Below are positions 1 to 64,000 of a stretch of DNA of 64,000 nucleotides, piece by piece; the stretch's first letter is position 1; every line of letters starts with the position of its first letter. A program made the translations under genes and the position numbers. This stretch comes from an uncultured Allomuricauda sp. (GTDB lineage Bacteria > Bacteroidota > Bacteroidia > Flavobacteriales > Flavobacteriaceae): assembly GCF_947499585.1 (NCBI RefSeq), contig NZ_CANMOO010000002.1, positions 620,001-684,000 on the forward strand, in the 5' to 3' direction. The notes under the pieces were generated by a model. That model worked only from the letters and a program-made list of their open reading frames with translations, made no database searches and was not told the DNA's origin.

Positions 1-82
1 AGTTCTTTTTCTTCGACAATATTTCAACAAGCTAAGTAGGACATTGCTCAGGATAACATTTGAAAAAGGAGTGATAAAAAAA

Positions 83-541
83 TTAATTTACATCGAGAAT
101 CTTAATCTCAGTGCCGTTGAAGCTAAACAAATCTCCTTGTTGTTTTCCCAATAAAAGTTTGCCTATTGGCGAACCTGCTGAAATACAAAAAATAGAGATA
201 TCATCCCTTTTAACCGTTCCTGCAGAAATTGCAATGAAGTAGTTAGCTGAAGTTGTTTTAATCAGGCTTCCCAAACTGATTTTTTTCGACGTTTTTTTAA
301 TATCTACCTTTTGAAGAACTCTTTTTATTTCTTCAAGCTCAAAAAGTTGTTTTCCCAGTTTCTCTTGCTCTAGCTGTACCATTGCCCTACCGGTCTCATG
401 TTTGTCTCCAGCACTGCTCTTCGTTTCGGAGTTCAGGGATTCTTGCAATGAAACACTCCTTTCCTGTAGTCTTTCTGTTCTTTTATTTAGGTAGTCCCAA
501 CAAAACTTTAAAAGTATTTCCTTCTTCATTTTCAAACTCAA
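83..541 (-). CDS. GreA/GreB-like C-terminal domain protein
   Basis: A 152-residue protein. The N-terminal ~80 residues are charged and heptad-like, consistent with a coiled coil. The C-terminal ~65 residues (KISLGSLIKTT, ISAGSPIGKLLLGK, then GTEIKILDV) resemble the FKBP-like C-terminal domain of transcript-cleavage factors GreA/GreB. Its size (GreA is ~158 residues) and two-part layout fit that fold, but I do not see the acidic tip residues well enough to claim cleavage activity. It starts 3 nt after the histidine-kinase gene ends, so it is probably cotranscribed with the kinase and regulator. A second in-frame ATG lies at 529. The role is inferred: a polymerase secondary-channel binder attached to a sigma-54 signalling operon. 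Confidence 0.65.
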   Translation of the reverse strand: MSLKMKKEILLKFCWDYLNKRTERLQERSVSLQESLNSETKSSAGDKHETGRAMVQLEQEKLGKQLFELEEIKRVLQKVDIKKTSKKISLGSLIKTTSANYFIAISAGTVKRDDISIFCISAGSPIGKLLLGKQQGDLFSFNGTEIKILDVN

Positions 542-544
542 TGG

Positions 545-1897
545 TTACGCAAAGGTTAGTCTAAAAACAGTTTCTTGATTTTGAATAGATCGAACCTTTA
601 GATTACCTCCGTGTAATTGCATTACTTGCTTGGATAGACTCAAACCAATGCCAGTGCCCTCATTCTTAGTGGTGAAAAAAGGAACAAAAATTTCATCTAT
701 TAAATCTGATGGTATTCCCGGTCCATTATCTTTTACCTCTATGTACTTTGCACCATCATTTTCAATTCCTGCAATAATATGTACTTGTCCTTTTTTTGTT
801 TCCCTAACAGATTGCAGGGCATTTTTACCAAGATTAATCAATACTTGGGTAATTTGTTTTTCGTCAATAAAAAATTCCAACTCATCAGGATTGCATTCCA
901 CATAAAAATTGGTTTGCTCGTTTTCCGGTCTGGTCGACATTAAGACCTCTATTTTCCCTAATAATTTTTTTCCACTTACTATGGTTCTATTGGGTTCAGG
1001 AACATTTAATAAACTGCGGTAGGATTGAACGAAATCCATTAGGTTTCCACCTTGCTCCTTTATTACTTCCAATCCTTTTAGTGTATTCTTAATTTGAGTT
1101 TCATCTAAACTTTTAGAAGACACTACTTTGCCATCTTTCTTATAATATTTAATTATAGAATCTGAAATTGAAGCTATTGGGGTAATCGTATTCATAATTT
1201 CATGGGTTAGCACTCTAATAAGTCTCACCCAAGATTCGGTTTCCTTTTCATCCAGCTCTTCATGAATATCCTGCACAACAACCAATATCAGTGATTTTCC
1301 GTCTAACGTAATGGGCGTAGATTTTAGCGCCAATTGTATTTGCTCCCGTTCATTGGTAAGTTGGAACAACTTCCTGTCAAAAGGTTTAAACGATTTAAAA
1401 ACCTGATACAACCCTTCATCAACCTGAGCAAGCTGCTTAATGTGATTTAAAGGTGTATAGTTCAACAATTTTTCCAAAGTAGGATTAGAAAAAAGAATGT
1501 GTCCCTTATCATTAAAGGTCATGATTCCTATGCTTGCCTGTTTTAGAATTTCTTGATAATACTGCTCCCTTATCTGTAATTGTAAATGAACTTCTTGAAT
1601 AAGACCGTTTACCCTGTTCAAACTCTGGTTGAGTTCCTTAAAAGATTTTATGGAAACTTTTTCTGGAAACCGCAACGTAAAATCCTCATTGCGGATGGCA
1701 TCAAAAAAATAAGAAATCTTGCGGTTAGTACTATTTATGAAAGCAATTAAGGAATACACTTGTGCAACAAGGAAAATGATAGAGAATGCCAAAGTAAAAT
1801 ACCATAATTTAAATACTGCAAATGCAAAAGCCAATGCTGTTAGCGTAATAAAAAACACTCTAAAAATGAGCTGTACATAAAAGTTTCTGCTCGCCAT
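545..1897 (-). CDS. NtrB/NtrY-type sensor histidine kinase
   Basis: A 450-residue membrane sensor kinase. Two hydrophobic helices occupy about residues 8-55 with almost no periplasmic loop, followed by a HAMP-like linker, a PAS domain (about 105-215) and the kinase core. The H-box is LTHEIMNTITP with the phospho-acceptor at His232. The N-box is QVLINLGKNALQS, the G1 box is VKDNGPGIP, and the F/G2 region is FVPFFTTKNEGTGIGLSLSK. The start codon overlaps the stop codon of the upstream response regulator by one base, which implies translational coupling and makes the pair cognate. The short periplasmic part suggests sensing within the membrane or through the cytoplasmic PAS domain. By position it should control the sigma-54 promoter of the divergent efflux operon. 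Confidence 0.93.
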   Translation of the reverse strand: MASRNFYVQLIFRVFFITLTALAFAFAVFKLWYFTLAFSIIFLVAQVYSLIAFINSTNRKISYFFDAIRNEDFTLRFPEKVSIKSFKELNQSLNRVNGLIQEVHLQLQIREQYYQEILKQASIGIMTFNDKGHILFSNPTLEKLLNYTPLNHIKQLAQVDEGLYQVFKSFKPFDRKLFQLTNEREQIQLALKSTPITLDGKSLILVVVQDIHEELDEKETESWVRLIRVLTHEIMNTITPIASISDSIIKYYKKDGKVVSSKSLDETQIKNTLKGLEVIKEQGGNLMDFVQSYRSLLNVPEPNRTIVSGKKLLGKIEVLMSTRPENEQTNFYVECNPDELEFFIDEKQITQVLINLGKNALQSVRETKKGQVHIIAGIENDGAKYIEVKDNGPGIPSDLIDEIFVPFFTTKNEGTGIGLSLSKQVMQLHGGNLKVRSIQNQETVFRLTFA

Positions 1898-3261
1898 TAT
1901 TTATTCTTTTTCTTCAGTTTGTTGTAAAGCGTTTGTCTGGAAATACCCAATTGATCAGCCGCTGCACTATAATTTCCATCGTGTTGGTCCAACGCTCTAG
2001 AAATCATTTGCAATTCCATTTCGTCTAAGGTTGCCGGCCCATTTTCCATGGATTGATTTGGTTTGGAATGCAACAAGAAATCCGTTGGTTTTAAAACATT
2101 TCCTTCTGAAAGGATTACGGCACGTTCCATAGTGTGTTGGAGTTCTCTCACATTTCCTGGCCATAGATATTCCATTAGTTTTTCTTGGGCCAAATTATTC
2201 ATCCGTAATCCCTTTTTATCATATTTATTTGCAAACTTTTTCAGGAAAAAGTCCGCCAAAATCATAATATCTTCTCCTCGATCTCTCAACGGGGGCACCT
2301 CAATTTGAATCGTGTTGATTCTGTACAATAAATCTTCCCTAAAAAGTCCGTCCGCAACCATCTGCTCTAAGTTGCAATTGGTAGCGCACACCAAACGAAT
2401 ATCTACATTAACCGATTTGTTGGAACCGACCCTTACCACAGATTTATTTTGAATGGACGACAATAATTTAGCTTGCATCTGAAGCGAAAGGTTTCCCATT
2501 TCATCTAAAAACAAAGTCCCTTGGTGAGCAGCTTCAAATTTGCCGGAGCGATCTTCCTTGGCATCTGTAAAAGAACCTTTTGTGTGGCCAAAAAGCTCGC
2601 TTTCAAATAGGTTTTCAGCAATGGACCCCATATCAACACCAATAAAAACCTCATCTTTTCTGGAGGATATCCGATGTACTTCGCGAGCTATCAATTCCTT
2701 ACCTGTACCGTTTTCCCCAGTTATGAGAACATTTACATCTGTTTTGGCCACTTTTCTAACCAAATTTAGAACAGAGGTCAATGCCTTGGAATTTCCTATA
2801 ATGAAATTTTTGTCATCGTTAATCACTTGCTTTAAGTTGCTTTCCTTCTTTTTAAGCTTGTGTATTTCTTCTTTGGATTTTCTGAGTTCGTATGCAGATT
2901 TTACTGTGGTCAATAACCGCTCATTGTTCCACGGTTTCAAGACAAAATCAGAAGCTCCTTGCTTTAAAGCCTTTACAGCAAGGTCTACCGCACCATAAGC
3001 GGTCATCATGATTACTGATGTGTTAGGTGATTTCTTTTTAATTTCATTCAACCAGTATAAGCCCTCATTCCCTGTGTTCACGCCGGCGGAAAAATTCATG
3101 TCCAGAAGTACAATATCAATCTTCTCCATGTTGGGGAAGGAAGAAATCTGATTTGGATTAAAAAGTGTTTCAACACTTTTATATTCAAATTGCAATAAAA
3201 TTTCTAAAGCGCTTAGTACGCTTTTATTATCATCAATGACTAGAATCTTGGCATCAATCAT
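1897..3261 (-). CDS. NtrC-family sigma-54-dependent response regulator
   Basis: A 454-residue bacterial enhancer-binding protein. The receiver domain (1-120) has Asp54 as the phospho-acceptor (VLLDMNF) and the conserved Lys in FVLKP. The AAA+ domain (about 150-390) has Walker A GENGTGKE at 182-189 and Walker B GTLFLDEMG. The sigma-54-contacting loop reads GSFTDA (229-234), a variant of GAFTGA. The C-terminal Fis-type helix-turn-helix is NYSAAADQLGISRQTLYNKL. Family knowledge says such proteins remodel the RNA polymerase-sigma-54 complex from upstream enhancers. The gene diverges from tolC-like 3465, whose upstream region holds a good -24/-12 element and tandem dyads, so the adjacent efflux operon is the obvious target. 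Confidence 0.95.
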   Translation of the reverse strand: MIDAKILVIDDNKSVLSALEILLQFEYKSVETLFNPNQISSFPNMEKIDIVLLDMNFSAGVNTGNEGLYWLNEIKKKSPNTSVIMMTAYGAVDLAVKALKQGASDFVLKPWNNERLLTTVKSAYELRKSKEEIHKLKKKESNLKQVINDDKNFIIGNSKALTSVLNLVRKVAKTDVNVLITGENGTGKELIAREVHRISSRKDEVFIGVDMGSIAENLFESELFGHTKGSFTDAKEDRSGKFEAAHQGTLFLDEMGNLSLQMQAKLLSSIQNKSVVRVGSNKSVNVDIRLVCATNCNLEQMVADGLFREDLLYRINTIQIEVPPLRDRGEDIMILADFFLKKFANKYDKKGLRMNNLAQEKLMEYLWPGNVRELQHTMERAVILSEGNVLKPTDFLLHSKPNQSMENGPATLDEMELQMISRALDQHDGNYSAAADQLGISRQTLYNKLKKKNK

Positions 3262-3322
3262 TTGACCTGTTGTTCATGTTTGATTTTAAAACTACGAATT
3301 GAGATTGTAAATTTTTAGACAG

Positions 3323-3361
3323 TGTAAAATAATTGGACATTTTTTGTATAAAAATTTTACA
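3323..3361. promoter_or_regulatory. Tandem TGT-N11-ACA dyads, candidate enhancer for the NtrC-type regulator
   Basis: Two 17-bp imperfect dyads of the form TGT-N11-ACA lie at 3323-3339 and 3345-3361. Their centres (3331 and 3353) are 22 bp apart, about two helical turns. A looser TGT...ACA dyad is at 3306-3321. Seen together, AGTGTAAAAT (3321-3330) and ATTTTACACT (3354-3363) form a perfect 10-bp inverted repeat. The sites lie about 98-120 bp upstream of the predicted sigma-54 start site, where enhancer-binding proteins usually bind as paired dimers. Confidence 0.55.
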
Positions 3362-3424
3362 CTCTTAAATTCTTTTATTGCACTGAATTGTTTTAATCAA
3401 TTGATAATTAGATGTTTAATTCTT

Positions 3425-3440
3425 TGGCACGAGAATAGCA
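3425..3440 (+). promoter_or_regulatory. Sigma-54 (-24/-12) promoter of the efflux operon
   Basis: The sequence is TGGCACGAGAATAGCA. The invariant GG (3426-3427) and GC (3438-3439) are exactly 12 bp apart, and the -24 block TGGCACG matches the consensus fully; the -12 block is TAGCA instead of TTGCA. Predicted transcription starts near 3451, about 14 nt before the ATG at 3465. A sigma-54 activator gene diverges from this region, which supports the call. Confidence 0.75.
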
Positions 3441-3464
3441 AATAGTTTGGCACAGTATTGAATT

Positions 3465-4805
3465 ATGACTTTTAAAACATACATCACAATTTTAGCTTTA
3501 TTAATTTCCTTAACCGGGTTTGGTCAAAAGACTTGGACTTTGGATGAATGTGTTTCTTATGCCGTGGAGCATAACCTTCAAGTAAAAAACACAACTCACA
3601 ATAAGGATGCGGGTAAAGAATCTTACAGACAGTCTGTAAGGGACATGTTGCCCAATGTAACCGGTTTTTCCAATTACATATATAACTCAGGTTTAATAGA
3701 AGATCCACAGACAGGTGTTCTTGTAAATAATGAGTTTTATAGTAACCGCTATAGTCTAAACGCGAATGTTGATCTCTTTCAAGGGTTTCAGAAGTTGAAT
3801 ACTATAAAGGCTACCAAATTTATATACAAAGCCACCCAAGAAGACGTGTTGCAAGAAAAGTTTCTTTTAGCTTTTAGAGTGATGAGCGCCTTTTATGATA
3901 TAAAGTTCAACGAAGGCTTGGTGACTAACTCTTTGGAACAACTAGAAATTTCGCAATCTAATTATGACCTGGTCAACAAACAAGTAGAATTGGGGGTTAT
4001 GGCCAAAGCAGATTTGTATGAAGCCGAATCTAATCTTTTGGGTGATAAGCTTTTAGTTACACAGAATGAAAATTTGTTGGCCCTAGCAAAGCTCACTCTA
4101 CTTCAAGAAATGAACCTGACTGAAGAAAATGATATACAACTACAGACCACACTTGACCCAGTGTCCACTGCCTTGAATGATGAGGTCTCTATAGATTCGA
4201 TTTATGAAGTCGCCAGAAATTTTGTTCCCCTGGTAAAATCACAAGAATTTAGGGTCTATGCTGCGAAAAAACAACTGCAAGCTACACGAGGAAGTCTGTA
4301 TCCTTCAATTTCTTTGGTTGCCGGTCTATCGACAAGGTTTTCTGAAACAAATCTTGATGACAATGATGATATCATCCCATTCTCGGATCAAATCAGTGAT
4401 AACTTTGCTCGTTTTGCCGGAGCACAAATCAATATTCCCATTAGTATGGGCTGGTCCAATCACTCAAGGGTAAAGCAACAAAAAATAGCCTATCAGCAAG
4501 CTAAAACCAATCTTGATATTCAAGAACAAGAACTATTTCAACTTTTACAACAATTGGTTCAGACCAATCAAGCTCTAATGGCAGAATACGAGCAAAGCAA
4601 CAAAAGGGTTCAAGCTCAGGAATTAGCATTCAACATAGCGCAAAAAAGGTATGAAAAGGGTCTCATTAATGCCATAGATCTTTTTCAGGCAAAAAATTTA
4701 TATGGCGTAACTCAAAATGAAAATTTACAGGTAGGCCTGCGCTTAAAAGTGAATAAAAGCACGATAGATTTCTATAACGGCTTACCTATTTTTAATCTTA
4801 ATTAA
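3465..4805 (+). CDS. TolC-family outer-membrane efflux protein
   Basis: A 446-residue protein with a signal peptide ending near residue 21 (LISLTGFGQ). The mature start KTWTLDECVSYAVEHN is the classic first helix of the outer-membrane efflux protein family. Long alternating alpha-helical stretches rich in Gln, Asn and Ala follow, and the C-terminal repeat contains EKGLINAIDLFQAKN, a typical TolC-family segment. It would form the trimeric outer-membrane and periplasmic exit duct. It is the first gene after the putative sigma-54 promoter. The adaptor gene follows after 8 nt, so the pair makes the envelope-spanning part of a tripartite ABC efflux system. Confidence 0.94.
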   Translation: MTFKTYITILALLISLTGFGQKTWTLDECVSYAVEHNLQVKNTTHNKDAGKESYRQSVRDMLPNVTGFSNYIYNSGLIEDPQTGVLVNNEFYSNRYSLNANVDLFQGFQKLNTIKATKFIYKATQEDVLQEKFLLAFRVMSAFYDIKFNEGLVTNSLEQLEISQSNYDLVNKQVELGVMAKADLYEAESNLLGDKLLVTQNENLLALAKLTLLQEMNLTEENDIQLQTTLDPVSTALNDEVSIDSIYEVARNFVPLVKSQEFRVYAAKKQLQATRGSLYPSISLVAGLSTRFSETNLDDNDDIIPFSDQISDNFARFAGAQINIPISMGWSNHSRVKQQKIAYQQAKTNLDIQEQELFQLLQQLVQTNQALMAEYEQSNKRVQAQELAFNIAQKRYEKGLINAIDLFQAKNLYGVTQNENLQVGLRLKVNKSTIDFYNGLPIFNLN

Positions 4806-4813
4806 CCACACGA

Positions 4814-6064
4814 ATGGATATACAACTGGAAAAAAGAAAAGGATTAAGACCAAAACATTATGGATACATCGCCTTAGGTGCCCTGGTCTTATTTACAGGA
4901 TGGAAGTTGCTCTTCGCAAATTCCGTATCCACTTTTCGGACAGAGAAAGAACGTCTTTCAATAGCGCAAGTAACGCAAGGAAAGTTTGATGATTACATTA
5001 CCATAAATGGCTCTGTAGCCCCAATTGCTACTATCTATATGGATGCTTATGAAGGTGGTCGTGTATCTGAAAAGTTAATTGAAGAAGGTACCATGGTCAA
5101 GAAAGGAGACATCATTCTGAAGCTGGAAAACATGATGCTTTATGAGCAGATTTTGGCCAGTGAAAGTAATTTGGCCCTTAAGCAAAATGATTTGCGCTCC
5201 ACTAAACTGACTTTTGATTCTAGACAAGTAGAAGGAAAAAGGTCTTTGGCCACGGCCGAATATGATTTGCAACGTCTTAAAAGAAACTACGAGCAAAACG
5301 AAGCGCTCTACGAGGAAGAGCTGGTTTCTAAAGAAGTGTATTTAACCGCCAAGGAAAACTATGAGTTGTCTAAAAAACAACATGACATCGTAAAGATTCA
5401 AACGGTACAGGATGATGAATTAAGAAGAACATCACTTACTGGATTGGATACGGATTTGCAGCGTATGCAAAAAACCCTGTCAATGGTTTATGAGCGTTTA
5501 GATCATTTAAATGTTAGGGCTCCAGCTGATGGTCAATTGGGGTTTTTGGATGCTGAAATAGGACAAAGCATTGCACAAGGTGAACGTATAGGTCAAATTA
5601 ATGTGCTAACGGATTTTAAAATTGAAGCAGAAATAGACGAGCACTATATAGATCGAATAAAACGAGATCTATCAGCAACATTGGAAAGAAATGGAAAAGA
5701 ATATGGTCTTCGTTTACGGAAGGTTTATCCTGAAGTAAGAAACGGAAGGTTTAAAGTGGATTTAGTTTTTACTGACAACAAACCTGAAACCATAAGAGCT
5801 GGGCAGAGCTACAATATAAAGCTGCAGCTTGGTGCTTCCAACGACGCATTATTACTGCCAAAAGGAGGTTTCTTTCAAAGTACTGGCGGGCAGTGGGTTT
5901 TTGTAGTGGGTGCAAATGAAGACGAAGCCGTAAAACGAAACATCCGTATTGGAAAACAAAACTCAAGATACTATGAGGTGTTGGAAGGTTTAGAACCAGG
6001 CGAGCAGGTAATTACCAGTAACTATGACAGTTTTGGAACTGCAGAAAGAATAGTTTTAAAATAA
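4814..6064 (+). CDS. HlyD/MacA-type periplasmic adaptor protein
   Basis: A 416-residue membrane-fusion protein. One N-terminal membrane anchor spans about residues 16-35. A lipoyl-like half-motif (GGRVSEKLIEEGTMVKKGD) comes next, then a long coiled-coil hairpin (about 110-225), the second lipoyl half (LNVRAPADGQLGFLDAEIGQ) and a beta-barrel and membrane-proximal domain containing GLEPGEQVITSN. This is the MacA/HlyD layout linking an inner-membrane ABC transporter to TolC. It lies between the TolC gene and the ATPase and permease genes, so MacAB-TolC architecture is inferred rather than RND. Confidence 0.93.
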   Translation: MDIQLEKRKGLRPKHYGYIALGALVLFTGWKLLFANSVSTFRTEKERLSIAQVTQGKFDDYITINGSVAPIATIYMDAYEGGRVSEKLIEEGTMVKKGDIILKLENMMLYEQILASESNLALKQNDLRSTKLTFDSRQVEGKRSLATAEYDLQRLKRNYEQNEALYEEELVSKEVYLTAKENYELSKKQHDIVKIQTVQDDELRRTSLTGLDTDLQRMQKTLSMVYERLDHLNVRAPADGQLGFLDAEIGQSIAQGERIGQINVLTDFKIEAEIDEHYIDRIKRDLSATLERNGKEYGLRLRKVYPEVRNGRFKVDLVFTDNKPETIRAGQSYNIKLQLGASNDALLLPKGGFFQSTGGQWVFVVGANEDEAVKRNIRIGKQNSRYYEVLEGLEPGEQVITSNYDSFGTAERIVLK

Positions 6065-6081
6065 AAGAAATACATCAAAAA

Positions 6082-6681
6082 ATGAACAAGTTATTAATGA
6101 TTTACGGATGTTTACTCATAAGCGGTACCGCCGTAGCCGAAGAACAACAAAGTACGACATTGGTTGCACAGACAACCGCTAAAACTGTCAGTACGTTTGA
6201 GCGCAATTATACAGTATTGAACAGCAATACTGAGATAATCAAAGATTCTTTTACTCTGAATTTAGATGAAATTGAGTTTATAGAAAAAGAATCAGAAATT
6301 GATTTGGGCTTTGATACCTCCAATTATCTTCCCGAGGATTTTAATCCATATGAAATCTATTTTGATTTGAATTCCATCATATATATTGAGGATGAGAACG
6401 AATTGCAATTAGATTTTGATGCCACATACAATTTGCCAGAAGGATTTGATCCTTATACGGACATCGTTGGAGTTGAGTCGATTAATTATGTAGAGGATGA
6501 AGCTATAGAATTAGGCTTTAATACGGCCCATTATCTGCCAGAGGGTTTCTCTCCATATGAAGCATATTTCGATTTAAATTCTATTGAATACATAGAAGAC
6601 GAAGGAGAAGAGATGGAAATGGACCTTGGGTTTAAGGTCATTTGTTTCAGCCTTCATAAAAACGGAATTAACGCAGATTAA
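6082..6681 (+). CDS. Secreted acidic protein with 35-residue repeats, unknown function
   Basis: A 199-residue protein of no family I can name. A signal peptide ends near residue 19 (GTAVA). From residue 61 there are three consecutive ~35-residue repeats (61-95, 96-130, 131-164) and a partial fourth (165-184). Each carries a YIEDE-like acidic segment, an LGFDT-like segment, and the core YLPEGFxPYExYFDLNSI. Repeat units are strongly Asp/Glu-rich, so the mature protein should be very acidic and periplasmic or surface-located. The gene lies 17 nt after the adaptor gene and ~100 nt before the ATPase gene, inside the efflux operon. A role as a cation-binding or substrate-binding accessory is possible but not shown. 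Confidence 0.8.
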   Translation: MNKLLMIYGCLLISGTAVAEEQQSTTLVAQTTAKTVSTFERNYTVLNSNTEIIKDSFTLNLDEIEFIEKESEIDLGFDTSNYLPEDFNPYEIYFDLNSIIYIEDENELQLDFDATYNLPEGFDPYTDIVGVESINYVEDEAIELGFNTAHYLPEGFSPYEAYFDLNSIEYIEDEGEEMEMDLGFKVICFSLHKNGINAD

Positions 6682-6782
6682 ATAAATAATAAATAGAAAT
6701 AAGGCTTAATTACAGATTTACTGAAACAAAGCGCTATAAAACAGGTCTTTAAAGAAAGTTTAAAAAAACAATAACTATTAAG

Positions 6783-7478
6783 ATGATACAAATACAGAAT
6801 CTAAAAAAGAGTTTCAAAACGGAAGAAGTGGAAACGTTGGCATTGAATGGTGTAAACCTTAATGTGGCCGAAGGAGAATTCGTAGCTATAATGGGACCAT
6901 CTGGTTGCGGAAAATCAACCTTACTAAACATCATTGGTATGCTGGACAATCCTACGGATGGAAGCTATCAATTTGCCGGACACGAAGTTGGAGGGTTACG
7001 AGAAAGCCAACGAACTCAATTACGAAAAGGAAATCTTGGTTTCGTTTTTCAAAGCTTTAACCTTATTGATGAGTTGACTGTTTATGAAAATGTGGAACTC
7101 CCTTTGATTTATTTAAAAATGAACAAAGCAGAACGCAAAGAGAACGTAAAAAGAGTGTTGGAGCGCATGAAAATTGCACATCGTGAAAAACATTTTCCAC
7201 AACAGCTTTCAGGCGGTCAACAGCAAAGGGTTGCTATATCAAGAGCAGTAGTAACAAACCCGAAATTGATTCTTGCAGATGAGCCTACGGGTAACCTGGA
7301 TTCCAAAAACGGAATTGAGGTTATGAACCTGCTCACAGAACTTAATCAAGAAGGTACAACCATTGTTATGGTTACACACTCAGATAGAGATTCCCATTAC
7401 GCGCATAGAGTCATTAACTTATTTGATGGGCAAATTGTTACAGAAAGTCAAAACAAACCTATGGGAGCAATGGTCTAA
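6783..7478 (+). CDS. ABC transporter ATP-binding protein, MacB/LolD type
   Basis: A 231-residue nucleotide-binding subunit. Walker A is GPSGCGKST (38-46), the Q-loop lies in GFVFQSFNLI, the ABC signature is LSGGQQQRVAISRA, Walker B plus D-loop is LILADEPTGNLDS, and the H-switch is VMVTHSD. All catalytic motifs are intact. Such stand-alone ATPases dimerise under FtsX/MacB permeases and drive mechanotransmission rather than classical transport. It is the canonical ATPase for the eight permeases downstream and is separated from them only by the GIN-domain gene. Confidence 0.95.
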   Translation: MIQIQNLKKSFKTEEVETLALNGVNLNVAEGEFVAIMGPSGCGKSTLLNIIGMLDNPTDGSYQFAGHEVGGLRESQRTQLRKGNLGFVFQSFNLIDELTVYENVELPLIYLKMNKAERKENVKRVLERMKIAHREKHFPQQLSGGQQQRVAISRAVVTNPKLILADEPTGNLDSKNGIEVMNLLTELNQEGTTIVMVTHSDRDSHYAHRVINLFDGQIVTESQNKPMGAMV

Positions 7479-7498
7479 GTAAAAACCGAGGAGTTTAT

Positions 7499-7531
7499 TC
7501 ATCAATCAAAAAACAAAATCATCAATCAAAA
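7499..7531 (+). repeat. 13-bp direct repeat in the leader of the GIN-domain gene
   Basis: TCATCAATCAAAA occurs at 7499-7511 and again at 7519-7531. The core ATCAATCAAAA also occurs before two permease genes (18043 and 22876), so it looks like a reused A-rich leader or translation-initiation segment in this operon. Confidence 0.5.
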
Positions 7532-7542
7532 GACGAATAGTT

Positions 7543-8307
7543 ATGAAATCATTAAAAACACAAAAGTATATTCAAAAACTGCTCATCATCGGTTTTGTTC
7601 TTTTATCTGGATATTCTTTTGGTCAACTTAAACAAGTTGCTGTTGAACGTTTTGACAAGGTCATTGTCAGCCCGCACATAGCCGTAAATTTTGTTGAAGG
7701 TGCGTCTGAGTCTGTCAATGTTCATTCAAGTACGGAGGCAATAGAAAAACTCAATATAGAAGTTGTTGGCAAGACTCTTCATCTTTACCTGGACAACGCC
7801 AAAATGGTGACAAAAAGAGAGAAAATCAAAAATGATAAATGGAAAAGCAAGCGATCCATTTACAAAGGTACCGTGGTCACTGCAACAGTTACTTATAAAA
7901 AACTAAAAGAACTTTCATTACGTGGAGAGGAAAAATTTGTTTGTGAGAGTTCAATTACTGGTCATGAACTTAGGCTTAAGCTCTATGGAGAATCAGAAGT
8001 GTATTTAAACGATGTAACCCTAGATAATCTGACTACGATTATTTATGGCGAAAGCTATTTAGAACTTAAAAAAGGTTCTGTTGGCAGACAAAAAATAACG
8101 GCTTATGGAGAAAGCACAATTAACACTTTAGAGGTAAGCACCATTGAGACCAAGATAACAGCATATGGTGAAGGCAGCTACCGAGTAGCGGTCTCAGACA
8201 GACTAAAAGTTACCGCCTATGGAGAGGCAATTATTGCCTATGAAGGTTCCCCAGAAGTAGATAGAGGAATAATAATAGGTGAAGCCGAAATTCAGAAAAT
8301 CGATTAA
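7543..8307 (+). CDS. Head GIN domain (DUF2807-like) secreted protein
   Basis: A 254-residue protein with a signal peptide ending near YSFGQ (residue ~28). The opening FDKVIVSPHIAVNFVEG and the repeated turn motifs TAYGES, TAYGEG and TAYGEA mark a right-handed beta-helix of the DUF2807 (putative auto-transporter adhesin, head GIN domain) family common in Bacteroidota. It should be exported to the periplasm or cell surface. The start is supported by an A-rich leader. The first permease begins only 3 nt after its stop codon, so it is firmly in the efflux operon. Its biochemical role is unknown. Confidence 0.85.
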   Translation: MKSLKTQKYIQKLLIIGFVLLSGYSFGQLKQVAVERFDKVIVSPHIAVNFVEGASESVNVHSSTEAIEKLNIEVVGKTLHLYLDNAKMVTKREKIKNDKWKSKRSIYKGTVVTATVTYKKLKELSLRGEEKFVCESSITGHELRLKLYGESEVYLNDVTLDNLTTIIYGESYLELKKGSVGRQKITAYGESTINTLEVSTIETKITAYGEGSYRVAVSDRLKVTAYGEAIIAYEGSPEVDRGIIIGEAEIQKID

Positions 8308-8310
8308 ATC

Positions 8311-10698
8311 ATGTTCAAGAACTATCTAAGAATTGCCTGGAGAAACCTTTTAAAAAGAAAAGTCTTTACCGCCATTAACATTTTAGGCCTTGCCATTGGT
8401 TTTGGTAGCGGCATCTTAATTTATTTGTTCTTAAGCTATCATCTTTCTTTTGATAATTTCCATGCCAACTCTGACCGTATTTACAGAATGGCTACTGAAG
8501 AGCACAGGGATCTTATAGAATTTGAACCCAGTGTCCCCCCAGCCTTTGCCAAGACCTTTAAGGAAGACTATGAATATGCAGAAAAAGTTGCTAAAATCTC
8601 AAGTCAAGATGGTCTTATAATGGATGTTGTAAGGAATGGAGTCACAGACAAGTTTAAGGAAGATGTGGCCTTTGTGGAAGAAGATTTCTTTCAAATTTTC
8701 AACTACCCCTTAATCAATGGCAGTAATAACATCTCTCTTTCAGCTCCGAACACAGCCGTATTAACAGAAGCGGTCGCCCTAAAAATGTTTGGAAAAACTA
8801 ACGTGGTGGGTGAGACTTTTGTTTTACAGAACAATAAGACCATAGAAATTACCGGGGTGCTGAAAAACATTCCTAAAACTACTTTTTTAGATAGAGGTGT
8901 ATTTGTCTCTTTTGAAAACCTCAAAGATTTCTTTGAGTTTGCTGCCTCAGAAACTTGGGGAGGCATAACCAGCAATCTACAGACTTATGCTCTTTTAAAA
9001 CCAAACCAAAATATTGCCTCTATTGAAACCGCTTTGTTGGAGCTTCCTAAGAAACATAGGCCAAAAAGCAAGAACAAACATATCTACAAATTACAATCCC
9101 TGTCGGATATCCATTTTAATCCACTCTATGGTGGTCTAGACCCTGTTCTTTTATGGGTGTTTGCCATTATAGGTTTGTTTTTGATTACAATAGCCTGTAT
9201 CAATTTTATCAATATTTCAACAGCTCAAGCTTTTTATCGTTCTAAGGAAATCGGGGTTCGTAAAGTGCTGGGCAGCTTTAAACATCACCTGTTTTGGCAG
9301 TTCTTATCAGAAACATTTGTCATCAGTTTATTTGCAATAATATTAGGTGTTACCCTTGCTTTAGTTTTTCTACCCTCATTCAACAACCTTTTTGAATTGC
9401 AGTTATCCTGGAAGGATCTTTTAAACTATAGGTTTTTAGGGTTCTTAATATTCATCTTAACATTGGTTGCATTCTTATCCGGGAGCTACCCTGGAATACT
9501 AATGGCCCGCATTGTTCCCGTACTTGCGCTAAAAGGCAAGCTAAGTCACAATGATACCGGAGGAACCACCACGAGAAAAGTGCTTGTAGTTGCCCAGTTT
9601 GCAATATCCATTACTCTTATTGCTGCTACATTGATTATTTCTAGGCAGATAGATTATGCTGTAAATACCGACTTGGGTTTTGACAAAGAATCCATTGTCA
9701 TGGTAGAAATCCCAGCAGCTATAGACCGCATTAAACTTAAAAGCTTGAAAGAACGGTTTAATCAAATTCCTGGGGTGCAAAACGTTTCGGCCTGTTTAAG
9801 CAGCCCTGGTGCGGCTGAAAACAATTGGGGCACAGGAGTAAAATATCATAACAGAGCAGAAGTAGAAGAGTTTAGCATAGAAGCTAAAATAGGGGATGTA
9901 AACTATTTAAACACTTTTAATATTCCTCTTGTGGCAGGCAGAAACTTCTTTGAAAGCGATTCTCTTATAACTGAGTTGCTTGTTAATGAAAGGCTTGGTG
10001 AAAAATTAGGTCTGGCCACATCAGAAGAACTAATTGGGAAAAAAATAGAAGTCAACGGAGGCAGGATGAGCGGAACAATCGTTGGGGTAGTGCAAAATTT
10101 TCATGATTCTAATTTTACAGAAGGGATAAACCCAGTTTTTATTGCTGCCAATAATGACTGGTACGGTGAAATTGCCCTTAAAATAAACCATCAAAACACA
10201 GCATCCACTTTAGAGGAGATTGGTGAAAAATGGTCAGATGCCTTTACGGGATACATTTTTGAATACCGCTTTTTAGATGAAAGAGTCGCAAAACAATATG
10301 AAACAGAACAGCGGTATTTGTCGCTTTCCAAAGTATTTTCTGCTTTAGCCATATTGATTGGTTGCTTGGGGCTCTATGGGCTTATCTTATTTTTTGTTGG
10401 ACAACGCACAAAAGAAATAGGAATAAGAAAAGTATTGGGCAGTAATGTTGCCAATATTTTGACTCTGTTTACTGTGGACTTTTTTAAACTCATTCTTATT
10501 GCCGGTTTACTTGCTACCCCAATTGCATGGTATTTAATGGAGCAATGGCTTCAAGGTTACGCATACAGAACTGAAATACATTGGTGGGTGTTTGCCTTCG
10601 CCATTATGTCCATAATGGTGATTACGTTGATCACCATTAGCTATCAAACATTAAAAGTGGCAATTGCAAGCCCTGTAAAAAGCTTGAGAACCGAATAA
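8311..10698 (+). CDS. FtsX/MacB-like ABC permease, array member 1
   Basis: A 795-residue permease made of two FtsX/MacB halves. TM1 is at about 20-42, a periplasmic MacB core domain follows to ~280, then three TM helices (~282-400); the second half repeats this with TM helices near 425-445 and 675-785. Cytoplasmic coupling motifs that contact the ATPase are SKEIGVRKVLG (~311-321) and TKEIGIRKVLG (~700-710). The N-terminal NYLRIAWRNLLKRK and C-terminal SPVKSLRTE are shared with the other members of the array. It is the first of eight tandem paralogues. With two FtsX halves one chain could in principle accept an ATPase dimer alone. Substrate is unknown. Confidence 0.93.
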   Translation: MFKNYLRIAWRNLLKRKVFTAINILGLAIGFGSGILIYLFLSYHLSFDNFHANSDRIYRMATEEHRDLIEFEPSVPPAFAKTFKEDYEYAEKVAKISSQDGLIMDVVRNGVTDKFKEDVAFVEEDFFQIFNYPLINGSNNISLSAPNTAVLTEAVALKMFGKTNVVGETFVLQNNKTIEITGVLKNIPKTTFLDRGVFVSFENLKDFFEFAASETWGGITSNLQTYALLKPNQNIASIETALLELPKKHRPKSKNKHIYKLQSLSDIHFNPLYGGLDPVLLWVFAIIGLFLITIACINFINISTAQAFYRSKEIGVRKVLGSFKHHLFWQFLSETFVISLFAIILGVTLALVFLPSFNNLFELQLSWKDLLNYRFLGFLIFILTLVAFLSGSYPGILMARIVPVLALKGKLSHNDTGGTTTRKVLVVAQFAISITLIAATLIISRQIDYAVNTDLGFDKESIVMVEIPAAIDRIKLKSLKERFNQIPGVQNVSACLSSPGAAENNWGTGVKYHNRAEVEEFSIEAKIGDVNYLNTFNIPLVAGRNFFESDSLITELLVNERLGEKLGLATSEELIGKKIEVNGGRMSGTIVGVVQNFHDSNFTEGINPVFIAANNDWYGEIALKINHQNTASTLEEIGEKWSDAFTGYIFEYRFLDERVAKQYETEQRYLSLSKVFSALAILIGCLGLYGLILFFVGQRTKEIGIRKVLGSNVANILTLFTVDFFKLILIAGLLATPIAWYLMEQWLQGYAYRTEIHWWVFAFAIMSIMVITLITISYQTLKVAIASPVKSLRTE

Positions 10699-10719
10699 CA
10701 AATCAAAAACCGAAATGTC

Positions 10720-13155
10720 ATGCTAAAGAACTATTTAAAAGTCGCGTGGAGAAGTCTCTTAAAAAACAAGGGGTTCACCTTAATCAATATAGTTGGTCTT
10801 AGTTTTGGTGTAGCCGCATGCATTCTGATTTCAATTTATATTATTCATGAAAGCAGTTATGATAAACATGTAGCAAATTCCAACAACATTTATAGAATGA
10901 CCAATGCCATTATCCAGGATGGTAATGTAAGGGGTGGTATTCATTTTTCAGCCATTATGGCAAGTACTGTGCTAAATGATTTTGCTGAAGTTGAAAATGC
11001 GGGAAGAATAATGGATAACGGATTGTTTTATGGAGCAGGCAGTAATGAAATTCGATTGGAAGGGAGCCCCACGCAATATCATGAGGAGGGCTTTGCTTAT
11101 GCGGATCAGTCCATTATGGATATTATGGATATCCAAATGGTCTATGGAAATGCGCCAACTTCCCTTAGCGAACCAGGTACTATTGTGATTTCCAATAGCA
11201 TTTCTGAAAAGTACTTTGGAGAAAGTAATCCGGTGGGAAGCTCAATATATCTAAACGGAAACAACGACCAACCATTTCGAATCAATGGGGTTATGGAAGA
11301 CTTCGCTAGCAACTCCCACTTAGATTACGATTTTATGCTAACCCTGTCCGGCGTTGAATTTGGGGAAGGAGAACAAACAAGATGGACACAAAACAACTAT
11401 TTTACCTACATCACCCTGAAGAGTGGAACGAATATCCCGCAGGTTCAAAAGAAAATCTCAAATCATATCATCAAAGATTATCTAATGCCTGCGTTTGAAG
11501 CAGGTGGGTTTGCCATGGCAGGAAATCTTGAAGATCGACTTTCCATTGGATTACAGCACTTGACCGATATAAATCTATATTCAAATGATATTGATTTTGA
11601 AGCCAATTCAAGAAACGACATCAAGGTTATATGGATTTTTGGTATAGTGGCCTTGTTTATTTTGGTTATTGCCAGCATCAATTTTGTAAATCTTTCAACT
11701 GCCAAATCCGCGAATAGAGCCAAAGAGGTAGGGGTTAGGAAAGTGGTAGGGGCACCCAAACGTTATCTCGTTGGTCAATTTTTGACTGAGTCTGTTTTAC
11801 TTTCTTTCATTTCCTTTGTAATAGGCTTGGCAATAGCTTGGTTAATGATGCCACTTTTTAGTAGCATCTCTGGAAAAGCATTGAGTCTACCGTTTGCTAG
11901 CCCTGTGTTTATACCTCTTCTTTTGGTTTCCTCATTGGCCGTAGGTTTGCTTGCAGGCTTGTATCCCTCTTTTTATTTATCAAGATTTCGTCCGGTAGCT
12001 GTCCTTAAGGGCAAGCTTAGTACTGGCAGTAAATCTAACGCTTTAAGAAGTGGTCTTGTTGTATTTCAATTTACCATTTCAATTATTCTAATCATTGGAA
12101 CCCTTATTGTAAATCAGCAGATGGATTTTATTCTCAACTCTAAATTAGGTTTTGAAAAAGAAGAGGTAATTCAGCTCTACGGAACCAATATTATGGGTGA
12201 TAGGGTAGATACTTTTAAGGATGAGCTTAAAAAAATAAACGGGGTCACCAATGCAAGTATAAGTGACTATTTGCCTCTTGAAGGAACAAAAAGAAATGGC
12301 AATAGCTTTGTAAATGAAGGTAGAGATAATGTGGACGAAACCGTGCCCGGACAGGCTTGGGTAGTGGATGAAGATTATTTGGAAACCTTAGGGATTACGT
12401 TGGTGGAAGGAAGAAATTTCTCCATAGATAAGATCAGTGATGATGAATCGACCGTAATCAATCAGACCATGGCCAAAAAGCTTAACCTTGATAATCCTAT
12501 TGGCAAAAAAATATCGAGGTATGGTAGGCTTTACGAAGTAATTGGCGTTGTTGAAGATTTCAATTTTAATTCTTTAAAGCAAGAAGTGCAGCCACTATGC
12601 TTTTTTAGAGGCGTAAGTCCCTCAATAATTTCTTTAAAAGTAGATACTGGAGACATGTCTTCATTATTAAAGGAAGTTGAGAACAAGTGGAATGAATTTT
12701 CACCCAATATGTCATTTCGGTATGCTTTTATGAACGATTCTTTTGCCAAAATGTATGATAATGTAAGCCGTATAAGAACCATTTTTCTCTCCTTCTCGGT
12801 TTTAGCAATTCTTGTTGCATGCCTTGGTTTATTTGCCTTATCAGCTTTTATGGTGGAGCAGAGGAAAAAAGAAATTAGCATTCGCATGGTATTGGGAGCA
12901 TCTTTTAAAAATATATACAGCTTATTGAGTATTAATTTTTTAAGGCTCGTTGGTTTCTCAATTGTTATGGCCGTTCCGGTTGGCTGGTATGTGATGAGCC
13001 GATGGCTAGAAGATTTTGCATACAAAACAGGATTGGATTGGACCACCTTTATCACAGCTGGGTTAATAGCCTTGGTCATAGCTATACTAACGATTAGCTA
13101 TCAATCCATAAGTGCAGCATTGATTCAGCCCTTAAAAAGTCTAAGGACAGAATAA
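10720..13155 (+). CDS. FtsX/MacB-like ABC permease, array member 2
   Basis: This 811-residue member begins 21 nt after member 1. Coupling motifs are AKEVGVRKVVGA (~334-345) and KKEISIRMVLGA (~716-727); the second has Met where the others have Lys or Arg. The first periplasmic domain is unusually Gly/Asn-rich (IMDNGLFYGAGSNEI), and the second contains YLPLEGTKRNGNS, so the external domains differ strongly from the neighbours while the membrane core is conserved. It ends in QPLKSLRTE. Confidence 0.93.
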   Translation: MLKNYLKVAWRSLLKNKGFTLINIVGLSFGVAACILISIYIIHESSYDKHVANSNNIYRMTNAIIQDGNVRGGIHFSAIMASTVLNDFAEVENAGRIMDNGLFYGAGSNEIRLEGSPTQYHEEGFAYADQSIMDIMDIQMVYGNAPTSLSEPGTIVISNSISEKYFGESNPVGSSIYLNGNNDQPFRINGVMEDFASNSHLDYDFMLTLSGVEFGEGEQTRWTQNNYFTYITLKSGTNIPQVQKKISNHIIKDYLMPAFEAGGFAMAGNLEDRLSIGLQHLTDINLYSNDIDFEANSRNDIKVIWIFGIVALFILVIASINFVNLSTAKSANRAKEVGVRKVVGAPKRYLVGQFLTESVLLSFISFVIGLAIAWLMMPLFSSISGKALSLPFASPVFIPLLLVSSLAVGLLAGLYPSFYLSRFRPVAVLKGKLSTGSKSNALRSGLVVFQFTISIILIIGTLIVNQQMDFILNSKLGFEKEEVIQLYGTNIMGDRVDTFKDELKKINGVTNASISDYLPLEGTKRNGNSFVNEGRDNVDETVPGQAWVVDEDYLETLGITLVEGRNFSIDKISDDESTVINQTMAKKLNLDNPIGKKISRYGRLYEVIGVVEDFNFNSLKQEVQPLCFFRGVSPSIISLKVDTGDMSSLLKEVENKWNEFSPNMSFRYAFMNDSFAKMYDNVSRIRTIFLSFSVLAILVACLGLFALSAFMVEQRKKEISIRMVLGASFKNIYSLLSINFLRLVGFSIVMAVPVGWYVMSRWLEDFAYKTGLDWTTFITAGLIALVIAILTISYQSISAALIQPLKSLRTE

Positions 13156-13176
13156 AAAAAATTAACACAAAGGATT

Positions 13177-15612
13177 ATGTTTAAAAATCATATCAAAATT
13201 GCTTGGAGAAATCTTAAAAAACAACCGTTTTTTACATTTCTGAACATCTTTGGCCTTGCTATAGGTATGGCTGGCGGACTTCTAATCTCATTATATATTT
13301 ACGATGAATTGAGTTTTGACAAAATGTTCGCAGATGCAGATCGCATACATAGAATAAATGTAGATATAAAGTTTGGTGGCGAAGCACGTGAATTTGCAGT
13401 AACTCCCGCACCACTTGCAGAAGCTGTTGACAATGACTTTACAGAAGTTGAATTGACCACACGATTTAGGACTAGGGGCAGCGCTTTAATCAGAAAAACA
13501 GACACCGAAGTGAATGTAAAAGAGCTCCAAACCACCTATGTAGACTCTACGTTCTTCAAAATGTTTGGGATATCGCTTTTAACGGGAGATGTAAACACAG
13601 CTCTCAAATTGCCTCAAACTTTGGTCCTGACCAAGGCCGCTGCAGAAAAACATTTTGGAGTTAATGAAGCTTTAGGCCAAGTACTTTTATTGAACAATCA
13701 GGAAACGTACACGGTAACAGGAGTAATTGATGATTTCCCTAACAATTCATTTCTAAGAGATCATACTGTTTTTATGGCGATGGCTGGTTACGATGATTCC
13801 CGTATAGTGAATTGGGGCAGTAACAATTACCAAACCTTTGCAAAACTTATACCTTTTGCCAATGTTGATAATATACAAGAACCTTTACGTGGTTTTTTGG
13901 GGAAATATGTGGTTCCTGGAGTACAACAATTTATGCCGGGTATTACTGAGGAACAGTTCAAGGCAGCAGGAAATCATTTAATCTATAGTACAATACCATT
14001 AACTGATATCCATCTAAAATCTGATCGCGTAGCAGAAATAAGTGCAAATAATGATATTAAAAGCATATACATTCTTTCTTTCATCGCTATATTTTTAATT
14101 GTTCTGGCCTGTGTCAATTTTATGAATCTGTCTACTGCACATTCACTAAAAAGGTCTAAGGAAGTGGGTGTTCGCAAAACATTGGGCTCCAAGAAAGGGG
14201 AGCTTATACGTCAGTTTTTGATAGAATCAGGATTGGTTTCTTTTGGTGCACTTCTGTTGGCTGTACTAATAGCTATAATTGCACTGCCCTTTTTCAATAG
14301 TTTGGCAGATAAGGCTATTTCCATGCCGTATTCAAATCCAATTTTTTGGCTGATTCTATTAGCATCAGGTGTTGTTTTGGGACTTTTCTCTGGTAGCTAC
14401 CCTGCGTTCTTTATGTCAAAGTTCATGCCTGTAAAAGTGCTCAAAGGATCAAGTGGCAATAATCTTGGTGGCGGGAAAATTCGAAATGGGCTGGTCATAT
14501 TTCAATTTGCAATTTCCGTTTTCCTTATTGTTAGCACTTTGGTTGTTTATCAGCAATTGAAATATATTCAGAATAAAGATTTAGGTTTTTCAAAAGATCA
14601 GGTGCTCATCATCAATGATGTGTTTGCCATAGGCAATCAAGTGACCACATTTAAAGAAGAGGTTCAGAACTTGGGCTTTGTTAAGAACGCGACCTTAAGC
14701 AGTTTTTTTCCAACCCCTTCGAGTAGGTCAGACAGTACTTTTACTCCTGAAGAGGGTGCCTCAGACCAGGAGAATGCCCTAAGTATGCAACGTTGGGGTG
14801 TTGACTACGATTATGTCCAAACGATGGGGTTCAAAATAATTGCTGGGAGAAATTTTGACAAACAATATAAAAAAGACTCTACCAGTATCATTATCAATGA
14901 GTCCGCGTTGGCTGTTATTGGAGTTCCGCCTAACGAGGCAATTGGCAAGCGCTATACTCCTGATATGGGTTCTGAAAACCCAAAATACTATACCATCATC
15001 GGGGTAGTTAAGGATTTTCATTTTTCTCCTTTCAGGGAGGAAATAGAATCTTTGAGTCTCCACTTGGGTGATTGGGCATATTCTCTGGCTGTAAAACTAG
15101 AGGCGGGCAGTTTCTCAAATGCCATTAAAAGTATTGAGGGCATTTGGAACGAGGCAGCTCCTGGACAACCTTTCGACTATTATTTTATGGAAGATTCTTT
15201 CAATAAAACCTATAGGTCAGAACAGCGTCTAAGCCATATTTTTTTCATTTTCACTACTCTTTCCATTCTAATCGCATGCCTTGGGTTATTTGGCCTGGCT
15301 GCTTTTAATGCTGAAAAAAGAACCAAAGAAATTGGAGTTAGAAAAGTGTTGGGAGCCAGTGTTGGACAAATAACCTATAAGCTAACCATAGATTTTCTAA
15401 AATTAGTAGGAATTGCCATTCTTATTTCATTACCACTGGGATGGTTTGCTATGAATAAGTGGTTAGAGGATTTCTCCTATAGGATTCAAATAGGTTGGTG
15501 GGTATTTATACTTGCTGCTTTTTTGGCAGCTCTAATTTCTATTTTAACTGTAAGCTACCAAAGTATTAAAGCAGCCATTGTCAACCCTGTAAAAAGCCTC
15601 AAAACAGAATAA
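13177..15612 (+). CDS. FtsX/MacB-like ABC permease, array member 3
   Basis: This 811-residue member starts 21 nt after member 2. The N-terminus NHIKIAWRNLKKQPFFTFLN carries a Pro in the first amphipathic segment. Coupling motifs are SKEVGVRKTLGS (~326-337) and TKEIGVRKVLGA (~715-726). The first periplasmic domain includes GEAREFAVTPAPLAEAV, the xTPAPLAxA-type segment typical of this Bacteroidota family. The C-terminus is NPVKSLKTE. Confidence 0.93.
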   Translation: MFKNHIKIAWRNLKKQPFFTFLNIFGLAIGMAGGLLISLYIYDELSFDKMFADADRIHRINVDIKFGGEAREFAVTPAPLAEAVDNDFTEVELTTRFRTRGSALIRKTDTEVNVKELQTTYVDSTFFKMFGISLLTGDVNTALKLPQTLVLTKAAAEKHFGVNEALGQVLLLNNQETYTVTGVIDDFPNNSFLRDHTVFMAMAGYDDSRIVNWGSNNYQTFAKLIPFANVDNIQEPLRGFLGKYVVPGVQQFMPGITEEQFKAAGNHLIYSTIPLTDIHLKSDRVAEISANNDIKSIYILSFIAIFLIVLACVNFMNLSTAHSLKRSKEVGVRKTLGSKKGELIRQFLIESGLVSFGALLLAVLIAIIALPFFNSLADKAISMPYSNPIFWLILLASGVVLGLFSGSYPAFFMSKFMPVKVLKGSSGNNLGGGKIRNGLVIFQFAISVFLIVSTLVVYQQLKYIQNKDLGFSKDQVLIINDVFAIGNQVTTFKEEVQNLGFVKNATLSSFFPTPSSRSDSTFTPEEGASDQENALSMQRWGVDYDYVQTMGFKIIAGRNFDKQYKKDSTSIIINESALAVIGVPPNEAIGKRYTPDMGSENPKYYTIIGVVKDFHFSPFREEIESLSLHLGDWAYSLAVKLEAGSFSNAIKSIEGIWNEAAPGQPFDYYFMEDSFNKTYRSEQRLSHIFFIFTTLSILIACLGLFGLAAFNAEKRTKEIGVRKVLGASVGQITYKLTIDFLKLVGIAILISLPLGWFAMNKWLEDFSYRIQIGWWVFILAAFLAALISILTVSYQSIKAAIVNPVKSLKTE

Positions 15613-15635
15613 CATCATCAAAAAAACGAACTATC

Positions 15636-18035
15636 ATGTTAAAGAATTATCTAAAAATAGCTTGGAGGAATCTTACAAAGAATAAGGCTTACACACTTAT
15701 AAATGTTGGCGGTCTAGCCTTGGGTATGGCCGTTACACTTATCATAGGGCTTTGGATGCAGGACGAGCTCACCCACAATGATTATTTTAAAAATAAGGAA
15801 ACTGTGGCGCAGGTAATTCAATCGCAGACCTTCAATGGCCTTACTGGCACTGGTCCAGCAATTCCGCGTCCATTGGAAATGGCTTTCCGAGAAGATTACA
15901 TGGACAATTTTAAATATCTGGTCATGTCATCTTGGACCAACTCCCAGTACCTAAAATATAAGGACAACAGTATTTCAAGAACTGGGAATTTTATGCAAGA
16001 TAAAGCTCCGGAAATGTTAGATCTAAAAATTATAAAAGGAGAAAAAGACGGACTTAGAGAATTAAACTCAATTATGCTTTCAACTTTAACGGCTGAGGCA
16101 TTGTTTGGCAATGAAGACCCAATAGGTAAAATCATTGAGGTAAACAGCCAGTATGATATGATGGTAACCGGCATCTATGAAGCTATTCCTTTCAACAACT
16201 CTTTTAATGATACACATTTTATCATGCCATGGGATAAATACGTGACCTCAAGAGAATGGGTACAAGAATCTGAGGACAGCTGGGGCAATAATTCCTTTCA
16301 AATGTTTGTGCAGCTTTCAGATAACACATCAATGGAAAGCGTTTCTTCAACCATAAAAGATGTAAAAAAGAATCTGTTTGAAGATGGGGAGCCGTTTAAC
16401 CCCCAATTAGCTCTTTTACCAATGAAGGATTGGTATTTGCGATCCAATTTCGAAAATGGTGTGCAAGTTGGTGGAAGGATAAAGTACGTTTGGCTTTTTG
16501 GTATTATAGGAGCTTTTGTTTTGCTTTTGGCATGCATTAATTTTATGAATCTAAGTACGGCAAGGTCAGAAAAGCGCGCCAAAGAAGTTGGTATTAGAAA
16601 ATCAATAGGTTCACAAAGAAGACAGCTCATAAATCAATTCCTGAGCGAATCATTTTTGGTAGTTCTTTTTGCTTTTATCATTGGGGTTTTAATTGTCCTT
16701 CTATCCCTTAATGGGTTTAACGAATTAGCGAAAAAAGAGATTGTATTTCCTTGGGCTAATCCGTTTTTTTGGCTCATTTCCATAGTATTTGTCTTGTTTA
16801 CAGCTTTGCTTGCTGGTAGTTATCCAGCCTTGTATCTTTCATCATTTAAACCCGTGGATGTCTTAAAAGGAACCTTCAAAGCGGGTAAACATGCCGGTAC
16901 TCCTAGAAAAATTCTAGTTGTTCTTCAATTTACCGTCTCAGTAGCATTTATAATTGGGACCGTTATTGTAATGCAACAGATAAACTATGCTAAAAACCGC
17001 CCTGTAGGTTATGATAAAGAAGGGTTGATTCAAGTTCCAACCTTCAGCGAAGATTTTACTGGTAAATATGACCTAATGCGCCGCGAGTTTTTGAGTTCAA
17101 ACGCTGTCATTGAAATGTCTTCTTCTAGCAGCCCAACAACTCGGATATGGTCCAACAGAAATGGCTTTGTTTGGGAAGGTAAAGCAGAAGGGTTTCAGGA
17201 AGATTTGGCATGGACGGAAGTATCACCAGAATATGCCAAGTCCTTGAATTTAAAAATTGTGGAAGGAAGGGATTTTTCCAGAGAATTTGCAACAGATTCC
17301 AATGCAGTTCTATTGAACCAAACGGCGGTAAAATATATGGGACTTAAAAACCCTATAGGGATGCTTATTAAAGATGATTCTGATGAAGATCCAGACCCTC
17401 CGCTTAGAGTTATTGGTGTTGTAGAGGATATGATTGCACAGTCGCCATATGAGCCTGTTAAGCAAGGCATGTACGTTTTTGACAAGGAAGGTGAGTCAAG
17501 TTTCTATAACCTAAGGCTAAACCCTAAGCAAAGTGTAGGTCAGAATCTAGCGATTATAGAACGCGTTTTTAAACAACACTTTCCAAATATTCCTTTTCAA
17601 TACGATTTTGTAGATGAAGAGTATGGAGTAAAATTTGCCTCAGAAGAACGAGTTGGAAGACTCTCTGGAATCTTTACAGCCTTGGCGATTTTGATTAGCT
17701 GCCTTGGATTATTTGGACTTACCTCTTTTGTTGCTGAGCAACGTACTAAAGAAATAGGGGTGCGAAAAGTGTTGGGAGCATCGGTTTTTAATGTATGGAA
17801 CATGCTTTCCAAAGATTTTTTAAAGTTGGTTATTATTTCCTGTTTCATTGCCGTTCCCATTGCCTATTACGTAATGAATGGTTGGCTACAAGATTACCCT
17901 TATAGGGTAATTCTTAAATGGTGGATTTTTGCGCTTGCTATGATAGGCGCCGTGTTAGTTACCATTGTAACTGTAAGTTTTCAAGCAATTAAAGCAGCTA
18001 GATCCAATCCTATTAAAAGTCTGCGTACTGAATGA
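15636..18035 (+). CDS. FtsX/MacB-like ABC permease, array member 4
   Basis: This 799-residue member starts 23 nt after member 3. TM1 contains GLALGMAVTLIIGLWMQDEL. Coupling motifs are AKEVGIRKSIGS (~314-325) and TKEIGVRKVLGA (~703-714). The second periplasmic domain has an acidic insertion (DDSDEDPDPPLRVIG) not seen in the other seven paralogues. The segment WYLRSNFENGVQVGGRIKYV before TM2 is nearly shared with member 8 (ENGKQVGGRIKYV), which suggests these two are closer relatives. Confidence 0.93.
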   Translation: MLKNYLKIAWRNLTKNKAYTLINVGGLALGMAVTLIIGLWMQDELTHNDYFKNKETVAQVIQSQTFNGLTGTGPAIPRPLEMAFREDYMDNFKYLVMSSWTNSQYLKYKDNSISRTGNFMQDKAPEMLDLKIIKGEKDGLRELNSIMLSTLTAEALFGNEDPIGKIIEVNSQYDMMVTGIYEAIPFNNSFNDTHFIMPWDKYVTSREWVQESEDSWGNNSFQMFVQLSDNTSMESVSSTIKDVKKNLFEDGEPFNPQLALLPMKDWYLRSNFENGVQVGGRIKYVWLFGIIGAFVLLLACINFMNLSTARSEKRAKEVGIRKSIGSQRRQLINQFLSESFLVVLFAFIIGVLIVLLSLNGFNELAKKEIVFPWANPFFWLISIVFVLFTALLAGSYPALYLSSFKPVDVLKGTFKAGKHAGTPRKILVVLQFTVSVAFIIGTVIVMQQINYAKNRPVGYDKEGLIQVPTFSEDFTGKYDLMRREFLSSNAVIEMSSSSSPTTRIWSNRNGFVWEGKAEGFQEDLAWTEVSPEYAKSLNLKIVEGRDFSREFATDSNAVLLNQTAVKYMGLKNPIGMLIKDDSDEDPDPPLRVIGVVEDMIAQSPYEPVKQGMYVFDKEGESSFYNLRLNPKQSVGQNLAIIERVFKQHFPNIPFQYDFVDEEYGVKFASEERVGRLSGIFTALAILISCLGLFGLTSFVAEQRTKEIGVRKVLGASVFNVWNMLSKDFLKLVIISCFIAVPIAYYVMNGWLQDYPYRVILKWWIFALAMIGAVLVTIVTVSFQAIKAARSNPIKSLRTE

Positions 18036-18063
18036 ATTAAACATCAATCAAAAAAATCATATC

Positions 18064-20430
18064 ATGTTAAAAAATCATATCAAGGTTGCATGGAGAAGCT
18101 TTACAAAAAACAAATGGTATTCTCTTTTAAATATAGGGGGGCTCACCATTGGTATGGCGTGCAGTATTTTCATTCTTTTATGGGTGCAGAATGAGTCTAG
18201 TTATGATACTTTTCATTCCAATGCAGATAACATATATAGACTGACAGCAGAGGCAAATGAAAATTTTAAAGCCGCAGTAAGCGCTCCTGGCATGGTTGAG
18301 GAATTGCCTGATTACATCCCTGAAATAAAGTCAAGTCTTCGTCTAAGTGCCCCTTTTGAGGCCTTAGTTGAAATAGATAATCAAAAATTTAAAGAAGGTC
18401 CCGTTTTCTATGCAGATTCTAATCTTTTGGATGTGTTTACTTTTCCCCTAATAGAAGGCGAACCTGAGACCGCTCTTGAGAATCCTGACGCTGTTTTAAT
18501 AACAGAAGCCATTGCAACTAAGTATTTTGGGGCTGGAAGTGCCTTGGGTAAGACCATTAAGGTTGACAATAAGGACACCTTTACTGTTACAGGTGTGTTA
18601 GCAGATGTTCCGTCCAATTCACACTTACAATTCAACATGATAATACCAATGACCTATCAAGCGAAAAATGATAGTGATTTGGTAAACAAAGTGTGGAACA
18701 GTTTTAATTTTTACGGTTACTTCCAGTTTGAAAAAAATGCTGTTTCTACCCCAGAGAAATTATCTGAAATGGTGGATAGAATCAACAAGATTTTTGCAGA
18801 ACGATCACCTGAGTTTGAGATTACTTTTAATTTACAGCCTTTAAAGGATATTCACTTACATTCTGCCTTGCAAATAGATCTCCCTGGTCATGGAAATATT
18901 CAATATGTAAACATCTTCTTTCTAGTTGCCTTTATCATTTTAATAGTGGCATGTATCAACTACATGAACCTAGCAACTGCACGATCTTCCAAAAGAGCCA
19001 AAGAGGTAGGGTTAAGAAAAGTGATCGGAGCTGGTCGTCGCCAACTTATATTTCAGTTTTTGGGTGAATCCCTGATTATTTCTTTCCTCTCCTTAGTCCT
19101 TGCCATAGGCTTGGTGTATTTGTTGTTGCCCGCATTTAACCATCTTTCTCAAAAAGAACTTGTATTTAGCATGGCAGACCCAATACTTTGGTCGGCTTTG
19201 CTCATTATAGCTTTGATAACTGGGCTTATTTCCGGAAGTTATCCTGCTTTATTTCTATCAGGATTTAAGCCAGTTAAAGTTTTAAAGGGCAAATTGAAAC
19301 TCTCAAAATACAATCTTCTGTTCCGAAATGGATTGGTCATTTCCCAATTTGTAGTTTCTGTGTTGTTGATGATCGGCACTACAGTTATCTATAAACAATT
19401 GACTTTTATTAAAAACAAAAACCTGGGTTATGATAAATCCAATTTAATATACATTCCAATGGAAGGGGAAATGTGGGGAAAACAGGAAGCATTAAAAACC
19501 GCTTTAGCTCAAAACCCACTAACAAGTGATTTTTCCATTGTCTCTGATATTCCGGCCAATCTAGTCTCTGGTGATTTTGATATTCATTGGGAGGGTAAAG
19601 ATCCTAATGAACAAATTCTTTTTCCAAGTATTATGGCAGATGAGAATTTCTTGGATGTTTTTCAGATGACTCTTTTAAATGGTAGAAAATTTTCAAAAAC
19701 CTCATTTGAAAATAAAGACTACATCATCAACGAAACCGCAGTCAAGGTAATGGGCATGAACATCGAAGACATTATAGGCAAAACCCTAACTTTCCGCGGA
19801 GATAAAGGAACCATAATCGGCGTTGTTAAGGACTTTAATTATAAGCAACTGCAGTATGCCATAGAGCCTTTGTTAATACAACATAGAAATCATGGAAACA
19901 TTGCCGTAGTGAGAACAGCTCCCAAAAGTACAGAGGGTACTATTGCAGCTCTTGAGAACATCTATCAGACTTTAAACCCTGCCTACCCTTTGGTTTATAA
20001 TTTTGTTGATGCCAATTTGGATTCCCAATACAAAGGGGAGCAGCAAATGGGTTCAATCTTTAAAGTATTCGCCATACTCGCAATTTTTATTTCTTGCTTG
20101 GGTCTTTATGGCCTTTCCGCTTTTATGACAGAACAACGTTTCAAAGAAATTGGGATTAGAAAAGTTTTGGGAGCAAACGCCATAAGATTGGTAAATATGC
20201 TTTCTAAAGATTTTCTAAAACTAGTTTTTATAGCTTTTGTTCTTGCTGTTCCTCTTGCCTGGTTTATAATGAACAAATGGTTGGAAGAATATGCATTTCA
20301 TATAGAAATCCAATGGTGGATGTTTGCTCTGGCTGGCCTCACAGTCTTATTTGTGGCACTATCAACAGTCAGTTACCAAAGTTTAAAAGCGTCCTTGGCG
20401 AATCCGATTAAAAGCTTACGAACGGAGTAA
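18064..20430 (+). CDS. FtsX/MacB-like ABC permease, array member 5
   Basis: This 788-residue member follows a 28-nt gap that carries the recurring ATCAATCAAAAAA leader. Coupling motifs are AKEVGLRKVIGA (~311-322) and FKEIGIRKVLGA (~691-702). The first periplasmic domain is compact and ends in LQPLKDIHLHSALQ, a conserved pre-TM2 segment in this family. The C-terminus is NPIKSLRTE. Confidence 0.93.
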   Translation: MLKNHIKVAWRSFTKNKWYSLLNIGGLTIGMACSIFILLWVQNESSYDTFHSNADNIYRLTAEANENFKAAVSAPGMVEELPDYIPEIKSSLRLSAPFEALVEIDNQKFKEGPVFYADSNLLDVFTFPLIEGEPETALENPDAVLITEAIATKYFGAGSALGKTIKVDNKDTFTVTGVLADVPSNSHLQFNMIIPMTYQAKNDSDLVNKVWNSFNFYGYFQFEKNAVSTPEKLSEMVDRINKIFAERSPEFEITFNLQPLKDIHLHSALQIDLPGHGNIQYVNIFFLVAFIILIVACINYMNLATARSSKRAKEVGLRKVIGAGRRQLIFQFLGESLIISFLSLVLAIGLVYLLLPAFNHLSQKELVFSMADPILWSALLIIALITGLISGSYPALFLSGFKPVKVLKGKLKLSKYNLLFRNGLVISQFVVSVLLMIGTTVIYKQLTFIKNKNLGYDKSNLIYIPMEGEMWGKQEALKTALAQNPLTSDFSIVSDIPANLVSGDFDIHWEGKDPNEQILFPSIMADENFLDVFQMTLLNGRKFSKTSFENKDYIINETAVKVMGMNIEDIIGKTLTFRGDKGTIIGVVKDFNYKQLQYAIEPLLIQHRNHGNIAVVRTAPKSTEGTIAALENIYQTLNPAYPLVYNFVDANLDSQYKGEQQMGSIFKVFAILAIFISCLGLYGLSAFMTEQRFKEIGIRKVLGANAIRLVNMLSKDFLKLVFIAFVLAVPLAWFIMNKWLEEYAFHIEIQWWMFALAGLTVLFVALSTVSYQSLKASLANPIKSLRTE

Positions 20431-20446
20431 TCAAAAAATAGAGCTT

Positions 20447-22864
20447 ATGTTTAAATTGTTTCTGAAAATAGCAACTAGGTTTCTCTTCAAAAACAAGATG
20501 TATTCCTTTATTAATGTAGCAGGTCTGGCCATTGGAGTTGCATCGTTCATTTTAATCATGCTCTACGTAAATTATGAACGTAGTTATGACACGTTCATAG
20601 GTTCAGAAAATGTACATAGGGTGTTCATGGATTATTTGGAAGGAGGCAAATATGTTCCTGGTGATGCCAATGCCTATATTCTTAGTGGCCCATCCCTAAA
20701 AGAAAAATTCCCTGAGATAAATGACTTTGTACGGTTTCGACGGAGGCATGGGATGGTGTTAATACATAACAATTTAGCTTTTGATGAAAACATAGGCGCA
20801 TTGACGGATCCGTCATTCTTTTCAATCTTCGACCGTAGTTTAAGCAAAGGAAATCCGCAGACCGCATTGAGCGAACCTTATTCCATTGTGCTCACTTCTT
20901 CCTTGGCAAAAAAAATCTTCGCTGATGCAAATCCAATAGGAGAGACTATAAAGATTGTGGGTGATGCAGATTCCATATTTACCATAACAGGGGTTTTGGC
21001 AGATGACAACCAAAAGACCCATTTAAAAAATGATTTTCTAGTTTCTTTTGAAACTTTCTACACATGGAAAATTTTTCAAAATGATTGGAAATATACTTGG
21101 AACCAAAACGAGTATTTCACCTATCTCCAAGTGGATGAATCCACAAATGTGGATTTACTCAATCAAAAGGTAATGGCCTTCACACCAGAAGGGCTAAAAA
21201 ATGAAAGACATCATCTGGAACCTATAGAGGATATACACTTGTATTCACATAAACCATATGAGGCCGAAACCAATGGCAATGGCGATAACATTAAACTTTT
21301 ATCTATTATTGCTTTCATCACCCTTTTCTTGTCATGGATGAACTATATGAACCTATCCAGCAGTAAATCATTGGAACGTGCCAAAGAAATAGGAATCCGT
21401 AAAGTGGCAGGAGCCAAAAAATCGCAACTAACACTGCAATTTCTATTTGAATCTGCCTTGTTAAATTTTGTGGCAATACTGTTGGCTTTGCTCGTTGTCT
21501 ATCTCTTATTGCCCAGTTTCAATAGATTGGTGGGACAAAATTTAGGGTTTGATAGCGCGCAATTAAAAACGCTTCTACCTTATTTAGGTATTATGTTATT
21601 AGGTGCTTCGTTGGCCGCTTTATATCCAGCCTTTGTATTAAGCAGGTTCAGCCCGGTTAAAGTTCTTAAAGGAAAATTGCAGACTTCAAAAAATGGTCTT
21701 CATTTTAGAAGAGCTCTCATCATCACTCAATTTGTGGCTACCATTGCTTTGTTGATATGCACATTCATGGCAAACAAACAGATTCGTTTTCTTAAAAACC
21801 GTCCAATTGGTGCTGATTTGAACCAAGTAGTAGCATTAAAGGGACAAGTTTTAAATAGAGCATCAGACTCGTTGTTCTATCCAAAATTTGAGACTCTTCT
21901 GGACGAGCTTAGAAAAAGTCCTTATGTGGATGAGGTGACCGCAGCAGGCACATACCCCGGAGATGCATATGCCAATATGAATTCCAATCTAGGACTTACC
22001 TTCCCAGATGGAAGAATCGACGACAAGCACATTTGGTATAACTATGGTGCCTATCCCAAGTATTTTGATTTAATGGGAATGGAATTCGCAGCGGGAAAGG
22101 CTTTTTCACAAACTGCCCAAAAATGGAGTCGAAATGTAGTCATCAATGAAAGGATGGCCCATTTCATGGGGGTTTCTGATTTCGAGGGTATCATTGGAAA
22201 AACCATTAATTTTTGGGAGGAAGATTGGACAGTGAGCGGTGTAATCAAGGACTACAATCATTTTGGATTAAAAGCAAGAGTAGAACCTCTGATTATAAGA
22301 CATGGCAGAAACAGTAGTAATGTCTTGGTCAAGCTTGATAAAAAAGCGACCACCATGGCCGGAGTAAACAAGGCCTTGTATGATTTGGAGCGTACGTGGT
22401 ATAAAGTCTTTCCGCTGAGCACTTATAATTATACCTTTTTAGATCAAAAGTTTGAGGCGTTCTTTAATGAAGATCAAAAATTTGCCAAGGCTTTCCAAAT
22501 ATTTACTATTCTGGCAATTTTAATCGCCTCTTTGGGGCTTTTTGGACTTACTTCCTATACCTGCATTCAAAGAAAAAAAGAAATCGGCGTCCGAAAGGTC
22601 AATGGAGCAACAATTACTCAAATTCTACAATTGCTGAATCAAGACTTTATAAAATGGGTTGGATTGGCCTTTGTAGTGGCCATACCCATTTCATGGTTTG
22701 CGATGCACAAGTGGTTAGAAGGCTTTGCCTACAAAACCACTATTAGTTGGTGGGTATTTGTCTTAGCGGGAATCTCTGCTCTCATAATTGCATTAATATC
22801 GGTAAGCTGGCAAAGTTTTAGAGCAGCAATTGCAAATCCTGTTGAAGTGCTTCGGGACGAATAA
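20447..22864 (+). CDS. FtsX/MacB-like ABC permease, array member 6 (divergent)
   Basis: This 805-residue member is one of the most divergent. Its N-terminus is FLKIATRFLFKNKMYSFIN (Thr-Arg-Phe replaces the usual Trp-Arg-Asn), the second coupling motif is KKEIGVRKVNGA (~709-720) with Asn-Gly in place of Leu-Gly, and the C-terminus is NPVEVLRDE rather than KSLRTE. The first motif AKEIGIRKVAGA (~311-322) is regular. TM2 contains a WMNYMNLSSSKS segment where the paralogues have NFMNLSTA. The gene is intact and begins 16 nt after member 5. Confidence 0.92.
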   Translation: MFKLFLKIATRFLFKNKMYSFINVAGLAIGVASFILIMLYVNYERSYDTFIGSENVHRVFMDYLEGGKYVPGDANAYILSGPSLKEKFPEINDFVRFRRRHGMVLIHNNLAFDENIGALTDPSFFSIFDRSLSKGNPQTALSEPYSIVLTSSLAKKIFADANPIGETIKIVGDADSIFTITGVLADDNQKTHLKNDFLVSFETFYTWKIFQNDWKYTWNQNEYFTYLQVDESTNVDLLNQKVMAFTPEGLKNERHHLEPIEDIHLYSHKPYEAETNGNGDNIKLLSIIAFITLFLSWMNYMNLSSSKSLERAKEIGIRKVAGAKKSQLTLQFLFESALLNFVAILLALLVVYLLLPSFNRLVGQNLGFDSAQLKTLLPYLGIMLLGASLAALYPAFVLSRFSPVKVLKGKLQTSKNGLHFRRALIITQFVATIALLICTFMANKQIRFLKNRPIGADLNQVVALKGQVLNRASDSLFYPKFETLLDELRKSPYVDEVTAAGTYPGDAYANMNSNLGLTFPDGRIDDKHIWYNYGAYPKYFDLMGMEFAAGKAFSQTAQKWSRNVVINERMAHFMGVSDFEGIIGKTINFWEEDWTVSGVIKDYNHFGLKARVEPLIIRHGRNSSNVLVKLDKKATTMAGVNKALYDLERTWYKVFPLSTYNYTFLDQKFEAFFNEDQKFAKAFQIFTILAILIASLGLFGLTSYTCIQRKKEIGVRKVNGATITQILQLLNQDFIKWVGLAFVVAIPISWFAMHKWLEGFAYKTTISWWVFVLAGISALIIALISVSWQSFRAAIANPVEVLRDE

Positions 22865-22896
22865 AAACTCATCAAATCAATCAAAAAAGAAAAATT

Positions 22897-25308
22897 ATGT
22901 TTAAGAACTATTTAAAAATAGCTTGGAGGAACCTTCTTAAAAACAAAGTGTTTACTCTTGCAAATGTAATTGGTTTGACCCTTGCATTTGCCGTGGCCAT
23001 TCTTTTGTCAATGACCGCTTTGTTCGAGTTGTCATATGATCAGTTTCATACCAACAAGGACTCTATTTATCAACTCGCACTTTCCAATCAAACACCAAAG
23101 GGCACCAGAACAAGTACAGCAAGTCCCGTTCCTTTGGCTCCTTCCCTAAAAAGCGAAGTTCCAGGGATAAAACAGATTACAAGAGCCGTAAGCGAAGATG
23201 CTCTGGTAACCTACCAAGAGAAAGAATTGGTTTTGGATGCACATTATGTAGATCCCGCCTTTTTTGAAATGTTCAGCTATCCCATTGTATTGGGGAATGG
23301 AAACCATCCATTTTCAGACAAGAGATCCGTTGCCATCACTCAAAGAACATCACAACTGCTATTTGGGGATACATCCGCAATTGGAAAAACAATCTACCTA
23401 CTGCTGGGGAAAGAGGAGCGTCCCTTTACCATTTCTTCAATTCTTAAAGACCTTCCAACAAACAGTAGTGTCGATTTCCAGATTGCCATTCCCTTTGAAA
23501 ACCATTCCGAATATTCAGAGAATTTAACAGTATGGGATTCCAACTTTCATGAAGTCTATGTTGAATTGGACAAGAGTGTATCCGCTGACCAGTTCGAAAA
23601 AAATACCTGGGAGTTCACCAACATGCATTACAGAGAAAGTATTGAAAATCTAGTTAGGGATGGAGCACGGCCAGATGCCAATAACCAATACAAACAGTTT
23701 CATCTTCTTCCTTATACAGATGTCCATTTTGTTTCATATGCTAGCGGTGTTATTCAGGTGCAACGTACTTTCCCCTATATCATACTGGGCATCTCCTTTT
23801 TAATCATCTTTATCGCGTGTGCCAATTTTATTAACATGAACATTGCTCTTAGTGAAAAACGACTTAAGGAAATTGGGATGCGAAAAACATTGGGAGCCAT
23901 AAAAGGACAGTTATTCTTTCAATTTTGGACAGAAAGCCTTTTGATATTTACCGCTGCCTTGTTCCTAGGTCTAGTACTGGGCAATTTGCTTATTGACCCC
24001 TTCAAGATGCTTTTTAATACTGAGGCTACCATGGCCAACCTAACCAAACCTTCCATACTTCTTGGTTTCTTTGTGGCCATGTTCCTAATCGTCTTTATTG
24101 CAGGAGGTTATCCCGCCATGTTACTGAGTAAAATGAACACCCTTCGTGCATTGAAAGGGAAATGGGAAATGGGAAAGAACGGTGTGAGAAATGTCCTCAT
24201 CGTGGTTCAATTTGTCATTGCCATTATTTTGATAAGTGGCACCTTAGTGCTGCAAGGGCAGCTTCAGTTCATGCGCAACAAAGACCTTGGGTATAACAAA
24301 GAACAGGTGATTTCTATTCCCCTAAACGGAAAAAAAGACAGTTATCGCGTTATAGATCTGCTACGTGAAGAACTCCAGAACAATCCCAATATTTTGGAAG
24401 TTACTGGAGCAGACAACAATTTGGGAAGAGGAAGAGATGGCAGTCTATCTACCAGTAAATGGGGTTTTGACTATAAACAACGGGGGGTAACCACAAATAT
24501 ACTTACCGTGGACCACGATTACCTTAAAACCCTAGATATTGAACTGCTTTCCGGAAGAACCTTCAGTCCTGAATTTAAAGCGGACAGTCTTAGTCTCATA
24601 ATTAACCAAGCCATGGTAAAGGAACTGAATGAAACCGATCCAATTTCTACCAAAATTATGATGGATGATTCAATCGCATATACCGTTATAGGAGTTATAA
24701 AGGATTTCAACTTTCAAAAAATCACCAAAGAAATTGAGCCACTTACCCTATTTATGAACCGCGATTGGGACCTGTATTATGCTTATGTAAAAGTTGCTCC
24801 GGGTTCATTATCCAAGTCTTTTGAGTTTCTAAAAACTGCTTGGGAGAAAATTGAGCCCAATGCCGAGTTTCAAGGTTCTTTTCTAGATGAAAATATTGAT
24901 CGCACCTACAGGCGTGAAAAAATGATGGCCACAATAATAACCAGTGGCTCAATACTGGGAATTGTTTTAAGCTGTATTGGTCTCTTTGCTATTTCGCTAC
25001 TGGTAGTTGCGCAACGAACAAAGGAAATAGGGGTTCGCAAAGTTGTTGGGGCCAGTGTTTCGTCTATTACATTATTACTGACAAAAGATTTTTTAAAACT
25101 GGTAGGAGTAGCTTTTATCATTGCTACTCCCATAGCATGGTATGCATTGAACCAGTGGCTACAGGGATACGCTTTTCATATTTCCCTCAGCGTTTGGTTT
25201 TTTATAGGCGCCGGTCTTTTAGCCGTCGCAATTGCCTTTATTACAGTAGGAGGGAAAACCTTAAAAGCTGCTTCGGTGAATCCTGTAGAAAGTTTAAGAA
25301 CAGAATAG
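22897..25308 (+). CDS. FtsX/MacB-like ABC permease, array member 7
   Basis: This 803-residue member follows the longest gap in the permease array (32 nt), which holds another ATCAATCAAAAAA leader at 22876. Coupling motifs are LKEIGMRKTLGA (~322-333) and TKEIGVRKVVGA (~707-718). After the first half, GGYPAMLLSKMNTLRALKGK replaces the usual GSYPA-LSxFxPVxVLKGK segment. The C-terminus is NPVESLRTE. Confidence 0.92.
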   Translation: MFKNYLKIAWRNLLKNKVFTLANVIGLTLAFAVAILLSMTALFELSYDQFHTNKDSIYQLALSNQTPKGTRTSTASPVPLAPSLKSEVPGIKQITRAVSEDALVTYQEKELVLDAHYVDPAFFEMFSYPIVLGNGNHPFSDKRSVAITQRTSQLLFGDTSAIGKTIYLLLGKEERPFTISSILKDLPTNSSVDFQIAIPFENHSEYSENLTVWDSNFHEVYVELDKSVSADQFEKNTWEFTNMHYRESIENLVRDGARPDANNQYKQFHLLPYTDVHFVSYASGVIQVQRTFPYIILGISFLIIFIACANFINMNIALSEKRLKEIGMRKTLGAIKGQLFFQFWTESLLIFTAALFLGLVLGNLLIDPFKMLFNTEATMANLTKPSILLGFFVAMFLIVFIAGGYPAMLLSKMNTLRALKGKWEMGKNGVRNVLIVVQFVIAIILISGTLVLQGQLQFMRNKDLGYNKEQVISIPLNGKKDSYRVIDLLREELQNNPNILEVTGADNNLGRGRDGSLSTSKWGFDYKQRGVTTNILTVDHDYLKTLDIELLSGRTFSPEFKADSLSLIINQAMVKELNETDPISTKIMMDDSIAYTVIGVIKDFNFQKITKEIEPLTLFMNRDWDLYYAYVKVAPGSLSKSFEFLKTAWEKIEPNAEFQGSFLDENIDRTYRREKMMATIITSGSILGIVLSCIGLFAISLLVVAQRTKEIGVRKVVGASVSSITLLLTKDFLKLVGVAFIIATPIAWYALNQWLQGYAFHISLSVWFFIGAGLLAVAIAFITVGGKTLKAASVNPVESLRTE

Positions 25309-25329
25309 ACATTAAAAAAGATAGAAATC

Positions 25330-27681
25330 ATGTTAAAACACAATATCTTATTTTTTTTTAGAAATATCAAAAGACAGAAGAACACCTTTTTGATTAACAT
25401 CATTGGGTTGTCTACAGGTTTGGCATGTACCCTTCTCATTGTGCTTTGGGTAGTGGATGAACTGAATGTGGACAAGTTTCATGCAAACCATGAACGTATT
25501 TACCAGGTAATTGAACATCTGGGGTTTACAGATGGGATTCAAACCATTACAGAAACTTCAAGCCCAATGGCTGAGCTGCTAAAAGAAGAAATGCCGGAGG
25601 TAGAGTATGCCACAGCAACCATTCCCCCTTCATGGTTTGGAGATCATGTGCTTTCTGTAGATGAAAACAATCTTAAGGCGACAGGACAACTGATAGGTGA
25701 AGATTATTTCAATATTTTTTCTTTTAGTTTGATTGAAGGGGATAAGAATAATGTAATGTCAGATCCAAATTCAATTGTCATATCCAAAACATTGGCCATA
25801 AACCTGTTCGGTAGCACAAAGAACGTTGTTGGCAAAGCGGTGGAATTTGAAAAAAAACGTCAATTTCAGGTTTCAGGAATTTTTGAAGATGTGCCGGCAA
25901 ATTCCACAGTTCAATTCGATTTTGCCCTATCTACTGAAGCTTCAAAAGAAGAGACACCATGGAACTCTTTGAATACATGGAACAGTAGTGGTCCCAGGGT
26001 CTATGTTTCATTAAAGGAAGGGACGAACATTAGTGCATTAAACGCCAAGGTTGAGATGATTCGAAAAAGTAGAAATGAAAACACCATTCAGACGGCCACC
26101 CTTGTCCCGTTTTCTGAACATTATCTACATGGAACCTATGAAAACGGCAAACAGGTAGGAGGGAGAATAAAATACGTTCGCTTGTTTTCAATCATTGCCT
26201 TGATCATTTTGACCATCGCTTGCATCAATTTCATGAACCTCTCCACTGCGCGTGCATCAAAACGGTTAAAGGAAATAGGCATAAAGAAAGCCGTTGGGGC
26301 AAAAAGAAAGGTTTTTGTACTTCAATTTTTAGGGGAGTCCATTTTGATGGTGCTTATGGCCCTATTAATTGCCCTAATAATGGTTGCTATCTTTCTTCCT
26401 CAATTTAATATTATCATAGCCAAACAATTAACACTCACTTTTAATGTCAACCTTGTTTTAATCATTCTATGCATTACAATTTTTACAGGTCTTGTTGCTG
26501 GAAGCTATCCAGCATTTTATTTATCCAGCCTTAATGCCGTAGCCATTCTTAAGGGAAAATGGAATAGCTCTATTGGTGAGCTATGGACAAGAAAGGGATT
26601 GGTCATTACCCAATTTACACTATCTGTCGTATTAATTGTATCTGTACTCGTGGTCTACCAGCAAGTTGAATTTGTACAAAATCAAAATTTAGGGTATGAT
26701 CAGGATAACATTGTGCAATTTAGAATTGAAGGCAAAATAAAAGACCAATTGCAGACCTTTGTTTCTGAAGTAAAAAAATTGCCGGGGATAAAGAACGCCT
26801 CAAGCACTACCCATAGTATGGTGGGGCATAATTGGTCAACGACCTTGAATTGGGAAGGAAAAGAGTCCGATAATGTTACTCAATTTCAAATTGTAGGCGT
26901 GGACTATGGCCTAATAGAAACTTTGGGAATGGAAATGGCGATGGGTCGCAGTTTTAGCAGGGAATTTGGAACGGATAGTACAAGTATCATATTCAATGAA
27001 ACAGCCATCAAAGCCATGGGGATTGAAGACCCTATTGGTAAAATGATTGGTAATAGAACGATTATTGGAACCGTAAAGGATTTTCATTTTAAATCTTTGC
27101 ATGATAAAGTGGAACCATTGTTCATGTCCTTAATGCCAGAAGGGGTAAACAAGGTGATGGCAAGGATTGAAGCCGGAAAGGAAAAAGAGACGCTCAACGA
27201 ACTCCAAGTATTTTATGAAACTTTCAATCCTGGTTTTCCTTTTGAATATCAGTTTTTAGATCATAACTATCAGGCACTTTATACTTCTGAGAAACGAGTG
27301 GCTACCCTATCAAAATACTTTGCTGGTATGGCGATACTAATTTCATGTCTTGGGCTATTTGGGCTGGCCATATTTACGGCTGAAAGAAGGCGAAAGGAAA
27401 TTAGCATTCGCAAAGTTTTGGGACAAAGTGTTTCTCAGGTCACAATAATGCTTTCACGTGAATTTGCCGAATTGGTTTTACTCTCTATCGTTATTGCTTT
27501 GCCCATTGCGTATTTTTTGACCCAAAACTGGCTTTCAGGATTTGCATATCACATTCCATTACAAGTATGGTATTTCTTAGGGGCAGGTTTTATAGCTTTA
27601 CTGGTTGCCATACTTACAGTTGGGCTTCAAGCAATACAGGCAGCAAACAAACCCCCAGTGAATGCTTTGAGAGAGGGATAG
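25330..27681 (+). CDS. FtsX/MacB-like ABC permease, array member 8 (divergent)
   Basis: This is the shortest member (783 residues) and the last. Its N-terminus LKHNILFFFRNIKRQKNTFL departs from the IAWRNL pattern. Coupling motifs are LKEIGIKKAVGA (~312-323) and RKEISIRKVLGQ (~686-697), and the C-terminus is PPVNALREG. It is followed after 26 nt by the second, deviant ATPase, so the two may have evolved as a pair; this is inference from position and shared divergence. Confidence 0.92.
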   Translation: MLKHNILFFFRNIKRQKNTFLINIIGLSTGLACTLLIVLWVVDELNVDKFHANHERIYQVIEHLGFTDGIQTITETSSPMAELLKEEMPEVEYATATIPPSWFGDHVLSVDENNLKATGQLIGEDYFNIFSFSLIEGDKNNVMSDPNSIVISKTLAINLFGSTKNVVGKAVEFEKKRQFQVSGIFEDVPANSTVQFDFALSTEASKEETPWNSLNTWNSSGPRVYVSLKEGTNISALNAKVEMIRKSRNENTIQTATLVPFSEHYLHGTYENGKQVGGRIKYVRLFSIIALIILTIACINFMNLSTARASKRLKEIGIKKAVGAKRKVFVLQFLGESILMVLMALLIALIMVAIFLPQFNIIIAKQLTLTFNVNLVLIILCITIFTGLVAGSYPAFYLSSLNAVAILKGKWNSSIGELWTRKGLVITQFTLSVVLIVSVLVVYQQVEFVQNQNLGYDQDNIVQFRIEGKIKDQLQTFVSEVKKLPGIKNASSTTHSMVGHNWSTTLNWEGKESDNVTQFQIVGVDYGLIETLGMEMAMGRSFSREFGTDSTSIIFNETAIKAMGIEDPIGKMIGNRTIIGTVKDFHFKSLHDKVEPLFMSLMPEGVNKVMARIEAGKEKETLNELQVFYETFNPGFPFEYQFLDHNYQALYTSEKRVATLSKYFAGMAILISCLGLFGLAIFTAERRRKEISIRKVLGQSVSQVTIMLSREFAELVLLSIVIALPIAYFLTQNWLSGFAYHIPLQVWYFLGAGFIALLVAILTVGLQAIQAANKPPVNALREG

Positions 27682-27707
27682 AATATTTTAATTAAAAACA
27701 AAAAACA

Positions 27708-28370
27708 ATGTTACTACAACTCAATAATATTTTTAAATGGGTCAACTCAGGTGGCCAACGTATCTTTTTATTAAAGGACATTAATCTTAATGTGGAAGAA
27801 GGACAATTTATTTCTATCATGGGTCCTTCCGGTTCCGGTAAATCTACCCTACTTAATGTTATTGGTATGTTGGATGCCTTTGACGAAGGGGAATATCATT
27901 TTTTGGACGAGTCTGTGCACTCCCTCAAAGAAAAGCGTAGGGCTACCTTATATAAGGAATATATAGGTTTTGTTTTTCAATCGTATCACCTATTGGATGA
28001 ATTAACGGTAAAAGAAAATTTGGAGATGCCGCTACTTTATAAAAAATTTAAAGGCTCTGAGCGGAAAGCTATGGTCGCAGATATGTTAGATCGATTTAAT
28101 ATAGTAGGCAAAAAAGATTTGTTTCCAACTCAATTGAGCGGTGGGCAACAACAATTGGTAGGGGTTGCCAGAGCATTGATCTCTAGCCCAAAATTGATCT
28201 TGGCAGATGAGCCCACAGGAAATTTGAATTCCAAGCAGGGGGAGGAAATCATGGAATTATTTAAACAATTAAATGATGAGGGAGTTACGATTATCCAGGT
28301 TACCCATTCAGAGAAAAATGCTGAATATGGTTCTCGTATCATCAATCTTTTGGATGGAAGAATGATTTAG
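27708..28370 (+). CDS. ABC transporter ATP-binding protein, deviant MacB/LolD type
   Basis: A 220-residue ATPase that closes the efflux operon. Walker A GPSGSGKST (39-47), Walker B with catalytic Glu (LILADEPTG) and the H-switch (IQVTHSE) are intact. Two positions differ from ATPase 6783: the signature reads LSGGQQQLVGVARA (Leu-Val-Gly in place of Arg-Val-Ala), and the D-loop reads NLNS in place of NLDS. These residues lie at the dimer interface, so altered or asymmetric ATP turnover is possible. Its stop overlaps the stop of the convergent FAD oxidoreductase gene by 4 bp. Confidence 0.93.
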   Translation: MLLQLNNIFKWVNSGGQRIFLLKDINLNVEEGQFISIMGPSGSGKSTLLNVIGMLDAFDEGEYHFLDESVHSLKEKRRATLYKEYIGFVFQSYHLLDELTVKENLEMPLLYKKFKGSERKAMVADMLDRFNIVGKKDLFPTQLSGGQQQLVGVARALISSPKLILADEPTGNLNSKQGEEIMELFKQLNDEGVTIIQVTHSEKNAEYGSRIINLLDGRMI

Positions 28371-29485
28371 TTGGAAAGCTCCGCCAGTTCTTTTCCGACC
28401 AAACTGCCCAAAGCAATGCCCATTCCCCCTAAGCGAACCCCGCAATAAACATTGTTGGATACTTGCTTAACAATGGGTGTTTTTTGGGGGCCTACCCCCA
28501 TTATTCCGCTCCAACGGTAGTCAATTTCAATCTTTTGGTTTGGAAAGATAACTGTGTTAAGGAGTCTTTCAAGTTCATCTTGAATAATGGCTGTTTTTCC
28601 AAATGAAGCCGTCTGCTCTGTTTCAAAATCTAGGTTACGGCCTCCTCCAAAAAGAATTCGGTTATCAATATTTCTGAAGTAATAATATCCTTCATCAAAG
28701 TGGAAAGTGCCTTTGATTTTAAGGTTATCGATAGGTTTTGTAATCAAAACCTGGGCCCTGGCGGGATTTACTGTTTCAGCTTTTAAAAGTTCTGAAGCAA
28801 AGCCGTTGGTGGCAACATATGTTTTTTTGGAATTGAATGAAAAATCCGTTGTCTGTACCTCAACGGTATTTCCTGAATCTTGAAGCTTCTTAACCGCAAC
28901 TCCATTCATAATATGTATTCCTTTCTTCAAACACTTTTCAAGCAATGCGGACATCAGTTTCCCCGTGTCAAGTTGACCTTCAAAAGTATGGGTGATATAG
29001 GTATTCTGAATATTCTCAAATCCAAAAACGTTCCTGGTTTTCACAAAAGGTTTTTCTCCAAAAATAGGCTTTAACAATGCGTTCAAGGTATCCATCCCCT
29101 CTACACACGTTTCAAATAATGAGGTATCTTTTTTTAGAAAAAGCTCGTGCCCACCATACTGTTCTAACCCAATTACATTGTCTCCCAAAAGGGTTCGTAA
29201 TACTTGTATACCATCCCAGCGCTTCTTAACCAAGTTGACAACATTTTCCTGTGAATGTATTCTTAGGTCAGATAACAACTCAGAAATACTACCGAAACAG
29301 GCAAAACCTGCATTCTTAGTACTAGCTCCCTGTGGCAAGGAGCCTTTTTCCAATACTAGTACTTTGCTGGAGGGATACTTTTCTTTAAGATGCAATGCAC
29401 AGTTGAGACCGACTATACCGCTTCCTACCACTGTAAAATCTACATTGGACAACCACGTTTTATATTCCCAATAGCTTAATTCCAT
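28367..29485 (-). CDS. FAD-dependent oxidoreductase, DAO (ThiO/DadA-like) family
   Basis: A 372-residue flavoprotein. The N-terminal dinucleotide-binding motif is VVGSGIVGLNCALHL with the acidic end of the fold at VLVLEKG; a GASTKNAGFACFG segment follows, as in D-amino-acid/glycine oxidase-type enzymes. The C-terminal FAD-contact region contains RWSGIMGVGPQKTPIV and GVRLGGMGIALG. The reaction is probably oxidation of an amino acid or similar amine, but the substrate cannot be read. The ATG at 29485 is preferred over a TTG one codon upstream. The gene lies just after the accC terminator. Confidence 0.88.
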   Translation of the reverse strand: MELSYWEYKTWLSNVDFTVVGSGIVGLNCALHLKEKYPSSKVLVLEKGSLPQGASTKNAGFACFGSISELLSDLRIHSQENVVNLVKKRWDGIQVLRTLLGDNVIGLEQYGGHELFLKKDTSLFETCVEGMDTLNALLKPIFGEKPFVKTRNVFGFENIQNTYITHTFEGQLDTGKLMSALLEKCLKKGIHIMNGVAVKKLQDSGNTVEVQTTDFSFNSKKTYVATNGFASELLKAETVNPARAQVLITKPIDNLKIKGTFHFDEGYYYFRNIDNRILFGGGRNLDFETEQTASFGKTAIIQDELERLLNTVIFPNQKIEIDYRWSGIMGVGPQKTPIVKQVSNNVYCGVRLGGMGIALGSLVGKELAELSN

Positions 29486-29490
29486 CAAAT

Positions 29491-29515
29491 AAAAACCCCG
29501 ACTTGCATCGGGGTT
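29491..29515 (-). terminator. Rho-independent terminator after accC
   Basis: An 8-bp perfect stem, AACCCCGA (29494-29501) pairing with TCGGGGTT (29508-29515), has a 6-nt loop. Read on the minus strand it is followed by a T run and lies 4 nt after the accC stop. It ends only a few bases before the start of the FAD oxidoreductase gene, so that gene needs read-through or its own promoter. Confidence 0.8.
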
Positions 29516-29518
29516 GGT

Positions 29519-30871
29519 TTAATCTTGATATTTTGTGTCTATTACAAAATCTTCCATAAACTTGGTAGTATAATTCCCTGCCAAGTAATCTGGATGGTCC
29601 ATCAATTGTCTATGGAATGGGATTGTTGTTTTTACACCCTCAATCACAAACTCATCAAGTGCCCTACGCATTTTATTAATTGCCTCTTCCCTGGTTTGGG
29701 CAGTAGTTATTAGCTTGGCAATCATAGAGTCATAGTTTGGCGGAATCATATAACCACTATAGACATGGGTGTCTAATCGTATTCCATGACCTCCTGGAGT
29801 ATGCAGGGTAGTGATTTTACCCGGTGAAGGTCTAAAATCATTATATGGATCCTCTGCATTGATTCTGCATTCAATAGAGTGTAGCTTTGGGAAATAATTT
29901 TTACCTGAAATAGGTACTCCTCCTGCTACTAAAATTTGTTCGCGGATTAAATCGTAATCAACTACTTGTTCTGTAATGGGGTGTTCAACCTGGATACGTG
30001 TATTCATCTCCATAAAGAAGAAGTTACGATGTTTATCCACCAAAAACTCCACTGTCCCTGCTCCTTCATATTTAATGAATTCAGCAGCTTTTACAGCAGC
30101 CTTACCCATATCTTCACGAAGCTTATCCGTCATAAATGGAGAAGGGGTTTCCTCTGTCAATTTTTGGTGCCTACGTTGAACTGAACAATCTCTTTCAGAT
30201 AAATGACATGCCTTTCCATACTGATCACCAACTATCTGAATTTCGATATGACGAGGTTCTTCAATCAATTTTTCCATGTACATTCCCCCATTGCCAAATG
30301 CAGCTGTGGCCTCTTGTACCGCACTTTCAAAACCTGCTTCCATTTTATCTTCAGACCAAATGGCGCGCATACCTTTTCCACCACCACCAGCAGTGGCTTT
30401 TATCATTACAGGATAGCCCATTTTTTTGGCTATTTTTTTTGCTTCTGCCACATCCTTTAATAATCCCTCGGAACCTGGAATTGTGGGTACACCTGCTTTT
30501 TTCATGGTTTCCTTGGCTGTCGCCTTGTCTCCCATTTTATCAATCTGATCTCCTGAAGCACCTATGAACTTAATTTCATGTTCAGCACAAATCCTTGAGA
30601 ATTTGGAATTCTCTGAAAGAAATCCATATCCAGGATGAATGGCATCTGCATTGGTGATTTCTGCTGCAGCAATGATGTTCGGTATTTTTAAATAGGATTC
30701 ATGGCTTGGTGCAGGGCCAATACAAACAGCTTCATCTGCAAAGCGCACATGAAGACTTTCTTCATCTGCTTTGGAATATACCGCTACTGTTTTGATTCCC
30801 ATCTCCTTGCACGTCCGTATAATACGTAGTGCAATCTCTCCTCTATTTGCAATCAATATTTTTTTAAACAT
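29519..30871 (-). CDS. accC: Acetyl-CoA carboxylase, biotin carboxylase subunit
   Basis: A 450-residue ATP-grasp enzyme, the usual AccC length. It carboxylates biotin on AccB using ATP and bicarbonate, the first half of malonyl-CoA formation. The N-terminus [20 protein letters not shown] is diagnostic. The glycine-rich ATP loop is [14 protein letters not shown], the metal-binding region is [14 protein letters not shown], and the CxxxDC-like segment is [16 protein letters not shown]. It is downstream of accB by 80 nt and completes a fabH-accB-accC operon. Confidence 0.98.
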
Positions 30872-30951
30872 AGTCTTTCATGTTAGGCCCTAAAGTTTTA
30901 AAGTCAAAATCCCGTCTGTTGGGTTTTGAAATGTGAACTCTTGGAATTTGA

Positions 30952-31437
30952 TTAGGAAGGGTCAACCAAAAATAAGGGCTGATCAAACTCTACAGGTGAA
31001 GAATCATCAACCAATACCTTAACAATTTTACCAGAAACCTCTGATTCAATGTCGTTAAATAGTTTCATAGCTTCAATCACGCAAAGTACATCTCCTTGAT
31101 TAATGGTGCTTCCCACCTCAACAAAAACAGGTTTGTCTGGAGATGGTTTTCTGTAAAACGTACCAATTATTGGCGATTTAATAGTGATATACTTTGAATC
31201 ATCATCTGCAGCTGCTGGTTGTTCCGTTTGCGAAGAAGCTACTTCTGCCACTGGTACTTGCGCTGCCGGAGCCACAGGAGCTTGTGCCATAGGAATTTGT
31301 TGTACAATTGTAGTTTCTGGTACCGACTCTCCTCCTGTGCGAATTGTAATCTTGATGTCTTCCATCTCCAACTTCACCTCGCTAGCGCCTGATTTAGCTA
31401 CAAACTTGATTAAACTTTGAATTTCCTTAATATCCAT
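30952..31437 (-). CDS. accB: Acetyl-CoA carboxylase, biotin carboxyl carrier protein
   Basis: A 161-residue carrier protein. It has an N-terminal helical segment, a flexible Ala/Pro/Gln-rich linker (about 48-80) and a C-terminal biotinyl domain with the biotinylation motif [12 protein letters not shown]; the Met after the Lys is replaced by Leu, as in many bacterial carriers. The [21 protein letters not shown] segment upstream is diagnostic for AccB. It lies 25 nt downstream of fabH, so chain initiation and malonyl-CoA supply are coregulated. Confidence 0.97.
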
Positions 31438-31462
31438 GGAATATGATTTAGTTAGTTGTCTT

Positions 31463-32458
31463 TTAAGAATTATATGCCCATTTTAAATAAATGGAGCCCC
31501 ATGTAAAACCTCCGCCAAAAGCGGCAAAAATAAGGTTATCTCCTTTTTTGAGCTGCTTTTCATAATCGAATAACAAGAGCGGTAAAGTAGCAGATGTGGT
31601 ATTTCCATATCTGTGAATATTGATCATCACTTTATCACGATCTACTCCCATTCTATTTGCAGTGGCGTCTATAATACGCTTGTTTGCCTGGTGTGGCACC
31701 AACCATTGTACATCTTCATGTCCAAGGTTGTTACGTTCCATAATCAAAGCAGAAACATCTGCCATATTGGAAACGGCAAATTTGAATACCGACTTGCCAT
31801 CTTGATAAACGAAATGCCTTTTGTTCTTTATAGTTTCTTCTGATGCTGGTAGAATGGAACCTCCTGCATCTATTTTTAAGAATTGGCGTCCAACACCATC
31901 TGATCGTAGGTATTCATCTTGCAACCCAAGACCTTCTTCATTAGGTTCAAAAAGTGCCGCTCCAGCTCCATCGCCAAAAATTATGCACGTTGTTCGGTCC
32001 GTATAATCAATAATGGAAGACATCTTGTCCGCTCCAATCAACAATACCTTTTTATATCTTCCAGATTCTATATAACTAGCAGCTGTGGACATCCCAAATA
32101 AAAAGCTGGAACAAGCTGCTTGAAGGTCATAAGAAAATGCATTAACAGCACCTATCTGTGAGGCTACGTAAGCAGCAGTAGAAGCTACTGGAATATCCGG
32201 CGTTGCAGTTGCAACCAAAACAAAGTCTATCTCTAATGGATCTACACCGCTTTTCTTTATTAAATCTTCAGCGGCTTTAATTGCCAAATATGAAGTTCCT
32301 TCGTTTTCTTTTTTTAAGATTCTTCTTTCTTTTATTCCTGTTCTAGAAGTAATCCATTCGTCATTGGTATCTACCATGGTCTCCAACACTTTGTTGGATA
32401 AAACGAAGTCAGGAACATATCCTCCTACAGCTGTAATAGCTGCTGTTTGTTTTTTCAT
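31463..32458 (-). CDS. fabH: Beta-ketoacyl-ACP synthase III
   Basis: A 331-residue condensing enzyme that starts fatty-acid synthesis from acyl-CoA and malonyl-ACP. The nucleophile Cys sits in [12 protein letters not shown], the catalytic His in [12 protein letters not shown] and the Asn in [10 protein letters not shown], giving a complete Cys-His-Asn triad. The N-terminus [14 protein letters not shown] fits FabH. I chose the ATG at 32458; a 14-residue upstream extension exists but has no homology to the family. A terminator separates it from rpmF, so it probably has its own promoter in 32459-32575. Confidence 0.97.
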
Positions 32459-32574
32459 ATTAGTGTCCTTTTTTGTCAAAAACGTTAAGAATTGACCCAA
32501 AAACGGTGAAAAATAGTCATTTTCTACGACTTTTTGGTCAAAAAGAGGTGGTTTTTAAAATTAACTTTATCCCA

Positions 32575-32606
32575 TAAAAAAACTCCCGTTATAAAAAAAC
32601 GGGAGT
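32575..32606 (-). terminator. Terminator between rpmF and fabH
   Basis: A 9-bp perfect stem, ACTCCCGTT (32582-32590) with AACGGGAGT (32598-32606), is followed on the minus strand by a run of seven T. It lies 25 nt after the rpmF stop codon. Confidence 0.8.
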
Positions 32607-32630
32607 CAATATATTTTAAAAAGTTAACTA

Positions 32631-32831
32631 CTACGCAGCAGTTTCTTCTTCAACTTTGTCTATCAACACTTGACCACGGTAGTACAATTTACCTTCATGC
32701 CAATGTGCTCTATGATACAAGTGCATTTCTCCTGTTGCAGAATCTTTAGCAATTGTTGGTGCAGTTGCCTTGTAATGAGTTCTTCTTTTATCTCTTCTGG
32801 TTTTCGAGATTTTTCTTTTAGGATGTGCCAT
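32631..32831 (-). CDS. rpmF: 50S ribosomal protein L32
   Basis: A 66-residue protein starting [20 protein letters not shown], the typical L32 N-terminus. It contains no cysteine at all, so it is the zinc-free form. It lies 7 nt downstream of the YceD-like gene, matching the widespread yceD-rpmF pair. The usual plsX neighbour is absent: a terminator follows and fabH comes next. Confidence 0.98.
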
Positions 32832-32838
32832 TATATAC

Positions 32839-33372
32839 CTATTTATCCGTTAATAACTTCTTTAAATCGTCCCATCTGGGATCTGTATTTTCTGATTCTT
32901 CTTTGACTTCTTTTGGCTGTAATTCTTCCAGCTTATCCAAGATTTCCGATTCTAATGTTCCATCCAGTACTCCCGGGTGAATTCGTTTCTGCGGAACTGC
33001 CAACACCAACATTTCATAGATATACTGAGAAATATTAATTTGATACTCGCCATGGGGAATGACTAAGATTTCGTCATTTTCATCATTGTACTCTTCCCCA
33101 AACTTAACAACTAGATGCAAATTTGATGAAATAGGCTGATCAAATGGTTCGCCTGTTAAATCACCATCTACATTTACGGTTCCTTTTGCTTCAATATCCA
33201 ATTCCATCATATTGTTCATCTTGTCCAATATGGCGGTAATCTGCACTGAAGCATCATTAAACTCTTGGTAATCAAAAGATTCAAAGAACGTATTGTCAAT
33301 CTCGTACCCAAACTCGTGCTTCCCCAACTTTAATCCCGAAAAAGGAATAAAAAACTCCTTCAGCTTCATCAT
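32839..33372 (-). CDS. YceD/DUF177 family protein
   Basis: A 178-residue protein of the DUF177 family, which is almost always encoded next to rpmF and is linked to 23S rRNA or ribosome assembly. The family core is visible as [22 protein letters not shown] followed by a conserved acidic segment ([39 protein letters not shown]). The Cys of some YceD proteins is not seen. The ATG at 33372 (or 33369) is chosen because the 15 residues upstream do not fit the family. It reads into rpmF after 7 nt. Confidence 0.88.
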
Positions 33373-33481
33373 TTCTACACTTAAGGTTTGTGTACCAGCC
33401 CATAAAGGCGGGTGCAAAGATACTACTTATTTAGAAAACTGCAATTGTATTATAATAAATATCACACATAAAACTCAAGTT

Positions 33482-34534
33482 TTAACTTGCTCGTTTTATC
33501 TTCTGTTTTTGCAAAGGGTTTTTGTTCAATGCTATGTTTTCTTCGCGGTTCTTAAAAACTTGTATCGCTGTAAAAACTGCTTCTTTAAACGAATTTTCAT
33601 CCGCTTGTCCTTTGCCAGCAATTTCATAGGCGGTTCCATGGTCTGGAGATGTCCGTATTTTTTCCAGCCCTGCGGTATAATTTACTCCTTTACCAAAAGA
33701 GAGCGTTTTAAATGGAATAAGCCCTTGATCGTGATACGCAGCCAGAATTGCATCAAAATTATTGTGGGAATTAGATCCAAAGAAACTATCTGCGGAGTAT
33801 GGCCCATATACTAATGTCCCCTGATCAAACAATTCTTGTATAGCTGGTTTTAGAATTTTGTCATCCTCTTCTCCAATAGTTCCGTTATCACCGCTATGCG
33901 GATTAATGCCAAGCAGTGCTATTTTAGGTCTTCGGATTCCAAAATCCATTTTAAGTGATTTTTCCATCGTTTCCACCTTGTTTCTAATCAATGCAGGCGT
34001 AATCGCCTGAGCCACATCTTTAACTGCTATATGGTCCGTTAATAATCCAATCCTCAATGTGTCCGTTACCATGAACATAAGACTTTCGCCATCTAATTCC
34101 TGAGCAAGGAAATCGGTGTGTCCTGGAAAATTAAAGTCTTCAGATTGAATATTGTTTTTATTGATAGGGGCGGTAACCAAAACATCAATCTTGCCATTTT
34201 TCAAAGCCGCGACCGCAGCCCTTAAAGATTTTATGGCGTATTTGCCGGCTTCTTCTGTAGCTTTTCCATAATCAACGTTAGGTGTTTCTTTCCAAACATT
34301 CACAATATTGATTTTACCATCAATGGACTGTGAAGCATCTCTTACTCCATTAAAACTAATATTAAGTTCCAAATCTGATTTTTGTTGGGATATCACCTTG
34401 TTTGATGCAAAAATAATTGGGGTGCAGAAATCCAGCATCCTTGGATCTTGAAAAGTCTTTAAAGCAACTTCACATCCAATGCCATTAAAATCTCCAATTG
34501 AAATACCCAGTTTTATTTTTCCTTTTTCCTTCAT
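33482..34534 (-). CDS. pdxA: 4-hydroxythreonine-4-phosphate dehydrogenase
   Basis: A 350-residue enzyme of pyridoxal-phosphate synthesis by the DXP-dependent route, oxidising 4-phosphohydroxy-L-threonine with NAD. Family segments visible are GISIGDFNGIGCEVALK, VTAPINKNN, FPGHTDFLAQ (metal-ligand His), LLTDHIAVKDV, GINPHSGDNGTIG and AYHDQGLIPFKTLSFGKGVN (second and third metal-ligand His). It is upstream of the yceD-rpmF pair and divergent from ribE, with 58 nt between. Confidence 0.96.
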   Translation of the reverse strand: MKEKGKIKLGISIGDFNGIGCEVALKTFQDPRMLDFCTPIIFASNKVISQQKSDLELNISFNGVRDASQSIDGKINIVNVWKETPNVDYGKATEEAGKYAIKSLRAAVAALKNGKIDVLVTAPINKNNIQSEDFNFPGHTDFLAQELDGESLMFMVTDTLRIGLLTDHIAVKDVAQAITPALIRNKVETMEKSLKMDFGIRRPKIALLGINPHSGDNGTIGEEDDKILKPAIQELFDQGTLVYGPYSADSFFGSNSHNNFDAILAAYHDQGLIPFKTLSFGKGVNYTAGLEKIRTSPDHGTAYEIAGKGQADENSFKEAVFTAIQVFKNREENIALNKNPLQKQKIKRAS

Positions 34535-34592
34535 AAAATAATTGCCGATATAGCTACATTTACATTACAAAACTACTCAATTAAAAAGATTC

Positions 34593-35183
34593 ATGTTTAC
34601 AGGTATTATTGAGACTTTAGGTAAAATTGAAAAGCTTGAAAAAGATGGTGATAATTTGCATATTACTGTTTCTTCCGAAATTACTTCAGAACTAAAAATT
34701 GATCAAAGCGTTTCCCATAATGGCGTATGCCTCACTGTTGTGGCATTGAATGTAGACCAATATACCGTAACCGCTATTGAAGAGACATTGGCCAAAACCA
34801 GCTTAGGTGATTTAAAAGCTGGAGATGTCGTAAATCTTGAAAGGGCCATGGTATTGGGTGCGCGATTGGATGGGCATATTGTGCAAGGACATGTTGATCA
34901 AACCGCAAACTGTGTTTCTGTTGAACAAAAAGATGGGAGCTGGGTTTTTGGCTTTGAATATGATTCTAGCTTAAATAACATTACCATTGAAAAGGGCTCT
35001 ATTACCGTTGATGGTGTAAGTTTAACGGTAGTCGACTCTAAAAAAGACGCTTTTAGCGTTGCTATTATCCCGTACACCTACGAACATACCAGATTCAATA
35101 CGTATTCACCTGGTGCTAAAGTAAATTTAGAGTTTGATGTAATAGGAAAATACGTTGCCAGGTTAATACAACTTCATTCCTAA
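34593..35183 (+). CDS. ribE: Riboflavin synthase, alpha subunit
   Basis: A 196-residue enzyme that dismutates two 6,7-dimethyl-8-ribityllumazines to riboflavin. It shows the two tandem beta-barrel lumazine-binding repeats: the first opens with MFTGIIETLGKIEKL and carries SHNGVCLTVV; the second has DGHIVQGHVDQTA and TVDGVSLTVVD. Length and ends match the family. No FMN riboswitch is visible in the 58-nt upstream region. Confidence 0.97.
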   Translation: MFTGIIETLGKIEKLEKDGDNLHITVSSEITSELKIDQSVSHNGVCLTVVALNVDQYTVTAIEETLAKTSLGDLKAGDVVNLERAMVLGARLDGHIVQGHVDQTANCVSVEQKDGSWVFGFEYDSSLNNITIEKGSITVDGVSLTVVDSKKDAFSVAIIPYTYEHTRFNTYSPGAKVNLEFDVIGKYVARLIQLHS

Positions 35184-35217
35184 GCCCTTCTTTTTACTTC
35201 CATCAGTAGAAGAAGTA

Positions 35218-36306
35218 TTACACTTTTATAAAAATCTTTCTCTTATAAAGTACATAGGCCAGAAGGCAATAAAAAGACACAACGCTTAGGCCATAGAGTA
35301 GTGATGATAGTTCCATGGACATAAAATCATGAACATAGATGCTATTGAAAAGCCATCCATGTATTGAGGTGTCCTGATCAACTTTTATTGAATAAAACAA
35401 TTTGGTGATAAAACTGGACAAAAAGTAAACCACTATTGCATTTGCACCAGCATATCGGAATACGCTTCCAAACTTAATCTTCCTTACATCTGTTAGATAA
35501 TAAATCAATGCTAAAACAATGTTTGCCCAACCTGCAGTTACCAAAACAAAACTGCTTGTCCAAAGTGCTTTATTAATTGGAAAAACAAAGTCCAAGAGGT
35601 GTCCTATTAATAATAGTGAACCGCCTAGTCCAAATAAAATGGTTGCTTTTTTCTCTTGTTTGGAGGTCAATATCAATCCTGTAAAAATTCCTAAAAGCGA
35701 ACTTACTACAGCTGGTATTGTGCTTAATAGTCCCTCGGGGTCATAATCTGGTTTATAGCTATGGGTGCCAAAAACTTGAACATCCAAATAATTGGCCAAA
35801 TTATTTGGCGCCCTCTCCAATGTGGAGGTCATGCCTTCAACAGGAATAAAAACCATTAATAACCAATATCCGATTAGCAAAACTGCGGCAACCCAAATTA
35901 ACCTTTTCCAGTTAAGGTTTAAAAAAAGTATTGCTGCAAAAAAGAAAACCACTCCGATACGTTGTAACACCCCAGGAAATCTTATTGAAGAGAAATCCTT
36001 TATGAATGGAAAGCTAATGGTAAAAGCCCCAAGAAAGAGGCCTAGCCCAATTAGTTTTAGACTTCGAATCGCGATTTTTTTATAGACGGCAGCATCTGCT
36101 TTCTTGTTTTGGTATGCGAATACAATTGACGTGCCAACAATGAACAAGAAAAATGGAAATACCAAATCAGTCGGGGTGTAGCCATGCCATTTTGCATGTA
36201 AAAAGGGTGCGTACACATTGGACCATGTTCCCGGTGTGTTCACCAAAATCATCAAAATAATGGTCCCTCCACGAAAAATATCAACAGAGAGTATCCTGCT
36301 TTTCAT
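35218..36306 (-). CDS. Membrane acyltransferase, DUF1624/DUF5009 (heparan-alpha-glucosaminide N-acetyltransferase-like)
   Basis: A 362-residue integral membrane protein with about ten TM helices. The N-terminus RILSVDIFRGGTIILMILVN and the following TPTDLVFPFFLFIVGTSIVF are hallmarks of the NagX/HGSNAT family, in which a membrane His near TM1-2 region carries acetyl transfer to amino sugars. It follows the sodium symporter gene by 7 nt, so the pair probably handles uptake and modification of an amino sugar or related glycan unit. The exact substrate is inference. Confidence 0.88.
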   Translation of the reverse strand: MKSRILSVDIFRGGTIILMILVNTPGTWSNVYAPFLHAKWHGYTPTDLVFPFFLFIVGTSIVFAYQNKKADAAVYKKIAIRSLKLIGLGLFLGAFTISFPFIKDFSSIRFPGVLQRIGVVFFFAAILFLNLNWKRLIWVAAVLLIGYWLLMVFIPVEGMTSTLERAPNNLANYLDVQVFGTHSYKPDYDPEGLLSTIPAVVSSLLGIFTGLILTSKQEKKATILFGLGGSLLLIGHLLDFVFPINKALWTSSFVLVTAGWANIVLALIYYLTDVRKIKFGSVFRYAGANAIVVYFLSSFITKLFYSIKVDQDTSIHGWLFNSIYVHDFMSMELSSLLYGLSVVSFYCLLAYVLYKRKIFIKV

Positions 36307-36313
36307 GGTAATA

Positions 36314-38125
36314 TTATAAAATGTTATCCTTCATTCTATTCCAAGCCTTTATCAGCAAAAATCCTGAGACTCCAGCAACTCCCGTCAATATCAAAGCCAA
36401 ATTTGTTTTGCCATAAATCCAATACCCTGTAGCGAACATTATAGTATAAATTAACACCACGCCCAATAACATTGCTGTAATCCCAGATGGTACGCTCCAT
36501 TTTTGGTCGCCCACAACAATCTCAACGTTGTCCTGCTTTGCATCTTCAATAATTTTGGCCCAACCCGGCCCGCCTGGCTGAATTTTAATATAAAAGCTTC
36601 TCAACACATCTTTAGTTTCTGGTTGGGTAACAAAAGTAGCGGTAAGCCATATTATTGATGTAATTATCATAATAAATGGCAATTCTCCCCACTCTGGAAA
36701 TACTCCGGTTTCCGGGCTAAAAAGTATCTCTTTTAATGCAGTTGTTTCTAAAAGAATAGCTAAAATCCCTGAAGAAAACATTGCTGTAATCTCACTCCAA
36801 GCATTGATACGCCACCAAAACCATCGTAAAATGAAAATGAGTCCCGTACCTGCCCCAAAAGATAACAGTAAATTGAAAACTCCCATCGCACTTTGTAATG
36901 CCAATGCTAAAAATGCGCTTAAAATCATGAGGATTACCGTGGATAATCTTCCTACGTTAACCATTTGCTTTTCTGTTGCGTCTGGATTGATTTGCTGTTT
37001 GTAAAAATCATATACTATATAAGAGGAGCCCCAGTTCAATTGAGTTGAAATAGTACTCATATATGCCGCAACCAAGGAAGCTAGTACTAAACCTAACAGA
37101 CCACTTGGAAGTTTGGTCAGCATTGCCGAGTAGGCAAGGTCTTGCCCTAATTTACTTTCCGCAACATTAGGGAATGCTTCTTGAATACTTGCAACATCAG
37201 GATATATAACTAAGGAAGCCAGTGCTACCAAAATCCATGGCCAAGGACGTAATGCATAATGCATAATATTGAAAAAAAATGTGGCCCCCATAGCATGATT
37301 TTCATTCTTAGCTGCCAACATTCGTTGTGCAATATATCCTCCTCCGCCCGGTTCTCCACCAGGATACCAAGAACTCCACCATTGTACAGCCAACGGAATA
37401 ACCAACATGGTAATCAAGGCTTTTTTATCGCTAAAATCTGGTAGAATGCTTAATTTATTTTTTACATTTTCATTTTCCATAATAGCTTCAATCCCACCCA
37501 CTTCTGGGATATTCACCAAGTAATAAGCAGCTCCGATTGCGCCTGCCATGGCAACAAAAAAGAGTAAAAAATCGCTATAGACAACTCCTTTAAATCCACC
37601 AAGTGCACTAAAGATAACCGTTATAAGCCCTCCAGCTACAACCGTTTCCCAAGGTTCAAGGCCCAGCATAACCCCGCCAATCTTTATTGCCGCCAAAGTA
37701 ACTGAAGCCATGGTAATAACATTAAAAAATACCCCAAGATAAATGGCTCTAAATTTTCTTAAAAAACTTGCAGCCTTGCCTCCATAACGAAGTTCGTAAA
37801 ACTCAAGATCCGTTTTTACATTAGATTTTCTCCACAGTTTGGCATATACAAACACAGTAAGCATCCCTGTAAGCAGAAAACACCACCAACCCCAATTGCC
37901 AGATACTCCATTGGTTCTTACTAAATCGGTAACAAGGTTTGGAGTGTCTGTAGAAAAGGTTGTAGCGACCATAGATAGGCCCAATAACCACCAAGGCATT
38001 GTTCTGCCAGACAAAAAGTATTCTGATGAGCTCTTACCGGACTTTTTGGAAACATAAATCCCTATTCCCAAAACAATGGCAAAAAAAACAATTATAAGAC
38101 TGTAGTCCAGCGTACTGAGTTCCAT
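36314..38125 (-). CDS. Sodium:solute symporter (SSS family)
   Basis: A 603-residue transporter of the LeuT-fold SSS family with 14 or more TM helices. Family features include the N-terminal TLDYSLIIVFFAIVLGIGIY, the SGRTMPWWLLGLSMVATTFS segment after TM1 (sodium-site helix), and GGFKGVVYSDFLLFF (the conserved GG-YsD stretch). A soluble loop near 500-540 precedes the final helices. Coupling with the DUF1624 acyltransferase suggests a sugar or amino-sugar substrate. It diverges from the TauE-like gene. Confidence 0.92.
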   Translation of the reverse strand: MELSTLDYSLIIVFFAIVLGIGIYVSKKSGKSSSEYFLSGRTMPWWLLGLSMVATTFSTDTPNLVTDLVRTNGVSGNWGWWCFLLTGMLTVFVYAKLWRKSNVKTDLEFYELRYGGKAASFLRKFRAIYLGVFFNVITMASVTLAAIKIGGVMLGLEPWETVVAGGLITVIFSALGGFKGVVYSDFLLFFVAMAGAIGAAYYLVNIPEVGGIEAIMENENVKNKLSILPDFSDKKALITMLVIPLAVQWWSSWYPGGEPGGGGYIAQRMLAAKNENHAMGATFFFNIMHYALRPWPWILVALASLVIYPDVASIQEAFPNVAESKLGQDLAYSAMLTKLPSGLLGLVLASLVAAYMSTISTQLNWGSSYIVYDFYKQQINPDATEKQMVNVGRLSTVILMILSAFLALALQSAMGVFNLLLSFGAGTGLIFILRWFWWRINAWSEITAMFSSGILAILLETTALKEILFSPETGVFPEWGELPFIMIITSIIWLTATFVTQPETKDVLRSFYIKIQPGGPGWAKIIEDAKQDNVEIVVGDQKWSVPSGITAMLLGVVLIYTIMFATGYWIYGKTNLALILTGVAGVSGFLLIKAWNRMKDNIL

Positions 38126-38168
38126 ATTTTATTGGTTTGGTTAACTGCTAATGTATAATTTTTTAGAA

Positions 38169-38176
38169 TACCTTTG
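38169..38176 (+). promoter_or_regulatory. Possible Bacteroidota -7 element before the TauE-like gene
   Basis: TACCTTTG matches the TAnnTTTG element of the Bacteroidota primary sigma factor and lies 24 nt before the TTG start. I do not see a -33 TTTG at the expected spacing, so the call is weak. Confidence 0.35.
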
Positions 38177-38200
38177 CCCTTTGTTCGCTAAACGCCAAAT

Positions 38201-38956
38201 TTGACGCTATCTACAACATTTGAACCTTCTTTAATAGCGTGGGTCATGGCGGCTACTGCCTCGTTTCTAATGGGGATTTCAAAAGCAGGGTTAAAGGGTC
38301 TTTCTATCTTCAATGTAACGCTTATGGCTTTGGCTTTTGGGGCCAAAGAATCTACAGGGTTAATAATTCCTCTGCTTTTGGTGGGAGATGTTTTTGCTGT
38401 AATATATTACAACCGGCACACCCAATGGAATCATATCTTAAAGTTTTTACCTTGGATGCTCGCCGGTATTCTTATAGGGGTTTTCGTTGGAAAGGACTTA
38501 CCAGAAAAAGAGTTTAAAATAAGCATGGTAATTGTCATTCTTATAAGTTTAGGAATGTTGATTTGGTGGGATAAAAGAAAATCCAAGGCTATACCTACCC
38601 ATTGGTTCTTTTCTGGTTCTATAGGGATTATGGCAGGTATCTGTACCATGATCGGGAATTTGGCAGGTGCGTTTACCAATATTTTCTTTCTGGCCATGCG
38701 TTTGCCAAAAAATGAGTTCGTAGGCACCGCTGCGTGGCTCTTTTTAATCACCAATCTTTTTAAATTACCTTTTCATCTGTTTGTTTGGAAAACCATTTCC
38801 CCAGAAACATTGTTGATTAACATTAAGTTGCTTCCAGCTATTCTTACCGGACTTTTCTTAGGTGTTGTCCTTGTAAAAAAGATCAATGACCGCAACTATA
38901 AAAGGTTCATTTTAATTGTTACAGCCATTGGAGCAATTGCTATTTTATTCAAATAG
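38201..38956 (+). CDS. TauE/SafE-family sulfite or anion exporter
   Basis: A 251-residue integral membrane protein with about eight TM helices in two repeats. The first repeat has MGISKAGLKGLSIFNVTL and PLLLVGDVFAVIYYNRHTQW; the second has GNLAGAFTNIFFLAMRLPKNEFVGTAAW, both typical of the TauE/SafE family that moves sulfite, sulfoacetate or related anions. The reading frame opens with a TTG at 38201; an in-frame ATG at 38246 would remove part of the first helix, so the TTG is preferred. It stands alone between divergent and convergent genes. Confidence 0.88.
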   Translation: MTLSTTFEPSLIAWVMAATASFLMGISKAGLKGLSIFNVTLMALAFGAKESTGLIIPLLLVGDVFAVIYYNRHTQWNHILKFLPWMLAGILIGVFVGKDLPEKEFKISMVIVILISLGMLIWWDKRKSKAIPTHWFFSGSIGIMAGICTMIGNLAGAFTNIFFLAMRLPKNEFVGTAAWLFLITNLFKLPFHLFVWKTISPETLLINIKLLPAILTGLFLGVVLVKKINDRNYKRFILIVTAIGAIAILFK

Positions 38957-38974
38957 AAAGACCACGACCTTAGG

Positions 38975-39748
38975 TTATTTAGTGCTGCCATTTATATGGT
39001 TTACCATCTTACAACCATCCTGATTACCATTGTTACAAGCAGATGTATAAAAAGATAGGGCTCTATTTAAATCTTTTGGTATTTCTTGTCCGTTAAAATA
39101 AAGGCTTCCAATTTGGAACTGGGCATTTGCATAGTTTTGATCGGAGGCCAACATAAAATTGGAAATTGCTTTTTGAACATCCTTCGGAACCCCTTGACCA
39201 TTGAGGTACATGATTCCTAAATTATATTGTGCAGCCGCAAATCCTTTGCTGGCTGATTTTTTAAACAGCTTATAGGCCTTCCCATAATCTACCGCTGTTT
39301 CTTTCCCAAAATAATATTTACATCCTCTTTCAAAGCTGTTCCCGTTCGTTGGAAAAAACCATATAATAGCTATAACAATAAGCAAAATCCACAATGCAAA
39401 CCCCCATACCCAATCCATAGTCGGAATTTCGTATTCAGGCAAAGGTGTTGGGAAAAAACCGCTTTCTTGAAATGCTTTGATTTGCTTCTCATCTAAAGGA
39501 TAATAGGACCCTGAGGTGCCACGTATACCAAGAACATAACCATCATCGGATAAATATGCCCCCATAAAGAAAAATATGCCGGTAGTCTTATAGGCAAGAT
39601 AAACTTCTTCCCCATTAGGGCCTTTGCCTTCTAAAGCCATAATTTCCTTTATGCTTTCGTCTTTTCCAAAAAGACCTCCTATCTTCTTAGCAGATGCTAC
39701 GTTTGGAATTAATATGGCGAATGAAAAGAGTAGTAAAAATAATCTCAT
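38975..39748 (-). CDS. Sel1-repeat membrane protein
   Basis: A 257-residue protein with a signal peptide (ends near VASA, residue 20), a TM helix at about 131-150 (WGFALWILLIVIAIIWFFP) and a C-terminal domain of two to three Sel1-like repeats: YNLGIMYLNGQGVPKDVQKA and FQIGSLYFNGQEIPKDLNRA. Such repeats form protein-protein interaction superhelices. Topology suggests a small periplasmic N-terminal part and a cytoplasmic Sel1 domain. It lies 45 nt downstream of the PP2C phosphatase gene and appears to be the last gene of that operon; no separate promoter is visible. Confidence 0.85.
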   Translation of the reverse strand: MRLFLLLFSFAILIPNVASAKKIGGLFGKDESIKEIMALEGKGPNGEEVYLAYKTTGIFFFMGAYLSDDGYVLGIRGTSGSYYPLDEKQIKAFQESGFFPTPLPEYEIPTMDWVWGFALWILLIVIAIIWFFPTNGNSFERGCKYYFGKETAVDYGKAYKLFKKSASKGFAAAQYNLGIMYLNGQGVPKDVQKAISNFMLASDQNYANAQFQIGSLYFNGQEIPKDLNRALSFYTSACNNGNQDGCKMVNHINGSTK

Positions 39749-39793
39749 TTTTTTAGGTTTTATTGGTTGAATTTTTTGTGTGCTCTGTTAGCA

Positions 39794-40699
39794 TTATTGT
39801 CCTAAGTCCCATAGTTTGTACAAACAAAACCCAAGCAATAACAGTAGTATAAAAAATACAATTTTTAAATAGGGTTTAGGGTTTTTCTTATTTTTCAAGT
39901 TTGTCTCAAAAACTGCTTTTGTCGCACTTGTATTTTGCAGGTCAAGAGTTTGTTCTGTGTCTGTCTTTTTGATTTTGATGAGATACAAGGAATAGTTGTC
40001 CTGGGTTCTCCCCGAAGCATTTTTTAGGATTTTGGATTTTACTTCTTCGGCTGTACTTTCTGATGTGAACCAATTCCTTATTTTATCTTCATCCAATGTT
40101 TCTAGAATACCATCAGTGCACAACAAAAAGAAATCATTTTTTCTAATATCTTCAATCACTTTATGATCTATTCTAGTGGGCCTTACTCCGCTTACGGCTC
40201 TTGTAATGACATTTTTTCGAGGATGATTTTCTGCTTCTTCTTGGGTGATTTCACCCATATCAAGTAAATTTTGTACTTCAGAATGATCTTTGGTCTGGAA
40301 CAATATTTCCCCATTACGAAGGTGATACACTCTACTGTCCCCTACCCACCCTATTAGCGCGTGCTCTTTATTATGTGATAATTTAAGTAACGTTAAGGTA
40401 CTTGCCATTCCTTTTAGAACGGGTACTGTAGAAATGTTATCAACAAGTTTTTTTTCTGTATACTCCAGTGCTTTGGGCAAAATATCAACGTCCTTTACAT
40501 CAGCATCGTTCTTATTAATAAACTCTGCCATATACTTACACACCAAAGATGAAGCTACTTCTCCTTTTTCATGTCCGCCTACCCCGTCACACACCAAAAA
40601 AAGCTCATCTTTTCCTGTTGGTTCTTCAGGGTATATGGAATCTTCATTGTTATTCCGATTTCCGATTTCATTAATGTAGACGGGAGTAAATACTTTCAT
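39794..40699 (-). CDS. PP2C-family Ser/Thr phosphatase with C-terminal membrane anchor
   Basis: A 301-residue protein phosphatase. Metal-binding motifs are NNNEDSI (around Asp20) and CDGVGGHEKGEVAS (Asp38), followed by GWVGDSRVYHLRNGE and LLCTDGILETLDEDKI. These are the PPM/PP2C signatures. The last ~25 residues (YLKIVFFILLLLLGFCLYKLW) form a single membrane-spanning tail, placing the catalytic domain at the cytoplasmic membrane. It is likely to reverse the Ser/Thr kinase of the same island. Its ATG overlaps the stop of the upstream STM3941-like gene (ATGA). Confidence 0.95.
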   Translation of the reverse strand: MKVFTPVYINEIGNRNNNEDSIYPEEPTGKDELFLVCDGVGGHEKGEVASSLVCKYMAEFINKNDADVKDVDILPKALEYTEKKLVDNISTVPVLKGMASTLTLLKLSHNKEHALIGWVGDSRVYHLRNGEILFQTKDHSEVQNLLDMGEITQEEAENHPRKNVITRAVSGVRPTRIDHKVIEDIRKNDFFLLCTDGILETLDEDKIRNWFTSESTAEEVKSKILKNASGRTQDNYSLYLIKIKKTDTEQTLDLQNTSATKAVFETNLKNKKNPKPYLKIVFFILLLLLGFCLYKLWDLGQ

Positions 40700-41274
40700 A
40701 TATCCTTATTTGTTGTCGGTTTGGTTGACTGTATAAAAGGAATCTGTTTTTGCCTTTTAAACTCCCTAATAATCGTTGACTCTATTTTTCTGAACCCCCA
40801 TTTTAAGCCGCCAGAGGAAATGGAAATTGGTGTTCCATAGGTTTGCATGTTCCTACGCATAATAGAAGCTTTGAACTTACTGCTTGCATTGTTTAAATAC
40901 TTCTCTGGATTCTTAACATCTATAAGCAAAAATTTGGTCAGCATCACTTGGGATTTTCTGATGTTCTGAATGTCTTGCCATTCAATTAACCCAATGCTTA
41001 CCCCATTTGAATTATCCCATATGCCCTTATCGCTGATTATCATCCCCATGCGGTTTTGAAAAAGTTTTTTGAACACAGAAATGAGTATCGCACCAAAAAA
41101 TAAAATAGCTATAACCGCAATTGCCCTCATTATAAATGGATTTTCAGCTTTTCGGGTTTGCATGTTTTCCGCATTTAAAAGAATAAATACACTCAATGCA
41201 AGAAACATAGCGCAACCAAGAATTATAAGCACCAGTTTTATTCTGCTCAATGGTATTTCTATATTGTCTTTCAT
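40696..41274 (-). CDS. STM3941-like membrane protein, unknown function
   Basis: A 192-residue protein. Two TM helices (about 11-30 and 48-66) precede a cytoplasmic part that resembles the STM3941/PH-like family: NRMGMIISDKGIWDNSNG, then IGLIEWQDIQNIRKSQVM and FLLIDVKNPEKYLN. The DxxGI...W.DI pattern is typical of bacterial PH-like domains that bind membranes or proteins. The 4-bp overlap with the PP2C gene suggests that the two proteins are made together and may interact. I cannot give a biochemical role. Confidence 0.75.
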   Translation of the reverse strand: MKDNIEIPLSRIKLVLIILGCAMFLALSVFILLNAENMQTRKAENPFIMRAIAVIAILFFGAILISVFKKLFQNRMGMIISDKGIWDNSNGVSIGLIEWQDIQNIRKSQVMLTKFLLIDVKNPEKYLNNASSKFKASIMRRNMQTYGTPISISSGGLKWGFRKIESTIIREFKRQKQIPFIQSTKPTTNKDI

Positions 41275-41276
41275 AC

Positions 41277-41732
41277 TTAATTAATAACTGCCTGTTTCAT
41301 CAATTCTCTTTTTACCCATAAGCGCATTTTACGCCCTATACCATAAGTGTCTATATTATTTAAAAGATCCTTTACGGTTGCCAATCCAAAAAAAGTACAG
41401 CCAGAACAGACGGATACTTTACTCTCCGATCTGTACAATTCTCGTATTGTTTTTTTCTGATCTCTTCTTAAGGTTAATTTTCCAGAAAACATTAATTCTT
41501 CATATACTATAACTGCCATAATGCGTTCTGCTGTGTTATGTGAATACAAAAGTTGTCCAATCTCATCATATCTGGATGCACTAATATACTGATGCATTTT
41601 CTTCACAACATATGTTGGTTTTCCAACAAAAGAACAGCTAAAGCCAATGGTTTCGCTAAAATAATCAGTTGTTTGGGCATTAATAAATCCCAAGTTAATT
41701 AAAACAAATAATAGTCCGATCTGATATTTCAT
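41277..41732 (-). CDS. Secreted protein of unknown function
   Basis: A 151-residue protein. I chose the ATG at 41732 because it opens directly on a signal peptide (MKYQIGLLFVLINLGFINAQ); the frame also runs to a TTG at 41753. The mature part contains four Cys (SFVGK region and VCSGCTFFGLATVKDLL), among them a CSGC pair that could form a disulfide or bind metal. Charged helical segments such as RRDQKKTIRELYRSESKV are present. It starts 43 nt after the lipoprotein gene and ends 2 nt before the STM3941-like gene. No family recognised. Confidence 0.7.
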   Translation of the reverse strand: MKYQIGLLFVLINLGFINAQTTDYFSETIGFSCSFVGKPTYVVKKMHQYISASRYDEIGQLLYSHNTAERIMAVIVYEELMFSGKLTLRRDQKKTIRELYRSESKVSVCSGCTFFGLATVKDLLNNIDTYGIGRKMRLWVKRELMKQAVIN

Positions 41733-41775
41733 TGCACATCCATTGTTTGCCAAGAATTAATACGGTTCTCAAAAA

Positions 41776-42315
41776 TCACCAATTTACAGTACCATTCATG
41801 GTGAGAATTGTACCTGTTTCAACATTCTTTACAGTAACATTAGAAAGTACACTTTTTTTCGCTTCAGCATCCAATACAATAGACCCACATGCTATTGAGG
41901 TTTCAAAAAGTGAGTCGCATATGTAACGTCTCTCTATCCCATTGACCACAATTACCATAGAAATCAATTCTTGCCCAAGAACTATTACAAAAGTGTTTTC
42001 TATATCCTCAAAACTTATAATAGATTCTACATAATCAGGGTCATTTAAAGGCAAATCAGGCGCGTCTTCTGATATTTTAGCGCCCTTAGGCACTATTATG
42101 ATAGTTTCATCCAATCCTGTTAAATCTTTTCTCCCATAGTTTATATCTCCTACTTCTAATTGGGTCCCTATCTCAGTAGTGTCTTCTCCTGATAAGGTAA
42201 TTACGCCCCTGGCATCTGTACTTGCTATTTCTTCTTCGCTGCTATTATCATTGTCGCAATTAATAGATAAGAACATCACAGACAGCATGGTTAATATGGT
42301 GTAAATAGTCTTCAT
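41776..42315 (-). CDS. Lipoprotein of unknown function
   Basis: A 179-residue protein with a lipoprotein signal peptide: hydrophobic stretch TILTMLSVMFLSINC with the lipid-accepting Cys at residue 20, followed by DNDNSSEEE. The Asp/Ser-rich tether is typical of Bacteroidota exported lipoproteins. The mature domain is beta-rich with two further Cys (YICDSLFETSIACGSIVLDAE). It is the second gene of the operon started by the ECF-type promoter at 42888. No family recognised. Confidence 0.75.
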   Translation of the reverse strand: MKTIYTILTMLSVMFLSINCDNDNSSEEEIASTDARGVITLSGEDTTEIGTQLEVGDINYGRKDLTGLDETIIIVPKGAKISEDAPDLPLNDPDYVESIISFEDIENTFVIVLGQELISMVIVVNGIERRYICDSLFETSIACGSIVLDAEAKKSVLSNVTVKNVETGTILTMNGTVNW

Positions 42316-42348
42316 TTTGTATTTATTTTAAAATCGATTTTAAAAATT

Positions 42349-42864
42349 CTAATTGTTGACTTTTAAAGAAATGGTGTTCTCTGAAACACTATTTATGGTG
42401 AAGCTTTGCTTTAAGTTCTGCGGTACTTCTTGCCATATATCATCTGCTGTTTTTTTAGATTCTACACTAATGGTTGCATTGTTATTAGCAAAAGTCTTTG
42501 ATACCTTTTTTACACTTTTTATTCCTTTAATGTGTTCTTGCAGTTGACTCAGGTTCTCATTCCCATACTCCACAGAATGAATCTGAATGACAACGATGTT
42601 TTTAGATTTACCTTCTTTAGAGCCAAAAAGTATTTTCCCCACCTTGTCAATTGTCTCTTTGGTTCCTTCAATGGTGTTTTCAATACTTACGGTAGTACTA
42701 TCTATTTGTGCATTGGTTTCCTCAACAGTGCGGTCCGTCTTGTCAATTTTCTTGGTAACAGTTCTCTCTTTGGTCCGATCTGTTCTGCGTCTTTCGTTTT
42801 GAGCTAGTGCCGGTCCAAAAATCATAATCGACAAAAGCATCAAAAGGGTTGTTCTGGATTTCAT
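42349..42864 (-). CDS. Secreted protein with C-terminal ferredoxin-like domain, unknown
   Basis: A 171-residue protein. The signal peptide ends near ALA (residue ~21). A highly charged Arg/Lys/Thr/Glu linker (about 23-65) follows, then a ~75-residue C-terminal domain (IQIHSVEYGNENLSQLQEHI, GIKSVKKVSKTF, ATISVESKKTADDIWQEV) whose beta-alpha-beta-beta-alpha pattern resembles HMA/ferredoxin-like folds but lacks a CxxC metal site. It is the first gene of the PP2C operon and lies 23 nt downstream of the ECF-type promoter. Function unknown. Confidence 0.72.
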   Translation of the reverse strand: MKSRTTLLMLLSIMIFGPALAQNERRRTDRTKERTVTKKIDKTDRTVEETNAQIDSTTVSIENTIEGTKETIDKVGKILFGSKEGKSKNIVVIQIHSVEYGNENLSQLQEHIKGIKSVKKVSKTFANNNATISVESKKTADDIWQEVPQNLKQSFTINSVSENTISLKVNN

Positions 42865-42887
42865 GTTTAAAAAGTTTTAGTTATACA

Positions 42888-42925
42888 TTTATTCTTTATA
42901 ACTACTTTTTAAGAATGTCATCTTT
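42888..42925 (-). promoter_or_regulatory. ECF-type promoter 1 (PP2C operon)
   Basis: On the minus strand AAAGATGACATT (42914-42925) is followed by 11 nt and then GTTATAAAGAATAAA (42888-42902). The same two blocks with the same 11-nt spacer occur at 46641-46678 and 52685-52722. A match to ECF layout would be AAGATGA, 15 nt, GTTAT. The promoter sits directly after the terminator of the kinase operon. Confidence 0.8.
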
Positions 42926-42930
42926 TTAAG

Positions 42931-42975
42931 CAAAAAAAATCTTGAATAGAACTTAAAAGCGTTCTAAACAAGATT
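42931..42975 (-). terminator. Terminator of the HD-kinase operon
   Basis: A long hairpin: AATCTTG (42938-42944) pairs with CAAGATT (42969-42975) and TAGAAC (42947-42952) pairs with GTTCTA (42961-42966), with a symmetric 2x2 internal loop and an 8-nt apical loop. On the minus strand it ends in eight T. It lies 35 nt past the 53-residue gene and 6 nt before ECF-type promoter 1. Confidence 0.85.
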
Positions 42976-43009
42976 CTTGTAATTGAGTTAGTAAGGGGTT
43001 TTCTATAAA

Positions 43010-43171
43010 TTAAATGTCCTTTTCTTCTGTAATAGAGCTTAGTGTAAATCGATCATAGGCCCTAACATCAAAAACGATGGACTGTCCGGTTGACAACCAT
43101 TTTTTATATATAAGCTTGCCGTTCATATAGACATAGAGCTCATTGTCCTTGGTTTCTTTTTTGTAGATCAT
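43010..43171 (-). CDS. 53-residue protein translationally coupled to the Ser/Thr kinase
   Basis: A small gene whose ATG overlaps the TGA of the kinase gene (ATGA, 43168-43171). The product begins MIYKKETKDNELYVYMNGKL and ends in ITEEKDI. It is charged and beta-prone, without Cys, signal peptide or TM helix. The 4-bp overlap, the following strong terminator and the absence of stops support it as a real gene rather than a kinase remnant. It might be a small partner of the kinase or a detached piece of its C-terminal beta domain. No family recognised. Confidence 0.7.
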   Translation of the reverse strand: MIYKKETKDNELYVYMNGKLIYKKWLSTGQSIVFDVRAYDRFTLSSITEEKDI

Positions 43172-46053
43172 CTTTTTGTCCCCTCAACTTTAAAATCATC
43201 AAAATAAAGAACAGGATTACTACTGGGGTTAGAGACTATCATTCCCATATATTTGCCCCCCGTGCTTTGTATTGGCTGGCTAGAAATAACAATCTTGCCA
43301 TTAAGATAACATGAGACATAATTTCCGTTTTTACGAATCATTATCGTGTTTGTCCCTTCTTTGGTAGTAACATTAACCCCTTTTATTTTGTTCCATTTAC
43401 CGCCTTCATATTTATGTATATTTACTGTGTTGTTACCCACTTCAGCAATATGATAGTCATCAGAACCATTATAATCAAAAACCAATCCTATCGCTGCTTT
43501 ACTGCTTCCCCTGATTGTTTTTGTGCTTACCGAATAAGGCTTTGTGGCATCTATATCAAAATAAGCCGTCTTTTTGTGGCTTAGCTCCTTATTATTAACG
43601 TTTATCTTATAGGCACTAAACTCGTAGGTCCACTCCTTATTTGTATCAGAAAATTTTGGGAACTTTGTTGAACCGTTGGTGAAATTCTCATGATAACTAA
43701 ATTTCTTGGCTTTTAATGCGGCCTGCTTTTTCAAGTCTTCCACTTCCTTTTCTTTTGTTGTAAGGGTAGCTCCATATTTAAGCAGTAGCTCTTCTATTTC
43801 TTTGTTTTCCATGTTTCGGGCTACTTGTAATAGGCTTTCATCATCTTCAATATAGTCAACATCCTTGGCTAAATACCCACCACCTTCTCTTGGGGTTATT
43901 AGAATTTCCAATACCTCAACGTCGTTTGTCTTTATTGCGGCCTTTAATTTTTTATCATCCACAATTGTTTTTTTTCCTCCTCCTTTGTTTACAAAAAGAC
44001 CGAGAATTTCTTTTAAAGCTTCCTTGTTTTCATCCGTATACTTGTCTAGAATCCTGTAGGTTACACCTTCTTCAAAATAAGCTTTAGCATCATTGTAAAT
44101 GGCTTTTTTAAATTGAGAGACATTCACGTTTTCAATCCCTTCATTAAAATCATATCCAATTTTGGATTTAGACCATTGATTATAAAACATGATTACTAGT
44201 ACAAGAGTGAAAATGCTTATTGCAGGCCAGAAGTATTTTTTGAAGCTGGTCTCTTTTATTGCCGAATAAATGATTACCATAAATCCAAAAAACATAGAAA
44301 AGTACCACATGTAATACCCTATCTTAAAGTCTTGAATATATACCTTAGAGCTCACCTTGGCAATCAAAGAACTATAAAAACCTTTCCCGCCTTGAAAAAA
44401 CAAAGAATTAGTTTCTAAAAACAGCCACCATAATGAAGCAATGCCAACACTTGCGATAAAAAATAATATCAATGTGTTTCCAAAGTCTTTATGTTTTTTA
44501 TAAATAAAGAAGAATAGGGCGGCAATAAATAGTACATTGGGCATGAGTGTAAGCACCATCCATTGTTTATCTAATAATAACACTACCATAAAACCGATAG
44601 TATCTTTATAAATATCGAAGAAATACGATATACAATAGGTCAATAAAAAAAACAATGCCAGATAGTTTTCGATAGCGAACCTTCTTTCGGGTTTCTGGGA
44701 TGTGTTTTTTATATCCCTATAAACCAACCAAGAGAAAACTAGTCCTTGGATTATTCCTAAAAATAGGAAAACATAGTCTTCTGCTTTTAAGCTACTATTT
44801 ACTGACATTGCTATAACAACGGAAGCAACTATTAGGTTACAGTAAAATAAAAAACCTGTATTAAGGAGTTTTGGCAAGGTATATTGGTTTTTAGGCTTGA
44901 CATAAAAAACAGCAAAGAGGAAAACTGATATTGGGTAAAGAAGAAAGGCATATACAGTATTCTCTGAATCTAAAATCAAGTAGGCAGACCATAGAATCGA
45001 AATTCCAGTATAAATCCAAAGTACTATTTTCTGAAGTTTAGTGACTTTAAAGTCCTGATCACTTTTAGGTTTATCTTCTCCTTCTTTTGTGATAAATACT
45101 GTATTGTCAATATCCTCTTTTTGAGGTTTTTCTTCTTCAACAATTGTACTCTCTATATCCTTTTTTTTCTTAGTATATACCTTATAATCGGAATTTATAT
45201 ATTGTAATAATTCTTCTGCAGAAGATGGTCTGTTAATGGCTTTCTTTTCAAAACATATAGAAAGCAGCTTCTTGTAATCTTCTGGAATACTATTTAAGTC
45301 AGGGTCTTTCTCGGTGATGGCATCACGAACTAATTCAATATCATCCATTCCCTCACCAAAAGGATATTTGCCCGTTAAGCTTTTATAAACAATTACTCCA
45401 ATAGCCCACAAGTCAGTCCTTGAACTTATGGTGCCGTCCAAACCAAATTTCTTCTTGTGGAACTGTTCTGGCGCCATATAATGGGGCGTTCCTATCATTT
45501 CTGTAAAAGACTTGGTAATATTTTCTGCAGACAGTGTATCCTTACTAATCCCGAAATCTGAAATCTTAGCGGTAGGAACTCCTTTTTTATTTTTGGTAAT
45601 CAGAATATTCCCTGGCTTTAGGTCTCTGTGCAAAAGCCCTTCTTCATGTAGATATCCCACACCCAGGACAATATCCCTAATGAGCTTGTCCAGTACCTCT
45701 TTTGAAGGTTTAGTCTTTACAAATTCCTTTAAGGTTCCTTGGTTAGCATACTCCATGATAATCACGGGATAGCTGCCAGACCTACCCATGGCATCTGTAT
45801 GCTTTATATAGTTAAGACCAAAATAAGTTATGATGTTTGTATGGGATAGGCCTTCCAAATTATTAAACTCTTTTTCTAAACTATACTTGGACTGCCTTGT
45901 GCTGCCCATATCGCCCGAAGTAACAGCTATTTTATAGATTTTGAGCGCTACGTTCCTATTGGCATAGGTGTCTTTGGCTCTAAAGACTTCTGCAAAGGCA
46001 CCTTCTCCTAGCTTATCTTTTTCGGGATCCCATTCGTATTGGTTTAGTTTCAT
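43168..46053 (-). CDS. Transmembrane Hanks-type Ser/Thr protein kinase with ankyrin-like and beta-sandwich C-terminus
   Basis: A 961-residue protein. The kinase domain (about 5-275) is complete: glycine loop LGEGAFAEVF, ATP Lys38, catalytic HRDLKPGN (142-149, Asp144), DFG at 166-168 and APE at 194-196; the HRD Arg makes it an RD kinase that may need activation-loop phosphorylation. An acidic linker (280-335) leads to a large membrane domain with about ten helices (340-640). After it come an ankyrin-like pair (around 700-770: DDESLLQVARNMENKEIEELLLKYGA) and a C-terminal LamG-like beta-sandwich (about 790-960). The extracytoplasmic part would sense ligand or cell-wall state. It is 74 nt downstream of the HD gene and lacks its own copy of the ECF-type promoter. 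Confidence 0.95.
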   Translation of the reverse strand: MKLNQYEWDPEKDKLGEGAFAEVFRAKDTYANRNVALKIYKIAVTSGDMGSTRQSKYSLEKEFNNLEGLSHTNIITYFGLNYIKHTDAMGRSGSYPVIIMEYANQGTLKEFVKTKPSKEVLDKLIRDIVLGVGYLHEEGLLHRDLKPGNILITKNKKGVPTAKISDFGISKDTLSAENITKSFTEMIGTPHYMAPEQFHKKKFGLDGTISSRTDLWAIGVIVYKSLTGKYPFGEGMDDIELVRDAITEKDPDLNSIPEDYKKLLSICFEKKAINRPSSAEELLQYINSDYKVYTKKKKDIESTIVEEEKPQKEDIDNTVFITKEGEDKPKSDQDFKVTKLQKIVLWIYTGISILWSAYLILDSENTVYAFLLYPISVFLFAVFYVKPKNQYTLPKLLNTGFLFYCNLIVASVVIAMSVNSSLKAEDYVFLFLGIIQGLVFSWLVYRDIKNTSQKPERRFAIENYLALFFLLTYCISYFFDIYKDTIGFMVVLLLDKQWMVLTLMPNVLFIAALFFFIYKKHKDFGNTLILFFIASVGIASLWWLFLETNSLFFQGGKGFYSSLIAKVSSKVYIQDFKIGYYMWYFSMFFGFMVIIYSAIKETSFKKYFWPAISIFTLVLVIMFYNQWSKSKIGYDFNEGIENVNVSQFKKAIYNDAKAYFEEGVTYRILDKYTDENKEALKEILGLFVNKGGGKKTIVDDKKLKAAIKTNDVEVLEILITPREGGGYLAKDVDYIEDDESLLQVARNMENKEIEELLLKYGATLTTKEKEVEDLKKQAALKAKKFSYHENFTNGSTKFPKFSDTNKEWTYEFSAYKINVNNKELSHKKTAYFDIDATKPYSVSTKTIRGSSKAAIGLVFDYNGSDDYHIAEVGNNTVNIHKYEGGKWNKIKGVNVTTKEGTNTIMIRKNGNYVSCYLNGKIVISSQPIQSTGGKYMGMIVSNPSSNPVLYFDDFKVEGTKR

Positions 46054-46127
46054 TTGGTTGAGTGTTAGGCTAATCGTATTACAATTTAAAAAACTTCTTC
46101 TTCTAGGTAAACTTTAAAATCTATGGG

Positions 46128-46634
46128 TCACTTATTTACTTCCTTAATCAACCCAAACAACCTTTCCCATGCCTTGTCCACTTCCACATCTGGATGTTCA
46201 TCATTACGCAGTTGGTCACAAAATTCTTCATGCTCTCCTTTATAGGTTTCAAATAATTTTTGATTGTACCTTTTGGATTGTTCCATATTGGCAATACGGT
46301 CACATATTTTTACTACCGTGGCCTTCCAATTTGCTTTTATCTTTGGGTATGTTTTTGTTTTACGTTCCTTTCTATTTCTTCCCAGCTCATCGGTCACGGC
46401 ATAAACAATCTCTGCTACTTCTTCCCCAAATGCCTTTTTTAAATCGTTATATGAAAGATCTGTATCCTCTAAGGTGTCGTGCAACACAGCTGCCATGATA
46501 ACACTTTCATCATACCCTAAATCTTCGATTATTTTCACCACTTGTTTTATATGGTATATGTATGGGTATATATCATATTGCTGATTTGAGTGGGCTTTTT
46601 CTGCTACAAGTAGGGCTCTTTCTTTGTTGGTCAT
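46128..46634 (-). CDS. HD-domain hydrolase, small alarmone hydrolase (MESH1)-like
   Basis: A 168-residue single-domain HD protein. It resembles the hydrolase half of RelA/SpoT: AEKAH near residue 11-15, metal ligand His28 in YIYHIKQV, HD pair at 52-53 in AAVLHDTLEDT, and the distal Asp112 in VKICDRIANMEQS. RelA/SpoT/MESH1 proteins read RxxHxxxV, HDxxED and LADRxHN at these places, so ppGpp pyrophosphohydrolase is the best guess, with another nucleotide substrate possible. It is the first gene behind ECF-type promoter 2, and the kinase follows. No synthetase domain is present. Confidence 0.83.
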   Translation of the reverse strand: MTNKERALLVAEKAHSNQQYDIYPYIYHIKQVVKIIEDLGYDESVIMAAVLHDTLEDTDLSYNDLKKAFGEEVAEIVYAVTDELGRNRKERKTKTYPKIKANWKATVVKICDRIANMEQSKRYNQKLFETYKGEHEEFCDQLRNDEHPDVEVDKAWERLFGLIKEVNK

Positions 46635-46640
46635 TGTTGT

Positions 46641-46678
46641 TTTATTCTATATAACAAGAAAAGTGAAATGTCATCTTT
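46641..46678 (-). promoter_or_regulatory. ECF-type promoter 2 (HD-kinase operon)
   Basis: AAAGATGACATT (46667-46678), 11 nt, then GTTATATAGAATAAA (46641-46655), read on the minus strand. The second block differs from promoter 1 at one of 15 positions. The block ends 6 nt before the ATG at 46634, so the transcript leader would be very short. Confidence 0.82.
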
Positions 46679-46750
46679 AAAGTATTAAACTCAGCTAAAA
46701 TTTATTTAATTCTTGGTATTTGCCCAAGGTGCTTTTTAAATACTTTTATT

Positions 46751-47968
46751 TCATTTTTCTGTATACACTGTAGTTTCAAAGGAGGCTTTTTCCATAAAAA
46801 GGCGAGCCATTTTATTTTTGGTGATTTCTACCTGTTCCAGCGGCTTGGGTTCTTTAGCATGGACATCCAACTCATATATCATTGTGCCTTCAACTAAAAA
46901 ATAACGATGTCTATTCTTTTCCTTGACCTCGTAGACCTTGGCTATTTCAGAATCCAAATTTGAGTTTATTATAAGTTCAAGCGTGTTCTCTGTTTCATTA
47001 AAAAAATAAGTGCCCAAAGAACTTTCTGAATCGTAATTTACCTTTAGGTTTTTAGATTTCCCTGAAAACCTAGTGATGTCTTCCAACACTATGTCCAATT
47101 TCTCTTTGGATGGATTTAGCTTTGGTTTTATCTTCAATAATGAATTGCCAAAAGAACTATCGGTTCGCAGCTCCTCCAAAGGTTTTATGCCAGCTGTTTT
47201 ATCAATTGAAAAGTATTTGTTTTTATAAAACAAAACATATTCTTCTTCTTTGTTCTTTATAAGCTCCAGTTGTAATTTAGATAGTAAAGGGTCTCCAAAA
47301 AGTGTTAGTTTATCGCCATCAAAAGTATACCGCAGGGGAAGTGGGTATTCTATCGTTCTAACCGATTCTGGAGGAAGAGGCGTAAAGCCACCTAAAGCCA
47401 ATTGAGTGTCGTTATTTATATTGTCTAACTGAACGGTATCCCTAGACTTGTCTTTTAATCCCTCTTGATTGACCAATTCTTCGTCAACTTGATTTTCTGT
47501 TTTTGTTTGCTGCGGTTTTTCTTCTTGTACTAAACGCTCTTCATCAATAGGGTTTTCTATAGTGTCCTTGCTATTGGACTGCACCGTATCAATGTCAACT
47601 ATAATTGGGTTAACATCTTTAAAAATAGGGTTCTGTCCATCGTTTCGATAATAAAAAAACAATAGCAATCCTATAAGAACGCAAGCCGCTATTCCGCTGC
47701 CAAATACAACCAGTCTGCGATAATACCCTTTGTTGGTCTTGCTTTTATTTTCTTCTTTGTAACTATTGTAATATGATGTGAGCCTTTCTTTTAAGACAGT
47801 ATCACCCTGTTGTTCTATTCCCTTATATATTTGCTTGTAGACTTTTAGTTCCTTGGCAAAACTTGTATCTTCAGCAATGCGTTTTTCAACCATTTCCTTT
47901 TCAGACTTGGTTAAGGCATTGCTCAAGTATTTATCTATTAAATCTATATGTCTTAAATCTTCTTCCAT
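46751..47968 (-). CDS. Putative membrane anti-sigma factor
   Basis: A 405-residue single-pass membrane protein. The N-terminus DLIDKYLSNALTKSEKEMVEKR resembles the zinc-free anti-sigma head of Bacteroidota (a helix bundle that would hold the sigma factor). One TM helix lies at about 86-106 (LVVFGSGIAACVLIGLLLFF). The rest is extracytoplasmic: an acidic Gln/Glu/Asn-rich linker and a ~220-residue beta-rich domain that I do not recognise and that is not obviously FecR. The gene starts 1 nt after the sigma gene stops, the usual sigma/anti-sigma arrangement. The role is inferred from layout. Confidence 0.75.
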   Translation of the reverse strand: MEEDLRHIDLIDKYLSNALTKSEKEMVEKRIAEDTSFAKELKVYKQIYKGIEQQGDTVLKERLTSYYNSYKEENKSKTNKGYYRRLVVFGSGIAACVLIGLLLFFYYRNDGQNPIFKDVNPIIVDIDTVQSNSKDTIENPIDEERLVQEEKPQQTKTENQVDEELVNQEGLKDKSRDTVQLDNINNDTQLALGGFTPLPPESVRTIEYPLPLRYTFDGDKLTLFGDPLLSKLQLELIKNKEEEYVLFYKNKYFSIDKTAGIKPLEELRTDSSFGNSLLKIKPKLNPSKEKLDIVLEDITRFSGKSKNLKVNYDSESSLGTYFFNETENTLELIINSNLDSEIAKVYEVKEKNRHRYFLVEGTMIYELDVHAKEPKPLEQVEITKNKMARLFMEKASFETTVYTEK

Positions 47969-47969
47969 G

Positions 47970-48530
47970 TTATTTAAGGCCTATAATGACTTCATAAGAT
48001 ATGCCGCTTCTTAATTTTTTCAAACATCTCAATTTCTGTTGGCTTGCTGAACGTGGGCCAGAATAATCAAATTTCTCTGCTATGTCTTCCATTCGCATAC
48101 CTAAAAAAATAGTTGTCTCCAACAAGGACTTACAGGGTTCCCCAAGCTTTTCCAGCGCTTCCATTAAATATTTTTTGAGAGAGGGTCCTTTGTAGGTAAA
48201 TTCAATTTCATCATCCTCTTGCCCCCAATCCACAACCACAACCCCATCGCTCTGTTTTTCATATTTCTTTCTTCTATTTAGCTGGTTGAGCCATTGCCGT
48301 TTGGAAACTTCAAAAAGATAGGTGCTTATCTTGCTCCTAAGTTCATATTTGCCCGCCATTACATTTTTGTAGAAAACTATGATCGCCTCTTGGAAAACAT
48401 CAAGGGCATCGTCATCATTCCCACTATTTTGAGATATCCATCCTTTTACCTTCCCTAAATGTTGATAAAGATGTTGTAAGCACCCCTCATTGCCATTTTT
48501 AAGTTGGTCTATCAGTTCTTGGTCGGTCAT
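47970..48530 (-). CDS. ECF-type RNA polymerase sigma factor
   Basis: A 186-residue sigma-70 family factor. Region 2 contains NDDDALDVFQEAIIVFYKNV followed by STYLFEVSKRQWLNQLNRRKK (the -10 recognition helix); region 4 contains GEPCKSLLETTIFLGMRMEDIAEKFDYSGPRSASQQKLRCLKKL, a helix-turn-helix for the -35 element. Regions 1 and 3 are absent. It is the fourth gene of the operon that starts at ECF-type promoter 3, so it probably directs its own synthesis and that of the other two operons. Confidence 0.92.
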   Translation of the reverse strand: MTDQELIDQLKNGNEGCLQHLYQHLGKVKGWISQNSGNDDDALDVFQEAIIVFYKNVMAGKYELRSKISTYLFEVSKRQWLNQLNRRKKYEKQSDGVVVVDWGQEDDEIEFTYKGPSLKKYLMEALEKLGEPCKSLLETTIFLGMRMEDIAEKFDYSGPRSASQQKLRCLKKLRSGISYEVIIGLK

Positions 48531-48555
48531 TCAAGAGCTTTTTCTATGTTGTTTG

Positions 48556-49419
48556 CTATAAAGCAAGATTTAAGTTGTCTTCTATTGGCACTCTAAATTC
48601 GTATCCTTCTATCTGTATCGCTATCTCTCCCAAAATACTAAAATTAACTTCGGTTTTTGTAAGCCAAGACAATTTGGCTTGTTTTAAAATATCAAAATTG
48701 TTTAGGGTAACATCTACAGGGATCAAAGCTTTTTGCAGGCTTTCTTGTCTTAAGGGTTGAGAAAGCTGCCAATTGGCAACTTTAGCGCGGCTCTTATCCA
48801 GATAAAAATCAAGTTGCAACTCATTTATCATATAGTCTAATGGAAGGTTGTTTTTGGTTTCTATCTGAAGCTGTAATTTGGTTGTGTTAAATGATGGGAG
48901 TCTGTTGGAGGATATTGATCGAATTTTAAAATTATCAGCTGTACTTAAATTTTTTCTTATTTGCTCATGGATTATACTCTTCGTATTTAAATGGATTTCA
49001 TCGTCCATATCAATCGTAAAAGAATTCAAGAGAAAACTTACCCGGCTATTTCCTTTTATGGAAAAAACGGCGGAATCAGACGTGATAAGTTCTGGATAGT
49101 ATTTGTGTAATTTCTCTACAGCGATTTCAAAACGTACAGGTACACTAAGGGTATCATTGGCCACTAAATTTATCTGTTTGTCCAAATACCCGTTTCCCAC
49201 AAGAGAATCTTTATAGAATATCTCCATCCCAGATTGTCTCAACTTAGTTTTTACATCGTTAGGGTTGTATACCACATAATCCATGGTGACCAATAAGAGA
49301 CTATCTTTTAATCCAAGTATGGAAACATTGTCTACCTGAATAAATTTTGGTTTTTTACTGCAAGAAGTACATATGCCCATTCCCAGTAAGAGTATAAATA
49401 TCTTTCGCATTTGAATCAT
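48556..49419 (-). CDS. LEA14-like (LEA type 2) lipoprotein
   Basis: A 287-residue lipoprotein. The signal peptide MRKIFILLLGMGICTSC ends in a lipobox Cys. Two immunoglobulin-like WHy/LEA14-type domains follow: each has a VxYxNPN-like start (VTMDYVVYNPNDVKTKLRQSG and LQIETKNNLPLDYMINELQL) and a VRFE or IPVDV edge strand. Such domains act in stress or membrane-lipid handling. Its ATG lies directly after the stop of the FHA-ABC gene; a second ATG at 49410 would also give the full signal peptide. The tight junction suggests it serves that transporter in the periplasm. Confidence 0.83.
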   Translation of the reverse strand: MIQMRKIFILLLGMGICTSCSKKPKFIQVDNVSILGLKDSLLLVTMDYVVYNPNDVKTKLRQSGMEIFYKDSLVGNGYLDKQINLVANDTLSVPVRFEIAVEKLHKYYPELITSDSAVFSIKGNSRVSFLLNSFTIDMDDEIHLNTKSIIHEQIRKNLSTADNFKIRSISSNRLPSFNTTKLQLQIETKNNLPLDYMINELQLDFYLDKSRAKVANWQLSQPLRQESLQKALIPVDVTLNNFDILKQAKLSWLTKTEVNFSILGEIAIQIEGYEFRVPIEDNLNLAL

Positions 49420-51831
49420 TTAAATACTGTCTTTTTTCTTTAAGGCCAAATAAATCAGGATATAAAAAAGGACATTCAACAGCGCTATTACAAGTATGTT
49501 TTTATCAAAGCTATTGAACACCCCTCCTATCAAACTCCCTTCATCCATTAATTTTTGATTGTATAAATCCAAAATATCCATTGCAGAGGTAGAATCTTCC
49601 ACAACACCTTTTTTAAGCTGTGTTGAAGCGTCTGATACTTCTTTTGCACTGGCATTAAAATTACTTGGTGAAGGGTATGATGTTAAAACACTCTCTTTGG
49701 ATCCTAAATTTCTTGGGTGGGAAGGAGAAGCCTCATCCTGCAATCTGGCAAAACCTTCTGTGCCCCATCTGCCAAGAGTAAAAAAGCTTAAAATCTCTAC
49801 AAGAACATTATTGATTTTTGTCATTACCCCGGCCAGCATAATCTGAGGCATTAAAGCAATAGGAACCACGGTCATTACTTTTTCCGTAGAGTTTAAAGAT
49901 GATGAAAGCCATAACCCAATAAGAGATGCTGAAAAAGAAATATAGAACATGAACAGAATTCCTTGGCCATAAGGTCTAAGATAAACCTCATCAAAATCAC
50001 CATACGTATTGAATTTGAAATTGAGGTATATCACACTTACAAAAACGATGGTTTGTACTAGGGCAATAAGGGCTAGCACTATCCATTTAGAAAGTATATA
50101 GGTATGTATATTGAGGTTGAACATACGCTCCCTTTTGTATACTGAAAGCTCCCCAACAACTTCTTTTGCTGCATTGCTTACCCCAAACCATATTGCGGAT
50201 ATAGCCATTAAAAATAGCACCCCTATTTGAAGCCGGTCAAACACCAAACATACCAAGCCGGCAATAATAACGGGTTGTGCCAATAGCAACAATAGATTCT
50301 CCTTGTCGTTTATTTTGATGTTGAAATATCTAGACACAAGCCAGTAAAGTTGTAACCATAGCGAATCTGGTTTGTCCCGTTTAAAATCCGTTGTGTTGGA
50401 ATTTTTATACGCTATTGCATTTGGCTTTTGGTAGTAGGTAGATTTTACCATATTTGAGTCGCTCATTTTACTATACACCTGTATAATATTTTCCGCGCCA
50501 AAATGACTGGTTAACAATTGTGCCGGGCCCTTGTAAACAAGGTGTCCTTGTACTCCCAAGAAAATGACCTGATCCACATAATTTAAATCTTCCGGCTTAT
50601 GGGTAACCATGACAATTGTGGTTCCAGAATGTGCCAGTTTTTGTAGACTCATTAAAAAACTCTCTATGGTCTCTGGGTCAAGTGGAGATGTTGGTTCGTC
50701 CAAAAACAAAATGGTAGGTTCGGTCAATAATTCTACAGCAATGGAAATTCTTTTACGTTGACCCCCAGAGAGGCTACCCACTTTAACATCCTTAATATCT
50801 TTTTCCTTGTCTTGATTTAGGTTAAGGTCTGTTATTACCTTGTTTATCCTTTTGTTTATTTCTTCATTCGTGGTATCATCCGGCAGGCGTAATTTTGCCG
50901 CATAAAACAATGTTTTATAAACGGTCAACTCTTTATGGATAATGTCATCCTGAGGCACGTACCCAATCTTTTTCTTAATTAGGTTGAAATTTTTTCTCAG
51001 TGACAAACCATGGATAAAAACCTCCCCGGAAGTTGCCGGATTATCGCCGTTTAAACATTTTAGCAATGTAGATTTTCCGCAACCTGAAGGTCCCATAAGA
51101 GCGACAAAGCTTGAATTGGGAATATCCATGGAAAGGTTCTGAAGTCCAATTTTATTGTTCGGGTATTTCTTTTGGATAGAAACAGCCTTTATCGCATATT
51201 TTTCCTTTCTTAAATCTTTGCTTCCCTCAACAAGGTTGATCATATATGAGGATATGGTGACAATATCGCTATCCTTTAAAGCCACCTTACCTGTAACCTC
51301 CCTCCCGTTTATATAGGTCTTATTTTTAGAGCCAAGGTCTTCAACATAGTACTTTTTATCCTCAACACTAATTCTTGCATGAACACGCGTTACCGTAGGG
51401 TCGTCAAAGACAATGTCGTTAGAGGGCAGCCTCCCAACATTTAGAAAGCCCTTTTTATCAATTTGTGATTTAAAATCTGAGGTCTCCTTAAGCTGTGGCT
51501 CTTCAGCACTCTCTGATTGTGAAGAAATTTCCTCCTCTACTGGCACTACTACTTCATCAAACAGATTAAAGGTTTGAGAAGCAATGGTAACCCTATCTTT
51601 AAGTGTAATTTCCACCCAATCATTGGATACAATTCTTTTTGCATTCAATAAAATGCCATTGGCACTTTCCAAATCCTTGATAAATACCTTAGGGCCCACT
51701 TTTTTCACCAAAGCATGCTTGCGGGATGCAGTACGGGAATCTATTTCAACATCGGCCCCATGTCCCTTTCGTCCAATTGAGATGGGAGTTTCCGATAATT
51801 CCAGTCTGGTACGATTAAATTCTAAATACAT
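49420..51831 (-). CDS. Double-FHA ABC transporter (Rv1747-like)
   Basis: An 803-residue fusion. FHA1 (about 1-90) has RKGHGADVEIDSRTASRKHA; FHA2 (about 125-200) has VGRLPSNDIVFDDPTVTRVHA followed by SKNKTYINGREV. The ATPase domain has Walker A GPSGCGKST (247-255), the signature LSGGQRKRIS and Walker B TILFLDEPTSPLD. An ABC2-type membrane domain with six helices fills the C-terminal ~320 residues. The order FHA-FHA-NBD-TMD is that of mycobacterial Rv1747, an exporter regulated by kinase PknF binding phosphothreonine through FHA. Here a kinase and phosphatase are encoded in the same island, so control by phosphorylation is strongly suggested. The exported substrate is unknown. Confidence 0.94.
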   Translation of the reverse strand: MYLEFNRTRLELSETPISIGRKGHGADVEIDSRTASRKHALVKKVGPKVFIKDLESANGILLNAKRIVSNDWVEITLKDRVTIASQTFNLFDEVVVPVEEEISSQSESAEEPQLKETSDFKSQIDKKGFLNVGRLPSNDIVFDDPTVTRVHARISVEDKKYYVEDLGSKNKTYINGREVTGKVALKDSDIVTISSYMINLVEGSKDLRKEKYAIKAVSIQKKYPNNKIGLQNLSMDIPNSSFVALMGPSGCGKSTLLKCLNGDNPATSGEVFIHGLSLRKNFNLIKKKIGYVPQDDIIHKELTVYKTLFYAAKLRLPDDTTNEEINKRINKVITDLNLNQDKEKDIKDVKVGSLSGGQRKRISIAVELLTEPTILFLDEPTSPLDPETIESFLMSLQKLAHSGTTIVMVTHKPEDLNYVDQVIFLGVQGHLVYKGPAQLLTSHFGAENIIQVYSKMSDSNMVKSTYYQKPNAIAYKNSNTTDFKRDKPDSLWLQLYWLVSRYFNIKINDKENLLLLLAQPVIIAGLVCLVFDRLQIGVLFLMAISAIWFGVSNAAKEVVGELSVYKRERMFNLNIHTYILSKWIVLALIALVQTIVFVSVIYLNFKFNTYGDFDEVYLRPYGQGILFMFYISFSASLIGLWLSSSLNSTEKVMTVVPIALMPQIMLAGVMTKINNVLVEILSFFTLGRWGTEGFARLQDEASPSHPRNLGSKESVLTSYPSPSNFNASAKEVSDASTQLKKGVVEDSTSAMDILDLYNQKLMDEGSLIGGVFNSFDKNILVIALLNVLFYILIYLALKKKDSI

Positions 51832-51842
51832 CTGGGTAGTTG

Positions 51843-52679
51843 CTATTGACGGTTAACAATATATTGTTCGATGCATTTTTTTCTGTGTTCTGCGAATGGA
51901 TGGGTGGAAGTAAGCTTTTTGATTAAATCTTGCTTCTGATATTTCCCAAGCTTTTTGAAGAAATCAGCAAACTTATTTACATCATACCCTGCGTTGCGTG
52001 CTAGTTCAAAACCATGTTTATCAGATTCATACTCATCTATTTGATCAAACGGTGGAGAGAAAGTGCTGTTCAGGCCTTTGGCAATATCACCAAAGATTTG
52101 CACTCGTGTTCTATTTGACAAGTCTGCGGACAGTGTTAGCTTGGTTACTTTTCTTTGCGTATGTAGTTTGTCTTCATGGGCCACCTCATGGCCTATTATA
52201 AAGGCCAGCTCATCATAGGAGTCCACAAAATCTATTAAACCGGTAGTAATGTAAAGGTATCCTCCAAGTGTAGCAAATGCGTTTATTTCATCCGATTTTA
52301 AAATACTCAAACGGTATGTAACATCTTTCCGATTAACATATTTGGTCAGGTTTTTCAGTATCTCTTCTGCTTTGGGGTATATACTATGCCCATTATCTAT
52401 TTTACCCAACACTTTATATTGATTATAGATATCCCTGCCAATGGTACTCTTAGAATCACTTGTAACCAAAAGCATCGCATCCAACCAATTATTTTCAAAC
52501 TGCTTAATAATAAATGCTGGTCCATCAAATGCATGCCCACAATCTTTTAGCACAGTTGCTTGTTCCATTTTAGCCTGGTAATCGCTCACTATTTCATCAA
52601 TTGCGGACTGTGGTAATTCTTGAGAGATCACGACCTGTAATCCCAAGAAAATCAATAATATTAGTTTGGTTTGGCTCAT
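51843..52679 (-). CDS. M48-family zinc metalloprotease
   Basis: A 278-residue secreted protease with a signal peptide ending near VVISQ (residue 20). The zinc site is HEVAH at 164-168 (FIIGHEVAHED), and the third ligand Glu is in EYESDKHGFELARNAGYD. The INAFATLGGYLYITTGLIDF segment is the usual M48 substrate-edge strand. No TM helix besides the signal is seen, so it works in the periplasm, probably in protein quality control. It is the first gene behind ECF-type promoter 3, followed after 11 nt by the FHA-ABC gene. Confidence 0.92.
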   Translation of the reverse strand: MSQTKLILLIFLGLQVVISQELPQSAIDEIVSDYQAKMEQATVLKDCGHAFDGPAFIIKQFENNWLDAMLLVTSDSKSTIGRDIYNQYKVLGKIDNGHSIYPKAEEILKNLTKYVNRKDVTYRLSILKSDEINAFATLGGYLYITTGLIDFVDSYDELAFIIGHEVAHEDKLHTQRKVTKLTLSADLSNRTRVQIFGDIAKGLNSTFSPPFDQIDEYESDKHGFELARNAGYDVNKFADFFKKLGKYQKQDLIKKLTSTHPFAEHRKKCIEQYIVNRQ

Positions 52680-52684
52680 CTTGT

Positions 52685-52722
52685 TTTATCGTATATAACC
52701 AAAAATAGAAAATGTCATCTTT
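52685..52722 (-). promoter_or_regulatory. ECF-type promoter 3 (protease-FHA-ABC-sigma operon)
   Basis: AAAGATGACATT (52711-52722), 11 nt, then GTTATATACGATAAA (52685-52699), read on the minus strand. The second block matches promoter 2 at 13 of 15 positions. It ends 5 nt before the ATG at 52679. Because the operon includes the sigma gene, it would give autoregulation. Confidence 0.82.
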
Positions 52723-52826
52723 CAAATACATTTTTTAGAAATAAATGAAGCGTTTTCTTCCTTTTCAGGATGTGGAATTGTTATAACTTTCAGCTTAAAC
52801 AAACATCAATTTAAATCAAACAAAAA

Positions 52827-53249
52827 ATGAACACAAAGTATATAAAAGTTTTCTTGAGGATTGCATTAGCCGTAGGTTTTCTTTCTGCTTGTGCAGATAG
52901 GTTTGGAATGTGGGACGCAGCGATTTCTGCATGGGGCAACTGGAACAGTTTTGTTGAGTATACCCAACTCTTAAACCCTTGGGTTCCCGATCAGATGATT
53001 TCTTTTGTCGCCGTTGCCGCAACATTTTTAGAAATCCTCTTTGGCCTTTCTCTTTTGCTCGGTTTTAAAACCAAGTTCTTTGCTCAACTGAGTGGGGTGC
53101 TTTTACTACTTTTTGGTCTATCTATGACGTTTTCAACGGGAATAAAAGGTCCCTTGGACTATTCTGTATTTACGGCATCTGCTGCTGCATTTGCACTAAG
53201 TACCATGAGTTCCAAATACCTGGAATTGGATAAAGTTTTAGGAAGCTAA
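52827..53249 (+). CDS. DoxX-family membrane protein
   Basis: A 140-residue protein with four TM helices. The N-terminal FLRIALAVGFLSACADRFGMW and the FLEILFGLSLLLGFKTKFFAQLSGVLLLLFGLSM block are typical of DoxX/DoxD-like proteins. Family members act in quinone-linked redox or in stress protection, often with partner proteins not seen here. The gene is monocistronic, divergent from the M48 gene and convergent with the metallo-hydrolase gene. Confidence 0.85.
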   Translation: MNTKYIKVFLRIALAVGFLSACADRFGMWDAAISAWGNWNSFVEYTQLLNPWVPDQMISFVAVAATFLEILFGLSLLLGFKTKFFAQLSGVLLLLFGLSMTFSTGIKGPLDYSVFTASAAAFALSTMSSKYLELDKVLGS

Positions 53250-53287
53250 ATCAAAATTTGCTTTCTTGGCATTATCCAATGCTTTTT

Positions 53288-55291
53288 CTATTCTTTTGAA
53301 ATTGGATGGTGTTCCTTCCCAATTATTTCTGTGTAGGTCACAAATTTAAAGGGGTCAAAAAACTGCACAGAACTTCGCAATCGGTCGGCTGCTTCTTCTT
53401 TTAAATCGGTAATTTTCGTGTTTGCTGGATACCTGCTTTCGGCGGCTATTGCCATCTGCAGTGCCAATTCGTTATCTCCGTTATCAATCATTTTTTTTAG
53501 GGCCTTTACCACCTGATTTCCCGAGAGACCCAAATACAACTGCAAAAATCGACCTCGCTCTACTGAGGTAATAACATCAAGCCCTTCAGGATCTTTTCCA
53601 CTGACTTCTTCTTGCCATATCCCCACCATATGATCCGCAGTTCTCGCTATGATATGGTCTCTAGGTGAGAGATAGCTGATGAAAATTTCTGGGTGGTTTT
53701 GTAGTCCTGGAGGAATCAAATTGAGTCGTATAATATCTTTAGAAGAATAGCCATTCCTTAAATGTTTTTTCGTTTCATTTACAAGCCATTTAAAAGCATC
53801 CCGATATGCGCTTAATTGTTGAGTGTTTTTATACAGTATGGTTATTCCCACGTGACCATGTAAAATATATTTAGGGTTAAGGTCAAGTGCGGTGTCCATT
53901 ACTTCCAGGGCTTCATTAATGAAGCCTTCTTCCGTCCAAGGTTCTCCATAAAAGGGCATGAGTGCATCACCCATAAAGACCAATTCAAGTTCAGGAAAAT
54001 AAAATAGAAGTGCGTCTTCAGTTTCGCCTCCTGTAACAGGGATAAGCTTTACTTTAGACTGACCAATGTGAATCTCGCTTATTGAATCTACAATTGCATC
54101 TGGCTTGTATTCACTAACCCAACTGTCTTTAAAATTGACGCCTCTGAATTGAGTATAACTATGGTTTTTTAGTATACGATTCACCGTTCCTTGAAAATTT
54201 TCGCGCCCGTAAAGTGTTATTCCCGGGCCTAAAGATTTTAAATAAGTATGCCCCCCAATATGATCCCAATGAGCGTGTGTGATCAAACCGGTGGTCAATG
54301 GAGGTAAGTCAGGATATTGCTCCAATAAGAACTCATATCCCTCCTTGTAACTATATGGTTGGGTTCCAGCATCAATGGACAATAGTTCTTGCCCATTTTT
54401 GGAGACCACAAAATGCAGGTCCGAAAATCCAAACCCTCTTACTGCAAAGACTCTATTAGGAATAACCTCTTCTATCCATGGAGTCGGGGCAAACAAAAGA
54501 CCTTTCTCTTTGGTAGTGGAAAACCAACCCGAGAATAACATTTTTGGTTCATAGTCTGTATAGCCGCTTTGAACCAAATAGCTTTTTGCCAATTCCATCT
54601 CACCTTCTTCCGCATATAGTTTAGCTAGGTAGTGATAAACTTCACGATAAAAGCCCGGTGTGGGTTCTAGTTCTGGACGATTTGTCAACCATAGAAGTTC
54701 TTCAAGGGCTTCTTCCTTTTTATCAAAAAACCAAGGTACTTGTGCATAGATAATGCCAGATGCCCAATGAACCAAAGGATTGTTTTTAGACAGATTTTGG
54801 GCTTCTTCCAAAACCTTGAACGTTTCTTTTACCCAGCCCATTCGTATAAAAAGGGAAACATTATCAGCATAACTTGCCCGCAAAAGGGCATAGGCCGATA
54901 GGTAATTAGACCTAACTTCATCCGACATTTGAAAGCGAAACCTTTCAAGTATGTTTTCAAAATAGCGAATACCATAATTCTGCTGATTGGTAGCTATATA
55001 AGCATTCGCAAGAAGAAATATGGGGTTGGGGTCCTTGCTTGGGCCGTAAGACAATACCACTTCATAAAAAGCAATATCAGAATGAAAACTACGGTCATTT
55101 TCATGTTGTTTAAAAGCAACAAAATCCTTGGAGGGATGTAGTGATTTGCTAAGTGCTACAATAGAAGTATTCTGTTCAATGTGTAAATCCACAACATAAG
55201 GCTCCACAGCTGTTTTTGTCTCCACAGTATTACAAGACATAATAATGCTAGTAATCAAAACTGAGAGGTAAATCAATAATTTTGTTTTCAT
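53288..55291 (-). CDS. Metallo-beta-lactamase-fold hydrolase, alkylsulfatase-like lipoprotein
   Basis: A 667-residue protein. A lipoprotein signal (LITSIIMSC, Cys20) is followed by a ~230-residue TPR-like helical region (AKLYAEEGEMELAKSYLVQS and similar). The metallo-beta-lactamase domain has the HxHxDH motif as THAHWDHIGGHTYL near residue 340, VTGGETEDALLFYF, a metal-ligand Asp in LVFMGDALMPF and the His in ILHGHVG. The C-terminal part resembles the alkylsulfatase dimerisation domain (RDHIIARTADHMVGIWQEEV). It likely hydrolyses a sulfate or phosphate ester or a lactone at the outer cell envelope. The MarR-type operator ends 16 nt before its start. Confidence 0.87.
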   Translation of the reverse strand: MKTKLLIYLSVLITSIIMSCNTVETKTAVEPYVVDLHIEQNTSIVALSKSLHPSKDFVAFKQHENDRSFHSDIAFYEVVLSYGPSKDPNPIFLLANAYIATNQQNYGIRYFENILERFRFQMSDEVRSNYLSAYALLRASYADNVSLFIRMGWVKETFKVLEEAQNLSKNNPLVHWASGIIYAQVPWFFDKKEEALEELLWLTNRPELEPTPGFYREVYHYLAKLYAEEGEMELAKSYLVQSGYTDYEPKMLFSGWFSTTKEKGLLFAPTPWIEEVIPNRVFAVRGFGFSDLHFVVSKNGQELLSIDAGTQPYSYKEGYEFLLEQYPDLPPLTTGLITHAHWDHIGGHTYLKSLGPGITLYGRENFQGTVNRILKNHSYTQFRGVNFKDSWVSEYKPDAIVDSISEIHIGQSKVKLIPVTGGETEDALLFYFPELELVFMGDALMPFYGEPWTEEGFINEALEVMDTALDLNPKYILHGHVGITILYKNTQQLSAYRDAFKWLVNETKKHLRNGYSSKDIIRLNLIPPGLQNHPEIFISYLSPRDHIIARTADHMVGIWQEEVSGKDPEGLDVITSVERGRFLQLYLGLSGNQVVKALKKMIDNGDNELALQMAIAAESRYPANTKITDLKEEAADRLRSSVQFFDPFKFVTYTEIIGKEHHPISKE

Positions 55292-55306
55292 GATTTTATG
55301 TATTTA

Positions 55307-55320
55307 GTTGTATATACAAC
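55307..55320. promoter_or_regulatory. MarR-type operator 1
   Basis: GTTGTATATACAAC, a perfect 14-bp palindrome, lies 15 nt upstream of the metallo-hydrolase start. The same sequence occurs at 56269-56282 and, with one change, at 56722-56735. Confidence 0.75.
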
Positions 55321-55338
55321 ATTTACTTTGTAAAAAAG

Positions 55339-56235
55339 CTACTCATTTATCGTTGTGCTTTGAACGGGTTCCGTTGTTAAAAACTCATAAGTAAGTTTGA
55401 GCAAAGCTTCAGGCTTATCCATATGTACAAAATGTCCCGAGTCTTCTATAATTTCCAGATGCGCATTGGGCAGTTTTTCTACCAAAAGTGCTCCAAGTTT
55501 AACATTGATAAAACGGTCATGCCTTCCCCAGATAACCAATACAGGTTGTTGAATTTCATGTATTCTGCTTTCGAAATAAGCTTGTCCTGGCGCATTGTTT
55601 TGGAAGTAGGATAAAAAAGCATTCTGAGTTGATATTTTATAACCATCTGCCAGGAATTCCTCTTGAACTTCTTTGGGTATATTGTTGCCTTTGTAAAACC
55701 CTTTTTGGTAAGCAATCTTGGCGGAAATTTTTGGGAACCATTTAATCAGTGCTTTTGCCGTAATGGAGTTTTTGCGCCCAAAGCTTCTCAACTCCCATGA
55801 AGAATAAGCCGTAGTAGGAAATGGGATTCCATCCATTACCACCATCTGGCCAATTTGTTCAGGGTTTTCTGCCCCCATGATCAAAGCAGGAGTAAATCCA
55901 ATGTCCGTTGCTATAATATGCGCATACTGAATTTTAAGCGTATTTAGAAAATCCATACCTATAGCGGCAAAAGTGCGCGGGTTGTGATCCTTCAGATTGG
56001 TAAAGGCATCACTGCCTCCAAAACCGGGCCAGTCAATAGCTAAAACATGATAGCGCTTTGACAATGATGGTGCAATGTCATACCATGCATATAAGTTTTC
56101 AGGAACCCCATGTAACAACAGGATTGTTGGGTTGTCACTGTTGCCCAGTTCAGCATAACGGATATTCAGTCCAAATCTTTGAATACGCAACTTCTTGGTG
56201 TCCAATAATTTAGAATTTTCTTGATTTGTTTTCAT
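55339..56235 (-). CDS. Alpha/beta hydrolase, Asp-nucleophile (dehalogenase/epoxide hydrolase) type
   Basis: A protein of about 298 residues, counted from the ATG at 56235 (MKTNQENSK), which has a better A-rich leader than the ATG at 56259. The oxyanion region is LLLHGVPENLYAWYDI and the segment AIDWPGFGGSD is typical of the fold. The nucleophile elbow reads IIATDIGFTPAL, with Asp in place of Ser, as in haloalkane dehalogenases and epoxide hydrolases. The acid is probably Asp in VIWGRHDRFINV and the base His in IEDSGHFVHMDKPEALL. No signal peptide, so cytoplasmic. It is divided from the metallo-hydrolase gene by an operator. Confidence 0.88.
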   Translation of the reverse strand: MKTNQENSKLLDTKKLRIQRFGLNIRYAELGNSDNPTILLLHGVPENLYAWYDIAPSLSKRYHVLAIDWPGFGGSDAFTNLKDHNPRTFAAIGMDFLNTLKIQYAHIIATDIGFTPALIMGAENPEQIGQMVVMDGIPFPTTAYSSWELRSFGRKNSITAKALIKWFPKISAKIAYQKGFYKGNNIPKEVQEEFLADGYKISTQNAFLSYFQNNAPGQAYFESRIHEIQQPVLVIWGRHDRFINVKLGALLVEKLPNAHLEIIEDSGHFVHMDKPEALLKLTYEFLTTEPVQSTTINE

Positions 56236-56268
56236 TGTGTTTATTTTAAGGTTAATCATTAATAATAT

Positions 56269-56282
56269 GTTGTATATACAAC
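56269..56282. promoter_or_regulatory. MarR-type operator 2
   Basis: Perfect GTTGTATATACAAC palindrome in the gap between the MarR gene (ends 56299) and the alpha/beta hydrolase gene (ATG at 56259 or 56235). Identical to operator 1. Confidence 0.75.
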
Positions 56283-56298
56283 TCTACTCATAAATTTT

Positions 56299-56700
56299 TT
56301 AGTGTATTCTGCTTTCCAGCATGTTAAGACTCTTCATTCCATCCGTTTGTATTTGTTCTACGAGGACATCCATTGCCTTTTCCCATTGCGGGATAAGTAC
56401 TTTTACTAAATCCAAACCCTGTGTGGTCAGTTCAACCTCAGGTCTATATTCTGTGGTACGCAGTAACAGATTTTGTTTTTCCAGAAGTTTAATATTTCTA
56501 CTTACGGTGGATCGTTCTAGACAAAGTACTTCTCCCACTTTTCCCTGCTCCACCCTGCCCAGTTCGTGTAAGGTAAACAGGATGGTCATTTGGTTTTCGG
56601 TGATTTTATGGTCCCCCAAAAAACTTCTAATATGCCCGTCAGCTATTCGGGATAAACGCCTTATCCTAGACCCTATACACTGTTCTAGTTGATACTTCAT
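56299..56700 (-). CDS. MarR-family transcriptional regulator
   Basis: A 133-residue winged-helix regulator, the usual MarR size. Recognition and wing are visible in RVEQGKVGEVLCLERSTVSRNIKLLEKQNLLLRTTEYRPEVELTTQGLDL: the VGEVLCLERSTVSRNI helix-turn-helix, then a beta wing ending in the conserved LTxxG. I chose the ATG at 56700; the frame could begin 19 residues earlier, but that segment would cross the operator at 56722-56735. Operators before this gene and before both enzyme genes imply autorepression and control of the enzymes. The inducer is unknown. Confidence 0.92.
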   Translation of the reverse strand: MKYQLEQCIGSRIRRLSRIADGHIRSFLGDHKITENQMTILFTLHELGRVEQGKVGEVLCLERSTVSRNIKLLEKQNLLLRTTEYRPEVELTTQGLDLVKVLIPQWEKAMDVLVEQIQTDGMKSLNMLESRIH

Positions 56701-56735
56701 GAGATAAAGGTACATATATAAGTTGTATATGCAAC
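56701..56735 (-). promoter_or_regulatory. MarR gene promoter with operator 3
   Basis: Operator GTTGCATATACAAC on the minus strand (56722-56735) differs from the other two copies at one base. Its TTG is followed after 19 nt by TACCTTTA, close to the Bacteroidota -7 element TAnnTTTG. The operator thus overlaps the -33 region, which fits autorepression. Confidence 0.6.
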
Positions 56736-56842
56736 ATGTTTGGTTATTAATTAACAAAATAGTTCTTGTCTTTTCAAAGGAACTTCAATTTGTATACCTT
56801 TTAATTGAACCTTTAATTTGTGTTGTTCTTCTTTGGAGAACA

Positions 56843-57304
56843 TCATTTTTTGGCATACCATTTAATTGCAAATGGAACCAAATTGTGTCCTATAATTTCA
56901 CCCGTTACCATGTTTCGCATCATGGTATCAGATTTTCCATTGGTTGCCGCCATTAATGACCATTCCAGATTTTCTTTAAACGTGATGGTTTGCAAGTCAA
57001 AATCGGGTGTTTGGCCTGTAATTGCATCAATCTGTGCGAATACTACGGAATCGCTTAAAACAGTTAGGAATTTAGCATCTGCAAAGTGCTCCACTTTTTT
57101 GGTTTTATCATTTGCACTTTGAGCAGACCAATAAATCCTTATTTCTTCTCCCTTCCTTACTGCTTCAATCAGTATCTCAATATCTCCTTCAATCGTATTT
57201 CCAACCTCATCATTATGATAAACCAGTTCCCAATTGTCCTTATCCTGAGCAAAACCACTCAATGACAGGATCAACAATGATGCTAATAAGATGAATTTAT
57301 TCAT
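56843..57304 (-). CDS. Small secreted protein of unknown function
   Basis: A 153-residue protein with a signal peptide ending at SGFAQ (residue ~19). The mature part is beta-rich (IEILIEAVRKGEEIRIYWS, FLTVLSDSVVFAQIDAI, NLEWSLMAATNGKSDTMMRN) with no Cys. It might bind a ligand as a lipocalin-like barrel, but this is only a guess from the strand pattern. The gene is alone on the minus strand, between the MarR gene and the divergent ABM gene, and has no copy of the MarR operator. Confidence 0.72.
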   Translation of the reverse strand: MNKFILLASLLILSLSGFAQDKDNWELVYHNDEVGNTIEGDIEILIEAVRKGEEIRIYWSAQSANDKTKKVEHFADAKFLTVLSDSVVFAQIDAITGQTPDFDLQTITFKENLEWSLMAATNGKSDTMMRNMVTGEIIGHNLVPFAIKWYAKK

Positions 57305-57634
57305 TTTGTTTCTTTATAATTTTGCCTTTTTTCAAACCAATAGGCATTGTTTACTATAGTTATTTCAGAAAGACCGTCCTCCAGGTTACACCTCAAATTC
57401 CATTATAAAATTTTAGGCAAGTGTAAAATAACCATATTTTGACAAGTTGTCGGCACTTTCAAGAAATGGTAAAGGATAACCCGTTTTTTACATTGGTTTT
57501 CCTTACCTTTTTATTTGGGTATTTATATCCAGATATAAAAAAAGATGGGCAATTACATCGATTATAGTCCATATTTGGGGTATAAGGATGTAAAATACAT
57601 CCTTATAAACACCTTAGGTTTAATATTGAACAAG
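57305..57634. other. 330-nt intergenic region
   Basis: This region separates the divergent secreted-protein and ABM-domain genes. It holds the 27-bp palindrome at 57581-57607 and a small ATATC-CA-GATAT dyad at 57528-57539. I see no convincing -33/-7 promoter pair and no RNA gene. A 30-codon open frame leads into the ABM gene from 57545 but includes the palindrome and is not counted as coding. Confidence 0.5.
57581..57607. promoter_or_regulatory. 27-bp palindrome upstream of the ABM-domain gene
   Basis: TATAAGGATGTA (57581-57592), AAA, then TACATCCTTATA (57596-57607): perfect 12-bp arms with a 3-nt centre. It ends 27 nt before the ATG at 57635. It could be an operator for a dimeric regulator or a leader hairpin covering the initiation region; no T run follows, so it is not a terminator. 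Confidence 0.6.
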
Positions 57635-57940
57635 ATGATAGTCAGAATATTTAAGGCAATAATACCAACAGAATTACACATTGAATTTGAAATTAAGTTT
57701 AAAGAAATCTCTGTTCCCGTAGTTAAAAACTACAAAGGATTAATTTCGCTTGAAATAGGTCGACCTACTAAATGGAATCCGCAGGAATTTATTATGATTT
57801 CACAATGGGAAACTGAAAAGGATTTGATTGAATTTGCTGGACAAAATTGGAATCAGGCCCATATTCCAAAGGGAATGGAAAAATTTATCTCAGAGTGTTC
57901 CGTCTCGCACTATGAAAGTATCGTTCTAAATACAGCCTGA
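57635..57940 (+). CDS. Antibiotic biosynthesis monooxygenase (ABM) domain protein
   Basis: A 101-residue dimeric-ferredoxin-fold protein, the usual ABM length. The first strand is MIVRIFKAII, a central helix carries YKGLISLEIGRP and the second strand segment is EFIMISQWETEKDLIEFAGQNW, a close match to the ABM pattern (xxSxWxxxxxLxxW). A His in QAHIPKGMEKF may be catalytic. The ATG at 57635 is chosen because it begins directly on the first strand. Such proteins oxidise or cyclise quinone-like compounds or degrade heme. Confidence 0.8.
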   Translation: MIVRIFKAIIPTELHIEFEIKFKEISVPVVKNYKGLISLEIGRPTKWNPQEFIMISQWETEKDLIEFAGQNWNQAHIPKGMEKFISECSVSHYESIVLNTA

Positions 57941-57979
57941 TCTAAAAAACTAAACCTAGCAGTGGCTATAATCCATTGC

Positions 57980-58008
57980 GCGCGGATTTCCTAAACTGAA
58001 ATCCGCGC
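57980..58008 (+). terminator. Terminator after the ABM gene
   Basis: A perfect 11-bp stem, GCGCGGATTTC (57980-57990) with GAAATCCGCGC (57998-58008), a 7-nt loop and a T-rich tail (TTATTTGTT). The stem is much more GC-rich than the surroundings. Confidence 0.8.
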
Positions 58009-58136
58009 TTATTTGTTAACTTCGAGCTATTGAGGAAAATCTTTGCGCACAAAACCACACTATTCTTATACAAGACTGTTATAGCCAATACTAAATCAAA
58101 ACATTAATTTTTAACCCCCCATTAAATCTCAACAAA

Positions 58137-58547
58137 ATGAAAACCAAAATCATCCTCTTAATTCTTGGCGCTACTGCGCTCTTTGCCAGTTGCCAGCAGA
58201 GTATAACAAGTGATACTTCCAAAAGTAAAAAGGGTATGGTCAAAGTGACGATATTATATCCGAACGGTGACGGGAAAACATTTGACATGGACTACTATTC
58301 CAATAAACACATGCCAATGGTGGCAAGTTTACTGGGCGACTCATTGAAGCTGTCAGAAATTGATAAAGGAATAGCCGGTAGGACGCCAGATGAAGCAATT
58401 CCATATCTGGCTATTGGTTATTTATACTTTGACAAGCTTTCGGCCTATCAAAATTCTTTCGGGCCAAATGCAGAAAAAATTGTGGGCGATATCCCAAATT
58501 ATACCAATATTCAACCCGTTGTTCAAATTAGTGAGATATTGCAATAA
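58137..58547 (+). CDS. EthD-domain lipoprotein
   Basis: A 136-residue protein with a lipoprotein signal peptide (LILGATALFASC, Cys at residue 20). The mature part is an EthD-like dimeric ferredoxin fold: MVKVTILYPNGDGKTFDMDYYSNKHMPMV has the YYxxKHxP motif that holds the proposed catalytic His, and ends at YTNIQPVVQISEI. EthD proteins act in ether or quinone degradation pathways, normally in the cytoplasm; membrane-anchored export is uncommon. It follows the ABM gene by 196 nt, beyond a terminator, so it is probably transcribed on its own. Confidence 0.85.
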   Translation: MKTKIILLILGATALFASCQQSITSDTSKSKKGMVKVTILYPNGDGKTFDMDYYSNKHMPMVASLLGDSLKLSEIDKGIAGRTPDEAIPYLAIGYLYFDKLSAYQNSFGPNAEKIVGDIPNYTNIQPVVQISEILQ

Positions 58548-58655
58548 ACACGTAAGGGGCAGTTGTTTTTAATCCTGCATAATCTATAGCAGAGATGTTT
58601 GCAATAAAGGGAAAGTAAGGACCTTAAAAAATGTCTCTCTTTGTCCTCATAAAAA

Positions 58656-58686
58656 TAAAAAACCTCCCAATATTGGAGGTTTTTTT
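58656..58686. terminator. Bidirectional terminator between EthD gene and tRNA
   Basis: AACCTCC (58661-58667) pairs with GGAGGTT (58675-58681) around a 7-nt loop, extended by A runs on the left and T runs on the right, so it can end transcription both ways. On the minus strand it begins directly after the tRNA 3' end. Confidence 0.75.
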
Positions 58687-58687
58687 G

Positions 58688-58761
58688 TGGTCCCACATGG
58701 GCTCGAACCATGGACCCCCTGATTATGAGTCAGGTGCTCTAACCAGCTGAGCTATAGGACC
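58688..58761 (-). tRNA. tRNA with CAU anticodon (Ile2 or elongator Met)
   Basis: A complete 74-nt cloverleaf on the minus strand. The acceptor stem pairs GGTCCTA with TGGGACC (two G-U pairs allowed), the D arm carries AGCTCAGCTGGTTAGAGCA-type bases, the anticodon stem-loop is CCTGA-CTCATAA-TCAGG and the T arm contains GGTTCGAGCC. The anticodon is CAU. It lacks initiator features (it has a paired 1-72 base pair). CAU serves both elongator Met and lysidine-modified Ile2, and I cannot tell which here. CCA is not encoded. Confidence 0.93.
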
Positions 58762-58777
58762 TGCAATTTTGCGGATG

Positions 58778-58808
58778 CAATATTACTATTTATTTCTCTT
58801 CATAGCAA
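58778..58808 (-). promoter_or_regulatory. Bacteroidota-type promoter for the tRNA gene
   Basis: On the minus strand TTG (58806-58808) is followed after 20 nt by TAATATTG (58778-58785), one base from TAnnTTTG. Predicted start lies about 8-10 nt upstream of the mature tRNA 5' end. Confidence 0.5.
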
Positions 58809-58821
58809 GGTTTTAACGCCC

Positions 58822-59229
58822 CTACATCGCTTTTATTTCTTGACAAAGCTCTACCAAAACACCATTTGTTCCCTTTGGGTGCAAAAATGCCACCAATTTG
58901 TTGTCCGCTCCTTTTTTTGGAATTTCATTTAAAACCGTAAAGCCTTCTTCCTTTAATCTATTGATTTCTGACACAATATCATCAACGGCAAAGGCAATGT
59001 GATGAACCCCTTCTCCTTTCTTTTCCAAAAATTTTGCAATGGGACTATCTTCATTTGTAGCTTCCAACAATTCTACCTTGTTTGGACCAGATTTAAAAAA
59101 AGAAGTCTTTACTCCTTCTGATGCCACCTCCTCCATTTTGTAATGAGGTACTCCTAAAAGCTTTTCAAACAGTACGTTAGCCTCTTTCAGATTTTTAACC
59201 GCAATGCCAATATGCTCTATTTTTTCCAT
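58822..59229 (-). CDS. mce: Methylmalonyl-CoA epimerase
   Basis: A 135-residue vicinal oxygen chelate enzyme that interconverts (S)- and (R)-methylmalonyl-CoA. The N-terminus KIEHIGIAVKNLKEANVLFEKLLG has the metal His; GEGVHHIAFAVDDI has the second His, and the C-terminal HPKGTNGVLVELCQE has the metal Glu. Length and motif order are typical. It is divergent from rbfA, and the mutase genes are not in this window. Confidence 0.96.
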   Translation of the reverse strand: MEKIEHIGIAVKNLKEANVLFEKLLGVPHYKMEEVASEGVKTSFFKSGPNKVELLEATNEDSPIAKFLEKKGEGVHHIAFAVDDIVSEINRLKEEGFTVLNEIPKKGADNKLVAFLHPKGTNGVLVELCQEIKAM

Positions 59230-59348
59230 TGTATGATGGGTTTTATTGCATCTACTATTATGCTAATGTCTCTAACATTCTTCAAAATTACGCACTGTAA
59301 GCTAATCATATCATGAGGTTAGTCATTAATTCCATTATTTTTGCAGGT

Positions 59349-59741
59349 ATGGAAACACAAAGGCAAAAGAAAATTGCAGGAATCATCCAAAAGGATATCG
59401 CTGATATTTTACAGCGTGCTGCTACTGATGGAGGGCTAAAAGGAACGCTGATTTCGGTTTCCAAGGTTTATGTTACCACTGATTTATCCATAGCCAAAGT
59501 TTATGTAAGTATTTTTCCAAACAAAAGTGCTGGCGAATTACTTGAAGGCATGAAATCTAACCAACCTCTTATTAAACACGATTTGGCACAACGCACAAAA
59601 AACCAATTGCGTCGTGTTCCTGAACTCAGTTTTTATTTAGACGATTCTTTGGAGTACATTGATAAGATTGAAAAGTCACTCAAAGGAGAGGAAAATCCTA
59701 TTGAAAATAGGGACTTGCTTGACAAACGAAAGAAATCCTGA
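59349..59741 (+). CDS. rbfA: Ribosome-binding factor A
   Basis: A 130-residue KH-fold factor for 30S maturation at the 5' end of 16S rRNA. The N-terminus QRQKKIAGIIQKDIADILQ, the AKVYVSIFP strand and RVPELSFYLDDSLEYIDKIEKSL are diagnostic. The ATG at 59349 fits the family; a frame beginning at 59313 would add 12 hydrophobic residues not seen in RbfA. The next gene starts 2 nt later, so the two are coupled. Confidence 0.96.
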   Translation: METQRQKKIAGIIQKDIADILQRAATDGGLKGTLISVSKVYVTTDLSIAKVYVSIFPNKSAGELLEGMKSNQPLIKHDLAQRTKNQLRRVPELSFYLDDSLEYIDKIEKSLKGEENPIENRDLLDKRKKS

Positions 59742-59743
59742 TT

Positions 59744-60955
59744 TTGAACTTTCCTTTTTATATCGCAAAACGCTACCTACGCTCTAAAAGCAGTCAAAAT
59801 GCGGTTAACATTATTAATTTTATAACTTTTCTGGTAATTGTAATTGGGTCTGCAGCACTTTTTGTGGTGCTCTCCGCATTTGCCGGGCTAAAAACCTTTA
59901 GTCTTTCCTTCACCAATACCTTTGATCCAGATTTAAAAGCATTGCCCATTTCGGGAAAGTATTTTTCTGTTTCTCCTGAAGAAGAAATTGCATTAGGTAA
60001 TGTTGCTGGACTAGCAAACTACTCCAAGGAACTTGAAGAAAGGGCATACCTCACCTTTAGAGAAAAGAGCTGTATTGCCTTTATCAAAGGAATAGATTCT
60101 CAATACCGCTCTGTAACTGGGGTGGATAGTACCTTATATTTTGGCAATTGGGGGGTTACAGAGTATAATGGTGTTATGGGAATCGGTATTTATAATTTAC
60201 TTGGTGTTCCCTTAGATAACTATCAAACGCCTATGACCGTCTTGGTTCCAAAACCCGGTAAAGGTTCTCTATCTCAACAAGGCTTAAACGCTACAAAACC
60301 ATATAATGAGTTGCCCATTGTTGTAAGCGGGGTTTATGCGGTGGAAGAAAATCTGGACAAAAAATATGTTTTTGCCCACCTTCCTTTAGTTCAGGCTCTT
60401 TTGGAAAAAGATAGCACCCAAATTTCTGGAATAAACTTTAAACTGAATGGTCAAATTCCTATTGAAGACATTAAGACTTCAATAAAAAAGATTTTAAGGG
60501 ATAAGATCTTAGTGCTTGACCGGCAAGAACAAAATAGCACGCTGCACAGAATGCTCAATACTGAGAATTTAGCGACCTATTTAATTTTTACTCTTGTATT
60601 GATCATAGCTCTTTTTAATGTTGTTGGAGCCATTATTATGATGATTTTAGATAAGCAGCAAAACTCTAAGACATTATTTAGTCTGGGTGCCACCATAAAA
60701 GAATTGCGAACCATTTATTTTACCCAAGGGCTTTTGGTTACTTCGCTTGGTGGGCTTATCGGTGTGTTAATCGGTTCGTTGTTGATTGGTTCTCAGTTAG
60801 CCTTTGGTTGGCTCAAAATAACCCCTTCATTATCCTATCCTGTTGAATATGATGTAGTGAATGTTTTTGTGGTGTTGGCTACAATTGTTGTACTTGGTTT
60901 TATTTCATCAAAAATTGCTAGTAGCAGAATTTCCAGAAAATTAATTACTGCTTAA
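59744..60955 (+). CDS. LolC/LolE-type lipoprotein-releasing ABC permease
   Basis: A 403-residue FtsX-family permease with four TM helices: TM1 at about 25-48, a ~220-residue periplasmic domain, and TM2-4 in the last 140 residues. The N-terminal FYIAKRYLRSKSSQNAVNII and the VVGAIIMMILDKQQNSKTLFSLGAT stretch (coupling helix) are typical of LolC/E, which release lipoproteins from the inner membrane. It starts at a TTG 2 nt after the rbfA stop; no ATG fits. The 3' end overlaps the dusB stop by 4 bp, sharing a TTAA. Confidence 0.9.
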   Translation: MNFPFYIAKRYLRSKSSQNAVNIINFITFLVIVIGSAALFVVLSAFAGLKTFSLSFTNTFDPDLKALPISGKYFSVSPEEEIALGNVAGLANYSKELEERAYLTFREKSCIAFIKGIDSQYRSVTGVDSTLYFGNWGVTEYNGVMGIGIYNLLGVPLDNYQTPMTVLVPKPGKGSLSQQGLNATKPYNELPIVVSGVYAVEENLDKKYVFAHLPLVQALLEKDSTQISGINFKLNGQIPIEDIKTSIKKILRDKILVLDRQEQNSTLHRMLNTENLATYLIFTLVLIIALFNVVGAIIMMILDKQQNSKTLFSLGATIKELRTIYFTQGLLVTSLGGLIGVLIGSLLIGSQLAFGWLKITPSLSYPVEYDVVNVFVVLATIVVLGFISSKIASSRISRKLITA

Positions 60956-61944
60956 ACAAACTGAAAGTCTCCAAACTTTTCCAAGACCTCATCAAAAGCC
61001 GCAAAAACATCTGAAGATTCATCGCTAGTAACCATTTTCATTCGATACTCTTTGAAGTGGGGTATCCCCTTAAAATAGTTGGTATAATGCCTTCTTGTTT
61101 CAAAAACCCCAAGTTTTTCTCCCTTCCAGTCAATGGCCATCTGTAAATGTCTTCTAGCTGCATCTACCCGTTCTTCCATAGTTGGAGGTTCTATATGGGT
61201 TCCTGTTTTAAAAAAATGTTTTACCGCAGCAAAGAACCATGGGTTTCCTATACTGGCTCGGCCAATCATAGCTCCATCCAGTCCAAATTCGTCCCTCATT
61301 CTAACCGCTGCTTCCGGTGTATCAATATCCCCATTTCCAAAAACGGGAATATGCATTCTGGCGTTGTTTTTTACTTGTGAAATTGGCTTCCAATCTGCAT
61401 CTCCCTTATACATTTGAACCCTTGTTCGTCCATGAATAGCAATGGCTTTGATACCAACATCCTGTAACCGTTCCGCAACCTCAACAATTTTAATGGAATC
61501 ACTGTCCCAACCTAATCTGGTTTTTACCGTTACTGGTAATTTGGTTCTTTTTACAATCTCCTCCGTCAATTTTACCATTAACGGAATATCCCTTAAAATC
61601 CCTGCTCCTGCATTTTTACTGACCACTTTTTTTACGGGACAACCAAAGTTAATGTCAATAATATCTGGGTTGGATTTCTCCACAATATCAGTGGCTTGAA
61701 GCATAGAATCTAACTCCGCTCCAAATATTTGAATGCCTACCGGACGTTCTTTTTCATAAATATCCAACTTCATGGTGCTTTTGGTAGCATCCCTGATAAG
61801 TCCTTCCGAAGAAATAAATTCTGTGTACACTACATCTGCGCCTTGCTCTTTGCACAAAGCTCGAAAAGGAGGGTCGCTAACATCTTCCATGGGGGCAAGA
61901 AGTAGCGGAAAATCAGGAAGTTCTATGTCTCCAATTTTAGGCAA
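60952..61944 (-). CDS. dusB: tRNA-dihydrouridine synthase
   Basis: A 330-residue FMN enzyme that reduces uridines in tRNA. The N-terminal LLLAPMEDVSDPPFRALC, the catalytic Cys in DINFGCPVKKVV, the KTRLGWDSD FMN segment, IAIHGRTRVQMYKG and FGNGDIDTPEAA are the DusB signatures. The frame begins at a TTG at 61944; the only nearby ATG lies inside the conserved motif, so the TTG start is preferred. It is 51 nt downstream of the outer-membrane protein gene and convergent with the LolC/E-like gene. Confidence 0.95.
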   Translation of the reverse strand: MPKIGDIELPDFPLLLAPMEDVSDPPFRALCKEQGADVVYTEFISSEGLIRDATKSTMKLDIYEKERPVGIQIFGAELDSMLQATDIVEKSNPDIIDINFGCPVKKVVSKNAGAGILRDIPLMVKLTEEIVKRTKLPVTVKTRLGWDSDSIKIVEVAERLQDVGIKAIAIHGRTRVQMYKGDADWKPISQVKNNARMHIPVFGNGDIDTPEAAVRMRDEFGLDGAMIGRASIGNPWFFAAVKHFFKTGTHIEPPTMEERVDAARRHLQMAIDWKGEKLGVFETRRHYTNYFKGIPHFKEYRMKMVTSDESSDVFAAFDEVLEKFGDFQFV

Positions 61945-61995
61945 ACCGTTAATTTTTTGGATTGCAAAAGTACAAAATATAAGAAAATCAGTGCT

Positions 61996-64000
61996 TTATT
62001 CCAGTTCTAGTCTTTCCCGCTCCTTTTTGTCAATTTCTTTCTGATTATCCTCCAACCTAAAGTTTCCGAAGTTATAGGTAAAACCTACTCTTATAAACTG
62101 TGTTTCAGGGCGTCTTCTATAAAAGTTATCTTGGTTAAGATATCTAGAGCTATAAGTTGGATTAAATCGTTCCAAAATGTCCTCTGCCGCAACCGAAATT
62201 ATAGCCCTGTTATTGAATAACGATTTTCGAAGCCCTAGAGTTAAATTCACTTCTTCATCAGAAACGTAAGACCCAAACAGGAACTTAGAAAGGTAGGTCA
62301 TGGTAAGCTCTCCTGTAAATGTACCATCCTTTGAAAGTGTTAAATAATTTGCCAAATAACCATAAACGCCGTCCACCTCGTTGGTAAATTGTTGGTTATT
62401 GCTCTCAACGGCCAAAAAAGTTTCCTCCTCATGAAATAATGAAACGTATGCATAAAGGAACCAAAAGGGCATTATACCTTTGCTAACCGTAAAATCCAAT
62501 CCATAGGATTTGCTTCCTAAAACATTTTGCTTCAACTCAACCAAGGTTTGATTGGTGTTATTTTGAAAAACCAAATCAGCAATGTTTTTGCCATTATCTC
62601 TATAATACACATCAAAGAAAAATTCACTGTTGAAGGTGTAGTTGAGATTGAAGTTGTTACTAAAACTTGGTTTAAGCCCTGGATTTCCTTCTTCAAAATC
62701 ATTTTCATTGAAGAAGAACCTAAATGGGTTTAAATCATTGTATTTTGGCCTATCTACGTTTCTTCCATAGTCAAAAGAAAAGCTATGCTTGTCCGAAGGA
62801 GAATATAGTACATAAAGGGAAGGGAAGGGTTCAAAAAAATCTTGAGTGTTTATTTCATTTAAGGTCAGTGATGTTCCTGTTGCTTCGGTTAGTTCTCCCC
62901 TTAGCCCCATTTTCATTGACCATTTTTCCCAGTTTTTAACGAAACTAAAATATGCGGCATATACATTCTCATCATAAGTATAATTATCAGACAAGGAAGC
63001 ATCTACTTGGTCATCTTCTCCAACAAAGTTGAAAAAATCAATATTACTTTCAGAAGCAATAGATGAAATCTTAAGACCCGTCTCTATAGAAGCATTTCCT
63101 AATGGCGATGAGTAATCAGCCTGTCCTGTAAAAATTTGAATGTCTTGCTGAGAATCTGTGTCAAAACCAAAGTTTCTAATAAAACTGCCATTGTCATCAA
63201 AATAATTGGAACTAAGATTTTGTTCCGTTTGTCCATCATAATAAGTATAATGACCGTTGAAAGAAACCTTTGCCCCTGGCTTCTTTAATTTATGCACATA
63301 TGTTAAGTCGAACGCCAAATTGGTGTTGTCAAGGTTGGCATTGTTTTGAGTTGTAAATGTTGAGTCTATGAGATTTTGTACATTTCTGATATCAGTGGTT
63401 AGAAAAGTTTCCTGTTCTTGACCGGGATTAAAGGCTATGTTTGAAGTAAGGTTTACACTATTCCGGTCATCAAAATCGTAATCAAGAATTACGTTCGCGC
63501 TTTGGGCTTGGGAGCTATTAACCTGATTATATTGTGTGGCCCATCTTGAAAAGATTGAATTGGTATTGTCAATAAAATTAATTCCTTTATTTGTTTTTCG
63601 AAGCTCTTTTTTAGGGCTAATAGTATAATTGGCAAATAGATTTAGCTTCTCCGTTTTGTAGTAATGACTTGTTCCTATGCTATACTTTGGAAACACCGCC
63701 TGAGTATAACTTCCATTAACACTTCCTTTGTATCCGGGAATTACATTTTTGGCAGTAACTATATTTAAAATGGGTCCACCCTCTGCCTCATATCTTGCGG
63801 GTGGGTTCGCAATTACTTCAATAGATTTTATTGCAGTTCCCGAAAGGCCATCCAATAAATCTTTCACTTCTTGCCCGGATAATTGCACTTTTCTATCATT
63901 AAGATATACTGTTGCGCTTTGCCCTCTTATCTGCAGTTCCTCCTGATTAACAATTACACCTGGAGTACTTTTAAGTATGTCCCAGGAACTACCTTGAGAA
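61996..64000 (-). CDS. TonB-plug outer-membrane beta-barrel protein (5' end cut by window)
   Basis: The C-terminal 668 residues of a larger protein; the frame runs open to the window end, so the true start lies outside. The part nearest the edge carries the plug pattern STPGVIVNQEELQIRGQSAT, then VYLNDRKVQLSGQEVKDLL and SIEVIANPPARYEAEGGP, typical of the outer-membrane beta-barrel family of Bacteroidota that resembles TonB receptors but has an N-terminal carboxypeptidase-like domain. Alternating strands with aromatic girdles follow. The protein ends FRLEDNQKEIDKKERERLELE, a charged tail after the last strand. Substrate cannot be read. Confidence 0.9.
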   Translation of the reverse strand, partial: SQGSSWDILKSTPGVIVNQEELQIRGQSATVYLNDRKVQLSGQEVKDLLDGLSGTAIKSIEVIANPPARYEAEGGPILNIVTAKNVIPGYKGSVNGSYTQAVFPKYSIGTSHYYKTEKLNLFANYTISPKKELRKTNKGINFIDNTNSIFSRWATQYNQVNSSQAQSANVILDYDFDDRNSVNLTSNIAFNPGQEQETFLTTDIRNVQNLIDSTFTTQNNANLDNTNLAFDLTYVHKLKKPGAKVSFNGHYTYYDGQTEQNLSSNYFDDNGSFIRNFGFDTDSQQDIQIFTGQADYSSPLGNASIETGLKISSIASESNIDFFNFVGEDDQVDASLSDNYTYDENVYAAYFSFVKNWEKWSMKMGLRGELTEATGTSLTLNEINTQDFFEPFPSLYVLYSPSDKHSFSFDYGRNVDRPKYNDLNPFRFFFNENDFEEGNPGLKPSFSNNFNLNYTFNSEFFFDVYYRDNGKNIADLVFQNNTNQTLVELKQNVLGSKSYGLDFTVSKGIMPFWFLYAYVSLFHEEETFLAVESNNQQFTNEVDGVYGYLANYLTLSKDGTFTGELTMTYLSKFLFGSYVSDEEVNLTLGLRKSLFNNRAIISVAAEDILERFNPTYSSRYLNQDNFYRRRPETQFIRVGFTYNFGNFRLEDNQKEIDKKERERLELE

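Follow-up and report, generated by a model that had tools for sequence, protein, structure and literature searches.

The window, which is the whole 64-kb stretch of DNA that was analysed and comes from a marine bacterium, carries on its minus strand a 14-kb island of three operons, each preceded by a copy of one 38-bp element. The first genes of these operons start at 52679, 46634 and 42864. Their products are as follows.

First operon
51843..52679 (-), M48-family peptidase (Pfam PF01435, 8.5e-23; motif HEVAH; N-terminal hydrophobic segment)
49420..51831 (-), double FHA fused to an ABC ATPase and an ABC-2 membrane domain (Pfam PF00498 in two stretches, PF00005, PF01061)
48556..49419 (-), LEA_2 domain protein (PF03168, 5.2e-10; lipoprotein-like N-terminus by eye)
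47970..48530 (-), ECF sigma factor, 186 aa (TIGR02937, 59.8 bits against a cut-off of 42.9; Sigma70_r2 and Sigma70_ECF above cut-off)
46751..47968 (-), putative membrane anti-sigma factor, 405 aa (1 nt downstream of the sigma gene; named from position and topology)
Second operon
46128..46634 (-), HD-domain protein, 168 aa, resembling small alarmone ((p)ppGpp) hydrolases (PF13328, 1.7e-15; motif HDTLED)
43168..46053 (-), membrane Hanks-type Ser/Thr kinase, 961 aa (PF00069, 1.4e-47; about 7 predicted membrane segments; C-terminal extension)
Third operon
42349..42864 (-), small exported-looking protein, 171 aa (no convincing family)
41776..42315 (-), putative lipoprotein, 179 aa (by eye; no family found)
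41277..41753 (-), small protein, 158 aa, TTG start as listed (N-terminal hydrophobic segment)
40696..41274 (-), STM3941-family membrane protein (NF041635, 137.5 bits against a cut-off of 40)
39794..40699 (-), PP2C-type Ser/Thr phosphatase (PF13672, 4.7e-12; C-terminal membrane segment)
38975..39748 (-), Sel1-repeat protein, last gene of the operon (PF08238, 5.5e-23)

The kinase, phosphatase, FHA-ABC exporter and protease that a sequence-only reading had placed in these operons are all matched by Pfam domains. The HExxH motif of the peptidase is present in the window copy and in 15 of 15 relatives. The kinase carries VALK, HRDLKPGN, DFG and APE, and patterns for all four occur in 16/16 relatives, which gives the window copy and every relative the catalytic Lys, HRD and DFG of a Hanks-type enzyme; the strict glycine-loop pattern matches the window kinase but only 4/16 relatives. 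Strict patterns for the first PP2C motif and the first HD motif are found in 2/14 and 2/4 relatives, respectively. The phosphatase scores 186.2 bits with the Stp1 model (cut-off 230) and the HD protein 79.5 bits with the spoT_relA model, below a whole-protein cut-off of 499.2. The HD protein also matches solved RelA/SpoT and Mesh1-type proteins, and it has the HDxxED motif and lacks a synthetase domain, as is typical of small alarmone hydrolases. Relatives of the 171-aa exported-looking protein often head the operon behind the second promoter of an island. PADLOC matches to the kinase and to the ABC parts were set aside, as they look like generic domains held in common.

The sigma factor and its membrane neighbour

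That the operon starting at 52679 encodes an ECF sigma factor is borne out by the three models above their cut-offs. TIGR02937 extends over residues 19-175 of a short protein, in keeping with a group IV factor composed of regions 2 and 4 only; a separate region-4 model was not reported by Pfam. The 405-aa neighbour comprises a conserved N-terminal part of about 85 aa, a single membrane segment, predicted at 86-104 in the window copy, and a large C-terminal part, and a relative of it adjoins the sigma gene in 16/16 islands compared (14 of the close type, L109 and L110). Searches of Pfam, NCBIfam, PHROGs and PDB sequences returned nothing convincing for a known anti-sigma domain; zf-HC2 was matched weakly in 3/12 members of the family (best E 0.18), the window copy not among them. 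Position and topology are what make this protein a putative anti-sigma factor.

An alternative, compatible with a common promoter, is that the kinase phosphorylates the sigma factor and so activates it directly, and that the membrane protein is no anti-sigma factor. Excerpts of PMC8999054 and PMC13147305 describe such a link between an ECF sigma factor and a Hanks-type kinase for the ECF43 factors EcfP (with PknT) and EcfK (with PknS). A Hanks kinase is found in every island whose compared sequence reaches far enough, the neighbour yields no anti-sigma domain, and class I anti-sigma factors lie near only 6% of Bacteroidetes ECFs according to an excerpt of PMC7406223. Against this, the window sigma factor keeps the acidic residues of region 2.2, with DALD in place of the canonical DAED and further acids before it, unlike EcfP with its uncharged STTA or the ECF43 type, in which DAED is replaced by uncharged Ser/Thr (excerpts of PMC8999054 and PMC8103513). 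Two further differences from EcfP and EcfK are the anti-sigma-like gene, constant beside the sigma gene across the islands, and the kinase gene, which is here itself a predicted sigma target. Direct activation by the kinase is unlikely.

Predicted promoter element and its distribution in the genome

The element was read as three predicted promoters.

52685..52722 (-), P1: -35 core GATGACATT at 52719-52711; -10 core GTTATA at 52699-52694; 14 nt from -10 core to ATG
46641..46678 (-), P2: -35 core at 46675-46667; -10 core at 46655-46650; 15 nt from -10 core to ATG
42888..42925 (-), P3: -35 core at 42922-42914; -10 core at 42902-42897; 32 nt from -10 core to ATG, by hand count

All three copies of AAAGATGACATT-N11-GTTATA (5′ starts 52722, 46678 and 42925) lie shortly upstream of the first gene of an operon on the same strand. 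A search of the window allowing up to three mismatches found exactly these three, each with 0 mismatches, and 100 dinucleotide-preserving shuffles gave a mean of 0 matches. The sequence-only reading had described an identical 12-nt block, a constant 11-nt gap and a second block differing at 3/15 positions (GTTATAAAGAATAAA, GTTATATAGAATAAA and GTTATATACGATAAA), with no further copy in the window, and it was correct on each point. Its promoter cores, AAGATGA and GTTAT, are refined to a better-fitting -35 of GATGACATT, a 12-nt gap and a -10 of TTATA, the latter often followed by YA. These predicted cores are supported by the sequence comparisons below, and they differ from the AAC -35 and CGT -10 boxes of the original ECF definition, later versions of which restrict it to sigma-2 and sigma-4 (excerpt of PMC8103513). 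A scan for sigma-70 promoters and terminators gave matches at shuffle level and was uninformative. For the sigma operon, a predicted promoter of its own type stands with its -10 core 14 nt before the first gene, which at the level of sequence is the arrangement of an autoregulated sigma factor.

In the complete 3.77-Mb genome, up to three mismatches gave 14 matches (3 with 0, 1 with 2 and 10 with 3 mismatches); the reversed pattern gave 12, and matches beyond the three exact ones are therefore at background level. The two-mismatch match (G000:C2:749978) is followed by a terminator-like hairpin and no gene start, as judged by eye. Three one-mismatch matches from a separate search (L122, L214, L215) were rejected as extra sites, all being inside long open reading frames. 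A wider regulon in this genome is rejected, as nothing rose above the control at up to three mismatches. The genome-wide search that the sequence-only reading had proposed as a check thus returned three exact copies, all in the island, and none elsewhere among unrelated genes. These results support a predicted regulon that is private, with three sites that all lie inside the island.

Conservation across islands and sister sigma factors

The 14 islands of the closest type hold 34 sites, in which the blocks and their spacing are conserved apart from a few changes of one or two bases, and the spacers diverge. A counterpart is found upstream of the M48 gene, at the head of the sigma operon, in 14/14 of these islands, that of L113 being degenerate (GTCATC in place of GTTATA). 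At 31 of the 34 sites, some positions left free by the pattern are conserved (AAA before GATGAC, T at 17 and G at 20), and most spacer positions vary. The refined exact pattern, which misses window P3 and every site of G023, gave 31 matches in 11/60 genomes of the genus, 30 of them inside islands, and its reversed control gave 0. A sigma orthologue is present in 12/60 genomes, and the pattern occurs in 11 of these 12 versus 0 of the 48 others (Fisher 3.5e-11, ignoring shared descent); this co-occurrence is partly the common descent of one island. In a family sample of 397 genomes the refined pattern matched G000 and G210, both with the sigma factor, and G468, which is not among the sigma matches, and missed the sigma carrier G305; since the reversed control gave 6 matches, its occurrence outside sigma carriers does not exceed background. 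One-mismatch matches outside long reading frames were seen in two genomes without the island sigma (L125, L126). Off-island exact matches of a shorter pattern in other genomes (L119, L120, L121) were discounted because each falls within a long open reading frame, in one case on the opposite strand.

Two distant Bacteroidota MAGs, with sigma factors 41-42% identical, keep the order M48-FHA/ABC-LEA-sigma-neighbour-kinases-PP2C together with GATGAC- or GTGAC-type sites; the M48 site of L110 reads GATGACGTT, with a gap one base longer by eye. A generic association with ECF factors was rejected: no island was present at 20 distant ECF loci (28-38% by BLAST), a sample of 20 of the 47 places besides the window's own in which one contig measures just 6.7 kb. 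A loose motif search outside long frames found 6 scattered sites in 5 of these 20 loci.

Sister sigma factors (27-38% identical), in gene neighbourhoods that are otherwise different, have the same -35 GATGACATT and an identical geometry with a -10 of CGATA. The pattern GATGACATT-N12-CGATA has 42 matches, two or three copies in each of 16/60 genomes (reversed control 3), and 15 of these genomes encode an ECF of this sigma group within about 10 kb of the sites. No CGATA site was found near the sister-rank ECF G027:C1, nor near several ECFs at 26-29% (for example G003, G012, G023 and the second in G040). The region-4 helix reads S[ATV][RS]xxKxRC in users of GATGAC, versus NAKxQKYKC in 17/20 distant relatives, a comparison that also sorts the proteins by phylogeny; the helix of L112 (SVKNGKYRC) is similar, and no operon-start motif was seen there. 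Sigma region 2.3-2.4 (the L3 loop) reads the -10 box. In region 2, users of TTATA have [SG]KIS[TS]Y, versus [GSN][NS][VLI]x[GA]Y in users of CGATA or CTATA.

These comparisons bear on the idea that the element is an operator for some other transcription factor and tracks the island by descent. Presence or absence of the island would yield the same co-occurrence, and four island proteins are without a family assignment. Domain searches detected no other DNA-binding regulator among the island genes; moreover, two fixed blocks that are set apart by a constant, promoter-like distance and lie 14-32 nt ahead of start codons argue for a promoter, and sister sigma loci with different genes keep one block and change the other. 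Such an operator is improbable. A still smaller chance is given to the element encoding the beginning of a conserved leader peptide (ATG ACA TTT ... GGT TAT ATA ... TAA), with regulation at translation. All three window copies do read ATG, nine codons and TAA before the gene, many relatives read MTF..FGYI, and AAAGATG is compatible with an A-rich start context, but in-frame stops precede the end of the second block in 3/29 distinct close-type, 5/30 sister-type and 1/6 distant-type sites, some distant copies begin with GTG, and in several the frame continues past the window's stop position. The in-frame stops reject the leader as a general explanation; with 56 of the 65 distinct sites open, a local leader role in the window copies is possible. 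Least probable of all is that the copies are housekeeping promoters, or arose by recent local duplication and carry no specific regulation, as three near-identical copies inside 10 kb might suggest, because the element, read by eye, departs from TAnnTTTG, the -7 box of the flavobacterial primary sigma factor (excerpt of PMC9723704), the spacers and flanks of P1-P3 are mostly dissimilar by eye with blocks kept across species, and the genome has no exact copy elsewhere.

Proposed regulatory circuit

The 38-bp element is best explained, with a probability of roughly 85%, as a promoter dedicated to the ECF sigma factor that the island encodes, driving three operons that include the sigma factor's own. 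The core proposal of the sequence-only reading, one ECF-type promoter common to the three operons, is thereby supported by the genome-wide search, conservation across islands, co-occurrence with the sigma gene and the sister-sigma comparison. On the best reading of these sequences the regulon would be private, positively autoregulated and limited to its own Hanks-kinase/PP2C/FHA-ABC/M48 island. The element would drive M48-FHA/ABC-LEA-sigma-putative anti-sigma from P1, HD hydrolase-kinase from P2, and the small exported proteins through PP2C and Sel1 from P3. The membrane neighbour would hold the sigma factor off until an envelope signal releases it, and freed sigma would amplify its own operon and jointly raise the kinase, phosphatase, phospho-binding exporter, protease and alarmone-hydrolase-like protein, giving a self-contained switch. 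More speculatively, the kinase/phosphatase pair might feed back on the putative anti-sigma factor or the FHA-ABC exporter.

Known systems share parts of this arrangement. The RpoE-RseA type likewise combines a sigma-2/sigma-4 factor, a neighbouring membrane protein and a promoter before its own operon; it differs in its AAC/CGT boxes, in that the window neighbour has no recognised anti-sigma domain, and in that all predicted targets in the window lie in one island with the kinase/phosphatase/FHA-ABC set. PknF-Rv1747 of Mycobacterium tuberculosis similarly pairs a Ser/Thr kinase with a two-FHA ABC exporter, a likeness at the level of description; the opening of the abstract lists it as a two-gene operon and does not mention an ECF sigma factor. 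CASP-sigma/Csx30/Csx29 (excerpt of PMC10028731) was likened to the sister GATGACATT-CGATA locus L055, which encodes an ECF sigma factor, a TPR membrane-type neighbour and a TPR-CHAT protein; in the window island, Pfam matched no CHAT protein.

The island links ECF control to a kinase/phosphatase/FHA-ABC module. Bacteroidota, in which class I anti-sigma factors are this scarce near ECFs (6%; excerpt of PMC7406223), gain a clear candidate for a sigma-promoter pair whose regulon is closed, and the sister pairs, with a common -35 and different -10 boxes, offer a natural setting in which to test how the promoter specificity of ECF factors diverges. A bolder and tentative extension, rather doubtful as a whole, is a closed phospho-signalling switch in which the ECF sigma factor would transcribe its own operon and the genes of the kinase, the phosphatase and the phospho-binding exporter, these three would govern its release, and all its targets would be on the island, in a lineage that keeps the -35 GATGACATT and evolves new -10 boxes (TTATA, CGATA, CTATA) via sigma region 2. 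If this is true, divergence of the -10 via region 2 would keep sister regulons in one cell apart.

A two-block element before three operons

The sequence-only reading had placed one shared promoter before three operons, and a pattern search of the 64-kb window located all three copies of the element, AAAGATGACATT-N11-GTTATA, where it had put them, on the minus strand at 52722 (P1), 46678 (P2) and 42925 (P3). The ATGs behind P1, P2 and P3 lie on the same strand at 52679, 46634 and 42864, at distances of 14, 15 and 32 nt from the GTTATA end (the 32 being a hand count). Gene spacing backs the division into three operons.

Operons behind the element (window positions)
First operon, minus strand: M48 peptidase (51843-52679), FHA-ABC, LEA, sigma factor, membrane protein; gaps 11, 0, 25 and 1 nt
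Second operon, minus strand: HD protein and kinase; gap 74 nt
Third operon, minus strand: six genes between 42864 and 38975; gaps of at most 45 nt

Judged from the sequence, the leaders of P1 and P2 would be very short, under about 10 nt; the median leader in Flavobacterium psychrophilum is 24 nt (PMC9723704). The gene that P2 precedes together with the kinase encodes a small, putatively alarmone-hydrolase-like HD protein (46128-46634, minus strand), which has close homologues within the islands of G042 and G210, and matches of 38-39% adjoining the islands of G013, G017 and G083. A 53-aa reading frame (43010-43171, minus strand) lies between the kinase gene and P3 and has an ATGA overlap with the kinase stop codon. 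The phosphatase operon includes an STM3941-family membrane protein (40696-41274, minus strand) that is 95% identical in G042, 92% in G210 and 52% in G305.

Restriction and conservation of the element

A genome-wide motif search (3.77 Mb, 14 contigs) returned only these three exact copies, and allowing two or three mismatches gave 11 matches vs 12 in the control search with the pattern reversed. The sigma gene has orthologues in 12 of 60 genus genomes (54 of the 60 at least 90% complete), the window's own counted, at 65-98% identity in the others; its closest named carriers include Flagellimonas olearia, F. meridianipacifica, [Muricauda] okinawensis and [Muricauda] yonaguniensis, which puts the window in the Flagellimonas/Muricauda group of Flavobacteriaceae. 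The island is patchily distributed across the genus, and the sigma orthologue occurs twice in G013 and G079, each of which holds two diverged island copies (L046 and L052; L116 and L117) with their own sites. In the family sample, 3 of 397 genomes have a sigma match above 60% identity, again counting the window's own.

Exact matches to GATGAYATY-N11-GTTATA were present in 12/12 genus genomes with the sigma gene and 1/48 without it, and the three matches outside islands (G083, G042, G047) all fall within long open reading frames. At one mismatch, matches appear in 52/60 genomes and look like background; two such copies outside long reading frames, in genomes without the sigma orthologue (L125:2273 in G020 and L126:2370 in G028), are either chance occurrences or remnants. 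Adding YA to the pattern, which then fails to catch P3 and G023, gave 31 matches confined to 11 genomes, each of which has the sigma gene; 30 of the matches are inside islands, and the reversed control gave none. Among the 397 family genomes the extended pattern matched only G000 (the window's own genome) and G210, both with sigma, and, once, G468, which is outside the sample's sigma matches; G305 has sigma and no exact match, and the reversed control gave six. These distributions tie the element to the island, though shared descent alone could account for much of the link.

Fourteen closest-type islands, the window's among them, were picked from those fetched to limit redundancy, and a relaxed pattern found 34 sites in them. 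A site precedes the M48-FHA/ABC-LEA-sigma operon in 14/14, and at least one more precedes the island's second half in all except L108, where the contig ends early; the G305 island has four. In place of GTTATA, one site in G023 and two in G305 read GGTATA, and a further one in G305 reads GTCATC. Columns were counted over 31 sites, excluding three GTTATAAA sites (P3, its G042 counterpart and one in G023); because the pattern fixed most block positions, block conservation is partly by construction. Positions left unfixed yet conserved are A at -2 and -1 (29/31 each), A at 0 (27/31), T at 17 (29/31) and G at 20 (25/31), in counts that are dependent, the sites being related sequences. At the sequence level, these comparisons show the anatomy, restriction and conservation of the element.

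Sister sigma factors and their putative promoters

A stronger test than co-occurrence of element and island is the comparison with sister sigma factors. At loci whose genes otherwise differ, ECF genes with 27-38% identity to that of the window are accompanied by GATGACATT-N12-CGATA, in which the CGATA end lies as far from GATGACATT as the second box end does in the window. This pattern has 42 matches in 16/60 genus genomes, two or three per genome (reversed control, 3), and a sister-group ECF lies within about 10 kb of the sites in 15/16; none was found near those of G037, whose assembly is 79% complete. CGATA-type sites are absent near G027:C1, an ECF of sister rank, and near several ECFs at 26-29% identity (G003, G012, G023 and the second one of G040). 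Both systems occur in G013, G017 and G079. At the one annotated sister locus, L055:2870-12216, which has three sites, a TPR protein with an anti-sigma-like start and a TPR-CHAT protein come after the sigma factor, a layout resembling CASP-sigma/Csx30/Csx29 in outline.

Two distant Bacteroidota MAGs (L109, L110), with sigma factors 42 and 41% identical to the window's, retain M48, FHA-ABC, LEA, sigma, the membrane neighbour and PP2C, along with a pair of kinase genes. Sites of the GATGAC or GTGAC type precede M48, kinase or PP2C genes there; the L110 M48 site deviates (GATGACGTT, gap one base longer). In the phylum sample, 42/395 genomes, the window's own counted, have an ECF at E <= 1e-28; the island was found at 0 of 20 distant ECF loci fetched, and a loose motif search restricted to sequence outside long frames turned up six sites, scattered over five of these loci.

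In the sigma alignment, GATGAC users share the helix S[ATV][RS]xxKxRC, and among 20 distant relatives that lack the island, 17 have NAKxQKYKC (the other three, TVKSKKYQC, SASNQKHKC and TAKSKKYQC); at L112, where no operon-start motif was seen, it is SVKNGKYRC. The region 2 loop, presumably the reader of the -10 box in these sigma factors, is [SG]KIS[TS]Y in TTATA users and NNLKGY, GNVSGY, SNLEAY, GSIEAY or similar in CGATA/CTATA users. L109 and L110 have a window-like island and helix, yet combine CGATA or CTATA with the NNLKGY form. The residue differences fit what a sigma-promoter match predicts, but lineage accounts for part of them.

A predicted island regulon

Sister sigmas, conservation and co-occurrence together support the proposal of a shared ECF-sigma promoter, in a form that limits the predicted regulon to the island. 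Among the papers listed by literature searches, mostly without subscription papers, no title or abstract opening describes the island or promoter, and the one paper that contains GATGACATT along with sigma factor and promoter apparently concerns Crl and sigma-S. One further gene is a predicted regulon member absent from the window's set: in some islands (L103, G013, G017, G027, G083, G305) an extra site, about 1.6 kb upstream, precedes a gene that lies upstream of the M48 operon (L103:4349-5872 and equivalents) and is PcfJ-like (PF14284; Pfam, one copy tested).

Direct activation of the sigma factor in the style of ECF43 is less likely, because its acidic residues are kept. Under the shared-promoter reading, the membrane neighbour, which has an N-terminal part of about 85 aa and one membrane segment, would restrain the sigma factor, and release would set up positive feedback; about 55% of ECFs have been predicted to be autoregulated (PMC8103513). 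The same release would jointly induce the kinase, phosphatase, FHA-ABC exporter, M48 peptidase and HD hydrolase.
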